64,000 nt of DNA from NCBI RefSeq assembly GCF_002906575.1, contig NZ_CP026309.1, positions 1,302,001 to 1,366,000 on the forward strand, in the 5' to 3' direction. This document shows positions 1-64,000 of this stretch, in pieces. Under the pieces are notes generated by a model. The model ran no database searches. It had not been told where the DNA came from and was given only the letters and a program-made list of their open reading frames with translations. Position 1 is the stretch's first letter, and each line of letters opens with the position of its first letter. The stretch comes from Salinigranum rubrum. GTDB lineage: Archaea; Halobacteriota; Halobacteria; Halobacteriales; Haloferacaceae. The translations under genes and the position numbers were made by a program.

Positions 1-501
1 TTCTTCGAACAGCTCTCAGAGACGTACTCGGAGGCGTTCAAGCGCAACCTGGACGCCCAGGCGGCCTTCGCCGACCAGTGGATGGAATCGATGGAGGAAG
101 CCATGTCCGAGGAGCGTCTCGACGACGCCTCCGAGGGTGCCGTCCGCGCCTACGAGGCGTGGATGGACGCCGCGGAGTCCTCCTTCGAGCGCGTCGGCGA
201 CGCCCTCGAGGGCGAGGACGTCGATCCCGAGGAGTTCCGCGACATCTGGTTCAACGCCGCCAACAGGGCGTTCAAAGAGTCGATGTCGACGACGGCGTTC
301 GCCGCCGCGACGGGCCAGAACGTCGAGGACGTCCTCGACCTCCAGGCGCAGATGAACGAGGCCGCCCAGGACACCCTCCACGGGATGGGCTTCGCGACGA
401 CCGGCGACGTCCGCGAGGTCGGCGAGCGCCTCGTCGAGATCGAGCGTCGCCAGCACGCCATCGAGGAGAAGCTCGACAAGCTCCTGGAGCAAGAAGAATG
501 A
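1..501 (+). CDS. phaE: PHA synthase subunit PhaE (5' end outside window)
   Basis: This is the open 5' end of a gene that starts upstream of the window; the frame is open from base 1 and 166 residues are visible. Its product is the accessory subunit that, with PhaC, forms the class III polyhydroxyalkanoate synthase on storage granules. The visible part is an acidic helical protein ending in a coiled-coil-like stretch ([21 protein letters not shown]), typical of haloarchaeal PhaE. The stop overlaps the phaC start (ATGA, 498-501), so the two are translationally coupled. The assignment rests on this arrangement and on similarity I recall. The N-terminus is missing. Confidence 0.85.
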
Positions 502-1928
502 ACCCCTTCACCGCACCGTTCGAGGCACAGCGGAAGATGCTCGAATCGTGGACCGACGCCGTCGAGACGGCCGAGGCCGCGCCCGAGGGCCTCGAGACGA
601 TGGCTTCGGTCGAGGTAGGTGAGACGCCGAGCGAGGTCGTCTACGAGGAGAACAAGCTCAAACTCCTCCGATACGACGCCGAGGCCGCGGGTATCGAGCC
701 CGAGGAGACCCACGACGTCCCCATCCTCATCGTCTACGCGCTCATCAACCGGCCGTACATCCTCGACCTCCAGCCCGACCGTTCCGTCGTGCGACGGCTC
801 TTGGAGGCGGGGTTCGACGTCTACCTCATCGACTGGGGCGAGCCCTCGCTCTTGGACCAGTCGCTGACGCTCGACGACTACGTCAACCGCTACATCGACA
901 ACTGCGTCGACGAAGTCGCCGAGCGTGCGGGCGTCGACGCCATCAACCTCTTAGGCTACTGCATGGGCGGGACGATGAGCGTCATGTACGCGGCGCTGCA
1001 CCCCGAGAAGGTCCGAAACCTCGGTCTGATGGCGGCGGGCCTCTGCTTCGCCGGCACCGGGGGCATCCTCGAAGAGTGGGGCGACGACGAGTACTACTCG
1101 CCGCGCGACGTCACGGGTGCGTTCGGGAACGTCCCCGCGGAGTTCCTCGACGTCGGCTTCGCGCTCATGGACCCGGTCAACAACTACGTCTCGAAGTACA
1201 CCACGCTGTACGACAACCTCGGGAACGAGGACTTCGTGGAGAACTTCGCCCGGATGGAGCGCTGGCTGTCGGACGGCATCGACCTCGCCGGGTCGACGTA
1301 CGTCCAGTTCCTCGAGGACGTCTACCAGGGGAACAAACTGTACGAGAACGAACTCGAACTGGACGGCAAACACGTCGACCTCGGGGAGATCACGATGCCC
1401 GTCCTCCAAATCGTCGGCCAGTACGACCACCTCATCCCGCCGGAGGCGTCCCGGCCGTTCAACGACGCCATCCCGTCCGACGACGCGACCCTGATGGAGG
1501 AGTCGACCGGCCACATCGGACTGTCCGTGTCGAGCAAGTCACACGCGAACCTCTGGCCCAACGTCGCCGAGTGGTACGCCGAGCGCTCCCGACTCGACGA
1601 CTCGGACGAGGCGGTCGACATCGATGTCGACGGACCCGAGGCCGGAGACGACGAGGCCGTCGACGCCGAGAACGGGACCGTCCACGTCGAGGACGACGCC
1701 GGCGAGGAGGACGAAGACGACGAGAGCGGAGCCGAGGCGTTCGACGACACGGACCTCGACCAGGTTCGCGGCGTCGGCCCGGCCTACGCCGACCGACTCC
1801 GCGAGGCGGGCGTCGGCACCGTCTCCGAACTCGCGGCGGCCGACCCCGAGACGCTCGCGGAGCGAATCGACGTCTCGACGTCGCGGGTCGCCGACTGGGT
1901 CGACCACGCGACCGAACTCACGTCCTGA
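498..1928 (+). CDS. phaC: Class III poly(3-hydroxyalkanoate) synthase PhaC
   Basis: The enzyme polymerises hydroxyacyl-CoA into polyhydroxyalkanoate on granules together with PhaE. The 476-residue protein has an alpha/beta-hydrolase core. The nucleophile lies in the lipase-like box GYCMGG (Cys155), followed by Asp310 in GQYDHLIPP and His339 in TGHIGLSV, which form the expected Cys-Asp-His triad. Past about residue 365 there is a very acidic linker and then a helix-hairpin-helix-like domain (about residues 420-475, [20 protein letters not shown]). That tail is absent from bacterial PhaC but, to my knowledge, usual in haloarchaea. The start codon overlaps the phaE stop. A reductase gene follows after about 200 bp and can supply the 3-hydroxyacyl-CoA substrate. 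Confidence 0.95.
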
Positions 1929-2040
1929 GCCGACTCCCCGGACTGACCACTCCTCGGCCGGCCTGACGCGAACCCGCGCTCCGGACGTCACCGTTTCTCA
2001 CGGATGACACCCCTTCTCGCGCTGGCTTCGAGACCTGAAC

Positions 2041-2049
2041 TATTATACC
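2041..2049 (+). promoter_or_regulatory. TATA element upstream of the phaB-like gene
   Basis: TATTATACC is a clear AT-rich element in GC-rich DNA, about 80 bp before the ATG of the reductase. It suggests the reductase has its own promoter and a leader of roughly 50 nt, independent of phaEC. Confidence 0.5.
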
Positions 2050-2127
2050 TCGGTTCCGAGTGTCATCAACCGTGAGTCAACGTCATCGAGTCGACAGGCA
2101 GTCCGTCTCGTGGCGCTCACTTCGAAC

Positions 2128-2871
2128 ATGAAACTCGAAGACAGAACCTGTGTCATCACGGGTGCATCGAGGGGGATCGGCCGCGGTATCGCGGAGGAGA
2201 TGGCTGGCGAGGGCGCGAACGTCGTCGTCAACTACCGCTCCTCGAAGGAGGAGGCTCGGGACGTCGTCGAGACCATCCGCGAGGCCGGCGGGGACACCAT
2301 CGCGTCGCAGGCCGACGTCACGGACTACGAGGCCGTCGGGGAGATGCGCGACGAGGTCCACGACGCGTTCGGCCCCGTGGACATCCTCATCAACAACGCC
2401 GGCATCACGAAGGACACCACGTTCGCCCGGATGAGCCCCGAAGAGTGGAAGACGGTCATCGACGTCAACCTCAACGGGACGTTCAACGCGTCGAAGGTGT
2501 TCTTCGAGGACATCAAGGAGTCCGACCAGGGGCGACTCATCAACATCTCCTCCATCGTCGGCAAGCAGGGGAACTTCGGGCAGGCCAACTACGCCACGGC
2601 GAAGTCGGGTATCTTCGGCTTCACTCGTACGCTCGCGCTCGAACTCGCTCCCTCGGGGGCGACGGTCAACTCCGTCGCGCCGGGCTTCACCCGGACGGAC
2701 ATGCTCGACGAGGTCCGCGAGGACATCCAAGAGCGCATCCTCGAAGAGATTCCGATGGGCCGGTTCGCCGAGGTCGAGGACATCTCCCACGTCGTCAAGT
2801 TCCTCGCCAGTGAGGAGGCTTCCTACATCACCGGGGAGGTCATCGACGTCAACGGGGCGATGGACCTCTAG
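2128..2871 (+). CDS. phaB: SDR-family 3-ketoacyl/acetoacetyl-CoA reductase (FabG/PhaB-like)
   Basis: A short-chain dehydrogenase that reduces 3-ketoacyl-CoA to (R)-3-hydroxyacyl-CoA with NAD(P)H; next to phaEC its likely job is monomer supply for PHA. It shows the Rossmann motif TGASRGIGRG, the NNAG motif, the catalytic Ser-Tyr-Lys set (ISS, YATAK) and the C-terminal YITGEVIDVNG of FabG-type reductases. I chose the ATG at 2128 (247 residues, the usual family length). An in-frame GTG at 2110 would add six residues. Dependence on acetoacetyl-CoA rather than acyl carrier protein is inferred from context. The gene symbol reflects the PHA context and FabG is the alternative name. Confidence 0.88.
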   Translation: MKLEDRTCVITGASRGIGRGIAEEMAGEGANVVVNYRSSKEEARDVVETIREAGGDTIASQADVTDYEAVGEMRDEVHDAFGPVDILINNAGITKDTTFARMSPEEWKTVIDVNLNGTFNASKVFFEDIKESDQGRLINISSIVGKQGNFGQANYATAKSGIFGFTRTLALELAPSGATVNSVAPGFTRTDMLDEVREDIQERILEEIPMGRFAEVEDISHVVKFLASEEASYITGEVIDVNGAMDL

Positions 2872-2951
2872 TCCCGCTCGGGACCGGCACGGTGTGGCAC
2901 CTGATCGTCCTGTGTGAAGCTTGACCAAGGACATAATACCCAATATTAATC

Positions 2952-2966
2952 ATATACAGTGTATAT
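2952..2966. promoter_or_regulatory. 15-bp palindrome, candidate operator of the wHTH gene
   Basis: ATATACAGTGTATAT is a perfect 7-1-7 inverted repeat in an AT-rich gap. It sits just upstream of a TATA-like CTTAAG (2985-2990), which lies about 30 bp before the start codon at 3020. That position fits a regulator binding upstream of the basal promoter, possibly the encoded wHTH protein itself. No binding data are implied. Confidence 0.5.
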
Positions 2967-3019
2967 TCATCCATACAAGGTAAGCTTAAGTGGAATCGGT
3001 TCAATTCGTTGAGTAGACA

Positions 3020-3259
3020 ATGAGCCAGCAACTCCTCACCCGCGCTGCGAACGAGACGAAGCCCGAAATCCCGACCGAACTCGACTCCACCTCGTCGAAA
3101 CTGGTCTACCTGTACCTCCGCGCGTCCGGTTCGTGCACCATCGACGAACTCCAGGCGTCGCTGGACATGCAGAAGATTTCGCTGTACCCGCTGCTGAAGA
3201 GCCTCTCGAAGAAGGGCCTCGTCGAGGGCGAGGGCGAGACGTACCACCTCGCCTCCTAG
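3020..3259 (+). CDS. Small winged-helix transcriptional regulator (TrmB-like)
   Basis: A 79-residue protein that is little more than a winged helix-turn-helix. Residues about 25-78 show helix-helix-wing spacing (SSKLVYLYLRAS, then TIDELQASLDM, then KISLYPLLKSLSKKGLVEGEG), typical of haloarchaeal TrmB/MarR-like mini-regulators. There is no ligand-binding domain. The start lies about 30 bp after a TATA-like element, so the mRNA is probably leaderless or nearly so. Its place after the PHA genes makes storage-polymer control possible but unproven. Confidence 0.8.
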   Translation: MSQQLLTRAANETKPEIPTELDSTSSKLVYLYLRASGSCTIDELQASLDMQKISLYPLLKSLSKKGLVEGEGETYHLAS

Positions 3260-3344
3260 GTCCGCCGGGGCTACCGTCGCTGTGTCCCGCTTCGGCCGCA
3301 CGACCGCGTGCGATCGCTGCCGGACCGACTGACAGCGGTCCCGT

Positions 3345-4100
3345 TCAGCGTTCGTTCTCGTCCCGGTCGCTTTCGTCCTCGCCTCGGTCGCTTTCGTCCT
3401 CGTGCCGGTCGTCGTCTCCGTCGGTCACTGCCGACTCGTCGCGCACCTCTTCTCTGATCGACTCCAGTTCCGCATCCACGTCTATCGCCACCGACGAGTC
3501 CGGTTCGTCGGTCGGTTCCTCACCGCCCTCCTCACTCGCGGCTGATTCGTCGCTCGCGTCACCTTCCTCGTCGTCGACCGGGATGACGACGCCCCCGCTC
3601 CGACCCGCCGAGCGCTCCGCCCGCGACCGTGAGTCCCGCTCCGCACCCCGAGCCTCGGCGAGGCGGGACTCGATTTCGGCGGAGAGGTCGCGGGCCTCCC
3701 GGAACACGTCCCGGGCAACCGGGTCGGTCGGCTCCTCGGTCCCCGTGAGCGCGCGACGGAGGTCGTCGAGCGCGCGCTCGGTCCCCTCGACCATTCGTCG
3801 GTCGACGCCGTCGAGGTCCCCCCGCGCCCCCTGCAGACCCCGCTCCGGGTCTGCCAGTCGGAGGACGCCGCGGAGCAGTTCGAGCGACTGGACCGTCGTT
3901 TCGAGGATCGAGATGACGGTCGGGATGGTGTACTCCTCGGTGAACCGGACGACGTCGCGCCCGCGGGGCGGGTCGCGGCGGGTCGGCCGACGAGTCGCGT
4001 CGTCGGTGTCGAGCGTCCGTTCGAGTTCGTCGAGCGTCGTTCGGAGGTCCGAAAGGAGGGCAGCGAGGTCCTCACGGTTGCGGTCGGGGTCGCGGCTCAT
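3345..4100 (-). CDS. Haloarchaeal protein of unknown function (DUF7547-like)
   Basis: A 251-residue soluble acidic protein with no enzymatic motif that I recognise. The N-terminal 110 residues are helical (DLAALLSDLRTTLDELERTL, then RFTEEYTIPTVISILETTVQ, then LELLRGVLRLADP), which matches my memory of a Halobacteria-only family (DUF7547). The second half is low-complexity Glu/Asp/Ser ending in DES/DRGEDESDRDENER repeats. I chose the start MSRDPDRN at 4100; the frame stays open upstream, but that extension is Arg-rich and unlike haloarchaeal coding sequence. Confidence 0.7.
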   Translation of the reverse strand: MSRDPDRNREDLAALLSDLRTTLDELERTLDTDDATRRPTRRDPPRGRDVVRFTEEYTIPTVISILETTVQSLELLRGVLRLADPERGLQGARGDLDGVDRRMVEGTERALDDLRRALTGTEEPTDPVARDVFREARDLSAEIESRLAEARGAERDSRSRAERSAGRSGGVVIPVDDEEGDASDESAASEEGGEEPTDEPDSSVAIDVDAELESIREEVRDESAVTDGDDDRHEDESDRGEDESDRDENER

Positions 4101-4279
4101 ACCCTCCGTTGGGGCGGCGCGGGCAAAAACGTCCGCGCTCGTGTCGTGGCGGAGAGAGCGAACGTGTGTCTCGGTGCCTGGAGACGGGTCGGTGTCGCTG
4201 GTGCGCGTGAAAACCGCGGCTCGACAGACGAGGCCCTTCGCTCGGCAGGACACGATGCGTCCACCGAACAACGACGGAG

Positions 4280-5365
4280 CTACCGCCGCGACGCGCGCCG
4301 GTACTGCGGCGGCCACTGCTCCTCGGCGCCGAGTTCGTGCGCCGCGCGGTGTGTGAAGTACGGGTCACGGAGGTGTTCGCGCCCGAGGAGCACGACGTCG
4401 GCCCGCCCGTTGCGAACCAGCGCGTCCGCGTGTTCGGGGGTCGTGATAGCGCCGACGGCTGCGACGGGGACGTCGGCCTCCGTGCGAACCCGCTCGGCGT
4501 ACGGCACCTGATAGCCCGGTCCGGTGTCCGGGAGCTGCTGGTCGGGGTGGACGCCGCCGCTGCTGACGTCGACGAGGTCTGCGAGGTCGGCGAGGTCGCC
4601 GGCGAGCCGGACGGTGTCGTCGACGGTCCACGACTCCCGCTGCGGGAGCCAGTCGGTCGCGGAGACGCGGAGGAAAAGCGGCTGCCCGTCGGGCCACACC
4701 CCCCGGACCGCCTCGACGACTTCCCGAACGAGCCTGGTCCGCCCCGCGAAGTCGCCGCCGTACCCGTCCGTTCGGCGGTTGGTGACCGGCGAGAGGAACT
4801 GGTGGAGGAGGTAGCCGTGAGCCGCGTGAACCTCGGCGACGAGGAAGCCGGCCTCGCGTGCGCGCTCGGCCGCCGCGACGAACTCCTCGACGACGCGTTC
4901 TATCTCCGCCTCGGTGAGGGCGTGGACCGGCGGCGAGTCGGCGTCCTCGTACGGCCACGGGACGTCGCTGGGCGCGAGTACCTCCCAGCCGCCGTCGGCC
5001 GGCGAAATCGGCCCCCGTCCCTCCCAGGGACGGCGCGTGCTCGCCTTCCGGCCCGCGTGTGCGAGCTGGATGCCGGGAACCGCACCCTGGTCGCGGACGA
5101 ACGAGGCGACGCGTTCGAGCGCGTCCGCCTGCTCGTCGGTCCAGATGCCGAGGTCCTCCGGCGAGATGCGTCCCTCGGGCGAGACGGCGGTCGCCTCCGT
5201 CATCACGAGGCCGGCACCGCCCACCGCTCGGCTCCCGAGGTGGACGAGATGCCAGTCGGTCGCGACCCCCTCGACCGCGGAGTACTGACACATCGGGGAG
5301 ACTCCGACTCGGTTCGGCAGCGTCGTCTCGCGCAGCGTGTACGGCGAGAACAGCGACGAACTCAT
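4280..5365 (-). CDS. NADH:flavin oxidoreductase, old yellow enzyme (YqjM-like)
   Basis: An FMN-dependent ene-reductase of the YqjM/thermophilic-like old yellow enzyme class, which reduces activated C=C bonds with NAD(P)H. The 361-residue TIM barrel has Cys26 in SPMCQYS (the YqjM redox-sensing Cys), the substrate-binding His pair within EVHAAHGYLLHQFLSP, the N-R-R-TDGYGG motif and the FMN phosphate region ADVVLLGRE. The physiological substrate is not readable from sequence. It is transcribed away from the small gene at 5459. Confidence 0.92.
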   Translation of the reverse strand: MSSSLFSPYTLRETTLPNRVGVSPMCQYSAVEGVATDWHLVHLGSRAVGGAGLVMTEATAVSPEGRISPEDLGIWTDEQADALERVASFVRDQGAVPGIQLAHAGRKASTRRPWEGRGPISPADGGWEVLAPSDVPWPYEDADSPPVHALTEAEIERVVEEFVAAAERAREAGFLVAEVHAAHGYLLHQFLSPVTNRRTDGYGGDFAGRTRLVREVVEAVRGVWPDGQPLFLRVSATDWLPQRESWTVDDTVRLAGDLADLADLVDVSSGGVHPDQQLPDTGPGYQVPYAERVRTEADVPVAAVGAITTPEHADALVRNGRADVVLLGREHLRDPYFTHRAAHELGAEEQWPPQYRRASRR

Positions 5366-5458
5366 TACAGGGAGTTAGTCCTGGGAACGTTATACGTTGT
5401 GTTCTCCTCGTTTTAGGCGAGCCAAAACCTTATCCGTGGCAGGCACTCACGCGAAGGT

Positions 5459-5638
5459 ATGAGCGAACCTGACGTCGCCCCGGCGTCCGACACCTCCGAA
5501 GCGACCGACCTTGATGCGCCCGCACCGACGGTGTCGGCGTTGCACGCGTCGCCGAATCGGCTCGTTCTCACCGAAGACGGTAACACCGACGGGTGGCTGG
5601 CGAGCGACGCCACTGTCGGACTCGACGAAATACGATAG
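5459..5638 (+). CDS. Small haloarchaeal protein (DUF7331-like), 59 residues
   Basis: A short gene below common ORF length cut-offs. The product starts MSEPDVAPASDTSEATD and ends with the conserved-looking core SPNRLVLTEDGNTDGWLASD, which I recall from a small Halobacteria-only family (DUF7331). A TATA-like CTTATC at 5429-5434 lies 25-30 bp before the ATG, as expected for a leaderless haloarchaeal transcript. Function unknown. It is divergent from the old yellow enzyme gene and convergent with dpsA. Confidence 0.72.
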   Translation: MSEPDVAPASDTSEATDLDAPAPTVSALHASPNRLVLTEDGNTDGWLASDATVGLDEIR

Positions 5639-5732
5639 AATCGAGCGGCGTGTGCTCCCTGCGGCCTTTACCTCGTACGGGTCGCTGTCAGCCACGACCG
5701 GGTCGACCGGTACACAGCGACGGCAGTCCGCC

Positions 5733-6281
5733 TCAGTGGGTCGCTTCCTCGAGCACGAGCGTGTCGTCTTCGAGGTAGTGTTCGATGTGGTGGGCGGCGT
5801 CTTCGACTTCGATGAGGTTCTCGCGGAGCAGGTGAGCCGTCGCCGGGTCGCCGAGGTTCTCCGCGAGTTCGACGTGCTCGCGGAGCGTCTCGATGATGTC
5901 ACCGTACATCTCCATGTCGTTCTCCAGGGACGTTCGGATGTCGTAGACGTCCTGGCCCTCGTGGGAGACGGGAGCGTGTTCCTCGTAGGTCGCCCCGCCG
6001 GAGAGCGGGACGCCGCCGAGCGCCTGTGCCCGCTCTGCGAGTTCGTCGGCGAACTCCTCGGCCTCCTCGGCGGCCTCGCCTAAGAAGAGGTGGAGGTCGC
6101 GGAACTCCGCGCCTTCGACGACCCAGTGGTGCTTCTTCAGCTGGTGGTAGAGGACGTACGTCGCCGCGAGGTCGGTGTTGAGTGCATCGACGAGTTGTTC
6201 CGCGCGGTCGGCGTCGATGCGGAGCGCTTCGCTCCCTTCGACGGTATCTGCATCCTGCTTGACAGTTCGCTGAGTGCTCAT
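5733..6281 (-). CDS. dpsA: DNA-protecting ferritin-like protein DpsA
   Basis: A 182-residue Dps-family protein, the same length as the Halobacterium DpsA as I recall it. Such proteins form a dodecameric shell that oxidises and stores iron and limits hydroxyl-radical damage. The four-helix core has the intersubunit ferroxidase signature: H51-H52-W53 in KKHHWVVEG, then the FRDLHLFLGEAAEEAEEFADELAE region with its conserved His, Asp and Glu. Iron- or peroxide-dependent control is usual in this family. The upstream region carries a good TATA box and an AT palindrome. Confidence 0.95.
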   Translation of the reverse strand: MSTQRTVKQDADTVEGSEALRIDADRAEQLVDALNTDLAATYVLYHQLKKHHWVVEGAEFRDLHLFLGEAAEEAEEFADELAERAQALGGVPLSGGATYEEHAPVSHEGQDVYDIRTSLENDMEMYGDIIETLREHVELAENLGDPATAHLLRENLIEVEDAAHHIEHYLEDDTLVLEEATH

Positions 6282-6310
6282 TGCGTCCTTACGTTAGGAG
6301 GCAGGTCACT

Positions 6311-6340
6311 TTATGCTTGGGTTTTGTAAAAAATATTTTT
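6311..6340 (-). promoter_or_regulatory. dpsA promoter with AT-rich palindrome
   Basis: On the minus strand GCATAAAG (about 6310-6317) lies about 30 bp before the dpsA ATG and fits a TATA box. Immediately upstream is the 12-bp palindrome AAAAATATTTTT (6329-6340), where an iron- or redox-responsive regulator could bind. It is very AT-rich for this genome. Confidence 0.5.
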
Positions 6341-6411
6341 GGCGACGCGAAAAGTTATCCTCAGCTCCGACACACCCTCTGGCGGTGACGACCCGAGCAG
6401 AGACACACACA

Positions 6412-6456
6412 TACGTGTCGAACACGTAATAGGTCCGCTGGTCGTACGAGACCAGC
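6412..6456. other. Two adjacent perfect inverted repeats in a gene-free gap
   Basis: TACGTGT-CGA-ACACGTA (6412-6428) is followed 8 bp later by GCTGGTC-GTACGA-GACCAGC (6437-6456). Both stems are perfect. They lie in the 428-bp gene-free stretch upstream of dpsA (6282-6709). I see nothing else convincing in that stretch; its open frames look non-coding. They could be protein-binding sites or small RNA stem-loops. Confidence 0.35.
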
Positions 6457-6709
6457 AGGCGGCCGCGAACGACGTGGGTTCTGTCATGGTTCCCCCACAG
6501 GGTAGGACCGCGGTCGCCACCCGCTTCGTCCCCGTTCTTCGGTACCGACGCCAGCGACGAACGGAGACTCCCTATTCGGTGCTGTGCTCGATTCGGTGTC
6601 TTCCCGTGGAGGTGCGACGTCGAACGAGACCGCTACGGACGCGTCGCTGAGAGTTCCTTCTATCTCGGGGTCTCTGACTTCAAAACCGAGTGACCCGGCG
6701 GTGTCGCGC

Positions 6710-6844
6710 TTACGCAGTTCCGCCGGACTTCCGCCGCCAGTCGTCGCAGTACGGACACCACGGCTCCTCCTCGCCGGGCGTGCTCACGAGGAGGGTCTCC
6801 TCGCAGCGTGGACAGAGTTCGTCGGTGGGATCGTACTGTGCCAT
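6710..6844 (-). CDS. Mini zinc-ribbon protein, 44 residues
   Basis: This gene is below common ORF cut-offs. The product has two CxxC knuckles, CPRC (residues 11-14) and CPYC (30-33), separated by 15 residues (starts MAQYDPTDELCPRC). Such a spacing binds one zinc in a zinc-ribbon fold. Mini zinc-finger proteins of this size are common in haloarchaea and often of unknown function. It lies 42 bp downstream of another tiny ORF on the same strand, so the two may be co-transcribed. Confidence 0.7.
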   Translation of the reverse strand: MAQYDPTDELCPRCEETLLVSTPGEEEPWCPYCDDWRRKSGGTA

Positions 6845-6886
6845 GTCCGACCCATGCCGATGGGCCTGTAAGTGTTTTCTGACCGC

Positions 6887-6994
6887 TCAGTCGAAACGGT
6901 CGAGGCGGCCCTCCGGAAGACCGTCGAGGAGAGCCAGCAATAACGTCCCCATCTGTAGGCGGAGCAACGCTCGGATATTTTTCAACTCCGACAC
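6887..6994 (-). CDS. Candidate 35-residue microprotein
   Basis: A GTG-started frame encodes a Leu-rich amphipathic peptide (VSELKNIRALLRLQMGTLLL, then ALLDGLPEGRLDRFD). The minus-strand GATAAA at 7025-7030 lies about 31 bp before the GTG, the right spacing for a leaderless archaeal transcript, and the zinc-ribbon gene follows 42 bp later. I recognise no family. Support is composition, promoter spacing and gene order only. Confidence 0.35.
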   Translation of the reverse strand: MSELKNIRALLRLQMGTLLLALLDGLPEGRLDRFD

Positions 6995-7239
6995 TTTCTC
7001 AACCGTGAGACTCCGCTACGGGGGTTTATCTTGGGCGTCTGTAACAGCAGAGTGAGGTGGACAACGCGGCGACGTGACGTGTGGGTTCGCCGAACCCGCA
7101 TCCGCTCCGTGTCGGTCCGCCTCACTCACTCCTCTCCACTGCGGTTTCACCACCGGGTATCGTCGACGGGTGTCTGGACTCCGTTTCACTTGGACCGATA
7201 TGGAAACGCTCTTTTCACAGACGGCCGGAGTTCCGACGT

Positions 7240-8757
7240 ATGAGTGACGGGGACGACGCCGACGAGACACCCAGCGCGGACGAGTCACCCGAGGCCGACG
7301 AGTCATCCGGGGTAGACGAGGGGCCCGACGAATCACCCGAATCCGACGAGACCGACGAGGAATCCACCGCGGACGAGGCCGAAGAGGTCGACGAGGAATC
7401 CACCGCGGACGAGGCCGACGAGACCGACGAAGAGTCCACCGCGGCCGAGACCGACGAGGCCAACGAGGAATCCGCCGCGGACGAAACCGAAGAGACCGAC
7501 GAGGAACACACCGCAGAGAGCCTCGACGAACGCCTCACCGCCGTCGAGGAGGAACTGGACGCCGCCGAGACGGAGTCGGACCTCGACGAGGTCGAAGCCA
7601 CCCTCGACGACATCGAGAGCGACCTCGAAGACGCGGACCTGCCGGAACCCGACGAGGACGACGAGGACGCCGAGGATCCGCGTGCCGACCTCGAATCGAG
7701 GATCGAAGAACTCCGCGGCGAACTGGAGGAGGCCCGCGGGCCCTACGGCGAGGACGTGGTGTCCGAGATCGAGGCGGCGAAGACGAAGATCGAAGAAACC
7801 CGCTGGACCGACCAGGGCGAGGACGAAGTCGCCGAGGCGGTCAGGAGCTTCACCGACACCGTCTCGGAGACGCTCGACGGCGACTTCACGCCCGAGAGCG
7901 ATGACTCCGAGGACCTCGTGGCCGCGCTCGATTCGGTCGCCGACGCCGTCACCGAGGCCGACTTCGACGCCGACGAGGACGCCGAAGAGATCGCCGCCCT
8001 CCTGGAGGCGACCGACGCGCTCTCGACGGGGCTCGAAGAGGCCGAAGAGTGGGACGACCTTCTCGTGAACGAGCAGTTAGAGGCGCTCGGCTTCTACGAC
8101 TGCCTCGGCCACTACAAGGACTTCCCGCCCGAGTGGTCCGCGGTGAAGGAGTGGGAGAAGCGCGGCAACGTCGAGATGGTGCTTCTCGCGCTCGACAAAC
8201 TCGGCGACTCGGGCTTCATGGAGGAAAACTGCCTCGAAGCCATCACTCGCATGGGCGACCCCGGCGCGTTCGAGGAGATGCACGCCCGCGCCCAGAAGCG
8301 CGGCAAGCCCGCCATCAAGGCGCTCGGGAAGATGGGTGCCGACGCCGAAGAGGCCGTCGAGACCCTCGTCGAGTACGTCGACGCCGACTCGGACCCCGCC
8401 CTGCAGAAGGTGACGTTCAAGGCTCTCGCCGAAATCGGCTCCGAGGAGGCCACCCAGGCGCTCGCCGACAAACTCGTCATGGACAACGACAACGTCCGCC
8501 CGCACGCGGCCCGGGCGCTCGGCCTCATCGGCGACACCCGCGCGGTGGACCCCCTGACCGACGCGCTGACCGACGACGAGAACGACAAGGTCCGCGCCGC
8601 CGCCGCGTGGGCGCTCCGACAGATCGGCACCGAACGCGCGCTGGAGGCCGCCGCCGACGCCACCGACGACTCCGCGTTCGTCGTCCAACACGAGGCAGAA
8701 CGCGCCGCCGAAACCCTCTCCACGTCGGGATCGGACGCCGAAGCCCCCACGGCGTAA
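7240..8757 (+). CDS. Acidic HEAT-repeat (PBS-lyase-type) protein
   Basis: A 505-residue cytoplasmic protein with three parts. Residues 1-100 are an extremely acidic low-complexity tail made largely of five 12-residue repeats (TDEESTADEAEE and variants). Residues about 100-250 are a predicted coiled coil (LTAVEEELDAAETESDLDEV). Residues about 280-495 are HEAT-like repeats (ALDKLGDSGFMEENCLEAI, ALADKLVMDNDNVRPHAARA, DDENDKVRAAAAWALRQIG) resembling PBS-lyase HEAT modules, a protein-interaction scaffold. No lyase function is implied. I chose the start MSDGDDADE at 7240; the open frame upstream is not acidic. Confidence 0.82.
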   Translation: MSDGDDADETPSADESPEADESSGVDEGPDESPESDETDEESTADEAEEVDEESTADEADETDEESTAAETDEANEESAADETEETDEEHTAESLDERLTAVEEELDAAETESDLDEVEATLDDIESDLEDADLPEPDEDDEDAEDPRADLESRIEELRGELEEARGPYGEDVVSEIEAAKTKIEETRWTDQGEDEVAEAVRSFTDTVSETLDGDFTPESDDSEDLVAALDSVADAVTEADFDADEDAEEIAALLEATDALSTGLEEAEEWDDLLVNEQLEALGFYDCLGHYKDFPPEWSAVKEWEKRGNVEMVLLALDKLGDSGFMEENCLEAITRMGDPGAFEEMHARAQKRGKPAIKALGKMGADAEEAVETLVEYVDADSDPALQKVTFKALAEIGSEEATQALADKLVMDNDNVRPHAARALGLIGDTRAVDPLTDALTDDENDKVRAAAAWALRQIGTERALEAAADATDDSAFVVQHEAERAAETLSTSGSDAEAPTA

Positions 8758-8826
8758 CGTCTCTCCTCTCTTTTCTGTCCCTCCCCGTCCGAGCGTTCTT
8801 ATCCGAAGAGGCGGCCACCGCGTGGC

Positions 8827-10454
8827 GTGTCTCGCTCTCACCGCTCACCCCGTTCGTGTGCCGTCCACGTCGCGCTCGTCGCGCTCGTCGTCCTCTCGGT
8901 CGTCGCTGGAACGTCTCCGGCCGTGTCAGCGACGGGAACGGCGACCGGTCCACGGATCGTCTCGGTGTACCCGAACCCCCTCGCCGACGGCGACGTCGGT
9001 GAGTTCGTCGCCGTCTCCTCTTCGACCCCACAGAGCCTCACCCTCTCCGACGGCGAGCGGGCGGTCGACGTCTCCCTGCCCGGGGGGACCGTCGCGCTCT
9101 CCGCCGACCCGACCGCCGCACGGGCGCTCACGGACCACCCGGTCGTCGGGGTGCCGGGGCTCGAACTCGCTAACGGCGGCGAGCGACTCGTGCTTGAACG
9201 CGAGGGGACCGTCGTCGACACCGTCGTCTACGAGTCTGCCCCCGCCGGCGAGCGACTCCTCCTCGACGCGGACGGAGAACGGACGGAGCGCGAGTGGCGT
9301 CCGCTCGGCTACGAGCCACGACCCGTCTCGCGCTACGAGGGGGCGCAGGCGACGGCGTTCGTTCTCCCCGACTCCCCCGACGTCGCGCTCGACACGCTTC
9401 GTGCCGCGGACGACCGAGTTCTCCTCGCGGGCTACACGTTCACCTCCCCGCGGGTCACGCGCGCGCTCGTGAACGCCTCCGACCGGGGGGTCCACGTTCG
9501 CGTCCTCGTCGACGACGCACCCGTCGGCGGCCTCACGACCCGTGAGGCGCGGATGCTCGACCGACTCGCTCACGCCGGGGTCGAGGTCCGGGTCATCGGC
9601 GGCGAGGCCGCTCGTTTCTCCTTCCATCATCCAAAGTACGCCGTCGTCGACCACACGGCGCTGGTCCTCACGGAGAACTGGAAGCCCGCGGGCGTCGGTG
9701 GGCGGTCGAGTCGAGGGTGGGGCGTCCGCATCGACTCGCCCGCGCTCGCGTCCGACCTCGCCGCGCTCTTCGCCTCGGATATCGCGGGGAGAGACGTCAC
9801 CTCGTGGACCCGCTTCCGCCGGGGGCGGGCGTTCACCGAGAGCGACCCGCTCTCCGAACAGACCTTCGAAACCCGTCACGAATCCGCCCGCGTTCGCGTC
9901 GATTCGCTCCGACTGCTGACCGCCCCCGGCAACGCCGAGCGCGAAGTCGTGAGGGTCATCGACGACTCGGAGGAGCGCCTCGATGTCGTGCAGGTCTCCG
10001 TCGAACGCGACCACTCCTTCACTCGTGCCGCGTTCGACGCCGCCCGTCGAGGCGTCGAGGTCCGCATTCTCCTCTCCGGAGCGTGGTACGTCCGCGAGGA
10101 GAACGAGGCGACGGTCGAGTGGCTGAACCGCCGGGCCGAGCGGGAGGACCTGCCGCTCACCGCGAAACTCGCCGCGCCCGGAGAGCGATTCGAGAAGATA
10201 CACGCGAAAGGTGTCGTCGCCGACGACACCGTGCTGGTGGGGAGTCTGAACTGGAACTCACATTCGAGTCGAGAGAACCGCGAGGTGGTCGTCGCGCTGG
10301 AGGGCGAGGCCGTGTCGAACTACTATCGTGAGGTGTTCGCGGCGGACTGGAAGGGCGGTCGGGGGCCGGTGGGTTGGTGTGGGTTGCTGTCGTCGCGGGG
10401 GTGGCGGGGGTCGTGTTGGCGTGGCGAAGACTGCGGTTCGATACGTACGGGTGA
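8827..10454 (+). CDS. Secreted phospholipase-D-like protein with lamin-tail-like domain (C-terminal frameshift)
   Basis: An exported protein. An N-terminal signal segment (VHVALVALVVLSVVAGTSPAVSA) leads into a lamin-tail-like beta domain (about residues 40-175) and two PLD-family modules. The HKD-type motifs are HPKYAVVD and HAKGVVAD followed by GSLNWNS. Substrate unknown; PLD-fold proteins include phospholipases and nucleases. The frame as read runs into 60-odd implausible residues and ends at 10647. Adding one G to the G5 run at 10361-10365 instead gives a membrane anchor (GGLVWVAVVAGVAGVVLAWR, then RLRFDTYG) and a stop at 10454. I annotate that restored end. This is probably a sequencing error rather than decay. 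Confidence 0.8.
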
Positions 10455-10491
10455 CGCACTCGGTGCGAGCGCGAGCGTATCCCGGAGCCAG

Positions 10492-10742
10492 TCACTCGTC
10501 GGACGTCACGTCCTCCGGCGGGTTAGGGACGCGCTCTCCCTCCATGACGTTGTACGTGACCGTGACAGAGAGGACGCGGCCCACGGGAACGTACGTGACG
10601 GGCGTATTGCCCCCCGGTCGGACCACTTCCTCGCGACCACCCAGTGATCGATCTCGGCGTCGTACCAGACGTGGTCGTCTCCGAGTTCCAGCGTCGTTGG
10701 TTCCCCGCCCGGCCCCTCGTAGACGAGTTCTCCCGTCGACAT
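10492..10742 (-). CDS. Small haloarchaeal protein, apparent single-base frameshift
   Basis: Two overlapping minus-strand frames together make one sensible protein. It begins MSTGELVYEGPGGEPTTLEL (ATG at 10742) and continues DDHVWYDAEIDHWVVARKW. Adding one base to the C6 run at 10610-10615 then yields GGNTPVTYVPVGRVLSVTVT and the end EGERVPNPPEDVTSDE. The restored product is about 83 residues and strand-rich; I do not know its function. Without the extra base the first frame degenerates into Ser/Arg-rich sequence. It is convergent with the PLD-like gene. Confidence 0.6.
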
Positions 10743-10880
10743 AACGATGTACGTTAGCACGGAACACACATAAGCGTATCTCGGACGTCCCCTCTCTCCG
10801 ACTATCGTGTCGGACGGAACGCTGGTCGACAGGTGAACCGTACCGAATCGGAGTCGAGGCCGAGGGCCGGAGCTCAGGAA

Positions 10881-12794
10881 TCAGTCGTCCAGCACGGCCG
10901 TCGAGGAGAGGTCGTCGTCGATGGCGGCGTCGGCCATCTTCTCTACGAGCGACTCGATGACCTCCCGGCGCATCCCCTTGACGAACTTGATGGAGCCGAC
11001 GACGAGGTGCCCGCCGCCGGACACGCCACCGCCGACGACTTCCTCGTTGAGTTCGGCGACCATCTGCGGGATGTCGAGTCGAACGCCATCGGACCGCAAC
11101 ACGGCGAAGTCCGGGCCGTAGCCGATGGTGATGACCGGGTCGCCCGTCTCCTGAACCTTCCGGTCGTGGAGCTGTCCCGTCGTCTTCCCGGGCGCGGGGT
11201 AGGTAAAGCGGTGGGCGAAGCGGTCGAGGTCGATGCGGTACAGGTGAGCGTCGTTGTCGAGCCGTTCGTGTTCGACGTGCGGTTCGGCGGCGTCGAGTTG
11301 GCGTTCCACGTCGCGCTCGGCGCGCTCGGAGAGGAACGACACCAGTTCCTCGTGGCGTTCGTCGTCGTCACAGCCGACGTCGAGCACGTCGTTGACGAGC
11401 GACTGTCCGTCCGAGTAGCGGAGCCAGTGGGCGGCGTAGTCGAGCGCCTCGCCGATGGCTTCGAGTTTCTCCCGCGGGTAGCCCTCCTGCTCGGCGAGGT
11501 CGATGTAGTCGTTCATCACTTCGGCCTTCGAGCGGTCCGACAGCCCCGCGACGGCGGGAACGTGGCGGAGTTCCTCGGTCACAGAGGGGTCGATCATCCG
11601 CGCGAGTTCGACGCACATCATCCCCGTCGTAATGCGGTAGTCCTCGCCGTGGAGGTAGGGGTTGACGTGCGCGTCGAGCAGCGGGTCGACGGCCTCGGGG
11701 TCGGGGTGGTGGTGGTCGACGACGGCGATGGGGACGTCGTAGTGTGCGAGGTTCCGGTAGGCGGGGACGTCCTCCTCGGTGGAGCCGTTGTCGAGCATCA
11801 GGAGGAGGGGGAGCTTCTGGCCGTGCCGGGAGCGCCCTTCGAGCGCGAAGTTGAGGTCGCGCGTGACGTCCTCCATCTCGTAGAAGGGGGCCTTCGAGGG
11901 GAGGCGCTTGCAGAGGTGCCGCGAGGCGTCGTCGTCGTCGTGGGTCCGCTCGATGAACCGCTCGAGCGCCAACTGGACCGGGAGCGCCGCGCACATCCCG
12001 TCGCCGTCGGCGTGGTGGCGGACGCGGATCGGCCGGCCTTCGAGTACGGTCCGTCGGAGCAGGCGGGCGACCTCTTTTAAGTCCTCGTGGATGGCCTCGA
12101 ACGCGGGCCACTCGACGAACGTGTCGACCGCGTGTGGAGCGGCGCGCTCGGTCAGCGCCGACTCGATGCGGTCGCGGGCCTCCGACGCGGCCTCGCCGTC
12201 GAGACGGGTGACGTCGTCGACTTCGACCTGCGCGGCGCCGTCGTGCTCCTCGACGGTGCCTACGACGCGCACGACGTCGTCGAGTTCGACATCGGGGTAG
12301 GCGCGGACGCCGGCCTCGGCGAACGCGGCGCAGGCGACGATGCCCGAGTGGTCGACGATTCGGAACACGGTGGGGCCGCCGGTCTGTTTGATCTGTGAGA
12401 CGGTGCCCTCGATGGTCACCTCGGCCCCGGTCTCGATGTCGGCGATGCCGGTGATGGTCGGGACGTGGTCGACGGTCTCCGTGCGGTAGCTGTCGACCCC
12501 GGCGGTGGCGAAGGAGACGTCGCCGTTGTCGCGAATCTCGTCGAGACGGACGACGAGGCGGTCGCCGACGCTGTACGAGGTGTCGAGGTTCGACTCGTGG
12601 ATGAGCCCGGAGACGACGTCGGAGACGTCGACGAACACGCCGTAGTCGACGACGCCGTTGACGACCGCGTGGTAGTAGTTGCCCTCTTCTACCTCGTCGA
12701 GCGTACAGTTCGGAGCGAGATCGTAGACCGTCGGCCGCGAGTCCGAACTCGGACCCGCGTCCGCGCCGGAATCCCCGGCGTCCTCAGTAGTCAT
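10881..12794 (-). CDS. DHH-family phosphoesterase with S1 and OB domains (RecJ-like)
   Basis: A 637-residue protein of the archaeal RecJ-like DHH/DHHA1 superfamily, probably a nuclease or oligonucleotide phosphodiesterase in nucleic-acid metabolism. Domains in order: S1 RNA-binding (residues about 35-100, YYHAVVNGVVDYGVFVDVSD), OB-fold (about 115-205, VTIEGTVSQIKQTGG), DHH (about 250-450, with RVRHHADGDGM, the Asp in LMLDNGS and the eponymous VVDHHHPD) and DHHA1 (ending GGGVSGGGHLVVGSIKF). All metal-binding motifs look intact. Haloarchaea carry several RecJ paralogs and I cannot say which this is. The start is about 140 bp from the divergent desampylase gene. Confidence 0.88.
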   Translation of the reverse strand: MTTEDAGDSGADAGPSSDSRPTVYDLAPNCTLDEVEEGNYYHAVVNGVVDYGVFVDVSDVVSGLIHESNLDTSYSVGDRLVVRLDEIRDNGDVSFATAGVDSYRTETVDHVPTITGIADIETGAEVTIEGTVSQIKQTGGPTVFRIVDHSGIVACAAFAEAGVRAYPDVELDDVVRVVGTVEEHDGAAQVEVDDVTRLDGEAASEARDRIESALTERAAPHAVDTFVEWPAFEAIHEDLKEVARLLRRTVLEGRPIRVRHHADGDGMCAALPVQLALERFIERTHDDDDASRHLCKRLPSKAPFYEMEDVTRDLNFALEGRSRHGQKLPLLLMLDNGSTEEDVPAYRNLAHYDVPIAVVDHHHPDPEAVDPLLDAHVNPYLHGEDYRITTGMMCVELARMIDPSVTEELRHVPAVAGLSDRSKAEVMNDYIDLAEQEGYPREKLEAIGEALDYAAHWLRYSDGQSLVNDVLDVGCDDDERHEELVSFLSERAERDVERQLDAAEPHVEHERLDNDAHLYRIDLDRFAHRFTYPAPGKTTGQLHDRKVQETGDPVITIGYGPDFAVLRSDGVRLDIPQMVAELNEEVVGGGVSGGGHLVVGSIKFVKGMRREVIESLVEKMADAAIDDDLSSTAVLDD

Positions 12795-12931
12795 ACGTCA
12801 AAGTGGCGGTCGGCCAGTGATAAGCGTTTCATGATGTGTTCGGCCCCGTTTTGGCCCCCTCTCTCCGCGAAATCGACTGCCAACTCCGGGGTACCGGAAC
12901 GCTTAGATGCGGACGCACCCGAGGGTGGCGT

Positions 12932-13402
12932 ATGCCTCTGTTCCGGTCGAGCGAGGTCGTCGGAATCGCGGCCGACGCGCTCCGGTTCGCGCTCGAAGCC
13001 TCCCGTGAGACCCACCCCAACGAGTACATGGGTTTTCTCCGCGGCGAGGCCGCGCGCGCGCTCGACCTCGACCGCGACGGGACGGTCATCACCGACGTGC
13101 TCGTCATCCCCGGAACGACATCGAACGAGGTGAGCGCGACGGTCCGATCCGAACTCGTGCCGAACGACTTCTCCGCCGTCGGTTCGGTCCACTCTCATCC
13201 CAACGGCGTCCTTCGACCCAGCGACGCCGACCTCGCGACGTTCGGATCGGGGGCCGTCCACCTCATCCTCGGCGCGCCGTACCAACCGGACGACTGGCGC
13301 GCGTTCGACTCCCAGGGGAAGCCGACGCGCCTGCCGGTCCTGAAGGTCGACCTCCCGGACCCGGGCGACTTCTTCGACTTCACCGAGGAGGACCTCCTGT
13401 GA
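12932..13402 (+). CDS. JAMM/MPN+ metalloprotease, HvJAMM1-like desampylase
   Basis: A 156-residue single-domain JAMM zinc metalloprotease. The catalytic set is complete: Glu31 in NEYMGFLRG and the H-x-H-x7-S-x2-D motif (His87, His89, Ser97, Asp100 in [14 protein letters not shown]). In Haloferax the homologous HvJAMM1 removes ubiquitin-like SAMP proteins from targets, which is the likely role here. The start at 12932 follows an AT-richer element near 12900. The stop overlaps the next start (GTGA, 13399-13402), coupling it to the FAD synthase gene. Confidence 0.88.
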
Positions 13403-13836
13403 CCGAGCGACGAGTGGTCGCACAGGGGACGTTCGACCTGCTCCATCCCGGACACCTCCACTACCTCGAAGAGGCCCGGGCGATGGGCGACGAACTCCAC
13501 GTCATCGTCGCCCGCCGCGGGAACGTCACCCACAAGGCCCCGCCCGTCCTCGACGACCGCCAGCGCCGCGACATGGTCGCCGCCCTGGCCGTCGTCGACC
13601 ACGCCCGCCTCGGCCACCCGGACGACATCTTCGTTCCGATCCGCGAAATCGACCCCGCGGTCATCGTCCTCGGTCACGACCAGCACCACGACGAGGAGGC
13701 GCTCGGTGACGCGCTCGCCGCGCGCGGCCTCGATTGCGAGGTGGCCCGCGCCTCCGCGCGCGAACCCGTCTACGAGGATGAACTCCTCTCGACGGGCCGC
13801 ATCATCGACCGGATCCTCTCAGAGCGCGGCGACTGA
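13399..13836 (+). CDS. ribL: Archaeal FAD synthase RibL
   Basis: A 145-residue cytidylyltransferase-fold enzyme that transfers AMP from ATP to FMN to make FAD in archaea. It has the nucleotidyltransferase signature [14 protein letters not shown] (HxGH) and the C-terminal [10 protein letters not shown] matching the ISSTxI-type motif. The length matches the RibL family. A glycerol-3-phosphate cytidylyltransferase would look similar, but the archaeal setting and size favour RibL. The GTG start overlaps the JAMM gene stop, so the pair is co-translated. Confidence 0.85.
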
Positions 13837-13976
13837 ACCCGGCCCGCTCACGACTCGTTCGAGCCAGTCAGCGAACCGAGAACCGAGACGAGAGCGGAGC
13901 GTTCAGCGGGTCCGGAGCGTGTCTGTCGGTCGACAGCGCAAAACAGTGGTGGTGGGCGAGGCTGCCGCGTCGGTCC

Positions 13977-14873
13977 TCAGTTACTCGGCGTCGCCGTGGC
14001 CGTCCCGGTCGCGGTCGGCGCGGACGTCGGGGTGGCGGTCGACGTGCCGCTCGGGGTGGCAGTCGACGTGCCGGTGGTGGTCGACGTGCCGCTCGGCGTG
14101 GCCGTTGCCGTCGCCGTCGAGTTGCCGCTCGGCGTGGCGGTCGGGGTCGGGGTGGACTGCTGTTCTTCGAGGAACTGCTGGTACTCCTCCTGAGAGACGA
14201 CCTTGACGGTGAAGTACATCTGCGAGTGAGCGACGCCGCAGTACTCCGTGCAGTAGCCCTGGTAGGTTCCTTCCTCGTAGGCGACGGTCTTGATGGTGTT
14301 CGTCGCGCCGGGCATCGCGTCCTGCTTCAACCCGAGTTCGGGGACGGCGAAGCCGTGTATCACGTCGGTCGAGGTTATCTCGAAGTAGACGTCGGTGTCC
14401 TTCGGGATGACGATCTGGGGGCCTCCCTCGGCGCTGGGAGCGCTGATGTTACCTTCCTCGGGGTAGCGCATGTTCCAGCCCCACTGGTACGCCTCGGCCT
14501 CGACGACGACGTCGTCCTGACCGGGACCCTGGTCCATCGACGGCATGTAGGTGACGTTCGGGTTCGCGAGCACGCCGTAGGAGGCGACGCCGACGAACAG
14601 GAGGACGGCGGCGGTCGCGACCGTCCACGTGATCTCGAGGCGGCGGTTCTCCTTCGTCGGCTTCGCGTCGTCGCTGCGCCGGAACCGGATCACCGTGTAG
14701 ATGAGGATGGCCTCGGTGATGACGGTGATGGGAATGGCAACGTACAGCAGCTTTCCGTTGAGCTCGTTTATCAGGCCCGACGTCGCGGACGCCTGTGCGG
14801 CGACGGGGTCAGCGGCCAGTGCGAGGACGACCGCAGAGAGGAGTGTGACGAGCCCGAGTCGCGTCCGTCTCAT
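13977..14873 (-). CDS. coxB: Cytochrome c oxidase subunit II
   Basis: The electron-entry subunit of a haem-copper terminal oxidase in the cell membrane (298 residues). An N-terminal signal or membrane segment is followed by a second helix (VAIPITVITEAILIYTVI), a third (ATAAVLLFVGVASYGVL) and an extracytoplasmic cupredoxin domain. The binuclear CuA site is complete: His173 in VIHGF, then Cys208, Cys212, His216 and Met219 in YCTEYCGVAHSQM. About 50 residues of Thr/Pro/Ser-rich repeats (TATPSGTST type) form the C-terminus and are probably glycosylated. It diverges from the heme O synthase gene. Subunit I is not in the window. Confidence 0.94.
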   Translation of the reverse strand: MRRTRLGLVTLLSAVVLALAADPVAAQASATSGLINELNGKLLYVAIPITVITEAILIYTVIRFRRSDDAKPTKENRRLEITWTVATAAVLLFVGVASYGVLANPNVTYMPSMDQGPGQDDVVVEAEAYQWGWNMRYPEEGNISAPSAEGGPQIVIPKDTDVYFEITSTDVIHGFAVPELGLKQDAMPGATNTIKTVAYEEGTYQGYCTEYCGVAHSQMYFTVKVVSQEEYQQFLEEQQSTPTPTATPSGNSTATATATPSGTSTTTGTSTATPSGTSTATPTSAPTATGTATATPSN

Positions 14874-15046
14874 TGCTAAGCGGGGCTTGGGAACTGTTAC
14901 GTAAATACCTACTGACTCGGCCGTCACCGGCGCGTCGTCCGGGGGTTCGGGGCCCGTCGGTGGGCCACGATGTGCGGTTCCGAACACGTGCGAGCGGCGA
15001 CCGAAGCGGGGTGTCTAAGTAGGACGGCTCCCAAGCCACGATAGAT

Positions 15047-16492
15047 ATGTCGCGCGACGTACGCGAGTCGCGGGCGTGGGAAGGAAGCCGAGGACGGTTC
15101 CCCGGCCTCCTCGCGGCCGCGGCCATGGCGGTCTACCTCCTGTTGCTCGTCGGTGCGACGACCGCGCTGACGGACGCGGCGTCGGCGTGTGCGGCGTGGC
15201 CGGCGTGCGGCGACGGCCTCGCTCTCCCCTCGACGACGGACGGCTACGTCGCGCTCGGTCACCGGATCGCGGCGGTGTTCGTCGGCCTCCTCGTCGCCGC
15301 AGTGCTCGTCGCGGCTTGGTGGGGCGGCGAGTCGCGACGGGTTCGCGCGGCGACGACCGTCTCGGCCCTCCTCTACCCGCTGCAGGCCGGACTGGGCGCG
15401 CTCGTCGCGACCACCGCCGGTGAACTCCTCCGGGCGGCCCACCTCGTCGTCGGGATGGGCATCTTCGCCGGCCTCGTCGTCGCACTGGCGTGGACGCTCG
15501 AAACGCGGACCGGATCGAACGACGCGCCGACGACCGGAACCGGCGACGTCGAACCGAACCGTCCCGAGGAACCGGTCGACGGCGGACGCGACCGACCGTC
15601 GGTTCCGGACGCGCCGCTCGCGCGGGTGAAGACGGTCGCATCCGCGTACTTCCGGCTGACGAAGCCTCGGTTGATGTGGTTGCTCTGTCTCGTCGCTAGC
15701 GCCGCGATGGCGCTCGCCGGCTCGGTCCACCCGGGGCTCACCCCGGAGGTGATGCTCGCGACGCTCGGGGGCGGCGTCCTCTCTATCGGCTCGGCGGGCA
15801 CGCTGAACCACGTCTTCGAACGTGACATCGACCGGAAGATGCAACGCACCTCCGACAGACCGCTGGCGACCGACGTCGTTCCCGTTCGGAACGCGCTCGC
15901 GTTCGCGGCCGCCCTCGGAGTCGCCTCGGTCGCGCTGTTCGCCTCCGTCAATCTCCTGGCTGCGGTCTTGGGCCTCGGGGCCATCGCCTTCTACTCGGTC
16001 GTCTACACCCTCTTGCTGAAGCCGAACACCGTCCAGAACACCGTCATCGGCGGCGCGGCGGGTGCGCTCCCCGCGCTCATCGGCTGGGTCGCCGTCACGG
16101 GGTCGGTCGGCTGGGGTGGGCTCCTCCTCGCGACGGTCATCTTCCTCTGGACGCCCGCACACTTCTACAACCTCGCCCTCGCGTACAAGGACGACTACGA
16201 GCGCGGCGGCTTCCCGATGATGCCGGTCGTTCGCGGGGAGACGGTGACGCGAAAACACATCCTCTGGTACCTCGGCGCGACGCTCGTCGCCGCCGGGGCG
16301 CTGGGGACGATGACCGCCCTCGGCTCCGTCTACGTCCTCACGAGCGTCCTCTTCGGCGGGGTGTTCCTCTGGGCGGTCGTCCGCCTCCACTACGAACAGA
16401 GCGAGGGGGCGGCGTTCCGCGCGTTCCACGCCTCGAACGCCTACCTCGGGGCGCTGCTGCTGGCCATCGTCGTCGACACGCTCGTCCTCTGA
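15047..16492 (+). CDS. ctaB: Heme O synthase (protoheme IX farnesyltransferase) with N-terminal CtaA-like half
   Basis: An integral membrane enzyme that adds a farnesyl group to haem B to make haem O for terminal oxidases. The C-terminal 290 residues are the UbiA-type prenyltransferase, with the Asp-rich motif NHVFERDIDRKM and the second motif YKDDYERGGFPMMP. The first 150 residues carry about four extra helices with His in LGHRIAAV and AAHLVVGMG. This resembles half of heme A synthase CtaA/Cox15. A linker rich in Pro, Thr and Asp joins them. The fusion is, as I recall, common in haloarchaea. The oxidase subunit II gene lies divergently next door. Confidence 0.92.
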   Translation: MSRDVRESRAWEGSRGRFPGLLAAAAMAVYLLLLVGATTALTDAASACAAWPACGDGLALPSTTDGYVALGHRIAAVFVGLLVAAVLVAAWWGGESRRVRAATTVSALLYPLQAGLGALVATTAGELLRAAHLVVGMGIFAGLVVALAWTLETRTGSNDAPTTGTGDVEPNRPEEPVDGGRDRPSVPDAPLARVKTVASAYFRLTKPRLMWLLCLVASAAMALAGSVHPGLTPEVMLATLGGGVLSIGSAGTLNHVFERDIDRKMQRTSDRPLATDVVPVRNALAFAAALGVASVALFASVNLLAAVLGLGAIAFYSVVYTLLLKPNTVQNTVIGGAAGALPALIGWVAVTGSVGWGGLLLATVIFLWTPAHFYNLALAYKDDYERGGFPMMPVVRGETVTRKHILWYLGATLVAAGALGTMTALGSVYVLTSVLFGGVFLWAVVRLHYEQSEGAAFRAFHASNAYLGALLLAIVVDTLVL

Positions 16493-16515
16493 GGCTCCGC
16501 TCGAACCGCATCCAC

Positions 16516-17220
16516 ATGTCAACCGTCACCCGCCTCGACTGGCGTCCCACGAAGACCGACCTGCTCGTCGGTGCCGTCGTCGTCAACGCCGAGGTTCTCG
16601 CGGTCCTCCTCTACCTCGCCGCTCAGCCGGTCACCGTCGATTCGTGGCGGTTCATCGTCTACGCGTTTCTCTGGATCAACGCGGGGCTGTACGCCGTCGC
16701 GAAGACGCGGCCCGCCGACGCGAGCAGATCAACGAAGCGCGTCGCGATGCTCGTCGCCGGCGGCTACTTCCTCGTGCTCGCCGTCGCCGGTGGCGTCGTC
16801 GGACCGAGCCACACCAGCCCGCTCGCCTCGCTCCTCACCGACGGACACCTCCACAGTCACGGCTCGGCGTCGTCGTCGTTCGACCTCCGACTGCTCCCCC
16901 CGGGATGGGGGCCGGCGCTCGTCTACCAGGGGTCGTGGCTCATGGTCATCCTCATGCCGTACAAGGTGATCGGCTACCTCTCGCTCGCGTATCTCGTCTA
17001 CGCAACCGTCATCGACGCCGCCGGGACCGCGCTCTCGGGGTCGCTCGGTCTGCTCTCGTGCGTCTCGTGTACCTGGCCCGTCGTCGGCTCGCTCGTCACT
17101 ACCCTGTTCGGGTCGGGTTCTGTCGTCGTCGCCGCGGCGACCACCTGGCCTTACGACATCTCGACGGCGGCGTTCCTCGCGACAGTCGCGCTGTTGACGT
17201 GGCGTCCCCTGGCACGGTGA
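16516..17220 (+). CDS. Multipass membrane protein near oxidase genes (DUF7546-like)
   Basis: A 234-residue protein with about six predicted membrane helices (VGAVVVNAEVLAVLLYLAA, FIVYAFLWINAGLYAVA, MLVAGGYFLVLAVAGGVVG and others). A short loop is rich in His/Ser (DGHLHSHGSASSS) and a paired-Cys motif SCVSCTWPVVGS lies near the C-terminus. It starts 23 bp after ctaB and is probably co-transcribed. A role in oxidase assembly or metal delivery is plausible from the Cys and His motifs and the context, but this is inference. I believe it is a haloarchaeal DUF family. Confidence 0.72.
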   Translation: MSTVTRLDWRPTKTDLLVGAVVVNAEVLAVLLYLAAQPVTVDSWRFIVYAFLWINAGLYAVAKTRPADASRSTKRVAMLVAGGYFLVLAVAGGVVGPSHTSPLASLLTDGHLHSHGSASSSFDLRLLPPGWGPALVYQGSWLMVILMPYKVIGYLSLAYLVYATVIDAAGTALSGSLGLLSCVSCTWPVVGSLVTTLFGSGSVVVAAATTWPYDISTAAFLATVALLTWRPLAR

Positions 17221-17322
17221 CCAGTGTCCTCCCCGCCGACAGAGACGCCCCTCCCGGCGGAAGTGCGTCGACGGCGCTGCACCGGAGCACCGTTAAATCC
17301 TACACGAGCGACACGACTCGGT

Positions 17323-17805
17323 ATGGGTTCCGTAGTCACTTCGGAGACGACCGAATCGGTATCGAACGCCTGGCTGAGCGCTGGCATCGCCGGTATCGCG
17401 GGCACCGTGGTGTTCGGCGCGGTACAGATGCTGATGGGCGCGACGGGCGTCATCGCAGTCGCGATTCCCGCGCTCTACGGTATCTCGGGCCCGAACCTCG
17501 CGGTCGGCTGGGCGATTCACCTCTTCCACGGGGCCGTCCTGGGCCTCGGGTTCGCCCTGCTCGCGACCCGTTCGCCGACCCGGTCGTACGCCGAAGGCGT
17601 CGGTTCGAGTGCGGTTCTCGGCCTCGTCTACGGCCTGATCCTCACCATCCCGACTGCGGGTATCGCCATGCCGCTGTGGCTCTCGGCCGTCGGATTCCCG
17701 AACGCCCCGCCCCTGCCGAACCTCTCGCTGATGGCCTTCGTGGGTCACGGGGTCTACGGGCTAGTCCTCGGCGCGACGTATCCGGTGCTGCGCAGACTCC
17801 TCTGA
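17323..17805 (+). CDS. Four-helix membrane protein (DUF6789-like)
   Basis: A 160-residue protein with about four predicted helices (AGIAGIAGTVVFGAVQMLMG, LAVGWAIHLFHGAVLGLGFA, SAVLGLVYGLILTIPTAGIA, LMAFVGHGVYGLVLGATYP). The evenly spaced His residues in WAIHLFHG and FVGHGVYG are typical of a haloarchaeal family I recall as DUF6789, found around respiratory genes. No catalytic motif is visible. A TTAAAT at 17293-17298 gives a plausible TATA box for a leaderless start at 17323. Confidence 0.7.
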   Translation: MGSVVTSETTESVSNAWLSAGIAGIAGTVVFGAVQMLMGATGVIAVAIPALYGISGPNLAVGWAIHLFHGAVLGLGFALLATRSPTRSYAEGVGSSAVLGLVYGLILTIPTAGIAMPLWLSAVGFPNAPPLPNLSLMAFVGHGVYGLVLGATYPVLRRLL

Positions 17806-17860
17806 GTCGGGCCCGGGCCGGTCCCGGACCGCTTTTGTTCTCGCCACCGAACTCCCGTAC

Positions 17861-18091
17861 ATGACCGCCGTCGAAATCGAGTACTGCGTCCCCTGTGGCT
17901 TCCTCGACCGCGCACAGGACATCCAGCGCGCGCTCCTCCAGCAGTTCGGTGAGCGACTCGACAGGGTCGCGCTCGTCACCGGCGACCACGGCGTCCTCCA
18001 GGTTCGCGTCGACGGCGACGTCGTGTGGGACAAGGCCGACGACCCCTACGACGTCGACGAGATAACTCGACGTCTCCGCGAGTACGTCTGA
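17861..18091 (+). CDS. SelW/SelT-like Rdx-family protein
   Basis: A 76-residue thioredoxin-fold protein of the Rdx family (SelW, SelT, SelH). The redox motif is CVPC at residues 9-12 (IEYCVPCGF), with Cys in the position where animal homologs carry selenocysteine. The C-terminal DGDVVWDKADD matches the family. Such proteins are thought to act in thiol redox chemistry; the partner is unknown. Confidence 0.85.
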   Translation: MTAVEIEYCVPCGFLDRAQDIQRALLQQFGERLDRVALVTGDHGVLQVRVDGDVVWDKADDPYDVDEITRRLREYV

Positions 18092-18174
18092 GCCGACGAC
18101 GCAGACGAGATGCTCCCTCGACCAGGCCGAACACGAGACGAGAACGAGGAGACGACGAGAGAAGATGAGATGAG

Positions 18175-18587
18175 ATGAAGTCGGCCGAACACGCGACCAT
18201 CGGCGCGCTCGTCGGCGTTGTCGCCGTCGCCCTGCTCTTCGGTGGCGAGTCGCTTCCGGCGCAGGCCGCCCTCTGGGTCGCGGGCGTGTTCCTCTCCGTG
18301 TTCGTCGACCTCGACCACTTCCTCATCGCGCGCGTCATGCGCGGGGACTGGTCGAACCTCCGCCGGGCGGTCACGAACCCACGGGTGGGACTTGTCGACC
18401 AGGAACGGGTGTTCGCCGACGTCGACGAACCGCGCCTCCGACAGTACCGTCTCCTCTCGCATCTGGTCGTCGGGGCGTGCTCGTCGCACTCTCTTTCTGG
18501 GTCGACGGACGAGTGGCTTTCCTCGTCGCCGTGCTCCTCTACGTCCACGTGGTCGCGGACCTCGTCCGCGACGCCGAGTTGGCGTGA
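18175..18587 (+). CDS. Membrane protein of YdjM/DUF457 type, apparent single-base frameshift
   Basis: The gene begins MKSAEHATIGALVGVVAVAL and shows the D-x-D-H motif in FVDLDHFLIARV, typical of YdjM-like membrane-bound putative metal-dependent hydrolases. The frame as read turns Ser-rich after SHLVVGA. Adding one G to the G4 run at 18472-18475 gives GGVLVALSFWVDGRVAFLVA, then VLLYVHVVADLVRDAELA, and a stop at 18585-18587. The restored product is about 137 residues with several helices. A missing base in the assembly is the simplest explanation; substrate unknown. Confidence 0.65.
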
Positions 18588-18912
18588 GCGTCGTTGGCTA
18601 ACAGCCGGGACAGTTCCCTTCGTGCGGCGTCGCCCCGGACAACCGCTGCCCGCCGCACGTCCGTAGTCAGGTCACCGTTCGGGGCAGGGTGGCCGCGGCT
18701 TCGGATAAGAGGGTTCGGTGACCAGGTGACGTTTGCGGCCGGGTTCTGTGGTCCGGTGTCGATAACGGGAGAGATACTCACCCACCGAAGCGACTGCGTC
18801 GCTTCGAGCCTTCACTCGTTTCTCTCGTGAAGACCTCGCGTGCAGTCGCGGCCGGAGCCGCGACCGTCGCGCCCCCGCACGACGGCCGCGCAGACGTTTC
18901 GAGCGTACCGAC
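18588..18912. other. 325-bp gene-free gap with a double-hairpin element
   Basis: I see no supportable coding sequence here. The notable content is the 54-nt structured repeat listed separately at 18787-18840. Confidence 0.5.
18787..18840. repeat. 54-nt double-hairpin intergenic repeat, copy 1
   Basis: Hairpin 1 is GAAGCGACTGCGTCGCTTC (18787-18805). It is followed by GAGC and hairpin 2, CTTCAC (18810-18815) pairing with GTGAAG (18827-18832), then ACCTCGCG. A second copy at 27795-27848 keeps every spacing and shows compensatory changes in both stems. This suggests a conserved RNA or DNA structure. Confidence 0.6.
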
Positions 18913-19941
18913 TCAGTGTCCCCAGCGCCGCTTCGATTCGGGGTCCTCGTACCGGGCGTTTTCGATTCGCTCGAACTGAGTCGTCGAAAGCGAGATGTCG
19001 CACGCGCCGACGTTCTCGTCCAGTTGGTCGACGGTCCGCGCGCCCACAATCGGGACGCAGGTGAACGCCTCCTGTTCCATGAGCCACCGGAGTGCGACCT
19101 GGGCAGGGGTCGCATCGAGGTCGTCAGCGACCTCTCGAATCGCGTCGAGGACGTGCCAGCCGCGCTCGGAGAGGTAGTAGTCCGAGAACGACTCGTAAAT
19201 CGTGGCCCGCGAGCCGTCGGGCGCCTCCACCTTCGTGGGGTCGTCGGGGTCCGCGCGCTCGTACTTCCCCGTCAGGAACCCGCCGGCGAGCGGCGAGTAC
19301 GGGCAGACGGCGAGGTCCTGGTCGGCGCAGACGTCGAGGTAGTCCGCGACGTCGTCGCGGTAGGCCGCGTGAAACAGCGGTTGGGTGACCTCGAAGCGCT
19401 CCCAGTCGTGCTGGGTGCTCCTCCCGAGGGCTTTCATCAGCTTCCAGCCGGCCATCGTCGACGCGCCGAGGTAGTTCACCTTCCCCTCGTCGACGAGGCG
19501 CGTCAGGGTGGCGAGCGTCTCGTCGATTGGCGTCTCGTCGTCCCAGCGGTGGATGTAGTAGACGTCGAGGTAGTCGGTGCCGAGCCGTTCCAGCGTCCCC
19601 TCGATCTGTCGTCGGATGTGCGTCCGCGACAGCCCCGAGCCGTTGGGGTTCGACCCGTCGAAGCCGAAGTACACCTTCGACGCGAGGACGTACTGCTCGC
19701 GGTCGCGGCCGGCGAGCCAGTCGCCGATCCACGTTTCGCTCGTTCCGTTGGGGTCGCCGTAGACGTTCGCGGTGTCGATGAACGTCCCGCCGTGTTCGGC
19801 GAACCGGTCGAGGAGTTCGTGTGCCTCGTCGCGCGTCGTCTCCGGGCCGTCGGGCGAGTCGCGGCCGAACCGCCACGTCCCGAAGCAGAGCTCCGACACC
19901 TTCGTGCCAGTAGAGCCGAGCCGTCTGTAGTCCATGCTCAT
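18913..19941 (-). CDS. Aldo/keto reductase
   Basis: A 342-residue NADPH-dependent oxidoreductase of the AKR superfamily (voltage-gated potassium channel beta-subunit / YajO type). The catalytic tetrad is visible: Asp and Tyr in FIDTANVYGDP, Lys in VLASKVYFG and His in YYIHRWDD. C-terminal cofactor-binding elements include SPLAGGFLTGKY and VPIVGARTVDQL. The substrate cannot be told from sequence. I chose the start MSMDYRRLG at 19941 because the family begins right there. It is divergent from the Gfo/Idh dehydrogenase gene, so the two may share a promoter region. Confidence 0.9.
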   Translation of the reverse strand: MSMDYRRLGSTGTKVSELCFGTWRFGRDSPDGPETTRDEAHELLDRFAEHGGTFIDTANVYGDPNGTSETWIGDWLAGRDREQYVLASKVYFGFDGSNPNGSGLSRTHIRRQIEGTLERLGTDYLDVYYIHRWDDETPIDETLATLTRLVDEGKVNYLGASTMAGWKLMKALGRSTQHDWERFEVTQPLFHAAYRDDVADYLDVCADQDLAVCPYSPLAGGFLTGKYERADPDDPTKVEAPDGSRATIYESFSDYYLSERGWHVLDAIREVADDLDATPAQVALRWLMEQEAFTCVPIVGARTVDQLDENVGACDISLSTTQFERIENARYEDPESKRRWGH

Positions 19942-20053
19942 ACGTGTCGGTTGTCCGAGAGTCCACAAAACCCTCGGGGTTGCGGCTGTCACGGCCGGAG
20001 TGGCAGACTGCCCCGACCCACGCGCTTATCGGGCTTCCCGCTCGCACCCCGGT

Positions 20054-21085
20054 ATGCACCACGCCGCCTGTCTCGGCCTCGGCGACCTCGGCCGTCTCGA
20101 AGCACGTGTCCTCGATTCGCTCGACGGAGTTCGCCTCGTCGGCGGAGCCGACCCCTCCCCCGACGCTCGCGACCGGTTCGAGAGCGAACTTCACCGCCCC
20201 GCGTACGAGACGCTCGACGACCTGCTCACGTCCGAGGACGTCGACCTCGTCACCATCGTCACGCCGCACACCCTCCACTACGACCAGGCCCGCGAGTGTC
20301 TCTCCCGCGACGTCCACGTCCACATCGAGAAGCCGATGGTGACGGAGCGCTCTCACGCGGACGACCTCATCGCGCGGGCCGACGCGCACGGCCTCGTCCT
20401 CGCGGTCGGTTACCAGCGCCACTTCGACCCGCGCTTCCGGGAGATTCGACGCCTCGTCGACGACGGACGCATCGGGCGACCGCACATGGTCGTCGGCCAC
20501 CTCGAACAGGAGTGGATTCGCTGGACGCAACACCAGTGGCGGTCGACCCCCGACCTGTCCGGCGGGGGCCAACTGTACGACTCGGGGTCGCACCTGCTCG
20601 ACGTCCTCTGCTGGACGCTTCGGGCGGAACCCACCACGGTCACGGCGACGGTCGACCGCCGCGGGCACGACGTCGACGTCAACAGCGCGCTCACGATGAC
20701 CCTCGAACGCCGCGAGTCGGCCGTCCGGACGCGGCAGCCGAACCCGGCCTCCATCACCGCGAGCGTCGGCGTCTCCGGCGACGGCACCTCCGTCCCCGAC
20801 CCCGGCGAATCGCTGCGCATCTGGGGAACCGATGGGACGATTTCGTTCGACGGCGACACCATCACCGTGCGCGAGGCGGGGATGACCTACGAGACCACTC
20901 CGTCCGTCCCCGATTTCGAGGAACTCACCCGCCGCAAACTCGGGAACGTCGTCGACGCCATCGACGGCGAGGCCGAACTGGAGATTCCGGCGACCGACGG
21001 CCGACGCGTCGTCGCCCTCACCGAGGCGGCCTACGAGGCGGCCGAGCGTGGCGAGCGCGTGTCGGTGCCGGGGCCCGAAAAGTGA
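20054..21085 (+). CDS. Gfo/Idh/MocA-family oxidoreductase
   Basis: A 343-residue NAD(P)-dependent sugar or inositol dehydrogenase-like protein. The Rossmann motif is GLGDLGRLE near the N-terminus, and the family hallmark EKPMVTE supplies the catalytic Lys. The YDSGSHLLDVLCW region carries the Asp/His typical of the active site. The substrate is unknown. Divergent transcription with the aldo/keto reductase suggests related redox work on a polyol or sugar, which is inference. Confidence 0.9.
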   Translation: MHHAACLGLGDLGRLEARVLDSLDGVRLVGGADPSPDARDRFESELHRPAYETLDDLLTSEDVDLVTIVTPHTLHYDQARECLSRDVHVHIEKPMVTERSHADDLIARADAHGLVLAVGYQRHFDPRFREIRRLVDDGRIGRPHMVVGHLEQEWIRWTQHQWRSTPDLSGGGQLYDSGSHLLDVLCWTLRAEPTTVTATVDRRGHDVDVNSALTMTLERRESAVRTRQPNPASITASVGVSGDGTSVPDPGESLRIWGTDGTISFDGDTITVREAGMTYETTPSVPDFEELTRRKLGNVVDAIDGEAELEIPATDGRRVVALTEAAYEAAERGERVSVPGPEK

Positions 21086-21202
21086 CGTGACGGCGAGCCC
21101 TCCCGGGCGGTGTCTCTCCGCCGAACCCGCTCGGTTGCTTAAATAACCACCTCGCACGTGAGGCAGTATCGGCTCCCGTTTCGACGCCCAACACACGCTC
21201 AC

Positions 21203-21790
21203 ATGACACCGACACGACTGGCGTTCGGGGTCGGCCTGCTGTCGGCCGCCGGCGTGTACGTGCTGGTTCTGGGAACGCTGTCGGCCGACTACGACTGGTG
21301 GCCGCCCGGCGACAGGACGCCCGCGTACTACTGGCACTGGACGCTCGTCGCGCTCTTCGACGTGGCCCTCGTGGCTACCGCCGTCCTCGACTGGGGCGCG
21401 TGGGGACTGGCTCGTCCGGTGACGCTCGTGGGCGGAGCAACCCTCACGCTTCTCGGCACCGCCCTGTTCGCGTGGGGCGCACGGACGATGCGTTCGGACG
21501 AGACGATGGGCGTGACCGGTGACCTCTACACCGACGGTCCGTACGCCTACACCCGAAACCCACAGTACCTCGGGATGACCGTCGGCGTGCCCGGGTTCGC
21601 CCTGCTCGCCGATTCGTCGCTCGTGATGGCGCTCGCGGCCGTCCACGTCGGGTGGGTCCTGCTCTTGCCCCGTGCCGAAGAACCGCACCTGCGGGCGGAG
21701 TTCGGCGAGGCGTACGACCGGTACGCGGCACGGGTCCCGCGGTTCGTCGGTCTCCGCACCGTTCGACGAGTGGTGTCGAGCGACGCCTGA
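21203..21790 (+). CDS. Membrane methyltransferase of the PEMT/ICMT type
   Basis: A 195-residue protein with about five membrane helices. The C-terminal half matches the isoprenylcysteine carboxyl methyltransferase / phospholipid methyltransferase family. It has GDLYTDGPYAYTRNPQYLGM (the R-N/H-P-x-Y motif) and the closing pattern EEPHLRAEFGEAYDRYAARV with the conserved Glu, Phe-Gly and Tyr. Members methylate lipids or prenylated cysteines with SAM; the target here is unknown. I chose MTPTRLAFG at 21203 as the start. Confidence 0.8.
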   Translation: MTPTRLAFGVGLLSAAGVYVLVLGTLSADYDWWPPGDRTPAYYWHWTLVALFDVALVATAVLDWGAWGLARPVTLVGGATLTLLGTALFAWGARTMRSDETMGVTGDLYTDGPYAYTRNPQYLGMTVGVPGFALLADSSLVMALAAVHVGWVLLLPRAEEPHLRAEFGEAYDRYAARVPRFVGLRTVRRVVSSDA

Positions 21791-21831
21791 GTCGGGGGCG
21801 TCCGTCCTCGTTCGAAGCTCTTCCGCGAGCA

Positions 21832-21885
21832 GACGACGGTCAGAGAGTGACGACGACAGTCAGAGAGTGACGACGACAGTCAGAG
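21832..21885. repeat. 20-bp tandem repeat, 2.7 copies
   Basis: The unit GACGACAGTCAGAGAGTGAC is repeated head to tail, the first copy with one change (GACGACGGTC). It lies in the 210-bp gap between the methyltransferase and the PAP2 gene. It is probably a slippage product. Confidence 0.75.
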
Positions 21886-22000
21886 GAGCACGACCACCTC
21901 ACGCCGAACAGGTATCCGCCCCTGAATGCACGCGTGTTCGGACTGACTGGCGAGGCTGACTCCACAAGGTTGTTTTTCGCCCAGCCCCTATCTCCGGGGG

Positions 22001-22987
22001 ATGAACAGACGGAACTGGGCTGCGGTCGCGGCCTCTACCGCAGTCGTGCTTCTCCTCGCCGTCCTTTCGGTTCTGGGCCCCGACATCTCCCTCGCCGACC
22101 GAAGCACCGAGTACTTCGAGCCCCTGTCCCCACAGGCCGGAATCGTCCTCCTCGTCGCCGGAATCGTCACGCAGTTCGGCGACCCGTGGTTCCTGCTGCT
22201 CGTCGCGGCGTTCATCTACCTGGCCGAGAGCGAACGGACGGGCGTTCGGGACTCCCGTGACGGAGCGTTCGTTCTCGGCGTCACGTTCGCGGCGTTCTCC
22301 TTCATCGACCTCCTCAAGAACGTCTTCGTCGGTCCCCGACCCCCCGGCGCGGGGACCGTCGAGATTCCGATGTGGCTCCCGACCGCCCTGGGAGGAGTCT
22401 TTCAGAGCATCACGACCGGGTCCGGCTACGCGTTCCCGAGCGGTCACGCGCTCGGGACGACCGCTGTCTTCGCCGCCATCGCGTACAAACTCGACCTCGG
22501 CGAGCGACGGGTCCGATGGGCGGTCGCGGGACTCGGCGTGGTCCTCGTCGCCGGGTCGCGAGTCGTCCTCGGCGTACACTTTCTCGTCGACATCCTCGTC
22601 GGCTGTGTCGCCGGTCTGTGCCTGTTCGCGGTCGCGACGACCGTCGGAAGTCGACGACCCTCCCGCGTCTTCGCCCTCGGCGTCGGTCTCGGCGTCCTGG
22701 CCGTGTTGGCGAGCATGGGCTCTCCCGAAGTCGTCTGGAAGGCCGGTCAGTGGCTCGGGGCCTCACTGGGTGCCGGAGTCGCGTGGCATCGACTCCGCCC
22801 GACGTCTATGCTCACGTTTCAGGAGGCCGTCGTCGCGGGCGTCCCGATCGCGGTCGCCTGGATCACCATCTACCTGACGTCGCCCCCGCTCGTCGTGACA
22901 GTCCTTGCGACGGCGGTCGCAGCGGGCGTGACGGTCGCCGCCCCGACACTGATCAACTCGGGTTCGACGTTCCCGAGGCCGATCTGA
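22001..22987 (+). CDS. PAP2-family membrane phosphatase
   Basis: A 328-residue membrane phosphatase with about nine helices. The three PAP2 motifs are present in order: KNVFVGPRP (K-x6-R-P), FPSGHALG (PSGH) and SRVVLGVHFLVD (S-R-x5-H-x3-D). They face the outer side of the membrane. Family members dephosphorylate lipid phosphates such as undecaprenyl or prenyl pyrophosphate and phosphatidate. Here it may recycle the dolichol-type carrier, but that is inference. The C-terminal 100 residues add hydrophobic helices beyond the PAP2 core. Confidence 0.88.
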   Translation: MNRRNWAAVAASTAVVLLLAVLSVLGPDISLADRSTEYFEPLSPQAGIVLLVAGIVTQFGDPWFLLLVAAFIYLAESERTGVRDSRDGAFVLGVTFAAFSFIDLLKNVFVGPRPPGAGTVEIPMWLPTALGGVFQSITTGSGYAFPSGHALGTTAVFAAIAYKLDLGERRVRWAVAGLGVVLVAGSRVVLGVHFLVDILVGCVAGLCLFAVATTVGSRRPSRVFALGVGLGVLAVLASMGSPEVVWKAGQWLGASLGAGVAWHRLRPTSMLTFQEAVVAGVPIAVAWITIYLTSPPLVVTVLATAVAAGVTVAAPTLINSGSTFPRPI

Positions 22988-23191
22988 GACGGACGTCGGA
23001 CGGGGGTTCGGGACCCGAACGCGTCGCTCTGTCGAACCACGTCGAGTCGAGGCGTCGTCTCGGAGACGCGACCGCCCGCACATCAGCCGACCGGTTCCAC
23101 CCGGTCGCTGTCGTCGGTCCCGTGCTCACCGCGCCCGCGGGGAGCGACAGAAAAGCCAACGCTTACCCCCGAACCGCTGTCAGCGTACGGT

Positions 23192-24223
23192 ATGGACGAG
23201 GTACTGGTCGCTGAGAACGTCAGAAAGTCCTACGGCGACGTTCAGGCGCTTCGTGGGGTTTCCCTCTCCGTCGGGGCCGGCGAGGTGTTCGGTCTCATCG
23301 GCCCGAACGGGGCGGGCAAGACCACGCTCGTCCGGGGGCTCACCGGCACGACGAGCGTGGAAGGGACGGTCCGCGTCCTCGGAAAGCCACCCGAAGCCGT
23401 CGACGCGAACCGGCTCGGCCTCCTGCCGCAGTCTTTTTCCCCCGCGGCACGGCTCACGCCCCGGGAACTGCTCTCGCACTACGCCGGCCTCTACGACGCG
23501 GCGCGCGACCCCGACGTCGTCCTCGACGAGGTCGGACTCGCCGATACGGCCGACACCTGGTACGAGCACCTCTCGGGCGGCCAACAGCGCCGGACGTGCG
23601 TCGGTGCCGCCCTCGTGAACGACCCGGACGTGCTCTTCCTCGACGAGCCAACGACCGGAATCGACCCGGCCGGCCGGCGCGCGGTCTGGCGGCTCGTCGA
23701 CCGCCTCACGGCCGGCGGGACGACGGTCTTTCTGACCAGCCACTCGATGCAGGAGGTGGCTCGCCTCGCCGACCGCGTCGGACTCGTCCGCGGCGGCGAA
23801 CTCGTCGCGGTCGGCTCCCCCGACGAACTGATACGCGAACACGGCGGGGAGAGCACGCTCGCCGTCGAGACCGAGTCGGCACGGGAGGCGACCGACGCGC
23901 TCGACGGGAACTACGCGGTCTCGGTCGTCTCCGACGGACTCGTCGTCAGCGGGGTCGACCCGCGCGACATCGGCGACGTGGCGACGACGCTCGACGAGGC
24001 AGGCGTCGACTACGGCTCGTTGGCGTGGTCGGAGCCGTCGCTCGAAGACGTCTACCTGTCGCTCACCGGCGAGTCGTTCGAGGGGCAGGAGCGAGGCGTC
24101 ACGCCGCCGGCGTCCGCGGGCGAGAGCGACGACGGGTCGGTCGCCGTCGGTGACGGTGCTGGTGCTGGTACGGGTGCGAGTGCGGGCACGGAGACGAGTG
24201 CGGGGCCGGAGGAGGGACGATGA
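23192..24223 (+). CDS. ABC-2-type transporter ATP-binding protein
   Basis: A 343-residue ATPase of a DrrA/CcmA-like export system. Walker A is GPNGAGKTT, signature LSGGQQRR, Walker B VLFLDEPTT, and the switch His lies in FLTSHSM. The Q-loop is present as LLPQSF. After the nucleotide-binding domain there is a regulatory C-terminal region and a Gly/Ala/Ser/Thr-rich tail (GAGAGTGASAGTETSAGPEE). It overlaps the permease start by four bases, giving a two-gene operon. The exported substrate is not readable. Confidence 0.92.
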   Translation: MDEVLVAENVRKSYGDVQALRGVSLSVGAGEVFGLIGPNGAGKTTLVRGLTGTTSVEGTVRVLGKPPEAVDANRLGLLPQSFSPAARLTPRELLSHYAGLYDAARDPDVVLDEVGLADTADTWYEHLSGGQQRRTCVGAALVNDPDVLFLDEPTTGIDPAGRRAVWRLVDRLTAGGTTVFLTSHSMQEVARLADRVGLVRGGELVAVGSPDELIREHGGESTLAVETESAREATDALDGNYAVSVVSDGLVVSGVDPRDIGDVATTLDEAGVDYGSLAWSEPSLEDVYLSLTGESFEGQERGVTPPASAGESDDGSVAVGDGAGAGTGASAGTETSAGPEEGR

Positions 24224-24975
24224 GCCGCTTCGGTCGCGTCTCCGCCGAGTTCACCGCCGCCTGGTACTCCTTCCTCCGCCGTCGGACCGCGGTGTTCTTC
24301 ACGTTCTTCTTCCCGGTCATCATCGTCCTCATCTTCGGCGTGCTGGTGCAGACCCAGCCCACCGGCGGCGGCCTGTTCGCGGAGCCTCCCGGCTACTACG
24401 TCCCCGGCTACCTGGCCGTCGTCGTGCTGTTCACGCCGCTGTCGCGCGTCGGCTCGACCGTCGCACGGCATCGGGAGGGAAACCGCTTCCAGAAGCTGGC
24501 GACGACGCCGCTGTCGCGCGGAGAGTGGCTCCTCGCACACACCCTCGTGAACGTGGTCGTCATCGGCCTCGCGGCGCTCGTGCTCCTCGTGCTCGTGGTT
24601 CTCCTGACCGGGGCGTCGGTTCCGCTCGCGCCCGCGAGCCTCGCGCTCGTCCCGTTCGTCGCCCTCGGGGTGGCGCTGTTCTGCGGACTCGGCTCCATCA
24701 TCGGGCGGCTCTCGAGTTCCCAAGACGGCGTCATCGCCGCGAGCAACGCCGTCGCCCTCCCGCTTTTGTTCCTCTCGGAGACGTTCGTCACGACCGACCT
24801 CCTCCCGGCGTGGTTCCGGCCGGTGACCGCACTGTCGCCGCTGACGTACTTCGCACGCGGGGTGCGTGCGCTCACGTTCTCCGGTGGCGACTGGGCGGGT
24901 CCCCTCGGGATGCTCGCGCTCCTCGCAGTCGTCGTCTTCGCCGTGGGCGCCGTCGCGGTGCCGTGGACCGAATAG
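24220..24975 (+). CDS. ABC-2-type transporter permease
   Basis: A 251-residue permease with six predicted helices, the first being VFFTFFFPVIIVLIFGVLV. The ABC-2 pattern is clear, including a large first loop and the LPLLFLSETFVTTDLLPAWF region near the C-terminus. Together with the overlapping ATPase gene it forms a complete exporter. Drug, lipid or polysaccharide export are all possible. Confidence 0.9.
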   Translation: MSRFGRVSAEFTAAWYSFLRRRTAVFFTFFFPVIIVLIFGVLVQTQPTGGGLFAEPPGYYVPGYLAVVVLFTPLSRVGSTVARHREGNRFQKLATTPLSRGEWLLAHTLVNVVVIGLAALVLLVLVVLLTGASVPLAPASLALVPFVALGVALFCGLGSIIGRLSSSQDGVIAASNAVALPLLFLSETFVTTDLLPAWFRPVTALSPLTYFARGVRALTFSGGDWAGPLGMLALLAVVVFAVGAVAVPWTE

Positions 24976-24985
24976 GAAAAGAGCG

Positions 24986-26362
24986 TCAGCCGTCACCCTG
25001 CGGCGTCGGCGTCGCCGTCGCGGGTTCCTCGATGCCGAGCCACGAGAGCTTGAGTTGCCCGGGCCACTGCTGGTCCTGGCTCCGGTCGCGGTGTGGCCGC
25101 GGTGAGACGCCCGTCGCGATGACGAACTCGCCGACCTGGTGGAGGTTCGCGTAGAGGTTCGGCCCGTCGTAGTCGTAGTACACGCGCGTCCACTCCCGGT
25201 TGGCCATGCTCGTCGTTCCGTCCTCACCGAGCGTCGTCGAGAGGAGCGTCTCCACCGCCGCCGCGGCCGCCTCCTCGTTCTCGAACCGCTGGAGGAAGAC
25301 GGGGACGCCCGCGAACTGCTCGTCGTTGTCGGTGCCGGTGACGAGCCTGTTCGCCACGACGTACGCGTGGTCGACCCGCCCCTCGCGGGCGACCGTCGCG
25401 TCGAACACGTTCGTGTACGCCGGTTCGTAGTCGCCGACGCGTTCGCGCCACGCCTGCGTGTCTTCGAGGATGTCGACCGCCCCGTCGGAGAACGCGTAGA
25501 TGTACCCGTTCGGGCGCTCGTTCTCGTGGTCGTAGATGTCGTGACCGGCGTCGTAGACGTGTGCGTGTGCGTAGACGCGCTGCCCGGTCGCGAACTCGTG
25601 TGCGTGCGGACGAACCGAGTCGCTCGCGCGGTCGCTGTACTCGTCGGAGAACGTCTGTGTCGTGAAGTTGTCCCCCGGTGGGTAGCTCACGCCGAAGATC
25701 GCCTGCTCGCCGCCGCCCGACATGAGGAGGCTGTGGAGCGGGTCTTCGATGGGGTGTGCCGAGAGGTTCTGGTCGAGGTACGACTCGTTCGTCACGCGGG
25801 TGTAGAACACGTCGAGTCGGTTCAGCGCGTCCTCTTGGGCCGCCGTGTCGTCCTGCTCGACCGCCGCCTCGAAGTTGCGGACGTAGACGTTGTTCCCGCG
25901 TCGAAGGGCCGCGTCGAGTTCGAAGTGCGGCGCGAGGTCCTCCGTCACGAACTCTGCGAGTTCGGTCGTCTTCGAGCGGAGTTCCTCCACGTCGCCCATC
26001 GTGAGGGTGTTCACCTCTTTGAGCTTCGCGACGGTTTCGGCGACCGGTTTGACCGCGAGCAGATAGCGACGCCTCGCGCGCTGGTACTCGGTTCCGAACC
26101 AGCGGATCTCGTCCATCACGTTTCGGGTCCGAACGAGGAACTCGGATTCGGGTTCGGGCGTGGGCGTCGGCGTCTCCGTCGGGGTCGGCGTCTCCGTCGC
26201 CTCGTTCGAGTCTCCGCCACCCTCGCTGTCGCCGCCGCCGCTCTCGCTGGCACCGTCGTCGTCGCTGCCGCCGCCCGATCCGAGCATTCCGGTACATCCC
26301 GCCAGCAGCGGGAACGAGAGCGACGACGTGAGAGCGAGCACCCGTCGTCGGGAGTGGTCCAT
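24986..26362 (-). CDS. Tat-exported lipoprotein of unknown function
   Basis: A 458-residue protein with a twin-arginine-type signal and lipobox (MDHSRRRVLALTSSLSFPLL, then AGC with the lipid-modified Cys at residue 23). A Gly/Ser/Asp linker and a Thr/Pro tract (TPTPTETPTPTPEP) follow. The rest is a soluble domain on the outer face with no motif I know; it begins with a long helical region (YQRARRRYLLAVKPVAETVA). Haloarchaea encode many such orphan lipoproteins. The convergent ABC exporter ends 10 bp away on the other strand. Confidence 0.75.
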   Translation of the reverse strand: MDHSRRRVLALTSSLSFPLLAGCTGMLGSGGGSDDDGASESGGGDSEGGGDSNEATETPTPTETPTPTPEPESEFLVRTRNVMDEIRWFGTEYQRARRRYLLAVKPVAETVAKLKEVNTLTMGDVEELRSKTTELAEFVTEDLAPHFELDAALRRGNNVYVRNFEAAVEQDDTAAQEDALNRLDVFYTRVTNESYLDQNLSAHPIEDPLHSLLMSGGGEQAIFGVSYPPGDNFTTQTFSDEYSDRASDSVRPHAHEFATGQRVYAHAHVYDAGHDIYDHENERPNGYIYAFSDGAVDILEDTQAWRERVGDYEPAYTNVFDATVAREGRVDHAYVVANRLVTGTDNDEQFAGVPVFLQRFENEEAAAAAVETLLSTTLGEDGTTSMANREWTRVYYDYDGPNLYANLHQVGEFVIATGVSPRPHRDRSQDQQWPGQLKLSWLGIEEPATATPTPQGDG

Positions 26363-26455
26363 GTAGGGCCCGTTCCGGGGCCGAGTTCTTGAGCGTTCGC
26401 GTCGGGATATCAGTCTTGAGTCTCAGAACCTCCGCGTTCTCTCCGAAGTGCGGGA

Positions 26456-27493
26456 TCAGTTCACGGGGATCCGTCCGTCGGGGTCGGGTCGCTCGCCGAG
26501 GACGACTTCGAGCGTCTGCGGTGTCCCGCCGCGGACGATGTCGACGCCGACCGGCTCGTGCGGCCGCGTCTCAGTGATGAGATACCGCATCAGCTCCTCG
26601 TGGGTGTGTATCTCGTGGCCGTTGATGCCGACGATGACGTCGCCGCCGACGGGGACGCGCTGGCCGTGGAGCGTCCGGGTCTCGGTCGACCGCCGGAGCC
26701 TGTCGCCCGCCGTCGGCCCCGTGGCGACGTCGACGACGAGGACGCCCCGGGGCTCGTCGAGGTCGTTCGCCGCCGCGATGGTCGGCGTCACGTCGAGCGT
26801 CCGGGTCCGGAGGTACGAGTGGCGGTACCGTCCCTCCTCGACGAGCGACGGGACGACGCGCGAGACGATGACCGGCGAGACGGCGAAGCCGATGTTGTCG
26901 CCCTGCCGCGCGCGGTTGACGCCGACGACTTCGTAGGCCGGTTCGAGGGCGTCGTCCTCCGCTCCGACGACGAGCGCGACGAGCGGCCCGCCCGAGTTGC
27001 CCGGATTGATGGGCGCGTCCGTCTGGACGACGTCGGGGATGGCGAAGCCGCTCGACGTCCGCATCGAGCGGTTCGACCCGCTGACGATGCCCGCGGAGAT
27101 GGAGCCGTCGAGACCGAGCGGATTGCCGAGCGCGGCGACGGGCCGGCCCGGTTGTGGGTTCTCCGTGGCGACCGGGAGGGGCCGCGCCGTCGTCGGCAGG
27201 TCCGGCACCCGGACGACGGCGAGGTCGGTGTAGGAGTCGCGTCCGACGACGCGCCCGGTCCGCCATTGGCCGTCGGCGAACCGGACCTCGACGTCAGTCG
27301 CGTCGGTGACGACGTGGTCGTTCGTCACGACGTAGCCGTCTTGCTCCCCGCTCTCGCTCGTCGCTTCGTCCGCGAAGCCGTAGACGAATCCGGAGCCGGC
27401 GCCCCGTGCGGGGGCACCGCGTCCGACGTACACCGACACCACCGAGGGGATGGTGTCGCGGTACAACCGTTCGTAGTCGATGTCGGCGTGCAT
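26456..27493 (-). CDS. HtrA/DegP-like trypsin-type serine protease with PDZ domain
   Basis: A 345-residue trypsin-fold protease: His60 in TNDHVV, Asp90 in YTDLAVV and Ser167 in GNSGGP form the triad. It is followed by one C-terminal PDZ domain (about residues 235-335, GDVIVGINGHEIHTHEELMR). HtrA proteases handle damaged proteins. I see no signal peptide with the start MHADIDYERLY at 27493, so it is probably cytoplasmic; the long open frame upstream lacks a signal too. The upstream gap holds a 15-bp palindrome. Confidence 0.88.
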   Translation of the reverse strand: MHADIDYERLYRDTIPSVVSVYVGRGAPARGAGSGFVYGFADEATSESGEQDGYVVTNDHVVTDATDVEVRFADGQWRTGRVVGRDSYTDLAVVRVPDLPTTARPLPVATENPQPGRPVAALGNPLGLDGSISAGIVSGSNRSMRTSSGFAIPDVVQTDAPINPGNSGGPLVALVVGAEDDALEPAYEVVGVNRARQGDNIGFAVSPVIVSRVVPSLVEEGRYRHSYLRTRTLDVTPTIAAANDLDEPRGVLVVDVATGPTAGDRLRRSTETRTLHGQRVPVGGDVIVGINGHEIHTHEELMRYLITETRPHEPVGVDIVRGGTPQTLEVVLGERPDPDGRIPVN

Positions 27494-27551
27494 GTGGTAC
27501 GCGCGCCCGCCGCCGCTGTGGCCGGGTTTTGGCCCGCACACGGCGTGGGCG

Positions 27552-27566
27552 CTTACCTCAGGTAAG
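27552..27566. promoter_or_regulatory. 15-bp palindrome upstream of the HtrA-like gene
   Basis: CTTACCT-C-AGGTAAG is a perfect 7-1-7 inverted repeat about 60 bp before the protease start. It lies just upstream of a minus-strand CCAAAACCC that could serve as a weak TATA/BRE region. It is a candidate operator. Confidence 0.4.
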
Positions 27567-27794
27567 TGCCGAGCGTATATGACGGTGTCGTGCGGTAACA
27601 CGGGGCGCGAATCAGCGTGGACCGACGTGGTTCGGTCGTCTCGTCTCCTGTAATGGTTCGATAGGCGGGTGTGGACTCGCCGATGCACCGACCGACACGG
27701 TCCAGAAGGCCGCGCAGTACACGGACGCGGCGTGACCGCAGGCCTCACCTCTCCCCACCCGGTGCGGTCGGAACGGGACCCGACCGCGGCCCCC

Positions 27795-27848
27795 GGAGCG
27801 ACTGTGCCGCTCCGAGCCTTCGTTCAGTTCCTCCACGAAGACCTCGCG
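27795..27848. repeat. 54-nt double-hairpin intergenic repeat, copy 2
   Basis: Hairpin 1 is GGAGCG (27795-27800) with CGCTCC (27808-27813). Hairpin 2 is CTTCGT (27818-27823) with ACGAAG (27835-27840), then ACCTCGCG. All offsets equal those of the copy at 18787. Stem changes are compensatory (A:T to G:C in stem 1; CAC/GTG to CGT/ACG in stem 2). Confidence 0.6.
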
Positions 27849-28062
27849 CGTTCGCTCGCTCCTTGCAGTCACTCGCTCTCACGCGCCGACCGCCATGACA
27901 CGGTGCGGTGGCGCGTGACGTCATGCGGTCTCCGTGCTCTCCGGCACATCTGGTGAACCTGCCTCCCATGGAACCCCCCTCCCGTGAACCCGCACGGCAC
28001 TGCTGACCGCTCGGCGCATCCTCGTACCGGATCCTCCCACGTTAACCGCTCACTCGCCGGGC

Positions 28063-28070
28063 TTTAATAT
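28063..28070 (+). promoter_or_regulatory. TATA box of the KDPG aldolase gene
   Basis: TTTAATAT sits 23-30 bp before the ATG at 28093, ideal for a leaderless haloarchaeal transcript. Confidence 0.55.
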
Positions 28071-28092
28071 CGAGTCGGGCACAGCCACGGGT

Positions 28093-28746
28093 ATGAGCCT
28101 CGACAAGCACGACGCGATGCAGCGCCTCTCCGAGAGCGGGACCGTCGCGGTGATGCGCGGCGCGGACGCCGACACCCTCGTCAAGACGGTCGACGCCCTC
28201 CGGGAGGGCGGCGTCACTGCCATCGAGATCACCGCGGACAACCCCGACGCGCTGGCGATGATCGAGTCGGTCGTCGGGAGCTTCGACGACGAGGTCATCG
28301 TCGGCGCCGGGACCGTCCTCGACGGCTCGACGGCGCTCGACACCATCCGCGCGGGCGCGGAGTTCGTCGTCGGCCCCACCGTCGAGGAGGACGTCGTCGA
28401 CGTCTGCAACCGGTACGGGACGCTCGTCGCGCCGGGGGCGTTTACTCCAACTGAAGCGCTCACCGCCTACGAGGCCGGCGCGGATTTCGTGAAGATATTC
28501 CCCGCGTCTTCAGGAGGGCCTGGGCACCTGGGCGGCATCAAGGGCCCGCTGCCGCAGATTCCGCTCATGCCCACGGGCGGCGTCGACGCCGACAACGCGG
28601 GCGACTTCATTCGCGCCGGTGCCGAGGTGGTGGGTGCGGGCAGTGCCCTGGTTCCCGGCGACGCAGTCGAGTCCGGCGACTTCGAGACCATCACCGAGAA
28701 CGCCCGCGCGTTCACCGAGGCCGTCGAGGCGGCGCGGTCGGCGTAG
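28093..28746 (+). CDS. kdgA: KDPG aldolase (2-dehydro-3-deoxy-6-phosphogluconate aldolase)
   Basis: A 217-residue class I aldolase of the bacterial Eda type. It splits 2-keto-3-deoxy-6-phosphogluconate into pyruvate and glyceraldehyde-3-phosphate in the semi-phosphorylative Entner-Doudoroff pathway used by haloarchaea. The catalytic Glu45 (TAIEIT) and Schiff-base Lys134 (DFVKIFPAS) are in the expected places, and GGV near residue 160 binds phosphate. Activity on 4-hydroxy-2-oxoglutarate is possible, as in the family. The symbol follows haloarchaeal usage; eda is the bacterial name. Confidence 0.9.
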   Translation: MSLDKHDAMQRLSESGTVAVMRGADADTLVKTVDALREGGVTAIEITADNPDALAMIESVVGSFDDEVIVGAGTVLDGSTALDTIRAGAEFVVGPTVEEDVVDVCNRYGTLVAPGAFTPTEALTAYEAGADFVKIFPASSGGPGHLGGIKGPLPQIPLMPTGGVDADNAGDFIRAGAEVVGAGSALVPGDAVESGDFETITENARAFTEAVEAARSA

Positions 28747-28793
28747 CGAGGAACGCGTCGTCCGATGAGTGCGTCGCCCGGCGAGTCGAACGC

Positions 28794-29477
28794 TCAGAGC
28801 AGCGACCGAACGGCGTCACGGTGCTCCTTCCCCACCAGGTCGGCCGGGTCGCCGTCGCCCGCCGCTACGAGGTAGGTCCGTCCGTCCTGGTCGCCGTAGC
28901 GGTGGTGGAAGTCGTAGACGAAGCCGTAGACGGCGGCGTCCGTCTCCCCCGAGACGAACTCGCACTGCTCGCGGACGTTGTACTCGACGAGGCGGTCGAC
29001 GACGGCGCTCTTCTCGCCGCCGAGGTCGACGGGGGCCTCCTCGACCATCGTAATGAGCGAGTCGAGGTCCTGCTGGACGCCCGGCGGGAGACTCTCCAGT
29101 TCGGTCTCACCCGTGACGACCTCGTAGGCGGCGGTGACGGCCCCACAGCCCGTGTGGCCGACGACCGCGACCACGCCCGTGTCGGTGAACGTCACCGGAT
29201 ACGCGACGCCCCCGTCGAGGACGCGCTCGCCGTCGACCTCCACCGTGGAGCGGTTGCCGATGTTCGCGACGGTGAAGAGCTGTCCCGGCTCGGAGACGTC
29301 CCACATCCCCTCCTGGGAGACGCGCGAGTCCGAACAGCAGACGGAGACCACCGGCGGAGACTGGGCGTCGCGGACGGCGTCGAACTCCGATTCGTCGTGC
29401 TGGGCGACGTGGCGGTCGTTTCCAGCGAGGAGGTCGGTGAGGATCTGTTCGGGACTGTCGGAGTGGTCGTGGCTCAT
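28794..29477 (-). CDS. Beta-class carbonic anhydrase
   Basis: A 227-residue zinc enzyme interconverting CO2 and bicarbonate. The zinc ligands and dyad are complete: Cys48-x-Asp50-x-Arg52 in CCSDSRVS, and His108 and Cys111 in VGHTGCGA. The C-terminus carries the family-typical GFVYDFHHRYGDQDGRTYLV. I chose the ATG at 29477 (MSHDHSDSPEQ). Confidence 0.92.
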   Translation of the reverse strand: MSHDHSDSPEQILTDLLAGNDRHVAQHDESEFDAVRDAQSPPVVSVCCSDSRVSQEGMWDVSEPGQLFTVANIGNRSTVEVDGERVLDGGVAYPVTFTDTGVVAVVGHTGCGAVTAAYEVVTGETELESLPPGVQQDLDSLITMVEEAPVDLGGEKSAVVDRLVEYNVREQCEFVSGETDAAVYGFVYDFHHRYGDQDGRTYLVAAGDGDPADLVGKEHRDAVRSLL

Positions 29478-29528
29478 ATCGGAGACGATAGCGCCGACCG
29501 ACAAATTCCCTTGGAAATCGGTCGTGGC

Positions 29529-29984
29529 TCACTCCTGTGCGCCCGTGTCGGCCGTGGACGCTCCGCCGGCCGACGCTCCCGACTCGTCCGCTGTCTCGGC
29601 CGACGTACCCCTCCCGAGGACGGTCCGAAGGCCGATGAGGACGTACGCGAGCCCGATGACACGCGCCGCCGGAACGACCCACGAGGCCAGTTCGATGGTC
29701 TCGCTTCGCTCGTACGCCAGCTTCAAGCCCAGGTCAGCGGCCCGCCGCGGCGCGACGGCGATGAGAACGCCCAGTAGCCCGACCGGCACTCGGAGCAGTG
29801 ACGACGTACTGCGTCGGGAGAGCAGTACCCAGAGTACCCCCTCGATTCGAGTCGCAGGGCGAATCCACGAGCGGAGTTCCGCCTCGCCGCGGTCGTCGAA
29901 CGCGAGTCGCTCGGCGACGGCGACGATGCGGCCGGGAAACAGCGCCTCGATCAGTCCGGCGAGCGTGAGGAGTCTGGATGCCAT
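29529..29984 (-). CDS. Small membrane protein, haloarchaeal
   Basis: A 151-residue protein with two or three predicted hydrophobic segments (EGVLWVLLSRRS region, VPVGLLGVLIAVAPRR, WVVPAARVIGLAYVLIGLR) and a polar Ala/Ser/Gly/Thr C-terminus. No motif recognised. I chose the start MASRLLTLAGLIEALFPGRI at 29984; a longer frame upstream runs into the tRNA neighbourhood and is unlikely. Confidence 0.6.
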   Translation of the reverse strand: MASRLLTLAGLIEALFPGRIVAVAERLAFDDRGEAELRSWIRPATRIEGVLWVLLSRRSTSSLLRVPVGLLGVLIAVAPRRAADLGLKLAYERSETIELASWVVPAARVIGLAYVLIGLRTVLGRGTSAETADESGASAGGASTADTGAQE

Positions 29985-30079
29985 GGTTCGTGTTGGTTCT
30001 CCAATATGAAAAGTTGCGATGGTGGCTGCGAGTCGGTGAAAACGGTCGAGACGCGCCGCTCGGGAGTCGGGTTCGCAGA

Positions 30080-30103
30080 ATGCGCCGGCCGGGATATCGA
30101 ACC
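30080..30103 (-). repeat. Decayed duplicate of the tRNA-Gly 3' end
   Basis: ATGCGCCGGCCGGGATATCG followed by AACC repeats the tRNA's acceptor and T-arm end (30202-30224), with one inserted A. It lies about 120 bp away in the same orientation. A second T-arm-like piece, GGGTTC-A-GAATCCC, lies near 30149-30162 on the plus strand. Such a scar is what a departed integrative element leaves. Confidence 0.6.
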
Positions 30104-30202
30104 GAAGCCAGACGTGCTCGCTCGTGCCTCGCTGCGCGCGACTGGCAGGGTTCAGAATCCCGTCGAGGCGCATACACGCCTCTCACTACGTTCGAGTCGG
30201 TA

Positions 30203-30273
30203 TGCGCCGGCCGGGATTCGAACCCGGGCCATGAGCTTGGAAGGCTCAGGTCCTACCACTAGACCACCGGCGC
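30203..30273 (-). tRNA. tRNA-Gly (anticodon TCC)
   Basis: Minus-strand cloverleaf of 71 nt without an encoded CCA. The acceptor stem GCGCCGG pairs with CCGGCGC. The D-arm is GTCTAGTGGTAGGAC, the anticodon arm TGAGC-CTTCCAA-GCTCA places TCC at the anticodon, and the T-arm is CCCGGGTTCGAATCCCGG. No intron is visible. Confidence 0.97.
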
Positions 30274-30683
30274 GCTCGTTCGCTGCGCTCACTCGCGCGC
30301 CGAGCCTCCACCTCCTTTCGTTCGGTGGAGACACCGGCGCTCACACGAGTGGAAGCCAGCGTCGTTCTCTCGTATCCGACCCCGGAATAAGGACCTTACG
30401 TTACTCGACAGCGTGGCGTGTGACGGCGCGGGCTCCGTGGCCGCGCCTCACGCGCGAGGGATGAGCACCGAAGCGCCGCAGGCGCGAGGAGCGCAATCGG
30501 CTGGGGGGTCTTCGCGAGTGCAACGAGCGAACGGCTCGAAGCGGCTCTGCCGCTTCGGTGGACGAGGCATCACCACCCTAGCGAGTCGCTTCTCCGGGAC
30601 GCTGTGTTCACGGGCGACACCGTCTCGTCTCGCCTCCGAACCCGCGACACCACCTGAAGACGACGGGCTGTCTCTGAGTCCAG
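30274..30683. other. 410-bp gene-free gap
   Basis: No supportable gene. It contains a stem CTCCAC/GTGGAG (30306-30330) in the same GAGC...AC frame as hairpin 2 of the 54-nt repeat, and a modular repeat at 30425-30583. Confidence 0.5.
30425..30583. repeat. Modular intergenic repeat, copy 1
   Basis: In order: hairpin GGCGCGG/CCGCGCC (30425-30447), motif GCGCGAGGGATGAG (30452), variable segment, motif AATCGGCTGGGG (30495, exactly 43 bp on), an inserted hairpin GAAGCGGCTCTGCCGCTTC (30538-30556), and end motif TCACCACCCTAGCG (30570-30583). The copy at 42343-42446 has the same order. Confidence 0.65.
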
Positions 30684-31700
30684 CTAATCGTCGCCGTGTG
30701 TCCGCGCCGTCTCCCGCAACTCGTCCGAAATCGAGGGAACCGTCTCCGCGTCGACCGGTCCCTCCGCCTCGATCTCCTCCAGCGACTTGGGGAACTCCCG
30801 AAGCTCCATGTGGATGGCGATGCCCGCCTTCGCGCCCATCCCCATCGCCACCGGAATCTGGTTGTGGCCGGGGACGATGTCGCCGACGGCGTACACTCCA
30901 TCCACCGACGTGCGGCCGTGGTCGTCCGCGTCGATGGTGCCGTCGTCGTTCAGGCCGACGCCGAGTTGCTCGGCGAGGTCGGTGTTGTAGTTCGAGCCGT
31001 ACATGGCGAAGCCGCCCTTGTACTCTCTCACAGTCCCGTCCTCGAACTCGAAGCTCTCCAGCCAGCCGTCGTCGTCCTTCGTGAGGCCGACGACGTCCTC
31101 CTCGACGATATCGACCGGGTGTGCGCGGACGAGTGTGTCGGTGTCGTCGCTCCACGTCGGCTCGTCTCCCCGGAGGAGCAGGTCGACCTCGTCGGTGAAG
31201 TTGAGCATGATCATCGCCACGTACGCCGCGGAGTCGGAGTGACCCATCACGTACACCGACTCGTCGACGAACATGTACGCGTCACAGTGCAGACAGTAGT
31301 GGAGGCCACGACCCGTCCGCGGGAGCGGCGGGTCCGGGCGCTCGTCGTTGAAGCCCGTCGCGAGGACGACGCGCTCGGCGACGTACTCTCCCTCGTTCCC
31401 GGCGAGACGGAACCGGCCGTCGTCGGTCCGCTCGACGTCGGTGACGAAGTCCCGGATCAGAGAGGTGCCGTACTCCTCTAGCTGGTCGCGGGCGGTCTGG
31501 AGGAACTCGTTGCCCGACACCGACTCGGGCACGCCGATGACGTTGTGGGTGTCGAGCATCATCGCGGCGCGCCCGCCACCTCGGTCGACGAGCGCGGTGT
31601 CGTGTCCCAGTCGCGTGGTGTACAGCGCCGAGGTCAGGCCGGCGGGGCCCCCGCCGACGACGATCACCTCGAACTCCGCTGCGGAAGAGGAATCAGTCAT
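30684..31700 (-). CDS. Thioredoxin-reductase-like FAD/NAD(P) oxidoreductase
   Basis: A 338-residue flavoprotein of the TrxB fold. The FAD-binding motif GGGPAGLTSALYTTR is near the N-terminus, and the C-terminal FAD motif is SVDGVYAVGDIVPGHNQIP. The redox-active pair is Cys136-x-x-Cys139 (YCLHCD), not the usual CATC, and the NAD(P) motif VMGHSDSAAYVAM departs from the classical GGGDSA. It could reduce thioredoxin or another small disulfide protein, or a non-thioredoxin partner. I chose the ATG at 31700. Confidence 0.85.
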   Translation of the reverse strand: MTDSSSAAEFEVIVVGGGPAGLTSALYTTRLGHDTALVDRGGGRAAMMLDTHNVIGVPESVSGNEFLQTARDQLEEYGTSLIRDFVTDVERTDDGRFRLAGNEGEYVAERVVLATGFNDERPDPPLPRTGRGLHYCLHCDAYMFVDESVYVMGHSDSAAYVAMIMLNFTDEVDLLLRGDEPTWSDDTDTLVRAHPVDIVEEDVVGLTKDDDGWLESFEFEDGTVREYKGGFAMYGSNYNTDLAEQLGVGLNDDGTIDADDHGRTSVDGVYAVGDIVPGHNQIPVAMGMGAKAGIAIHMELREFPKSLEEIEAEGPVDAETVPSISDELRETARTHGDD

Positions 31701-31846
31701 CACTCTCCCCTTGGACTGCGGAAAGATAAACGCCGGACGTTCGTGCGTCGATCGAATCCAGCCGGTCCGTGTTGACAACGCACACGATCTCGGTACGAGC
31801 GGACCCGCTCCGGACGGCCGCCTCCGCGTGACGCGCGGGCAGAGGG

Positions 31847-32521
31847 TCAGCCCCGATGTCCGTCCGTTCCGACGACGGCGTAGCAGTTACCGCTGGAGAC
31901 GAACACGTCGTGGACGACGAGCGCCGAGGCGTCGAGGTCCGCCTCGAACTCCGCGGGCGCGTAGATGTGGTAAAATCGCGGGACGGTCTCGCCGCCGGGC
32001 AGCGTCCAGTCGACGGTGGTGTCGAACCCCCTGTCACTCTCTTGCTCTGCGAACCGGTCGTGGGTCGTCGACCACGCGCTCACCAGTCCCCGTCCTCCGC
32101 GTGTGAGAACCCGCGCGAGTTCGTCGAGGCTCGCGACGCGGCGCGCACGCGGGGTGAGGTGGTGTACGGCGGCGACGTACACCGCGAGGTCGACCGTCTC
32201 TGTCTGGAGGGGAAGCGCGGCGGCGTCACCCTGCAGGAACGCCGCGTCGAACCCCCGGTCCGTGGCTCGCGCGCGCGCCTCCCCGAGCAGTCCCCGGCTG
32301 ACGTCGAGACCGACGACCCGTTCGGCGTGGTCGGCCAGGAGTTCGGTGTGGCGTCCGTTCCCACAGCCGACGTCGAGCGCCAGCGCACCGCGGCGTTCGG
32401 CGAGGAACGTCTCGACCTCGGGCCAGGCGTACTCGCGCGTGGCGGCGAAGTGCGTCGCGATCCGGTCGTACGTCCGCATCGTGTTGACCACGTTGCCCCC
32501 CTCTGCGGCGTCGCCGTCCAT
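31847..32521 (-). CDS. SAM-dependent methyltransferase (Trm9-like)
   Basis: A 224-residue class I methyltransferase. SAM-binding motif I is LALDVGCGNGRH and motif II LPLQTETVDLAVYVAAVHHL. The beginning, YDRIATHFAATREYAWPEVE, strongly resembles Trm9/ABH8-type tRNA wobble-uridine methyltransferases, so tRNA modification is the best guess. I chose the ATG at 32521; MRTYDRIATHF at 32479 is an alternative. Confidence 0.82.
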   Translation of the reverse strand: MDGDAAEGGNVVNTMRTYDRIATHFAATREYAWPEVETFLAERRGALALDVGCGNGRHTELLADHAERVVGLDVSRGLLGEARARATDRGFDAAFLQGDAAALPLQTETVDLAVYVAAVHHLTPRARRVASLDELARVLTRGGRGLVSAWSTTHDRFAEQESDRGFDTTVDWTLPGGETVPRFYHIYAPAEFEADLDASALVVHDVFVSSGNCYAVVGTDGHRG

Positions 32522-32579
32522 GCGTGGACTCCGAGGAGCGTCGACAAAAAGTCCGTCACTCGCGTCGCGGACCACGAAC

Positions 32580-34727
32580 TCAGACGATCTGGAACACGAC
32601 GTAGGTGACGAACACCAGGAGCGTCGCGTGTTTGAGACCGTCGGCGACGCTCCCCTCGCCGAGTTGGCCCGCGATGAGTCCCGAGAAGACCCCCTGGACG
32701 AGCGTGACGTGGAAGAACAGGAGCGAGTACGCGTCGGTGTTGACCTCCCCGAGGCCCGAGAAGACGCTGGACGAGGCGACCGAGTCACCCGAGAACGCGG
32801 CGCTCTGGCTCGCCGACTCGATGGCGGGGACGAACGAGACGGTGAGCGCGACGATGATGCCGAGGAAGACGAAGAAGGAAACGTAGATGACGACGAGGTA
32901 GGTCAGCATCTGCTGGCGGCGTTCCTCCCGGAGCGACCGCGTGTCCTCGGTCTCGTTGGCGGCGATGCGCAGGACCGGGGAGATGTCGCCGCTGGCACCC
33001 ATCGCGTTGGTGACGAGCGCGACCGACCGCGTGAGCATCGGTGCTCGCGTCCGGTTGGCCATGCGCTGGAGTGCGCTCGCGACGTCCGCGCCGTACTCGA
33101 TGTCACGGTGTGCCCGCCGGAGTTCAGTGCCGAGCGCCCCGAGGTCGGTCTGGGAGACGCGCTTGATACTCGAGACGACTGTCAGCCCCGCCTCGTTGAC
33201 GCTCGCCATCCGGTCGAGGAAGTCGGGCGTCGCGTTCTCGATGTCGCGGTAGGTCCGCTTTCGAAGCTCGTAGACGAGCGACAACAGGCCCATGACGAGC
33301 AACAGCGCCTCGACCAGCGGCTTGTCGACGACGTCGACCAGCCGGTACGCCTGCAACCCCTGCATGGTCGGGACGCCGGTCGTGAAGACGACCGTTCGGT
33401 CGAAGGTGAGCGCGACCCACACGAGCGCGACGGGTATCGTGAGATACAGCGTGACGATCGGGTCCTGCAGCAGTTTCCCCTTCGGGTCGTCGAGCCACGC
33501 GCGGATGGGTGCGGCCCGGTCGTACGCGCGCAGTTGCGCGTAGTTCCGGGCGTCGCGCGCCGCGTCGGCGTCGGCGGTTCCGCCGTCGGTCGCCGCCGTG
33601 CGTGCCGCCGCGTGTCCGGGCAGGCCCTCCCCCGTCGCCTCGCTCTCGATGTCGAGGTCGCTCTGCCAACTCGACGCCCGGAGCGAGTCGGTGATGCTGT
33701 CGATGTAGACGATGAACGCGACACTCGCGAGCGGGATGCCGAGGTAGGTGACGACCTGAATCAGGGGCAGGGTGTCGGAGATGACGAGGCCGATGACGAC
33801 GAGGACCGTGATGAAAAAGAGCGGCCCCGCGACGAGGACGGTGACGTATATCTCCGCGAACGTCTCGAGCAGTTCGAGGTACGTCTGCTGCTGGGCGGCG
33901 ATTTCGTCCTGGTAGCGCTCGTACTGCTCGTGGAGGAACGACGAGAGCGCCCGACCGGAGCCGAGGACGCTCGCGAGGTTCTCGGCGAACTCCTCGAGTC
34001 CGTCGCTCGGCGTCCGCCTCGCGGTGTCTTCGAGCGCGGTGATGATGTCGGTCCCGAACGTGTTCGTGTCGCGGACGGCGACGGCGAACTCCTCGGCGGC
34101 CTCGCCGTACACCTCGCGGTTCGCCGCGAGCGTCTCCAGCACCTTCGGGAACGGCATCCCCGAGCGCGACAGCGCGTAGATGAACGCGACGGTCCGCGGG
34201 AGCGTCGTGTCGATGCGGTTCGCCCGCGCGCTCGCCACTTGGTCGAGGTAGAGCCAGCGTCCCCAGTAGCCGACGACCGCTGCCGGGAGCCCGAGGGCCA
34301 GGACGGCGACGACAAGCGAGCCGAGCAGTCCGAGGACCGTCACCTGCGCGACGCTGTCCCCCGCGAAGAACACGCCGACCGCCGGTCCGGACAGCCCGGC
34401 GGCACTGGCGAGCGCCGTCGGGCGCACGTCGAGGAGGACGAGCAGGAGTCCACCGACGTAGACGACTCCGACCGCGCCGACGACGCCGAGGGCGGTCGAG
34501 ACGAACAGGGTACGCGAGGCGAACCGGCCGTAGGTCTGGTCGACGTGTGCGGCGCGCATCCGTTCGACCTCCCGCCTCCGGCGCGACCCGTCGCGGTCGA
34601 GGAGCGAACCGAACAGTCTGAGGCTCATCCGGGTGAGAAGCCGGTCGAGGCGGTCGTCGAGGAACGTGAGGGCGACGAACGCCCCGAGGAGAGCGACGAG
34701 GACGAGCGGGACGAGGAGAAGCACCAT
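32580..34727 (-). CDS. Type IV pilus membrane platform protein (TadC/PilC-like)
   Basis: A 715-residue integral membrane protein, the inner platform that the secretion ATPase works on. It contains two T2SSF-type halves, each with a cytoplasmic helical domain (PRTVAFIYALSRSGMPFPKV; PDFLDRMASVNEAGLTVVSS), and about nine membrane helices. This double-domain form is typical of haloarchaeal PilC proteins. It starts 3 bp after the ATPase gene stop, so the two form an operon. The pilin substrate is not in the window. Confidence 0.88.
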   Translation of the reverse strand: MVLLLVPLVLVALLGAFVALTFLDDRLDRLLTRMSLRLFGSLLDRDGSRRRREVERMRAAHVDQTYGRFASRTLFVSTALGVVGAVGVVYVGGLLLVLLDVRPTALASAAGLSGPAVGVFFAGDSVAQVTVLGLLGSLVVAVLALGLPAAVVGYWGRWLYLDQVASARANRIDTTLPRTVAFIYALSRSGMPFPKVLETLAANREVYGEAAEEFAVAVRDTNTFGTDIITALEDTARRTPSDGLEEFAENLASVLGSGRALSSFLHEQYERYQDEIAAQQQTYLELLETFAEIYVTVLVAGPLFFITVLVVIGLVISDTLPLIQVVTYLGIPLASVAFIVYIDSITDSLRASSWQSDLDIESEATGEGLPGHAAARTAATDGGTADADAARDARNYAQLRAYDRAAPIRAWLDDPKGKLLQDPIVTLYLTIPVALVWVALTFDRTVVFTTGVPTMQGLQAYRLVDVVDKPLVEALLLVMGLLSLVYELRKRTYRDIENATPDFLDRMASVNEAGLTVVSSIKRVSQTDLGALGTELRRAHRDIEYGADVASALQRMANRTRAPMLTRSVALVTNAMGASGDISPVLRIAANETEDTRSLREERRQQMLTYLVVIYVSFFVFLGIIVALTVSFVPAIESASQSAAFSGDSVASSSVFSGLGEVNTDAYSLLFFHVTLVQGVFSGLIAGQLGEGSVADGLKHATLLVFVTYVVFQIV

Positions 34728-34729
34728 GA

Positions 34730-36391
34730 CTACTCCGCGGGGACCTCCGCCTCGCGGGCCTCCTCGACGCGCTGCATGACGCGGTCGGGGTGGACGTAGT
34801 ACTCGTTGACGAGCGCGGTGAACGTCCGGTAGTCGTTCACCCCGCGCTCCGCGAGGAACCGGAGGAAGCGCTCGCGGTTCCGCATCTCCCGGCGGAGTTC
34901 CGTCTGCGTCCAGCCGCGGTCGTCGCGGATGTCGTCGAGGAGCGTGCTGTCGAAGCGGTCGAAGCTGTCCGTCTCCGCGTTCCACGCGAAGGCGTTCGAG
35001 TAGTCGAGTTCGCCCGTCCGCTGGTCGATGCTGCCGATTTCGCCGATGCCCTTCGAGCGGCGAACGCGCTCGCCGTCGAACCGCGTGAGCGTCTGCACGC
35101 ACAGCAGGTCCAGCGACTGCACCATGGCCCGCGGGACGTTGATGGGCTCGTTCTCCAGTCGGTTGATCACCGTCTCGACGCTGTCGGCGTGCATGGTCGA
35201 GAACGTCGTGTGCCCGGTGTTCATCGCCTGGAACAGCGTCACGGCCTCCTCGCCGCGCACCTCGCCGACGATGATGAACTCGGGCCGGTGTCTGAGCGCC
35301 GACCGGAGGAGGTCGTACATGTCGATGTCCGCCCCCTCGTGGAGTCGGGTTCGCGTGACAGAAGAGAGCCAGTTGTCGTGATACAGCGTCAGTTCGCGGG
35401 TGTCCTCGATGGTCAGCACTTTCGACCGCGGCGGAATGAACATCGACACGGCGTTCATCGACGTCGTCTTCCCCGACGCCGTCCCGCCGGCGAAGATGAG
35501 CGAGCGGTTGTTCTCGATACAGAGCCACAGGTACGCCATCTGCTCGACCGAGAACGTCCCGTAGTCGATGAGGTCGATTGGCGTGAAGGGCTCGTCGGCG
35601 TACATCCGGAGGGTGAAGGCCGACCCCCGGGGGGTGACCTCCTCGCCCAGAGCCAACTCCGCGCGCGACCCGTTCGGGAGCGTCGTGCCGACGACGGGGT
35701 CGCCGACGCTGACGTGTCGCCCCGACCGCTGGGCGAGTCGGACGACGTAGTTGTCGAGTTTCTCCTGGTCGAACGTGACGCTCGTCTCGATGTCGGTGTA
35801 GCCGCTGTGGTAGACGAAGATGGGCAGGTCGTAGCCGTCACACGAGATGTCTTCGATGTGGGGGTCGTTCATCAGCGGCGTGACCCGGTCGTACCCGAGG
35901 AAGTCACGGACGAGGTAGTACCACAGCGCGTGGAACGTCCCGACGTCGATGTCGACGCCGTACTCGTTGAGGAGCGATTCGAGTTCTTCCCTGAGTGCAA
36001 TCGCGTCCAGTACGTCGGTTCCGTCCCGGTACAGGAGCGGGTCGCGGATGTCGCGTCGGACCCGTTCGAGGAGCGTCCTCCCGAACGCGTCGAGGTCGGG
36101 TTCGACCACGTTGTACCGGTGCTCGCTCGCCTCCTCGTCGTAGGTGACGACGACGTACGTGTACGGCGCGTTCACCCAGTAGCGTTCGACCTCATCGTGA
36201 CCGGGCGGAAGCGAGAACTCGCTCAGTGGCCCGTCCACCGACGGCTGCAACGGGCGATACTCGAACCCGCCGATACCGACCATCCCGAGTGCCCGCCGCA
36301 CGCCGCGTCGCAGTCCGCTGAGCGGTCCCGTGACCTCCTCCGTCGGCGACACCGGGTCCTCCCCGTCTTTCTCTGTAGTTTGCCGAGACAT
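34730..36391 (-). CDS. Type IV pilus assembly ATPase (PilB/TadA-like)
   Basis: A 553-residue secretion ATPase that powers pilin assembly at the membrane. Walker A is GGTASGKTTSMN. The Asp box region is EDTRELTLYHDNWLS, the Walker B region RPEFIIVGEVRG, and the His box follows in GHTTFSTMHADS. An N-terminal domain of about 250 residues precedes the ATPase core, as in haloarchaeal PilB proteins. I chose MSRQTTEK at 36391, because a TATA-like TTTATGC at 36429-36435 falls inside the longer frame that begins at 36433. Confidence 0.9.
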   Translation of the reverse strand: MSRQTTEKDGEDPVSPTEEVTGPLSGLRRGVRRALGMVGIGGFEYRPLQPSVDGPLSEFSLPPGHDEVERYWVNAPYTYVVVTYDEEASEHRYNVVEPDLDAFGRTLLERVRRDIRDPLLYRDGTDVLDAIALREELESLLNEYGVDIDVGTFHALWYYLVRDFLGYDRVTPLMNDPHIEDISCDGYDLPIFVYHSGYTDIETSVTFDQEKLDNYVVRLAQRSGRHVSVGDPVVGTTLPNGSRAELALGEEVTPRGSAFTLRMYADEPFTPIDLIDYGTFSVEQMAYLWLCIENNRSLIFAGGTASGKTTSMNAVSMFIPPRSKVLTIEDTRELTLYHDNWLSSVTRTRLHEGADIDMYDLLRSALRHRPEFIIVGEVRGEEAVTLFQAMNTGHTTFSTMHADSVETVINRLENEPINVPRAMVQSLDLLCVQTLTRFDGERVRRSKGIGEIGSIDQRTGELDYSNAFAWNAETDSFDRFDSTLLDDIRDDRGWTQTELRREMRNRERFLRFLAERGVNDYRTFTALVNEYYVHPDRVMQRVEEAREAEVPAE

Positions 36392-36477
36392 TACGGACTC
36401 CTGATACTGACGGGAGGTGAGCGGACCGAGCATAAAAACGTTCGTCCGGCCTTCTCAGGGGTGAGACTGAGAGCGTC

Positions 36478-36981
36478 TCAGTCGGTCCGGTCGATGGTGA
36501 GGAGCACCCCGCCGAAGACGAGGAGGAACACCACGCCGAGGGGGATGGGGATGCCGGGAAAGCCGCGGGTGAGAAGCAGGTACGTCGCGGCGGCGAGGAC
36601 GACGCCCGTCAGTCCGAGGAGCGCGCCGACGACTCTGACGGGGTCGACCGGGAGCGCCTCGACGCGCGCTTCGGCGAGGTAGTAGAGTATCGAGAAGACG
36701 AACGCGACGGCGAAGACGGCCGCGCCGACGGCCCACGCCTGGTAGGCGACGGCGATGGAGTTGCCGGCCTGAAACGAGATGGCCGACAGCGGGTCCAGTA
36801 TCAGGGTCCCCTCGGCGAACGGCACGCCGTAGGCGTACCTGATCTGGAGGAAGGGAAAGCGAACGAACAGCACGCTCCCGCCCGCCACCGAGGAGAGCAT
36901 CACGTTCCAGGGGATGAACGCCGACAGCCACGTCGACAGGACGGCGAGTTCCCCGGCGTACTCCGAGCGGACCCAGACCAT
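36478..36981 (-). CDS. Membrane protein of unknown function (DUF7549-like)
   Basis: A 167-residue protein with about four helices (WNVMLSSVAGGSVLFVRF, IAVAYQAWAVGAAVFAVAFV, VVGALLGLTGVVLAAATYLL, LGVVFLLVFGGVLLTI). The beginning MVWVRSEYAGELAVLSTWLS recalls a haloarchaeal family I believe is DUF7549. It is 86 bp upstream of the pilus ATPase start, so co-transcription is possible, but a TATA-like site separates them. Confidence 0.7.
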   Translation of the reverse strand: MVWVRSEYAGELAVLSTWLSAFIPWNVMLSSVAGGSVLFVRFPFLQIRYAYGVPFAEGTLILDPLSAISFQAGNSIAVAYQAWAVGAAVFAVAFVFSILYYLAEARVEALPVDPVRVVGALLGLTGVVLAAATYLLLTRGFPGIPIPLGVVFLLVFGGVLLTIDRTD

Positions 36982-37067
36982 ACCCGGAGGCCACGTCGAG
37001 AGCGAAAAAAGCTGTCGGGAGCGGGCGTTACGTTCATACGGGGGCGTACCTTACCCCCGCACGTCGA

Positions 37068-37559
37068 ATGAGGCGCGATTACTTCACGTTGGACGTCCAC
37101 GACGTCGATTGGGTCGACGAAGGCGGAACTCCCCAGCAGCCGCTGGTACGAATCGATTTCCACGGACCGCACGACTCACTCACAGAGCGCCTCTCTACCG
37201 CCGACGGTGACCTCCTCTCCGCGGCCGAGACTGACGTCGCGTTCCGACTCGTCGACACGCTCGACGACGGCGAGGACGGCGACACCGACGAGCCGAGCGG
37301 CGTGGTCGGCGTCACGAACCGGCTGACCGGCGACTTCATCCTCGAACTCAACGAGTCCGCCGAGAACGTCTTCCGGTTCATCAAGGCCGCACGCGAGTAC
37401 GGACGGCACGCCGACGCGGACGACGGGCGCTACCGGGTCGAGATAACGCTCGACGGCGACGACCTCGCCGTCTACGAGAAACAGACGTTCCTCGTCTACG
37501 ACGCCGACGGCCACCTCCTCCGCTCGGAGAGCCTCATCCCCTCGGGCGTCGAACTGTAA
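37068..37559 (+). CDS. DUF5793-like haloarchaeal protein
   Basis: A 163-residue soluble acidic protein. The opening MRRDYFTLDVHDVDWVDEGG and the closing YRVEITLDGDDLAVYEKQTF / LLRSESLIPSGVEL match my memory of DUF5793, a small conserved Halobacteria family of unknown function. Predicted alpha/beta fold, no catalytic motif. Confidence 0.8.
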   Translation: MRRDYFTLDVHDVDWVDEGGTPQQPLVRIDFHGPHDSLTERLSTADGDLLSAAETDVAFRLVDTLDDGEDGDTDEPSGVVGVTNRLTGDFILELNESAENVFRFIKAAREYGRHADADDGRYRVEITLDGDDLAVYEKQTFLVYDADGHLLRSESLIPSGVEL

Positions 37560-37689
37560 CTGTCCCTGAGCCGTCGCCGGTTCTCCTCCGTTCTCCGCTC
37601 GCCGTTCTCACGCGCCCGTGACCGGTGTCTCCCGCCGATTCCGACACGAAACCGCGGCGATTTAACCACCGCCGTTCGTATCCGGCCTC

Positions 37690-38319
37690 GTGAAGAACGT
37701 CACGGACCGGACGAGCAACCCCTTCGGGATGCGACCGGACTGTGCCCGCTTCGTTCCCGGCTACGGCGACGCAAACGCGCACTTTCACGTCATCGGCGAC
37801 CACCCCGGCGTCCACGGCGGTGCCGACACCGGCGTCCCGTTCACGAACGAGGCTGGCCACCGACTCCAGGCCGCACTCGCCGAGGCAGGACTCCTCGAAA
37901 CCACGGGCGACGAACCGACGGTCGACCGAACCTACCTCTCGTACCTCCACATGTGCGTCCCCGACGGCGACGCCCCGACGGAGGCCGACTACACGGAACT
38001 CGAACGCTACCTCGACGCCGAACTCCGCGCCATCGCGGCGCACGTCCTGCTCCCGGTCGGCGCGCGCGCGACGGCGTACGTCCTCAGGAACCACACGGCG
38101 CGGCCGGCCGACGACGGACTCGACCTGCACGCCCTGCACGGCACCGAGGTTCTGGGGTCGGGCTTTCTCGTGGTCCCCGTCCTCGACCCGGCGGAGTGGA
38201 CCGACGCGGAGCATGACCGACTCGTCGACGGCCTCCGCGAACTCCAGCGGACAGACTACCGCCGCGAGGTCGACCTCGGGCGGTTCCTCGCCGGGGACCA
38301 GCCGTATCACGTCCGGTGA
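37690..38319 (+). CDS. Uracil-DNA-glycosylase-fold protein, divergent
   Basis: A 209-residue protein starting at GTG (37690). Motif 1 resembles family 4 uracil-DNA glycosylases (HVIGDHPGVHGGADTGVPFT versus GEAPGxxED...GxPFVG) and NEAG follows as usual. The second active-site motif (normally HPS) reads LDPAEW here, and only two Cys are seen, so the iron-sulfur cluster is lacking. It may act on another base or be a non-catalytic relative. Confidence 0.75.
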   Translation: MKNVTDRTSNPFGMRPDCARFVPGYGDANAHFHVIGDHPGVHGGADTGVPFTNEAGHRLQAALAEAGLLETTGDEPTVDRTYLSYLHMCVPDGDAPTEADYTELERYLDAELRAIAAHVLLPVGARATAYVLRNHTARPADDGLDLHALHGTEVLGSGFLVVPVLDPAEWTDAEHDRLVDGLRELQRTDYRREVDLGRFLAGDQPYHVR

Positions 38320-38767
38320 CAGCGGTCGAGTCGGCGTCCGTTCTCGACCCAGTTAGCCGACGTCACGGCCGTCGGGAGTCGACACCGTCGTTCGACCGGA
38401 ACGTACACGAACGACCGTGTGGGATACGTTGTCATCTAACATTATCCAGTTATCTCCCTACTCGAACGAACAACATGATACTCAGTACTGAAACAATGGT
38501 TGTAATTGGCGGGAACACCACCTTTTTCAGCACATCTCTGCAATAGGGGAATGACGCGCGTGGTGTCACATGCCGCCGGGCGCGTCAGGCACCTGCAGGA
38601 CTGGTGCTCCTTGCAGTGGCTTGGTCAGTCCGGGGCCCGCCTCAGCCGCGGTCCCCGTTTGCCTTCGTTCACCGGCATCACGTCCTCGTTCTCGTCGGTC
38701 ACACGCTCCGGTACCGTGTGGTCTACGCCCGGAAACACTCATTACGTCGCCCTCGTGAGGGGACGGT
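38320..38767. other. 448-bp gene-free gap with an AT-rich island
   Basis: Bases about 38430-38546 are markedly AT-richer than the surroundings and hold a 23-codon frame (38475-38546, MILSTETMVVIGGNTTFFST) that I do not claim as a gene. A stem GGACTG (38598-38603) / CAGTCC (38626-38631) encloses GCTCCTTGCAGT, shared with 27858-27869. Confidence 0.45.
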
Positions 38768-39781
38768 ATGTCTACGAACTCGAGTCCGTCGCCGGGGACG
38801 GACGTTCGACGTATCCAGCTTGGGAACACCGTCTTCGAGGGAAAGAACGACGTCTACGTGCTCCACGAGGGGGACGAACTCGCACTCGTCGACGCGGGCG
38901 TTGCCCTCCCGGAGACCAGAGCGGAACTCGAATCGGGGCTGCGTGACCTCGGCTGTGCCCTCGACGACGTCGGCGACGTCGTTCTCACTCACTGGCACGC
39001 CGACCACGCGGGTCTCGCCGGAGAGATCCAGGCCGAGAGCGGCGCGACGGTCCACGTCCACGCCGCCGACGCCGACCTCGTCTCGGGGTCGGCGTCGGCG
39101 TGGGAGGACTACCGCGCCCGCGAGGAACGACGCTTCGAGGAGTGGCGGCTCCCGGCCGAGTCACGCGAGGCGCTCCGTTCGTTCATCGACACGCACTCCG
39201 ACGGCCGCGGCGAACCGGTCGACGTCTCTCCCATCGAGGACGGCGACCGCCTGCGCGTCGGCGGCGTCGACCTCACGGCCGTCCACCTGCCGGGACACGC
39301 GGCCGGCCTGTGTGGGTTCGCGTTCGAGCGCGAGGGTGCGAAAGAGGCGTTCGTCGGCGACGCCGTCCTCCCGAAGTACACGCCGAACGTCGGCGGCGCG
39401 GACCTCCGCGTCGACGCCCCGCTCCAGCAGTACGTCGAGAGCCTCGGACGGGTCGTCGACGCCGGATGGCGCCGCGCGTGGCCCGGTCACCGCGACCCCA
39501 TCGACGCGCCGACCGACCGAGCCCGGACGATTCTCGAACACCACCGCGAGCGGACGCGCCGCGTCGTCGGCGTGCTCGACGACCACGGCCCGTGCGACGT
39601 CTGGACCGTCTCGGCGCACCTCTTCGGCGACTTAAGGGAGATCCACATCCTGCACGGTCCCGGCGAGGCGTGGGCACACCTCGACCACCTCGCACACGCC
39701 GGCGCCGTCGAGCGTGACGGCCACGGGTACCGTCTCGTCGACCCCGCGGTGGACGTCGCGTCGCTGTTCCCCACCCTGTGA
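38768..39781 (+). CDS. Metallo-beta-lactamase-fold hydrolase
   Basis: A 337-residue MBL-fold enzyme. The metal motif is intact ([10 protein letters not shown]-x-H-x-D-H), with later ligands in [15 protein letters not shown] and the C-terminal AWPGHRDP. The last 90 residues form a winged-helix-like domain ([20 protein letters not shown]). This is the usual architecture of the lactamase-B2-like group. The substrate could be a thioester or other small molecule. Confidence 0.88.
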
Positions 39782-39875
39782 GCGGGCAGGTCCACCGTGG
39801 ACCGAGTCGCGCGGCGCCGTGAGCGGCGCGACCGGACACGAAACGTTGAAACGCGTCACCGGAAAACGAGAGGGT

Positions 39876-40160
39876 ATGGAACTGCGGGTCATCGACAAGA
39901 CGGACGAGCAACTCCGCCTCGAGATCGCCGGCGAGGACCACACGTTCATGAACGTCCTCAAGGGAAGCCTCCTGGAGACGCCGGGCGTCGCCGCGGCGAC
40001 GTACGACGTCAACCCCGAGCAGTCCGGCGGACAGACCGAACCGATCCTCACGCTGAAGACCGAATCGGGCGTCGACCCGCTCGACGCGCTCGCCGACGCG
40101 GCCGGGCGCGTCCAGGAGATGACGACCGCGTTCCGCGACGCGTTCGAGGCGGCGCTCTGA
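39876..40160 (+). CDS. rpoL: DNA-directed RNA polymerase subunit L (Rpb11-like)
   Basis: A 94-residue subunit that pairs with subunit D (Rpb3-like) in the assembly platform of archaeal RNA polymerase. The Rpb11 core is visible in [20 protein letters not shown], followed by a typical acidic end. The start at 39876 gives the standard length; the open frame upstream has no family similarity. Confidence 0.95.
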
Positions 40161-40323
40161 GTTCGGTTCGATTCACTCAATTCAGCCCGGTTCGCTGAGT
40201 TCGGCTCGACATCCGAGAGACGACTGACTCGCGCTCGCAGGCCGTCGGTTTAACCGTGGTGGCACTGAATCCTGATTCGTCAGCAGCGAGACCGCGTCTT
40301 CGGTCCTCGTTCTCTGGTCCACC

Positions 40324-41394
40324 ATGTCGGACACGAAATCAGCGTCCCCGTCCGCGTCCACGTCCACGTCGGAGGCCGCGAGCGAACCGAACGCCTCCGT
40401 CGACCGGCGGACGCTGGCGAAAGTCGGCGTCGGACTCGTCGCCGCTCTGGTCCTCATCTACCTCTTCGGGAGGGTCATCGGGTGGGGCGAGATCACGTCG
40501 GCCCTCGGCGAGGCGAACCTCTGGTGGGTCGTCCCGGCGTGTCTCTCCTCGCTGGTCTGCCTGGTGGTCTGGACGAAGTCGTGGGACGTCATCCTCGGCG
40601 TTCTCGGCGTCGACATCCCGTTTCGCTCGCTCGTCCCGATCTACTTCGCCGCGACGTTCGCCGACTACGTCACCCCGTTCGGGAAGGCCGGCGGCGGCCC
40701 GTTCATCGCGTACGTGCTCTCGACGGACGACCGCGCCTCCTATCAGGAGAGCCTCGCGGGCGTCGTCACGGCCGACCTGCTCAACCTCCTCCCGTTCTTC
40801 ACGTTCGCGGGGGTGGGCTTCGTCGCGCTGACGGCCACCGGCTCTCTCCCGTCGCGCGCCGACGCGCTCGTCCTCGGGCTCGCCGTCCTGGCGTTCGTGC
40901 TGCCGGGACTGCTCTTTTTGAGTTGGCGGAAGGAGGCGCTCGTCCGGCGGACCGTCGTCCGAATCGTCTCGCCCATCGCCGCCCGGACCGACCGCGTCTC
41001 GGTCGACTCGGCCCGCCACCGCGTCGTCGACTTCTACCGCCGCCTCGACGTCATCGCCGAACACCCGCGGACCCTCGCGTACACGCTCGTCTTCGCGTAC
41101 ACCGGCTGGGTGTTCTTCGCCGCGCCGCTGTACCTCGCCGGCCGGTCGCTGGGCGTCCCGCTGGACCCGTTGTTGGTATTGTTCATCGTCCCGGCGAGTA
41201 CACTCGCCGGCGTGACGCCGACGCCGGGCGGTCTCGGCGGCATCGAGGCGGCCGTCGTCGCCCTCCTCGTCGCGCTCACGCCGACGGCACCCTCGGCGGC
41301 CGCCGCCGTCGCACTCCTCTACCGCATCGCGAGCTACTGGTTCGTCGTGGCCGTGGCCGGCCTCGCGGCGCTGTACGAGGTCTACACCCACTGA
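40324..41394 (+). CDS. Lysylphosphatidylglycerol synthase TM-region / UPF0104-like flippase
   Basis: A 356-residue membrane protein with about eight helices. An acidic Ser/Thr-rich cytoplasmic head of about 30 residues precedes the LPG_synthase_TM fold, recognisable in AATFADYVTPFGKAGGGPFI and in the C-terminal AGVTPTPGGLGGIEAAVVAL. Family members are flippase-like or glycolipid-related (the AglD membrane region is similar). The exact lipid is unknown. Confidence 0.85.
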   Translation: MSDTKSASPSASTSTSEAASEPNASVDRRTLAKVGVGLVAALVLIYLFGRVIGWGEITSALGEANLWWVVPACLSSLVCLVVWTKSWDVILGVLGVDIPFRSLVPIYFAATFADYVTPFGKAGGGPFIAYVLSTDDRASYQESLAGVVTADLLNLLPFFTFAGVGFVALTATGSLPSRADALVLGLAVLAFVLPGLLFLSWRKEALVRRTVVRIVSPIAARTDRVSVDSARHRVVDFYRRLDVIAEHPRTLAYTLVFAYTGWVFFAAPLYLAGRSLGVPLDPLLVLFIVPASTLAGVTPTPGGLGGIEAAVVALLVALTPTAPSAAAAVALLYRIASYWFVVAVAGLAALYEVYTH

Positions 41395-41412
41395 TTGTCG
41401 GTCCCCCCGTCC

Positions 41413-42231
41413 CTACTCCGGAAGACGGACCGGGACGTCGCGCTCGGCGAGGTACTCCTTGACCTCGCGGATGGTGTACTCGTCGAAGTGGAAGATCGAG
41501 GCCGCGAGCGCCGCGTCGGCGTTCGCCTCGGTGAACACCTCGTAGGCGTGTTCGGGACCGCCACAGCCCGACGAGGCGATGACGGGCGTCGAGACGGTGT
41601 CGCAGACGGCTCGGGTGAGCGGGATGTCGTAGCCGTCCTTCGTGCCGTCGGTGTCGATGCTGTTGACGAACAGTTCGCCCGCACCTCTCGACTCGGCCTC
41701 CTTCGCCCACTCGACGACGTCGACGCCGGTTCCCTCGCGACCGCCCTTCACGGTGCACTCGAACCAGCACGACTCGCCGTCGACCTCCTCGTAGAACTCG
41801 CCGGATTCGTCGTATCGGCGGCGTGCGTCGACGGAGATGACGATACACTGCGAGCCGAACGCGCGCGCGCCCTCGTCGATGAGGTCGGGGTTTTCGAGGG
41901 CGGCGGTGTTGATCGACACCTTGTCCGCGCCCGCCCGGAGCGTCTCTTTGATGTCCTCTCTGGTTCGGATGCCGCCGCCGACCGTGAGCGGGATGAACAC
42001 CTCGTCGGCGACCTGCGACACCGTGTCGAGCATCGTCTCTCTGCCCTCCGCCGAGGCGGTGATGTCGAGGAAGACGAACTCGTCGGCGCCCGCCTCGTTG
42101 TACCGCTTCGCCATCTCGACGGGGTCGCCGGTGTACTTGAGGTCCTCGAAGTTGACGCCCGTGTAGACGGCCGCGTTCCCCTCGTCGTCGAGGTCGACGT
42201 CGATACAGGGGATGATTCGCTTCGTGAGCAT
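41413..42231 (-). CDS. hisF: Imidazole glycerol phosphate synthase subunit HisF
   Basis: A 272-residue cyclase subunit that makes imidazole glycerol phosphate and AICAR in histidine synthesis, using ammonia from HisH. The catalytic Asp11 (PCIDVD) and Asp135 (VISVDARRR) are present. Phosphate motifs are [11 protein letters not shown] and [12 protein letters not shown]. An insertion ([20 protein letters not shown]) fits known HisF loops. hisH is not next door in this window. Confidence 0.95.
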
Positions 42232-42747
42232 TCCTACCGGAAACTCGCCGGGACCGGGTTTCACCGTTTCGTCTGCGGTGAGTCTTCGGACAGACGCGCG
42301 AGGGGACGCCGTGCGCCAGCAGGGCACTGCGGTGGCGCGGCCGGGGCGACTCCGGCCGCCCCGTCGCGCGAGGGATGAGGACCGAGCGAGCGGCGGGAGC
42401 GAGGTCCGAATCGGCTGGGGAGGACCGTGGCTTCACCGCCCTGGCGGCCGCGCGGTTTTCGTGCTCGCCGTCTCGAATCCGCTCTCACGAACGCCCAGCG
42501 GCCCGCTCCACGCTCACGGACGGCCGCAGGTCCACCCTCACAGATGCCAGTAGGATCGAACCGACTCGCACATCCACCCCGACGCGAACGTTCAAATACC
42601 AGCCCGGGACCAACGCCGCTCACCACGAGAGACGATGACCTGACCGACGACCACGGCGCGACACGCGGAGTGCGGTCCACCGCGTCGTGACCCCGAACGG
42701 GAACGAAACCGAGGCCGCCGTGTCCGCCCTACTGTCCCCTCGTCCAG
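42232..42747. other. 516-bp gene-free gap
   Basis: No supportable gene. It contains the second modular intergenic repeat (42343-42446) and, toward the GH13 gene, unremarkable GC-rich sequence. Confidence 0.5.
42343..42446. repeat. Modular intergenic repeat, copy 2
   Basis: In order: hairpin GGGGCG/CGCCCC (42343-42362), GCGCGAGGGATGAG (42366), variable Gly/Arg-codon-like segment, AATCGGCTGGGG (42409, 43 bp on) and end motif TCACCGCCCTGGCG (42433-42446). Same order and same internal distance as copy 1 at 30425. Confidence 0.65.
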
Positions 42748-44520
42748 CTACGCTAGCCGGTACACCCGCGCCTCCCACGGCCGCAGCGTCTCTCGTTCGA
42801 CGCGCGTCGAGTCGACGTCGTAGTTCGAGACGATGACCTCCTCTGCGTCTCCGGCGACGCTCGCGGGCGGCTCGAACTCCGTCTCGGTGTCCCCGAAGTT
42901 CAGCACCGTCAGCGTCTGCTCCTCGATCGTTCCGTCCTCGTCTGTCACCGTCCGCGTGTAGACCCACAGGCGGTCGTGCTCGGGGAGAAGGAGGTCGTAC
43001 GAACCGTACACGAGGACGTCCTCCTCGTGACGCAGCGAGATGAGGTCGCGGTAGTAGTGCCAGACGGAGTCGGGGTCCGCTCGCTCGCTCTCGACGTTCA
43101 CCTCCTCGTGATTGGGGTTGACCGGAATCCACGGCTCGCCGTCGGTGAATCCCGCGCTGAGGCTCGAATCCCACTGCATCGGCGTCCGCGCGTTGTCCCT
43201 GGACCGATACCGGACGAGGTCGAGGAGTTCGTCGTCGCTGGCGAAGCGTCCCCTCCGTTCGAGCGTCTCGACGTTCCTGAGCGTGTCGACGTCGCGGACC
43301 TCTCCGAGCGAGGTGAAGGGGTAGTTCGTCATCCCGATTTCCTCGCCCTGGTAGATGAACGGCGTGCCCTGTAGCGTGTACAGAAGCGTCGCGAGTAACA
43401 TCGCCGACTCCCGCCGGTAGCGCTCGCTGCCGAAGCGCGAGACCATCCGCGGTTCGTCGTGGTTGTTGAGGTACAGCGAGTTCCACCCCTCGCCGTCGAG
43501 CCCCTCCTGCCAGCGCGTGATGGTCGCTTTCAGCTCTCGGACGCTCCAGTCGGCCTTCGACCAGCGGCTCCCGTCGGGGCCGAAGTCGAGGCGCATGTGG
43601 TCGAAGTTGAACGCCATGCTCATGCCGTCGCCGTCCTCGCCGAGGAACTGTCTCGCCTCGTCGACGTCCATCTCGACCATCTCGCCGACGGTCATCGCGT
43701 CGTCGGGGACGGCTTCGTCGTGGATCTGTCGGACGTACTCGTGGACGCGCGGGCCGTTGACGAACTCGTCCGCGCCGCGGACGATGGCCGTCTCGTCCTC
43801 GCCGTCCGGGAGTTCCTCGGGCTTGGAGATGAGGTTGATGACGTCCATCCGAAAGCCGTCGATGCCCCTGTCGAACCAGAACTCCATCATGTCGAACACC
43901 TCCTCTCGCACCCGGGGGTTCGCCCAGTTTAGGTCCGGCTGTCGCTCGTCGAACACGTGAAGGTACCACTGCCCGCGTTCCTCGTCGAACGTCCACGCCG
44001 ACCCGCCGAAGAACGACTCCCAATCGTTCGGTGGGCGCTCGCGGACGTCTCGCGGCAGACCGTACTCGGCGGGGTCGTAGCGACCCTCCTCGTACTCGGC
44101 CTCGGAAACGGGTTCGCCGTCGCGCCAGAAGTAGAAGTCCTCGTACCCTTCCTCTTCGGCCCGCGACCGCCGGAACCACGCGTGTTCGTCGGAGGTGTGG
44201 TTCACCACGAGGTCCATGATGAGCCGTATTCCACGGTCGTGCAGTCCCTCCAGCAACGCCTCCCAGTCGGCCATCGTCCCGAACGTGTCGAGAATCGCCC
44301 GGTAGTCGGAGACGTCGTAGCCGTTGTCGACGTTGGGAGACTCGTAGACGGGGCAGAGCCAGACGACGTCGACGCCCAGTGCGTCGAGGTAGTCGAGTTT
44401 CTCGACGACTCCCTGCAGGTCGCCGATACCGTCGCCGTTGCTGTCGTTGAAGCTCCGAGGGTAGATCTGGTAGACGACGGATTCCTTCCACCACGCTCGG
44501 TCGTCGTCAGGGACAGTCAT
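42748..44520 (-). CDS. GH13 alpha-glucosidase / oligo-1,6-glucosidase, copy 1
   Basis: A 590-residue glycoside hydrolase family 13 enzyme (GH13_31-like: alpha-glucosidase, oligo-1,6-glucosidase or trehalose-6-phosphate hydrolase). The TIM-barrel active site is complete: nucleophile Asp226 (GFRMDVINL), acid/base Glu280 (TVGEM) and Asp355 (LNNHDEPR). The calcium-type loop NDSNGDGIGDLQG lies near residue 25. A C-terminal beta domain closes the protein. No signal peptide, so it works on imported sugars. It lies in tandem with a close paralog upstream. Confidence 0.9.
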   Translation of the reverse strand: MTVPDDDRAWWKESVVYQIYPRSFNDSNGDGIGDLQGVVEKLDYLDALGVDVVWLCPVYESPNVDNGYDVSDYRAILDTFGTMADWEALLEGLHDRGIRLIMDLVVNHTSDEHAWFRRSRAEEEGYEDFYFWRDGEPVSEAEYEEGRYDPAEYGLPRDVRERPPNDWESFFGGSAWTFDEERGQWYLHVFDERQPDLNWANPRVREEVFDMMEFWFDRGIDGFRMDVINLISKPEELPDGEDETAIVRGADEFVNGPRVHEYVRQIHDEAVPDDAMTVGEMVEMDVDEARQFLGEDGDGMSMAFNFDHMRLDFGPDGSRWSKADWSVRELKATITRWQEGLDGEGWNSLYLNNHDEPRMVSRFGSERYRRESAMLLATLLYTLQGTPFIYQGEEIGMTNYPFTSLGEVRDVDTLRNVETLERRGRFASDDELLDLVRYRSRDNARTPMQWDSSLSAGFTDGEPWIPVNPNHEEVNVESERADPDSVWHYYRDLISLRHEEDVLVYGSYDLLLPEHDRLWVYTRTVTDEDGTIEEQTLTVLNFGDTETEFEPPASVAGDAEEVIVSNYDVDSTRVERETLRPWEARVYRLA

Positions 44521-44610
44521 TGAATAAACTCGATAACGAGTATCCTTTTCTCCATCGGTCCACGCGGCGTGTGAGGTTCGTGTGCACGCCTCGTCTGCGT
44601 TGTGAGTCGA

Positions 44611-46386
44611 TCAGCGCTCGTGGTGGTAGACTCGCGCCTCCCACGGTCGGAGGTGGAGGTCGCCCGCTGCGAGTTCCCCCTCGGCGTCGGCGCCCGCGTC
44701 ACCGTCGCCGCCGTCTCCGTAGTTCCCGATGAGGAGCGTGGCGTGGTCGCTCGTGACCACCTCCGAGAGACCGACGGCGACCTCGTCGTCGGAGAAGTTC
44801 AGGGCGACCAGAAGCTGTTCGTCGCTCTCCTCACCCGTGAGCGTCCGGGTGTACACCCACACCGTGTCGTCGTCGGGGAACAGCGGGTCGTACTCGCCGT
44901 AGACGACGACGTCGTACTCACTGCGGAGGCTGATGAGGTCGCGGTAGTAGTGCCAGACGGAGTCGTCGTCGCGCCGTTCGGACTCGATGTTCACCTCCTC
45001 GTAATTGGGGTTGACCGGAATCCACGGCTCGCCGTCGGTGAACCCCGCGTTCGGATCGGACGACCACTGCACCGGCGTCCGCGCGTTGTCGCGGCTGTTC
45101 GCGCGGACCACCTCCTTCACCGCGTCGAACGACTCCACGTCGCCGTCCGCGATGGCGTTTCGAAGGGGGTTGAGCGTGTCCACGTCGCGGAACTCGTCGA
45201 GGGAGTCGAACGGGTAGTTCGTCATCCCCAGCTCCTCTCCCTGGTAGATGTACGGCGTCCCCCGAAGCGTGTGCAGGAGCGTCCCGAGGAGCTTCGCCGA
45301 CTCCCGGCGGTACTCGCCGTCGTTCCCGAACCGCGACACCATCCGCGGCTGGTCGTGGTTGTTGAGGTACAGCGAGTTCCACCCCACCTCCTCTAGACCT
45401 TCGTCCCAGCGGTTGAACACCGCCTTGAGATCCGAGAGCGCCCACTCGCCGCGCTCCCAGATGGCGTCGCCCCGGTCGAGCAGCATGTGCTCGAAGTGAA
45501 AGAGCATCGAGAGGCCGTCCTCGTCCGGGTCGAGGTAGCGACGCGCGTGCGCCATCGGCATCTCCGGCCCGAGCATCTCCCCCACCGTGAGATACTCGTC
45601 GTCGAGGACGCGCTCGCTCATCTCCGAGAGGAACTCGTGGATTCGCGGGCCGTTCGTCGATTGCGACATCGCACCGCCGAACGGATCCTCGGGGTCGTTC
45701 GGCAACCCGTCGGGCTTGGAGACGAGGTTGATGACGTCCATCCGGAAGCCGTCGATACCCTTGTCGAACCACCACTCCATCATGTCGAACACTTCGTCTC
45801 TGACCCGAGGGTTCTCCCAGTTGAGGTCCGGCTGCTTGACGTCGAAGAGGTGGAGATACCACTCCTCCCGCCCGTCGTCGTACGCCCACGCGGGGCCGCC
45901 GAAGAACGACTTCCAGGCGTTCGGTGGGGCCTCTCCCTCGGGTCCCTCCTTCGCCGACCACGACACCTCGTCGGCGTCGCGGCCCTCGCGCCACCAGTAG
46001 AAGTCCTCGTACCCCTCCTCTTCGACGCGCGACCTGACGAACCACTCGTGTTCGTCGGAGGTGTGGTTCACCACGAGGTCCATGATGAGTTTGATGTCAC
46101 GGGCGTGGAGTTCGTCGAGCAACGTTTCCCAGTCGGCCATCGTCCCGAACTCGTCCATGATGGCCCGGTAGTCGCGGATGTCGTACCCGTTGTCCGCGTT
46201 GGGCGAGTCGTACACGGGGCAGAGCCAGACGACGTCGACGCCGAGGTCGTCGAGGTACTCGACCTTCTCGACGATGCCTGGAATATCGCCGATGCCGTCC
46301 CCGTCCGAGTCGTTGAAGCTCCGTGGGTATATCTGGTAGACGACCGCCTCCTTCCACCACCGCCGCTCGATGTCGCGTTCGCTCAT
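44611..46386 (-). CDS. GH13 alpha-glucosidase / oligo-1,6-glucosidase, copy 2
   Basis: A 591-residue paralog of the gene downstream, with near-identical motifs (WWKEAVVYQIYPRSFNDSDG; GFRMDVINLVSKPDGLPND; TVGEM; LNNHDQPRMVSRFG). It differs in the loops around residues 130-170 and 230-290, so the two may have different chain-length preferences. No signal peptide. I chose the ATG at 46386. Tandem order on the same strand implies local duplication and perhaps shared control. Confidence 0.9.
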   Translation of the reverse strand: MSERDIERRWWKEAVVYQIYPRSFNDSDGDGIGDIPGIVEKVEYLDDLGVDVVWLCPVYDSPNADNGYDIRDYRAIMDEFGTMADWETLLDELHARDIKLIMDLVVNHTSDEHEWFVRSRVEEEGYEDFYWWREGRDADEVSWSAKEGPEGEAPPNAWKSFFGGPAWAYDDGREEWYLHLFDVKQPDLNWENPRVRDEVFDMMEWWFDKGIDGFRMDVINLVSKPDGLPNDPEDPFGGAMSQSTNGPRIHEFLSEMSERVLDDEYLTVGEMLGPEMPMAHARRYLDPDEDGLSMLFHFEHMLLDRGDAIWERGEWALSDLKAVFNRWDEGLEEVGWNSLYLNNHDQPRMVSRFGNDGEYRRESAKLLGTLLHTLRGTPYIYQGEELGMTNYPFDSLDEFRDVDTLNPLRNAIADGDVESFDAVKEVVRANSRDNARTPVQWSSDPNAGFTDGEPWIPVNPNYEEVNIESERRDDDSVWHYYRDLISLRSEYDVVVYGEYDPLFPDDDTVWVYTRTLTGEESDEQLLVALNFSDDEVAVGLSEVVTSDHATLLIGNYGDGGDGDAGADAEGELAAGDLHLRPWEARVYHHER

Positions 46387-46608
46387 GGTTCGAAAGCGCA
46401 CGATGAGACGGTTTGGTTCCGTCGATTCGTCCCCCGCTCCTGACACGTCCGTCGTTCGCGGTGTGGCGCCGTGAGACGTTGGGGTTCTCAGCCTCGGCGT
46501 GTCGGCGGTGAGTCACTGGTGGTCGATCCGTTCCCGTCGCGAGCGACGAACGAGAACAGTCGTCGGCGATTCCCCGCAGTTTTTGTATCCTGCCGCGTAT
46601 CCCCGCGT

Positions 46609-46839
46609 ATGGACGACCACGCTCACGGAGACGACCATCACGCGGGCGAAGGCCACGAGGACCACCGGGGGCAGAGCGAGGGCGAAGACGTCGGCCACGG
46701 CGACTTCCACGGCGCCAACGAGGACCACCGGACCACCTCGCCGATGCAGGCGTTCAGCACCTCGCAGGTCGGCATCGGCCTCGCCGTCCTCGTCGTCGGC
46801 CTCGTCGTCGTGTTCGGGATTCCGCTGCTCGCAGCCTGA
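46609..46839 (+). CDS. His-rich small membrane protein (DUF7550-like)
   Basis: A 76-residue protein. The first 45 residues are packed with His, Asp, Glu and Gly (MDDHAHGDDHHAGEGHEDHR), followed by one transmembrane helix (VGIGLAVLVVGLVVVFGIPL). This suggests metal binding at the membrane surface. I recall a haloarchaeal family (DUF7550) of this form. An AT-richer TTTTTG (46580-46585) lies about 25 bp upstream. Confidence 0.72.
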   Translation: MDDHAHGDDHHAGEGHEDHRGQSEGEDVGHGDFHGANEDHRTTSPMQAFSTSQVGIGLAVLVVGLVVVFGIPLLAA

Positions 46840-47039
46840 GATATCACTCTCTCTCAGCCTCGCGGGACTGTTCGGTGGCCCGCTCGCGGACGTGGGGCTC
46901 AGAAACGTCGGCGTCGTGTTCAGCCCGATTCGCCCCGTCTCGGACGGTGTCGGTTCGAGCGCCGACCTGCCTTCCCTCTGAGACCACGCTGCGACGGCGG
47001 GGCGTGTTCGGTTCTCCCCCGGGAGACGGCTCCCCGCTC

Positions 47040-49154
47040 TTACTCCAGTTCCCTCGTGAGCACGTCCCGTAACTCCTGAATCTCCTCGTAGCCGTACGTG
47101 AGCGTCTCGCCGACGACGTCGAGCGTCAGCGTTCCGTCACCGGTCGCCTCGCCCACTTCGGCGACCGGTGCGACGTCGTCGAAGCGTTCCCGCACGTGTT
47201 CGGGGGCGGTCGTCTCGACCACCGCGCGGCCGGGCGTCTCCTCGAAGCAGTCGCCCACCGAGTCGACGGCGGCGTCGACGCCCCCGTCACGTCCGACCAT
47301 CTCCGCGAGCGTCACCGCGAGGCCGCCGTGGCTCACGTCGTGGACCGCGAGCGTCGACTCCTGCCCCGCGACGTCGGCGAGGGCGTCGACGACCGCCGTG
47401 GGCTCTTCGGGGAGCGTCGGGAACCGGTCGCTGCCGCCGAACTGCGCGAGGAACTCCGACCCGCCGAGGGCATCCCCGCTCGCCCCGACGACGAGGAGCG
47501 TTCCCTCCCCGGCGACGCTGGCGGGAGGCGCGTCGTACGTGTCGGAGACGCCGACCATCGCCAGCGTGGGCGTCGGCGGAATGGGGCCGGAGACGGAGTC
47601 GTTGTACAGCGAGACGTTTCCGCCGACGACTGGTACCGAAAGCGTCCGGCACATATCGGCGAGGCCGTCGACGATGCCCCTGAAGCCGCCGTACACGTCC
47701 GGCTTCTCCGGGTTGCCGCCGTTCAGACAGTCGACGGCGGCGAGGGGCCGCGCCCCTTTCGCCGCGAGATTCGTCGCGTTCTCGAACGCGACGGCGCGAG
47801 CCCCCTCGTACGGGGCGGCGCTCGTCCAGTTGGGGTCCGCTCCGGCCGAGATGGCGAGACCCTTTCCGGCCTCTCTGATGGCCACGAGCGCGGCGTCGTC
47901 GCCCGGGCGGACGGAGGTTCGGTTGCCGACCTCGTGGTCGTACTGGCGGTAGACCCACCGCTTCGACGCCGTGTTCGGGCTTCTCACGACCGACTCGAAC
48001 GCCTCCGCCGGAGCGACGTCCGGGCGGTCGACCTCGGCTTCCGCCGGTTCGACCGAGTCGAGGTCGTTCATCGGCGCGCCGTCCGCGAGGAACTCGGCGG
48101 GGACGTCGACGACTGTCTCCCCCTCGAAGGTGCAGACGTAGTTGCCATCGGTCACCTCGCCGATGACCGAACAGCCGAGGTCGAACCGTTCTGCGAGTTC
48201 GCGGACGCGCTCGACGTTCTCGGGGGCGACTTCGTAGCACATCCGCTCTTGGGACTCCGCCAGCAGGATTTCGAGCGCGTTCATGTCCGGTTCGCGCTGG
48301 TGGACGCGGTCGAGTTCGATGCGCGCGCCGAGGTCACCCTTGGCGACGAGTTCGGAGGAGGCCCCGCCCAGCCCCGCGGCCCCGAGGTCCCGCGCGGCCA
48401 GCACGAGTCCCTCGTCGATGAGCGCCTCGTTACACTCGATGAGGAGTTTCTCGGCGTAGGGGTCGCCCACCTGCACCGCGGGCCGGTCCTCCGTCTCGGC
48501 GTCCTCGCTCAGGTCCTCGCTGGCGAAGGAAGCGCCGCCGAGACCGTCTCTCCCGGTCGCGTTCCCGACGAGGACGAGTTCGTTGCCGGGCGACTGAGCT
48601 TCGGCGGTGACCAGTCGCTCCGGGGAGAGCAACCCCACGCACGCGACGTTCACCAGCGGGTTCCCCTCGTAGTCGGGGTGGAAACAGACGCTTCCTCCGA
48701 CCGTCGGAACACCGATGCAGTTCCCGTAGTGGCTGATACCCTCGACGACGCCCTCCAGGAGGTACCGCGAGTGCTCGTTCTCGAAGGGGCCGAAGTACAG
48801 CGAGTCGGTCAGGGCGATGGGGTACGCCCCCATCGACAGCGTGTCGCGGACGATGCCGCCGACGCCCGTCGCGGCGCCGTCGAACGGGTCGACGTACGAG
48901 GGGTGGTTGTGGCTCTCGATGCCGAGGGTGATGTAGACGTCCTCCTTCCCCGGCAGCGCGACGACGGCGGCGTCGTCGCCGGGACCGACGACCACCTGCT
49001 CACCCCCGCTGTCGAACGCGGTGAGGAGGGGCCGGGACGACCGATAGGCGCAGTGTTCGCTCCAGAGGTTCTCGAAGAGCGCGGCCTCGGCTCCCGTGGG
49101 TTCCCGGCCGAGTTCGCGCTCGACGATAGCGCGGTCCGAATCGCGAAGGCTCAT
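47040..49154 (-). CDS. purL: Phosphoribosylformylglycinamidine synthase subunit PurL
   Basis: A 704-residue synthetase subunit of the fourth step of purine synthesis, converting FGAR to FGAM with ammonia from PurQ. It has the small-PurL architecture. Signature pieces are the N-terminal [23 protein letters not shown] and [19 protein letters not shown] (the ATP/Mg site). The second half repeats the fold ([33 protein letters not shown]). purS and purQ are not in the window. Confidence 0.95.
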
Positions 49155-49321
49155 TCACTTCCCTGTCTATCCCGTCCCCATTAATGCGTTTCCCTATCCA
49201 CGTTCGTGGATAGTACGGGCGTCGCGGTCGTCCGTCCAGCCGTGGACATCGATGCGGACCGCTCGCCCGCCTCACTCCCCGAACGAGGAGGAACTATGAC
49301 GCTCCCCGTCGTCGCTCGGGC

Positions 49322-50197
49322 ATGGCTATCGACACCAGCGTGCAACTGTACGACTCCGCTGCGACGGGGTGGCAGCGCGGCCTCTACGACGACATCCAGG
49401 CGACGTTCCGCGCGCCCGTCGTCAACTGGATCTTCCGGACGCTCACCGCGAACGAACCCGCGTTCACCCGGTACCTCTGGGCGCAACTCAAGCCCGTGTT
49501 CGAGACGCGACTGTGCGGCGAGGCCTGCGTCGCGTACCGCACGGCGCTTCGTGAGCCGTTCGACGACCTCCCCCGGTACCGGGCCCGGGAGTTAGGACTC
49601 GACCCGTGGGCCTGGCGCGAACTCCACGGCCAACTCCGGACGTTCGACACGGTCGCTCCCCGCCTCGCCGTCACCTTCGAGTTCGTCTACCGGTCGCTCC
49701 ACGACGAACCGGTCGGCGTCGACCCGCGGACGGACGAGGCGGCGACCGCGCCGCTGCCGGAGTGGCTGGAGGGCGACCGCGGACTGGCGCCGACGATGGG
49801 CGCGTTCGACGACTTCGACCCGGCGGTCGAGGAGACGGTCCGGTCGGTCCAGGCGTTCCACGGCTTCGACGAGGGACTGCCCTCGATCTATCGCTGCTTG
49901 GTGCAGTGGCCCGACGCCTTCGCTCGGATGTGGACCGACCTCGAACCGCACCTCGACTCGTCGGCGTTCGGGACGGCGTGTGCGGCGGCCCGGGAGGTCA
50001 CCGTCGACCTCGTCGAGTCGACGCCGTACGTTCCCCAACTCTCGCCCGACGCCCTCGAACGCGCGGGGTTCGAAGCCGACACCGTCACTGCGCTCCGTGA
50101 CCTCTTCGACGACTTCGCCCGCGGACCGGTCGAGACCGTCCTCCCGGCCGTCGTCCTCGTCGCCCCGACCGTCGGTGCCGGATTCGACGGGCCCTGA
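49322..50197 (+). CDS. DehI-like halocarboxylic acid dehalogenase family protein
   Basis: A 291-residue helical protein of the DehI family as I recall it (haloacid dehalogenases acting on both D- and L-2-haloacids). The two-repeat layout is visible: WIFRTLTANEPAFTRYLWAQ with VFETRLCGEACVAYRTALRE, then later IYRCLVQWPDAFARMWTDLE with AFGTACAAAREVTVDLVES. Dehalogenase activity is not proved by sequence; haloarchaeal members are untested to my knowledge. Confidence 0.75.
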   Translation: MAIDTSVQLYDSAATGWQRGLYDDIQATFRAPVVNWIFRTLTANEPAFTRYLWAQLKPVFETRLCGEACVAYRTALREPFDDLPRYRARELGLDPWAWRELHGQLRTFDTVAPRLAVTFEFVYRSLHDEPVGVDPRTDEAATAPLPEWLEGDRGLAPTMGAFDDFDPAVEETVRSVQAFHGFDEGLPSIYRCLVQWPDAFARMWTDLEPHLDSSAFGTACAAAREVTVDLVESTPYVPQLSPDALERAGFEADTVTALRDLFDDFARGPVETVLPAVVLVAPTVGAGFDGP

Positions 50198-50232
50198 CCT
50201 GACCTGACCTGGTCTGCCCCGACTCTCCGGGC

Positions 50233-51315
50233 TCACACCCGTCGTGCCAGGTCGAGCGCCGAATCGAGGCCCATCGGACCCTCGTCGGCGAGGGCGGAGC
50301 GCAGGCGTTCGACGCGCTCGTCGCTCGGGTCCCGCCCGGCGCGTTCGAGCAGTCGGCGTGCGCCGCCGCGTCCGGTGTTCGCGCCGAACACTAGCGTCCG
50401 ACGCCCGCCGAACCGCGCCGGTTCGTACGGTTCCATCGAACTCGGCTCTTCGAGCATCGCGGCGACGTGGATGGGCGACTCGTGTTCGTGGACCGCCTCG
50501 CCCAGAACGGCCTTCCGGGGGTCGACCGACTCGTCCAGCGCGTCGAGGACGTCGCGGCACACCGGAACCAGTTGTCGAGAGTCGAGGCCGAACCCCTCCC
50601 CATCGTCGAGGGCGGCCGCGACGACCAGTTCTTCGAGCGCCGTGTTTCCCGCCCGCTCGCCGAGCGAGGCGACGGAGACGTCCGCCCGGCCCACGCCGCG
50701 GTCGGCGGCGACGAGCGCGTTGGCCGTCGCACAGCCGAGGTCGTCGTGGAGGTGGACGCCCACCCGCGAGAGGTCGACCGACTCGCCCACCGAGTCGAGA
50801 AACGCTCGTACCGAACGCGGGGTGGCGGTTCCGACCGTGTCGGCGAGGCTCACGAACCGGGCGTCGTCGAATCGCGCGGTCGCCCCGGCGACGACGTCGG
50901 GCGGCGTGCGGAACGCGTCGACGAACGTCAGCGTGGGCGTCGCCCCGCCGTCGTGGACCGCGTCGACGGCCGCCCGCATCGCGGTCAGCATCTCGTCCCG
51001 TGTCTTCCCGACCGTGTGTTCGAGGTGGAGGTCCGAAAGCGGTCCGAACACCTCGACGACGTCGGCACCGGCGTCGAGCGCCGCCTCGACGTCCCGGGGG
51101 AGGGCGCGGGCGATGGAGACGACGGCCGCGTCGCACTCGTCGGCGACACGCTCGATGGCGGCCGCGTCGGGGTCGCCCGCGGCGGCGAAGCCGACCTGGA
51201 CGTACTCGATGCCGAGTCGGTCCAGCGCCCGTGCCGCGTCGACCCGTGCTTGAGCCCCGTACGACCGACCGGGCATCTGTCCGCCCTCCCGAACGGTCAC
51301 GTCCTGTAACTGCAT
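50233..51315 (-). CDS. LeuA/HMGL-like acyltransferase family enzyme
   Basis: A 360-residue TIM-barrel enzyme of the isopropylmalate/citramalate synthase and HMG-CoA lyase superfamily. Barrel entry is DVTVREGGQMPG (normally DxTLRDGxQ), the metal His pair is VGVHLHDDLGCATAN, and GERAGNTALEEL is the conserved second motif. It lacks the C-terminal regulatory domain of LeuA and so is a short-form member. Substrate unknown; leucine or lysine synthesis are guesses. The ATG at 51315 is preferred over an in-frame GTG at 51324. Confidence 0.82.
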   Translation of the reverse strand: MQLQDVTVREGGQMPGRSYGAQARVDAARALDRLGIEYVQVGFAAAGDPDAAAIERVADECDAAVVSIARALPRDVEAALDAGADVVEVFGPLSDLHLEHTVGKTRDEMLTAMRAAVDAVHDGGATPTLTFVDAFRTPPDVVAGATARFDDARFVSLADTVGTATPRSVRAFLDSVGESVDLSRVGVHLHDDLGCATANALVAADRGVGRADVSVASLGERAGNTALEELVVAAALDDGEGFGLDSRQLVPVCRDVLDALDESVDPRKAVLGEAVHEHESPIHVAAMLEEPSSMEPYEPARFGGRRTLVFGANTGRGGARRLLERAGRDPSDERVERLRSALADEGPMGLDSALDLARRV

Positions 51316-51439
51316 CCGGTCCACGTACGACCACCCGGGTGAAACGGTTTGTCCTGCGGACGTCCCTCGGCAGCCGACTGACTCTCACGGCTGGCATTTT
51401 CACGAACATCGTCATGTTATCCGGGCTGTCCCACTGGAT

Positions 51440-51547
51440 ATGAGTGCGACAATCGACACGTTCTACGACAACGAGTGGATGGGAAACTGGACGTACCGCC
51501 CCGACGCGGCCAGGCGACTCGAAGCGGTCTTCGACGGCGGCTTCTGA
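51440..51547 (+). CDS. Candidate 35-residue microprotein
   Basis: An ATG frame encodes MSATIDTFYDNEWMGNWTYR, then PDAARRLEAVFDGGF. Its start is well composed and the residues look protein-like, but I recognise no family. It could be the 5' remnant of a longer gene. It lies in a 416-bp gap otherwise free of genes. Confidence 0.3.
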   Translation: MSATIDTFYDNEWMGNWTYRPDAARRLEAVFDGGF

Positions 51548-51731
51548 CGTCTCGAACCCGTTCGGGGACAGCGCCCGTTCGAGTGGTGAGAACGCCGGGG
51601 TCCCGGCGCTGTCCGACCGCTCCGACAGGGGCTGGCACGACGTTTTCGGTGCGCGGTGACGCCGCTTGCTGCCCGCGTTCGACGAGGGATTTCGACACTC
51701 CTATATCGAGTCACGAACCACCCCACGAGTA

Positions 51732-51932
51732 ATGGATGAGTCACGTGTCTGGGGCTCCCTCGGCATCCTGCTCGCCGTCGCGGGCCTCGCGGTGATCGCA
51801 CTCGACCACGAGTTCCTCACGGCCCTCAGCGAGGGACACGTCGGAGAACCGATCGTCTTCTACGTCGTCGGCGTCGCACTCGCCGTCCTCGTGACCGTCG
51901 TCATCATCGCGCCGAGTATGGCCGGCGAGTGA
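51732..51932 (+). CDS. Small two-helix membrane protein
   Basis: A 66-residue protein with two hydrophobic helices (LGILLAVAGLAVIAL; VFYVVGVALAVLVTVVII) joined by a short acidic loop. It ends with a polar tail. Start at 51732 (MDESRVWGS). No known family identified; small hydrophobic proteins of this form are common in haloarchaea. Confidence 0.6.
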   Translation: MDESRVWGSLGILLAVAGLAVIALDHEFLTALSEGHVGEPIVFYVVGVALAVLVTVVIIAPSMAGE

Positions 51933-52040
51933 CCTGTCTGCGGGGATTCGGCACCTCGGGTCGTCCCCACGGACGCACAGTCGACGGTCTGACCGAGACG
52001 GACCGAGGCGCTTTTTTACTGACCGCCGCAATCTCCTCCC

Positions 52041-52724
52041 GTGTTATCGGTCGAGTTGCACGCACACTCCGCGCTGTCGTACGACGGGCGTGACCCCGTC
52101 GAGGACCTCCTCGAACGCGCGCAGGCGGCCGACCTCGACGCCATCGCCGTCACGGACCACGACGAGATAGACGCGAGCCTCGACGCGGCCTCTATCGCGC
52201 CCGACTACGGCCTCGTCGGTATCCCGGCGATGGAAATCTCGTCGGCCGCCGGACACGTCCTCGCCTTCGGCATCTCCGACCTCGTGCCCGCGGGGCTCCC
52301 CTTCGACGAGACGCTCGATCGTATCCGCGACCTGGGGGGCATCGCCATCGTCCCGCACCCGTTCCAGACCTCCCGACACGGCGTCGCCCGGCACATCACT
52401 CGGGAACAACTCGCGACGGCGGACGCCATCGAGGTGTACAACTCCCGGCTCCTGACGGGCCTCGCGAACCGGAAGGCCGAGCGGTTCGCCGAGGAACACG
52501 GCCTCCCGATGACCGCCGGCAGCGACGCCCACATCGCCGAGATGGTCGGCCGCGCAGTCACGGAGGTCGACACGGACGAACGCACTCCGGAGGCGATCCT
52601 CGACGCCATCTGCGCGGGACGGACGAGCGTCGTGGGACGGAGAACCCCCTGGCGCGTCTCCATCCAGCAGGCGCTCTCGGGCGTCCCCCGTCGCGTGAAA
52701 CACACCGTTCTCGACGTCTTCTGA
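52041..52724 (+). CDS. PHP-domain phosphoesterase
   Basis: A 227-residue PHP-fold metal-dependent phosphoesterase starting at GTG. Metal motifs are VELHAHSALSYDG, VTDHDEI, GIPAMEISSAAGHVLAFGI, VPHPFQ and the C-terminal AGSDAH. This standalone PHP group includes nucleotide and RNA-type phosphodiesterases. It is followed 38 bp later by the asparagine-synthase-like gene, on the same strand. Confidence 0.85.
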   Translation: MLSVELHAHSALSYDGRDPVEDLLERAQAADLDAIAVTDHDEIDASLDAASIAPDYGLVGIPAMEISSAAGHVLAFGISDLVPAGLPFDETLDRIRDLGGIAIVPHPFQTSRHGVARHITREQLATADAIEVYNSRLLTGLANRKAERFAEEHGLPMTAGSDAHIAEMVGRAVTEVDTDERTPEAILDAICAGRTSVVGRRTPWRVSIQQALSGVPRRVKHTVLDVF

Positions 52725-52762
52725 GGGTCACAGATGGTGACGGACGCGAACGGAACCGGGAC

Positions 52763-53913
52763 ATGACCCGCGACGCCCTCCGCGGCGCGTCCTCCGACCT
52801 CGTTCGAACCGCGCTCTCGGAACGGAACCCGCTCCCCGGGACCGGCGGGTTCGCCGGCGCGCTCGACACGGACGTGACTGTCGAAGGAGACGCCGTGGTC
52901 GGGGGGCGCGGCGGCCGTGTCGTCCGCGACGTCCTCGGGAGGGAACCGGTCTTCGTCGACGGCGAACGCGCGCGCTGGAGCTTCGAGCCTCGACGCCTCG
53001 ACGACCCGCGACTCGTCGACGCCGGCCGTCTCGTCGACCTCCGGTCGAACGAGGAGACGCGCGTGTGGACGCTTCCCGACCCCGCTCCCGAAACCGACCG
53101 CGAGGCCGCCATCGAGGCTGTCCGCGATGCCGTCTTCCGGTCCGTCCGCGACGTCGACGCCGACTCGCTGGCCGTCGCGTTTTCCGGAGGAGTCGACTCG
53201 GCGCTCGTCGCCAGCGGCGTCGACGCGCCCTGTTACGTCGCGGGCTTCCCCGACTCGCACGACGTGGCGGCCGCCCGCGAGGCCGCGACCGCGATGGACC
53301 GCGACCTCCGCGTCGTCGACCTCTCACACGGCGACCTCGTCCGTGCCGTTCCTGACATCGTTCGCGCCACGGGACGGACGAATCCGATGGACGTTCAGAT
53401 CGCGCTCCCGCTCTTCCTCGTCGCAGAACGCGTTCAGGCCGAGGGGTTCTCCCGACTAGCCGTCGGACAGGGCGCGGACGAACTGTTCGGCGGCTACGCG
53501 AAGGTCGTCTCCCCCGCCGAGGACACCCGCGTCGACGCCGACACCGTCCGCGGGGCGCGCCGCGAGACGATAGAGACGCTTCCACAGCAGTTAGCACGGG
53601 ACGTCCTCGCGCTCCGCGCGTCCGGCGTCGAACCCGTCGCACCGCTCCTCCACGACCGGGTGGTAGCGGCCGCCCTCGCGCTCCCGACGACCTGCTCGCG
53701 ACCGAGGACGAGCGAAAGATCGCGCTCAGACGCGCCGCCGGAGGCGTGCTCCCCCCCGGCGTCGTCGCCACTCCGAAGAAGGCAGTCCAGTACGGGAGCC
53801 TCGTCTCGCGCGAACTCGACCGACTCGCCCGTCGGGCGGGCTACAAGCGCCGGATGGACGACCACGTCGGGCGGTACATCCGGTCGCTGGTAGATGCCGA
53901 CGCGGATGGGTGA
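52763..53913 (+). CDS. Asparagine-synthase-like protein, apparent single-base frameshift
   Basis: The C-terminal half is an asparagine synthetase/ATP pyrophosphatase domain with the PP-loop SGGVDSALVA and the later GQGADELFGGYAK. The first 120 residues resemble a glutaminase domain without the N-terminal Cys nucleophile (MTRDALRG start), so ammonia probably comes from elsewhere. The frame degenerates after AAALALP. Adding one C to CCC at 53683-53685 restores DDLLATEDERKIALRRAAGG, VLPPGVVATPKKAVQYG and a stop at 53911-53913, giving about 383 residues. Likely an assembly error. The substrate may not be aspartate. Confidence 0.75.
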
Positions 53914-53937
53914 GTCGGTCGGGGGACGGCGACTCGG

Positions 53938-54444
53938 TCAGTGGTCGTCTCCCGTCTCGTCCGCGCGCTCGTGTCCGTGTCCCCGACCGTGACTGTGGTC
54001 GCGGCCCCCATCGTGGACGGAGGCGACCTCGTCGTCGGCCCCGACGACGGCCAACTGGACCTGGTGGATCCCTCGGAGCGATTGGATCCGACGGACGAGT
54101 TCGCGGATGTCCGCCGCCGGGCCGTCGACGACCAGCGTCTCCAGACAGCGGTCCGCCGAGAGGTGAACGTGCTGAGTCGAGATGATCGTCTCGTGGAGGT
54201 CGTGCTGAAGGTCGAGCAGGGCGTCCGTCACGCCCGTCACGTCGTGATCGTAGAGGACGACGACGGAGCCCTGGTGTCTGCCGTCGAGGTCGTCGCGCCA
54301 TCGGTACGAAGAGACGAAGCCCCGGAGCGCGTCCCTGACGGCCTCCGAACGGCTGTCGTAGTCGGCGTCAGCGACGACGCCGTCGACCTCCGCGAGCAGA
54401 TCGGTCGGGACGGTAAGGCTCACACGTTCGAGGCGCTCGGACAT
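53938..54444 (-). CDS. nikR: NikR-type nickel-responsive regulator
   Basis: A 168-residue regulator with a ribbon-helix-helix DNA-binding domain (RVSLTVPTDLLAEVD) and an ACT-like metal domain. The nickel ligands are all present with canonical spacing: His81, then His92-x-His94-x5-Cys100 in TQHVHLSADRC. An extra C-terminal His-rich tail (DHSHGRGHGHERADETGDDH) is not part of classical NikR and may buffer metal. It is divergent from the Ni/Co importer operon, whose repression by nickel is the obvious role. Confidence 0.9.
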   Translation of the reverse strand: MSERLERVSLTVPTDLLAEVDGVVADADYDSRSEAVRDALRGFVSSYRWRDDLDGRHQGSVVVLYDHDVTGVTDALLDLQHDLHETIISTQHVHLSADRCLETLVVDGPAADIRELVRRIQSLRGIHQVQLAVVGADDEVASVHDGGRDHSHGRGHGHERADETGDDH

Positions 54445-54590
54445 GCCTCGGGGTGCTGGCCCCGACGCGATGAAACTTTCTCTCCGTCGGTCGCGTCAGT
54501 CTTTCGGGTCTAACCCACGTTCGGTGGACGAATAGCTGCGACGAGGGAGAATCTAACCCGATATGTTTCGTCATTCGTCGCCGAACGGTC

Positions 54591-54618
54591 AGTATTACGA
54601 ACCAAGTAGAAAGTATTA
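54591..54618. promoter_or_regulatory. AGTATTA direct repeat in nikR-cbiM intergenic region
   Basis: AGTATTA occurs at 54591-54597 and again at 54612-54618, 21 bp apart (two helical turns). The second copy can serve as the TATA box of the importer operon. It is a candidate NikR or other regulator site, but it is not the inverted repeat known for bacterial NikR. Confidence 0.35.
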
Positions 54619-54653
54619 TCGGGGGCTGGCGAAACAGTCCGAGCGAACACAGC

Positions 54654-55319
54654 ATGCACATCCCTGACGGCTTTCTCGACCCCTGGGTTCTCGCGGGCTG
54701 TTTCCTGCTCGCGGGGGCCGCCATCGCCTTCTCGTCGTGGAAACTGAACGGTGGCCTTGAGGGCACGCGCGTCCCGTTACTCGGCGTCGTCTCGGCGGGC
54801 ATCTTCGCCGCGCAGATGCTCAACTGGCCCATCCCCGGCGGGACGAGCGCACACTTCGTCGGTGGCGCGTTCGCCGCCATCCTGCTCGGTCCGTACCTGG
54901 GCTGTCTCGCGATGGCGTCGGTCGTCGTCGTCCAGGCGTTCGTCTTCGGCGACGGTGGCGTCCTCGCGCTCGGCGCGAACCTCCTGAACATGGCAGTCAT
55001 CGACGTGTTCGTCGGCTACGCCCTCTTCCGTGCGCTCGTCGGGGTCGACGAGACGCTCGCCGCGTTCGTCGCCGGTTGGGGTGCGATTACGGTCTCGGCG
55101 GCCGCCGTCGGTCTTCAGGCCGGCCTCTCGTCGACGTTCGCGTACGACCTCGGGACGACCCTCACCGTGATGACCGTGGGCCACGCCGTTTTGGGCCTCG
55201 TCGAGGGACTCATCACCGTCCTCGTGGTCCGGTATCTCCTCGACGTCCGCCCGGACCTGGTTCTCGGGGTCGCCGGGTCGAACACCTCTACCGACGCGGT
55301 CGAGGAGGCGGCAGTATGA
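54654..55319 (+). CDS. cbiM: Ni/Co ECF transporter substrate component (CbiM/NikM)
   Basis: A 221-residue membrane S-component of an energy-coupling-factor importer for nickel or cobalt. It begins with the diagnostic MHIPDGFLDP, whose His2 is a metal ligand together with the amino terminus. About seven helices follow, including WPIPGGTSAHFVGGAFAAIL with the later metal-binding His. The next gene overlaps by four bases (ATGA). Confidence 0.93.
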   Translation: MHIPDGFLDPWVLAGCFLLAGAAIAFSSWKLNGGLEGTRVPLLGVVSAGIFAAQMLNWPIPGGTSAHFVGGAFAAILLGPYLGCLAMASVVVVQAFVFGDGGVLALGANLLNMAVIDVFVGYALFRALVGVDETLAAFVAGWGAITVSAAAVGLQAGLSSTFAYDLGTTLTVMTVGHAVLGLVEGLITVLVVRYLLDVRPDLVLGVAGSNTSTDAVEEAAV

Positions 55320-55633
55320 ACGGCCGCTGGACGGACACTCCCACTTGGTTCCGCCGTTCGCTCGTCGTCCTCGTCGTCCTCGTCGTCCTCGCGCCGGTGT
55401 TCGCGCTCGCCGCCGGTGCGGTAGGGTATGCCGAGCCACTGGAGAACGTCGCCGAGGCGACCGGGGCGACCGAGCACGAACGGACGCTCCTGTCTAGCCC
55501 GTTCCCCGACTACTCCGTCCCGGGCACGGGAACGGTCGTCGGCACGCTCGTCTCCGGACTGCTCGGGACTGCCATCACTCTCGCCGTCGCGGTCGGCGCC
55601 GGTCGACTGCTCGGCCGTGACCTCGGACTCTAA
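55316..55633 (+). CDS. Ni/Co ECF transporter accessory protein (PDGLE/CbiN-NikN-like)
   Basis: A 105-residue protein with two helices and an outer loop (YAEPLENVAEATGATEHERT, then SSPFPDYSVPG). The loop matches the PDGLE domain, common next to CbiM/NikM. It assists metal loading. It overlaps cbiM by four bases and is followed 4 bp later by cbiQ. Confidence 0.85.
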   Translation: MNGRWTDTPTWFRRSLVVLVVLVVLAPVFALAAGAVGYAEPLENVAEATGATEHERTLLSSPFPDYSVPGTGTVVGTLVSGLLGTAITLAVAVGAGRLLGRDLGL

Positions 55634-55637
55634 CGCG

Positions 55638-56438
55638 ATGGCCGGAGCCGTCCTGCACGTCTCGACGGACCTCGCGAACGTCGTCCGAACCGCGCTCGTG
55701 ACCGAGGAGACGGCCGCGACCGACGGGTTCGTCCAGCGTCTCCACCCGACCGTCAGACTCCTCGGTATCACCGCGCTCCTCGTCGCGGCCGCCCTCTCGT
55801 CGGACCTCGCGGCGCTCGCCGGACTCCTGGGGTTCGCGTTCGTGCTTGCGGTCGCCTCGCGCGTCCCGCTCGGACCGTTCCTCGCACGGACGCTGACGCT
55901 CGCAGCGCTCTCGGGCGTCGTCGTCCTCCCACAACTCGTCCTCACGCCCGGCACGGCGCTCTTCACTGTCGGTGGCGTCGCCGTCACCGAGTCGGGGCTC
56001 GCGTACGTCGCACTGTTCGAGACGCGCGTCGTCGCGAGCGTCGCGCTCGTGACCGTCCTCTCGCTGACGACGCCGTTCGGCACGGTCGTGTCGACCCTCC
56101 GGAGCCTCGGCGCGCCGACGACGCTGACGACGCTGCTCGCGCTCACGTACCGCTACCTGTTCCTGTGCTTCGCCGAACTCCACCGGGCGCTGCTCGCCCG
56201 CGAGAGCCGACAACTCCGCCCGCGTGGGTTCGTCGCCGAGTGGCGGGAACTCGGCACGCTGTCGGGGAGCTTCCTCCTCCGGACGGTCGAACGCGGTGAG
56301 CGCGTCGAACGGGCGATGCGTGCCCGCGGCGGTGCCCGTCCGGCGTCGCCGTATCGTCGGCCACGCCCGCTCGGCGTCCGTGACGGCGTCTTCGCCACGG
56401 TCGTTCTCGGCGCGCTCGCGCTGGTGGTCCTGGCGTGA
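55638..56438 (+). CDS. cbiQ: ECF transporter transmembrane protein CbiQ
   Basis: A 266-residue coupling protein with about five helices that links the S-component to the ATPase. The two coupling-helix ARG-like motifs are seen near HRALLARESRQLRPRGFVAE and near GERVERAMRARGG. The stop overlaps the cbiO start (GTGA, 56435-56438). Confidence 0.9.
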   Translation: MAGAVLHVSTDLANVVRTALVTEETAATDGFVQRLHPTVRLLGITALLVAAALSSDLAALAGLLGFAFVLAVASRVPLGPFLARTLTLAALSGVVVLPQLVLTPGTALFTVGGVAVTESGLAYVALFETRVVASVALVTVLSLTTPFGTVVSTLRSLGAPTTLTTLLALTYRYLFLCFAELHRALLARESRQLRPRGFVAEWRELGTLSGSFLLRTVERGERVERAMRARGGARPASPYRRPRPLGVRDGVFATVVLGALALVVLA

Positions 56439-57253
56439 CTACGCCCGTCCTCCGTGCCCGCGACCTCCACTACGCGTATCCGGACGGGACTGTCGCGCTC
56501 TCCGGGATCGACCTCGACGTCGCGGCGGGCGAGCGTGTCGCCGTCACCGGGCCGAACGGTTCCGGCAAGAGCACGCTCCTCCAGGTCCTCGGCGGGCTCG
56601 TCGAGCCTTCTGGAGGCCACGTCGAGTACTTCGGCGAGACGACGACCGCCGAGACGGTCCGCGAGCGTCTCGGGGTGGTCCTGCAGGACCCCGACGACTC
56701 CCTGTTCAACACGACGGTCCGAGCCGACATCGAGTACGGCCCCGCACAGCTGGGCGTCCCACGCGAGGAGGCGGATCGGCGTGTGCGCGTCCTGGCCGAT
56801 GCGCTCGACCTCGACGGCCTCCTCGACAAGCCGCCGCACCGTCTGAGCGGCGGCGAGAAGAAACGAGCGGCGCTCGCGTGCGTCCTCTCGTTCGAACCGT
56901 GCGTGCTCCTCCTCGACGAGCCGACGAGCGCCGTCGACGCCCCGCGGACAGCCGACGTCCTCGACATCCTCGACCGCCGCCACCGAGCGGGGACGACTCT
57001 CGTGACCGTCACGCCCGACGTCGAACTCATCCCGAGAGTGGCCGACCGGGTCGTCGTCGTGGGTCCCGCGGGCGAACTCGTCGCGGACGGCCCGGTCGCG
57101 GACGTCCTCACGGACCCCGAGACGCTGGCGACCGCGGGATTAGAGCCGCCCGCCACTGTCCGTCTCTTCGACCGGCTCGGCTGGGACGACCCGCCGGTCG
57201 ACGTGGACGACGCCCTCGACCGGCTCGAAGCGAAGGGTCTCGCGCGCCGGTGA
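56435..57253 (+). CDS. cbiO: ECF transporter ATPase CbiO (switch His replaced by Pro)
   Basis: A 272-residue ABC ATPase driving the Ni/Co importer. Walker A is GPNGSGKST (residues 39-47), Q-loop VVLQDPDDSLF, signature LSGGEKKR and Walker B CVLLLDEPTSAVD. At the H-loop the usual T-H-D is TPD (TLVTVTPDVELIP), with Pro194 encoded by CCC at 57014-57016 where CAC would give His. A one-base change or error could explain it. Otherwise activity may be impaired or unusual. The GTG start overlaps cbiQ. Confidence 0.9.
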   Translation: MTTPVLRARDLHYAYPDGTVALSGIDLDVAAGERVAVTGPNGSGKSTLLQVLGGLVEPSGGHVEYFGETTTAETVRERLGVVLQDPDDSLFNTTVRADIEYGPAQLGVPREEADRRVRVLADALDLDGLLDKPPHRLSGGEKKRAALACVLSFEPCVLLLDEPTSAVDAPRTADVLDILDRRHRAGTTLVTVTPDVELIPRVADRVVVVGPAGELVADGPVADVLTDPETLATAGLEPPATVRLFDRLGWDDPPVDVDDALDRLEAKGLARR

Positions 57254-57261
57254 CGCCGGCC

Positions 57262-57735
57262 TCACCCGGAGTACTCGGCGGCCGCCGCGACCGCCTCGGC
57301 TCCCAACTCGCGGACGTCGTTGTCGACGTCCGCCGCACGAAGTTCTCTGGTCGTGTACCAGTCCCACGCGCTCGCCGGTTCCTCGTCGTCGTCGGGGGTC
57401 AGCGCCCGGGAGTCGACCGTCGCGAAGAACACGTGGTCGATGTGCTGGTGGCCGACCTGGTCGCCGTAGCGGTTGACGTCGGCGAGCATCAGGTGGCGCG
57501 GCCGGGGAATGGCCCGCGACGTCTCGGAGGCGACTTCGGCGTGGTCGGTCAGGAGAGTGGGTTCGAGCCCCGTTTCCTCGCGCGCCTCGCGGAGGGCGGC
57601 CTCGTGAGGGAGTTCGTCGCGGTCGATGTGGCCGCCGGGCGGCAGGCGGATGTCGAGTCGGGGGTGCTCGTGGAGGGCTGTCGCGCCGTCGTGGACGAGA
57701 TAGACCGTCGCGGTGAAGTGCCGTGTCGTCTCCAT
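57262..57735 (-). CDS. NUDIX hydrolase
   Basis: A 157-residue pyrophosphohydrolase. The Nudix box is complete (GGHIDRDELPHEAALREAR, then EETG: G-x5-E-x7-R-E-x2-E-E-x-G). The end is acidic and helical. Such enzymes clear nucleoside diphosphate derivatives; the substrate is not readable. It is convergent with cbiO (9 bp apart). Confidence 0.88.
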   Translation of the reverse strand: METTRHFTATVYLVHDGATALHEHPRLDIRLPPGGHIDRDELPHEAALREAREETGLEPTLLTDHAEVASETSRAIPRPRHLMLADVNRYGDQVGHQHIDHVFFATVDSRALTPDDDEEPASAWDWYTTRELRAADVDNDVRELGAEAVAAAAEYSG

Positions 57736-57775
57736 GTCCGAGGGTCCGCCCGGGCGGGTTTGGGCGTTTCCGTTC

Positions 57776-57967
57776 CTACTCGTTGCGGAGACCGACCGCG
57801 ATGACGAGCGCGAGCGCCGTCGTCACGACGCCGATGCCGATGGTGTTGTTGAACGCCGCGCCGTCGACGGGGTAGACGAACGGCGAGGCCAGCGTCCACA
57901 GGCCGACGAGGACGAGGAGCCACGCGGCGTATTCGGGGATCGGGTCGGTGTCGGATTCGGTGCTCAT
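57776..57967 (-). CDS. Small SPW-type membrane protein
   Basis: A 63-residue protein with two helices (WLLVLVGLWTLASPFVYP; IGIGVVTTALALVIAVGL), the first containing the ASPFVY motif reminiscent of SPW-repeat proteins. I chose MSTESDTDPIPE at 57967 as the start; a longer frame upstream runs through an AT-rich promoter region. Confidence 0.65.
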   Translation of the reverse strand: MSTESDTDPIPEYAAWLLVLVGLWTLASPFVYPVDGAAFNNTIGIGVVTTALALVIAVGLRNE

Positions 57968-58045
57968 ACGCACAGGATTGGATAGCAGATGCAAAACAAT
58001 TCGGATCAGAGAAAATTTCATTATCGAGACTATTAACATCACCCT

Positions 58046-58870
58046 ATGAGCGTCGCTGGTGTCGATGGTTGCTATGACGGGTGGGTCGCGATAGTACTCG
58101 AGGGAACGGACGCCACTACTGTCGTCGAAGAGTCGTTCAGTGCGGTCTGGGACGAGTGTAACACGTGTGACTCGGTGCTGGTCGACGTTCCTGTCGGTCT
58201 CGTTTCGGGCAGCAAGTCAAGCGAGTACATACGCGCCTGTGATACCGCTGCCCGGAAACGGATCGCTTCCCCATCGAGCGTCTTTCAGGTTCCCATCCGA
58301 GAAGCGGTCGATGCGTGGAAACATGCCGAAGACGCCCGAAAACGTGACGCTGCGCGAGAGGCACAGCGGGAGGTGACGGGTCGTGGACTCACGAGCCAGG
58401 CGCTTTCGCTACTGGACAAGATCGCCGAGGTCGACACGTTCGTCGGTGAGTGTTCTGATGTGGACGACGTCTCGAACAGACTCGCTGAGAGTCACCCGGA
58501 GCTTTGTTTCACCGCGCTGAACGGCGGCAGACCGCTCTCTCGTTCGAAGGCAACCCGACACTCGGATGCAGGACTCGCCGACCGGTACGATGTTCTCGAC
58601 GACGAGTTCGAAGGTGACACGGCGACCACGCTGTGGGAAGCGCTCTGTCAGTGCCGGAACGTTGAGGCCGAGTCCGACGAGCACACCCCTGAAGTGACGT
58701 TCGACGACGTCCTTGACGCATTCGTGCTCGCGCTCACTGCTCGCCAGGACACTGCAACACTCCCGCCCTCGCCCGAGTCAGACTGTGAGATAGAGTGGCC
58801 GATGGCTATGGCGTATGCTCCGCCGGGTGTCTTTGACGACGGAGACAAAACCAAGCTCGACGCGGTCTAG
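58046..58870 (+). CDS. DUF429 protein, AT-richer than neighbours
   Basis: A 274-residue member of the DUF429 family, an RNase-H-like-fold group of unknown enzymatic role. The family start VAGVDGCYDGWVAIVLEG and DSVLVDVPVGLVS carry the conserved Asp residues, with DDVLDAFVLALTA near the end. Its codons use more A/T at third positions than flanking genes, hinting at later acquisition. The stop shares the palindrome CTAG (58867-58870) with the convergent TFB gene. Confidence 0.82.
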   Translation: MSVAGVDGCYDGWVAIVLEGTDATTVVEESFSAVWDECNTCDSVLVDVPVGLVSGSKSSEYIRACDTAARKRIASPSSVFQVPIREAVDAWKHAEDARKRDAAREAQREVTGRGLTSQALSLLDKIAEVDTFVGECSDVDDVSNRLAESHPELCFTALNGGRPLSRSKATRHSDAGLADRYDVLDDEFEGDTATTLWEALCQCRNVEAESDEHTPEVTFDDVLDAFVLALTARQDTATLPPSPESDCEIEWPMAMAYAPPGVFDDGDKTKLDAV

Positions 58871-59868
58871 GGCACCTGGACCTGCTCTTCGGCTTCGAGC
58901 AGTTCGTGGTACCGGTTTCGGATCGTCACTTCGGAGATGTTCGCGACCTCGCTCACTTCCGACTGGGTGACCTTCTCGTTGGTGAGGAGGGAGGCGGCGT
59001 ACACCGCGGCCGCGGCCAGCCCCACGGGGGACTTGCCCGAGTGGATGCCCGCCTCCTTGGCGTTCTGCAGGAGCTGACGGGCGCGCCGCTCGGACTCGTC
59101 GGAGAGGTCGAGATCCGAGGCGAACCGGGGGACGTACTGCTCGGGGTCCGCGGGCTTGATTTCGAGTTTGAGTTCGCGGACGACGTACCGGTACGTCCGG
59201 GCGATTTCGTCCTTCTCGACGCGGGAGACGGCGGTAATCTCGTCGAGCGAGCGGGGCGTTCCGGCCTGGCGGGCGGCGGCGTACAGCGACGCGGTGGCGA
59301 CACCCTCGATGCTCCTCCCTGGAAGGAGGTCGTCCTGGAGCGCGCGGCGGTAGATGACCGACGCGGTCTCGCGGACGCTGTCGGGAAGCCCCAGCGCCGA
59401 TGCCATGCGGTCGATCTCGCCGAGCGCCTGCTTGAGGTTTCGCTCCTTCGAGTCGCGGGTGCGGAAGCGCTCGTTCCAGGTGCGGAGGCGCTGCATCTTC
59501 TCGCGCTGGCGCGACGAGAGCGAGTTACCGTACGCGTCCTTGTTCTGCCAGCCGATGTTCGTCGAGAGCCCCTTGTCGTGCATCATGTTCGTCGTCGGGG
59601 CGCCGACTCGCGATTTCTGGTCCTTCTCGTTGGCGTCGAACGCACGCCACTCGGGACCGTGGTCGATCTCGTCCTCCTCGACGACGAGACCGCAGTGTTC
59701 ACACACCGTCTCGCCGTGTTCGGTGTCGGTCGCGAGGGGACCGCCGCACTCGGGACACTCGACGGACTCGTCTGCCGTCGCGGATTCGTCTTCGGTCTCT
59801 TCGGCCTCGCCTGTGCGCGCGCGTGCGCGGGCCTGCTCCGGGTCGTAGCTTCGGACGGATTCAGTCAT
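58867..59868 (-). CDS. tfb: Transcription initiation factor TFIIB (TFB)
   Basis: A 333-residue general transcription factor. The N-terminal zinc ribbon uses Cys38, Cys41, Cys56 and Cys59 (CPECGG...CEHCG), then the B-finger/linker (RAFDANEKDQKSRVGAPTTN), then two cyclin-like repeats. A C-terminal helix-turn-helix is apparent in EVSEVANISEVTIRNRYHEL, which reads the BRE element. Haloarchaea carry several tfb paralogs and I cannot tell which this is. The first 30 residues are extra acidic (ARARTGEAEETEDESATADE). Confidence 0.95.
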   Translation of the reverse strand: MTESVRSYDPEQARARARTGEAEETEDESATADESVECPECGGPLATDTEHGETVCEHCGLVVEEDEIDHGPEWRAFDANEKDQKSRVGAPTTNMMHDKGLSTNIGWQNKDAYGNSLSSRQREKMQRLRTWNERFRTRDSKERNLKQALGEIDRMASALGLPDSVRETASVIYRRALQDDLLPGRSIEGVATASLYAAARQAGTPRSLDEITAVSRVEKDEIARTYRYVVRELKLEIKPADPEQYVPRFASDLDLSDESERRARQLLQNAKEAGIHSGKSPVGLAAAAVYAASLLTNEKVTQSEVSEVANISEVTIRNRYHELLEAEEQVQVP

Positions 59869-59909
59869 TGGTTGGGGTGGGGGAGAAGTGACTGCGGGGC
59901 AGTCTTTGT

Positions 59910-59945
59910 CGATATATTGATACGGGATTGAGATACTTAAATCTG
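59910..59945 (-). promoter_or_regulatory. tfb promoter region
   Basis: On the minus strand the AT-rich stretch contains ATTTAAGT (59935-59942) and CAATATAT, good TATA candidates about 50-75 bp before the tfb start. The whole gap 59869-60166 is AT-richer than average; I see no gene in it. Confidence 0.45.
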
Positions 59946-60166
59946 CCTAATTAGTCTCTCGTGCAAAAAGATGAAAAATAACACACAGTGCGGTTTAGAC
60001 GGCGCACGAGCGACACGATTCGCACACGGTGTTCGATTACGCTTGGTGAACGCGTTCGACAACATGAATGTTGTGCTACGGGGGACTCACTCGAAACTGA
60101 CCGGTGTCGCCGAGTGACACCCGTACACACGCACACGCTTTTGCCGGTCCGTGTGAATCCTCCGGC

Positions 60167-61141
60167 ATGTCGACCCAGTGGGAGGTTCTCCTCCCGGCAC
60201 ACATCGACCCGTCGGGGCCGGCGTCGATCGACGACTTCGCTCGGTGTACCGGGATGGACGAGTACGCGGACGTCGCCGACGCGCTCGGAGACATCGGGCG
60301 GTACGACGCAGTCATCGTCAGAACGACTGAACTCGACGCGGACGTCGTCGAGCGGGCACGTCGGTTGCAGGTCATCTCGAAACACGGCGCGGGCCTCGAC
60401 AACGTCGACGTCGACGCGGCGTCACGTCGCGGCATCGTCGTCTGTAACACTCCCGGTGCCAACGCGCGCTCCGTCGCCGAACACGCGATGGCGCTCCTGT
60501 TCGGCGTCCGCCGGAACCTCCGGACGGCGGACCGACACGTCCGCAGCGGAGCGTGGAACCGCTCGACGTTCGCGGGTCACGAACTGACTGGCGACGTGCT
60601 CGGTCTGTTCGGCTTCGGTGCTATCGCCCGCGAAGTCGCCGACCTCGCGCGGGGGATGGGCCAGCGCGTCTGCACCTACGACCCCTACGTCGCGGACGAG
60701 GACGTCCCCGCGGGAGTCGAACGCGTCGCGGACCGCCTCGCGCTCTTCGAGCGTGCCGATGCGGTGAGCGTTCACGCGCCGCTCACCTCCGAGACCCGGG
60801 GCGTCGTCTCGGACGAGGAGTTGCACGCGCTCGGCCCCGATGGCCTCCTCGTCAACACGGCACGAGGGGAGGTCGTCGACGAGGCGGCCCTCGTCGAAGC
60901 CCTCTCCGGGGGCCGACTCGGCGGTGCCGGCCTCGACACGTTCGCCGAGGAACCGCCGGGCGAGGGACACCCCCTCTACGCACGCGACGACGTCCTCCTG
61001 ACGCCACACGTCGGCGGGGTGACCGCGGAGGCGCTGGAACGGATGAGCCGGCAGGCGGCCGCGAACGTCCGCACCGTCTACGAAGGGGGACTCCCCGAGT
61101 CGACGGTGAACCGAGAGGCACTCGAGGAGGCGGGCCGATGA
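60167..61141 (+). CDS. D-2-hydroxyacid dehydrogenase (phosphoglycerate-dehydrogenase-like)
   Basis: A 324-residue NAD-dependent D-2-hydroxyacid dehydrogenase. The NAD motif is GLFGFGAIAREVADLA, the substrate region is SKHGAGLDNVDVDAASRRGI, the catalytic Arg lies in LLVNTARGEVVDEAALVEAL, and Glu and His follow in FAEEPP and LTPHVGG. No ACT domain, so it is the short form. The stop overlaps the next gene's ATG, coupling it to an HpcH-type aldolase, so a sugar-acid breakdown route is likely (inference). Confidence 0.9.
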   Translation: MSTQWEVLLPAHIDPSGPASIDDFARCTGMDEYADVADALGDIGRYDAVIVRTTELDADVVERARRLQVISKHGAGLDNVDVDAASRRGIVVCNTPGANARSVAEHAMALLFGVRRNLRTADRHVRSGAWNRSTFAGHELTGDVLGLFGFGAIAREVADLARGMGQRVCTYDPYVADEDVPAGVERVADRLALFERADAVSVHAPLTSETRGVVSDEELHALGPDGLLVNTARGEVVDEAALVEALSGGRLGGAGLDTFAEEPPGEGHPLYARDDVLLTPHVGGVTAEALERMSRQAAANVRTVYEGGLPESTVNREALEEAGR

Positions 61142-61922
61142 GGACCGAAAACGGCATCCGGCGGGCGTTAGAGGACGGCCAGACCCTGTTCGGAGCGAGC
61201 GCAGACACGTTCTCGCCGACGGTCGTCGAGACGCTCGGCGACATCGGCCTCGACTTCGTCTGGCTGGACTTCGAACACGGCGGGCCGAGTCCGTACGACA
61301 GCACCGCCTTCGAGGCACTCACCCGTGCGGCCGAGGCGGGAGACATCGAACTCCTCGTCCGACTTCCCGCACCGGAGCCACCTCTCATTCGGAAGGTGCT
61401 CGATGCGGGCGTCCGAACGATTCTCCTCCCGCGAATCGAGACGGCCGCGGAACTCCGCCGGGGGGTGAAGGCGGCGTACTTCTCGTACGACGGCGACCTC
61501 GGCGACCGGGGGGTCGGCATCGGCCGGACGGGGCGGTGGGCGGGTTACACCGACAGCTACGTCGGCGGCGAGGACGACGAGGTGCTCGTGGGGACGATGG
61601 TCGAGAACGAACGCGCCGTCGACAACATCGAGGAACTGCTCGCCGTTCCCCGACTGGGCTTCGCCTTCGTCGGTCCGGCGGACCTCGCGATGTCGATGTC
61701 GGGCGGCGACCCGTTAGAGAAGAGCACCGAGGCCGTTCGGACCGCCATCGACCGCACGCGCGACGCCTGCCTCGACGCGGGCGTTCCGGTCGGGCGAATC
61801 AGAAACGACGTGAGCGCGGCGCAGGCGGCGCGTGAGGAGGGGTATCAGCTCGTCCGCATCGGCGGCGACGTCGAGTCGATGCGGACCACGCTGGGACGCG
61901 GCTCTCGGAACTCGGTCGCTGA
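61138..61922 (+). CDS. HpcH/HpaI-family aldolase, apparent single-base frameshift
   Basis: A TIM-barrel aldolase of the 2-keto-3-deoxy-sugar-acid group (HpaI/GarL/RhmA-like). The metal-binding region EHGGPSPYD and the barrel motifs LLPRIETAAELRRGVKAAYF and AFVGPADLAMSMSG are clear. As read, the frame misses its stop and runs through gatC to 62673. Adding one G to GGG at 61893-61895 gives ...TTLGTRLSELGR and a stop at 61920-61922, a normal length of about 261 residues. Likely an assembly error. It is coupled to the dehydrogenase gene upstream. Confidence 0.82.
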
Positions 61923-62041
61923 CGCCCCTCTGGTGGCTAGTCTCTGCGCCGACGGTCCTCTGGGGCCGGTTTTCGCGGTGACGGCTCCCGGCACGGTCGG
62001 GCATCGAAACCCTTACTCCCCGGCCACGGTTTCGGTCATCC

Positions 62042-62320
62042 ATGAGCGATTCGCCCGTCGACAGCGAGGAGGTGCGTCACGTCGCGGAGTTGGCGCGCGT
62101 CGACCTGGCCGACGAGGAGGTCGAGGAGTTCGCCGCGCAGTTCGCCGACATCCTCGCGTACTTCGACGCGCTGGACGAGGTGCCCGAAATCGAGGCCGAC
62201 GAGGACCTCGTGAACGTGATGCGTCCCGACGAGGTCCGCGAGGGCCTCTCCCAGGAGGAGGCGCTCTCGAACGCCACGGAGACCGAAGCGGGCTACTTCA
62301 AGGGACCGCGGGTGTCGTAG
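62042..62320 (+). CDS. gatC: Glutamyl-tRNA(Gln) amidotransferase subunit C
   Basis: A 92-residue subunit of GatCAB, which converts Glu-tRNA-Gln and Asp-tRNA-Asn to the amidated forms. GatC wraps the A-B interface. The family pattern is clear (VRHVAELARVDLADEEVEEF at the N-terminus, MRPDEV in the middle). It directly abuts gatA. gatB is not in the window. Confidence 0.93.
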   Translation: MSDSPVDSEEVRHVAELARVDLADEEVEEFAAQFADILAYFDALDEVPEIEADEDLVNVMRPDEVREGLSQEEALSNATETEAGYFKGPRVS

Positions 62321-63589
62321 ATGGCCTCGCTGAACGCCTTCATCACCGAGGAGCGCATCGAGAGCGACGCCGACGGCCCCCTCGCGGGGAAGACGGTCGC
62401 CGTCAAGGACAACATCTCCACCGAGGGCGTGCGAACGACCTGCGGGTCGGCGATGCTCGACGACTACGTCGCGCCGTACGACGCGACGGTCGTCTCCCGA
62501 CTGAAGGACGCCGGCGCGACCATCGTCGGCAAGTCGAACATGGACGAGTTCGGGATGGGAACCACCACGGAGACGTCGGCGTTCGGCCCGACTCGGAACC
62601 CGGTCGACACCGACCGCGTTCCGGGAGGCTCCTCCGGCGGGTCGGCCGCGGCCGTCACGGCGGGCGAGGCTGACCTCGCGCTCGGGTCCGACACCGGTGG
62701 CTCGATTCGCTGCCCCGCCGCGTTCTGCGGCGTCGTCGGCATCAAGCCGACGTACGGTCTCGTCTCCCGGTACGGCCTCGTCGCCTACGCCAACTCGCTC
62801 GAACAGATCGGTCCCATCGCTCCCTCCGTCTCCGAGGCGGCGTCGCTGCTCGACGTCATCTCGGGGGAGGACGCGAACGACTCCACCACCGTCGCCGAGG
62901 GCGACGACTCCGACTACGCCGCGGCCGCCGGCGGCGACGTCGACGGCCTCACGCTCGGCGTCCCGACCGAACTCATCGAGGGAGCCGACGAGGGCGTCGT
63001 CGAGACGTTCTGGGACTCGATTTCCGAGTTAGAGGCGCAGGGGGCCACCTACGAGGAGGTCTCGCTCGAATCCATCGAGCACGCGCTGGCGGCGTACTAC
63101 GTCATCGCCACGTCCGAGGCGTCCTCGAACCTCGCGCGGTTCGACGGCGTCCGTTACGGCCTCTCCGGTGGAGAGGGCAACTGGAACGAGTCGTTCGCGC
63201 GAGCCAGGGAGGAGGGCTTCGGCGCCGAGGTCAAGCGGCGCATCCTCCTCGGGACGTACGCGCTGTCGGCGGGCTACCACGACAAGTACTACAAGAAGGC
63301 ACAGGACGCCCGCGCCTGGGTGCGTCGGGACTTCGAAGGGGTGTTCGACGACGTGGACCTCGTGGCGTCGCCGACGATGCCCGTCCTCCCCCCCGAACTC
63401 GGCGAGAGCCTCGACGACCCCCTCCAACTCTACCTGATGGACGCGAACACCGTTCCCGTGAACCTCGCGAACCTCCCCGCCATCTCGGTGCCGGCGGGCG
63501 AGGCCGACGGGCTTCCGGTCGGTCTGCAACTCGTAGCGCCGAAGTTCGACGAGTCGACGATGATTCGGGCGGCCAGCGCCGTCGAGTGA
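62321..63589 (+). CDS. gatA: Glutamyl-tRNA(Gln) amidotransferase subunit A
   Basis: A 422-residue amidase that releases ammonia from glutamine for transamidation. The Ser-cisSer-Lys triad is complete: Lys29 (VAVKDN), Ser104 (VPGGSSGGS) and Ser128 (SDTGGSIR), with the same spacing as bacterial GatA. It is shorter than bacterial GatA (about 480), as usual in haloarchaea. It lies immediately after gatC with no gap. Confidence 0.94.
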   Translation: MASLNAFITEERIESDADGPLAGKTVAVKDNISTEGVRTTCGSAMLDDYVAPYDATVVSRLKDAGATIVGKSNMDEFGMGTTTETSAFGPTRNPVDTDRVPGGSSGGSAAAVTAGEADLALGSDTGGSIRCPAAFCGVVGIKPTYGLVSRYGLVAYANSLEQIGPIAPSVSEAASLLDVISGEDANDSTTVAEGDDSDYAAAAGGDVDGLTLGVPTELIEGADEGVVETFWDSISELEAQGATYEEVSLESIEHALAAYYVIATSEASSNLARFDGVRYGLSGGEGNWNESFARAREEGFGAEVKRRILLGTYALSAGYHDKYYKKAQDARAWVRRDFEGVFDDVDLVASPTMPVLPPELGESLDDPLQLYLMDANTVPVNLANLPAISVPAGEADGLPVGLQLVAPKFDESTMIRAASAVE

Positions 63590-63648
63590 CGCGCCTCGGC
63601 TCTCTCCGTCTCGGCCGCCCGCGGACGCTCCCTGTCTTCGCTGTCGGC

Positions 63649-64000
63649 TCACCCGCGGTCCGGCCGGACCGCACGCCCGTGGACGCTCTCGGGGTCGAGT
63701 CGCCAGCCGCGAAGCCCCTCGACGAGGTCGACGTTCGCGAACTGCGTGGAGGACCACGGGTTCGCGTTGAGCAGCGACCGCAGCGTCTCCCAGTCGTCGT
63801 CCGGTAAGTCGACGGCCGTCAGGGGACCGGTCACGGCCACGGACCGCCAGTCGAACCGCGCTCGCACGTCCGTTACGAGGAGGCGCGCTGTCGCCCCATC
63901 CGTGACGAACGCGGATTTGCGGCTCTCCTCGCCCGTCCGGAGGAACCCGAAGTAGACGGCGTCGCCGTCGTACCCGAACGAGATGGGGAGGCTGTACGGT
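63649..64000 (-). CDS. Pyridoxamine 5'-phosphate oxidase-like FMN protein (5' end outside window)
   Basis: The C-terminal 116 residues of a minus-strand gene whose start lies beyond base 64000. Visible are YSLPISFGYDGDAVYFGFLR, TGEESRKSAFVTDGATARLL and SVAVTGPLTAVDLPDDDWET. This is a split-barrel flavin-binding pattern of the PNPOx-like group common in haloarchaea. The substrate is unknown. Confidence 0.82.
   Translation of the reverse strand, partial: PYSLPISFGYDGDAVYFGFLRTGEESRKSAFVTDGATARLLVTDVRARFDWRSVAVTGPLTAVDLPDDDWETLRSLLNANPWSSTQFANVDLVEGLRGWRLDPESVHGRAVRPDRG

Follow-up and report, generated by a model that had tools for sequence, protein, structure and literature searches.

The two matching hairpin pairs found in a 64-kb stretch of Salinigranum rubrum DNA (the window) raised the question of whether they form a structured RNA, as an earlier note had proposed, or an element of another kind. 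A regulatory RNA is less likely than a tiny mobile element, which is the best reading because the repeat has spread between genes across about nine tenths of the haloarchaea sampled. Both pairs proved real, each beginning one base before the position first reported (at 18786 and 27794), and the constant spacing and the paired stem changes between them had been read correctly. Copy 1 consists of CGAAGCGACTGCGTCGCTTCG-AGCC-TTCACTCGTTTCTCTCGTGAA-GACCTCGCG and copy 2 of CGGAGCGACTGTGCCGCTCCG-AGCC-TTCGTTCAGTTCCTCCACGAA-GACCTCGCG. Codon-usage gene calling left both gaps free of genes, as had been claimed; the adjoining KDPG aldolase is 90% identical to its S. salinum counterpart.

When the window was scanned with R3, a covariance model made solely from other genomes, four units were detected (Table 1). 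The stem previously noticed at 30302-30332 is present but is not an isolated one: it belongs, as hairpin 2, to a complete unit in which the loop of hairpin 1 is long. The fourth copy, on the other strand, had been overlooked. Rfam matched only tRNA in the window and nothing at 13 further loci, so that the double hairpin corresponded to no Rfam family, in agreement with the earlier note. Additionally, the window holds two adjoining alpha-amylase-family genes in similar orientation (42748-44520 and 44611-46386), with blocks of 79-84% DNA identity; judging from these blocks, the pair is a tandem duplication.

Table 1. Features of the double-hairpin repeat in the window. Strands of the units are those of the covariance model; hp, hairpin.
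Feature	Position	Strand	Remarks
Double-hairpin unit, copy 1	18780-18844 (model span)	-	core 18786-18840; R3 E=7e-15
Copy 1 parts	hp1 18786-18806; AGCC 18807-18810; hp2 18811-18831; GACCTCGCG 18832-18840		
Foldback element bearing copy 2	27709-27935 (approximate extent)		second terminal repeat degenerate
Terminal inverted repeat, one end of this element	27709-27741	-	R2 model E=5e-8
Double-hairpin unit, copy 2	27788-27852 (model span)	-	core 27794-27848; R3 E=3e-12
Copy 2 parts	hp1 27794-27814; AGCC; hp2 27819-27839; GACCTCGCG 27840-27848		
Central hairpin CACGCGCC...GGCGCGTG of the copy-2 element	27880-27917		recurs in other full-length elements
tRNA-Gly gene, target of third unit	30203-30273	-	Rfam tRNA, 71 bits
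Third unit, at tRNA-Gly 5' end	30262-30343	-	insertion 30274-30340; R3 E=8e-6
9-bp direct repeats CACCGGCGC bounding third unit	30265-30273 and 30332-30340		
Fourth unit, joined to AATCGGCTGGGG arm	30498-30563	+	opposite orientation; R3 E=1e-12

The repeat proved to be a family of wide range. Searching the whole genome for the pattern yielded eight further clear copies, and R1, a covariance model of 65 positions, detected 57 copies in this genome at E<0.01, all intergenic, overlapping no called gene and located on the main chromosome. Contigs C2-C6 of the same assembly (0.72 Mb beyond the main chromosome) carried none of the 57, with a chance of about 1e-4. The search of haloarchaeal genomes that had been suggested returned copies throughout the class: at E<=1e-4, 219 of 242 genomes and 67 of 74 genera were positive with R3, the copy counts per genome being those among the best 21 scored candidates. 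In a phylum-wide draw, 21 of 24 haloarchaea were positive and none of 124 other genomes, a result that is supportive rather than a perfect control because base composition differs in those genomes. Copy number ranged from 0 to 57 between genomes, and the copies lie mostly between genes, occasionally inside them.

The units share the frame CACCG-[hp1]-CGAGCC-[hp2]-GA, constant outside the stems across genera, with a length of roughly 50-60 nt that is greater where the hp1 loop is long. A short motif precedes each hairpin, CACC ahead of hp1 and AGCC ahead of hp2, and hp1 itself is wholly different between genera (GAAGCGAC, GTCAGAGC, GGGAGAGC and others). Flank and joint vary together: CACCG was found with CGAGCC (n=47) and CTCCG with CGTGC (n=7), with one exception. 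For 7 T/T cases against 1 T/A this gave a Fisher p of 3e-7, uncorrected for relatedness; several of the T/T cases come from one genus, with at least three genera altogether.

In 69 distinct sequences, 96% of the stem cells were paired and double changes were observed in 16 of the 18 pairs. Double changes affected 287 cells, against 82 after shuffling. The score for covariation reached 0.63, where shuffling gave 0.22 and slid partners 0.12 at most; all these figures lean towards the structure because the alignments were fitted to it. An ungapped alignment of ten copies from this genome presented the same compensatory pattern on a smaller scale. Further copies with paired changes were found both here and across the class, clearly the opposite of what would have refuted the earlier note. 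Of the original claim the conserved, compensating, intergenic two-hairpin element stands, while its RNA nature found no support. By covariation alone, an RNA cannot be told from a DNA hairpin, nor from a palindrome that corrects its own arms. In quasi-palindrome correction one arm templates the other, which can also yield compensatory change.

Comparison of filled and empty sites revealed precise insertions at CRCCG sequences. In a gene for a beta-CASP/RMMBL metallo-beta-lactamase nuclease, an in-frame insertion of 51 nt (17 residues) was observed at loci L190 and L182, reading AAGCTCCACGGC[GTCTCC...GATTCGGC]GGGAC. The site is empty in L249, L257, L258, L259 and L261, where CACGGC runs uninterrupted into GGGAC or the equivalent, and a decayed version of the insertion is present in the congener G001. 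As the repeat flanking the insertion, L190 has CGGC and L182 has CGGT, altered on both sides together, which fits the expectation for a target duplication. The in-frame repeat occupies the identical beta-CASP position in L182, L190, L286 and L248, which belong to genera of two families; this suggests either that the site is a hot spot for insertion or that genes were transferred.

A second gene offers both states side by side. The Holliday junction resolvase gene hjc, named from its protein sequence (MSSNRKGDRRERELVNKL...), has its 5' end and the region upstream duplicated in tandem at L195 (1476-1700); the empty copy reads GGGGAC-CGCCGCGAACGGG and the filled one GGGGAC[CACCG-hp1-GGCC-hp2-GA]CGCCGCGAACGGG, an in-frame addition of 57 nt. 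Moreover, the third unit of the window is a 67-nt insertion between two CACCGGCGC repeats at the 5' end of tRNA-Gly. This polymorphic site is also filled in the congener G003 and empty in G001, where CACCGGCGC is followed directly by TCAC; the form in G002 differs and is shorter. Beside this gene, at about 30060-30190, lies a fragment resembling the tRNA-Gly 3' end (GCGCCGGCCGGGAT..TCGAACC), and G001 carries several such fragments in series, which resemble scars of integration or slippage.

At the two original sites no repeat was found in the congeners. The gap orthologous to site 1 is far shorter in G002 and G003, and that of site 2 lacks about 400 nt in G001 and G002; the exact junctions are blurred because the intergenic DNA of the congeners is too diverged. 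Direct repeats of CRCCG or longer accompany the gene and tRNA insertions and are not evident at most nested copies. Units in tandem with one common CACCG were observed at L055, L057 and L180.

In this genome the units are frequently nested in foldback elements of 134-460 nt with terminal inverted repeats of about 37 nt, which are present in these larger Salinigranum elements and absent from the 50-60-nt unit. From the ends inward, the order is GAGGCTGCGGTCCACCGCGCCCGTGTNCCGCGCGGTC (the terminal inverted repeats), CCCCAGCCGATT/AATCGGCTGGGG, CCCTCGCGCG/CGCGCGAGGG and a central CACGCGCCACCGC/GCGGTGGCGCGTG, and the side hairpins are exchangeable. The terminal-repeat model gave 142 matches, all chromosomal; the remaining replicons, 0.72 Mb in total, had none (p about 2e-10). 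Among the matches are 34 inward-facing pairs spanning 134-460 nt; no pair of 460-13,000 nt was found in this genome, and thus no autonomous copy is visible. The mean folding z of the elements was -6.4 on either strand, a rough figure from 15 shuffles each. The outer terminal repeats occur in this genus only, and inner arms like CCCCAGCCGATT also adjoin units in other genera.

The proposal of a small RNA or cis-regulatory element under selection on one strand draws on the strong compensatory change, on a near-invariant U.G pair of the model strand (64 of 69) and on the stronger folding of both window copies on that strand (z of about -2.5 versus -1.3 and -0.7). Such an RNA is nevertheless very unlikely: units in tandem gaps are oriented without preference relative to the genes (9:6), and divergent, convergent and tandem contexts were all found (25, 19 and 15 of 59 gaps). 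Insertions also lie in unrelated genes and at a tRNA, and orthologous sites in congeners are empty. One-sided A.C mispairs match G.U mispairs in the alignment rich in copies from this genome (29 versus 26). Overall, G.U is rare, at about 1.6% of cells, two constant wobble columns excluded. The tRNA stems given by Aragorn, a would-be control for G.U versus A.C, carry a bias in that their brackets mark permitted pairs only, and they were therefore kept out of the proof. The idea of a bidirectional terminator or 3' processing hairpin, which deserves hardly any credence, would suit GC-rich hairpins in gaps, 19 of the 59 gaps being convergent, as well as the T-run that follows 5 of 53 copies in other genera; one tested Haloferax volcanii hairpin terminated 59% of transcripts (PMC7237163). 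Against it, TTTT was found near either end in none of the 57 copies of this genome, whereas the Haloferax intergenic signal is a T stretch (PMC7237163), 25 of the 59 gaps are divergent, and some insertions lie within genes. At L191, L194 and L197, which represent a few other genera, TTTT comes immediately after the hairpins, so that terminators may have been recruited from some copies.

The evidence from strand, context and the lack of T-tracts thus speaks against both a terminator and an RNA of one strand. The results on orientation, context, mispairs and T-runs favour a role at the DNA level, which is compatible with the copies being transcribed. One such role would be a selected site of chromosomal architecture or protein binding, like BIME/gyrase sites, with dispersal as a by-product. 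The confinement of the copies to the chromosome in this genome and the enrichment of convergent and divergent over tandem gaps (44:15 against 36:39, p=0.002) agree with it. It is highly improbable all the same, as positions differ between congeners, copy number varies as widely as described above and no binding protein is known.

The double hairpin is instead, with high probability, a non-autonomous, REP/MITE-like mobile DNA hairpin repeat. The moving unit is the 50-60-nt hairpin pair, inserting beside a CRCCG pentamer and leaving CRCCG-type direct repeats at both sides. It spreads through haloarchaeal genomes, chiefly between genes, can stack in tandem via a common CACCG and serves as a module in the larger foldback elements with terminal inverted repeats. 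A transposase supplied in trans would recognise the hairpins as DNA, probably in single-stranded form, and the motifs ahead of them would play the part that guide and cleavage sequences have in REP/IS200-IS605 systems, where a tetranucleotide ahead of the hairpin helps to choose the cleavage site (PMC8266576, PMC5934647). By this analogy, the unit may be a substrate of single-strand transposition.

Several results were counted against a mobile repeat. The analysis turned up no enzyme that mobilises the repeat and dated no recent, nearly identical insertion of full length, and the outer terminal repeats are restricted to the genus. A freely moving element would not usually have its terminal repeats on the chromosome only. 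Among the top-scoring sequences of the class, G.U mispairs slightly exceeded A.C (17 versus 6), which the model's inherent preference for G.U may explain. Y1 transposase was rejected as the driver: its counts were uncorrelated with copy counts (rho=-0.06), and it is absent from genomes with 26 and 40 copies. Rather doubtfully, a class-wide single-strand DNA mobile system can be proposed, with a two-hairpin substrate of about 55 nt, a CRCCG target, co-varying target and joint, and a non-Y1 or domesticated transposase.

The repeat is real, class-wide, mobile and unnamed in the sources searched, namely Rfam and the open-access literature (ISfinder lying outside the scope), where only the Haloquadratum work on MITEs, PATEs and SMRs was found. 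It would account for much of the palindromic intergenic DNA of haloarchaeal genomes and offers for study a very small, precisely inserting archaeal unit, for which sites naturally filled or empty and in-frame insertions in proteins are at hand. It also cautions that compensatory change by itself is no proof of RNA.

The repeat works like REP/MITE repeats, yet it departs from the defining features of each named family. Like the bacterial REP/BIME repeats with TnpA-REP (PMC8266576), it has short hairpins that lie between genes and are grouped in tandem or as mosaics, with many intergenic copies of a 20-50-nt palindrome. A short conserved motif likewise precedes each hairpin, on which the choice of cleavage in REP is thought to depend (PMC8266576). 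Unlike them, it pairs two hairpins that face the same way, the motifs being CACC and AGCC where REP has GTAG, it is confined to haloarchaea, and it has no association with a Y1/TnpA-REP gene. The MITEs, PATEs and SMRs of Haloquadratum walsbyi are also transposase-free, small and numerous, with strain-specific insertions, and the SMR terminal repeats are unrelated to known transposons (PMC3119063). SMR-A, however, is about 110 bp long, has inverted terminal repeats and targets PATE palindromes (PMC3119063), whereas the present unit is shorter and lacks such repeats, a distinction drawn from the description of SMRs alone rather than from sequence comparison. The repeat differs from a MITE in that no autonomous transposon sharing the terminal repeats of the foldback elements was seen in this genome. 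Rickettsia palindromic elements are also found in frame in unrelated genes; they measure about 150 bp and are reported mostly within genes (PMC10969869), while the haloarchaeal unit is nearly all intergenic. Finally, the unit resembles the ends of IS200/IS605 elements (PMC5934647, PMC8266576) in its hairpin beside a short motif, its fixed short insertion sequence and the joint alteration of motif and flank, and differs from them in carrying no transposase and in having direct repeats on both sides.
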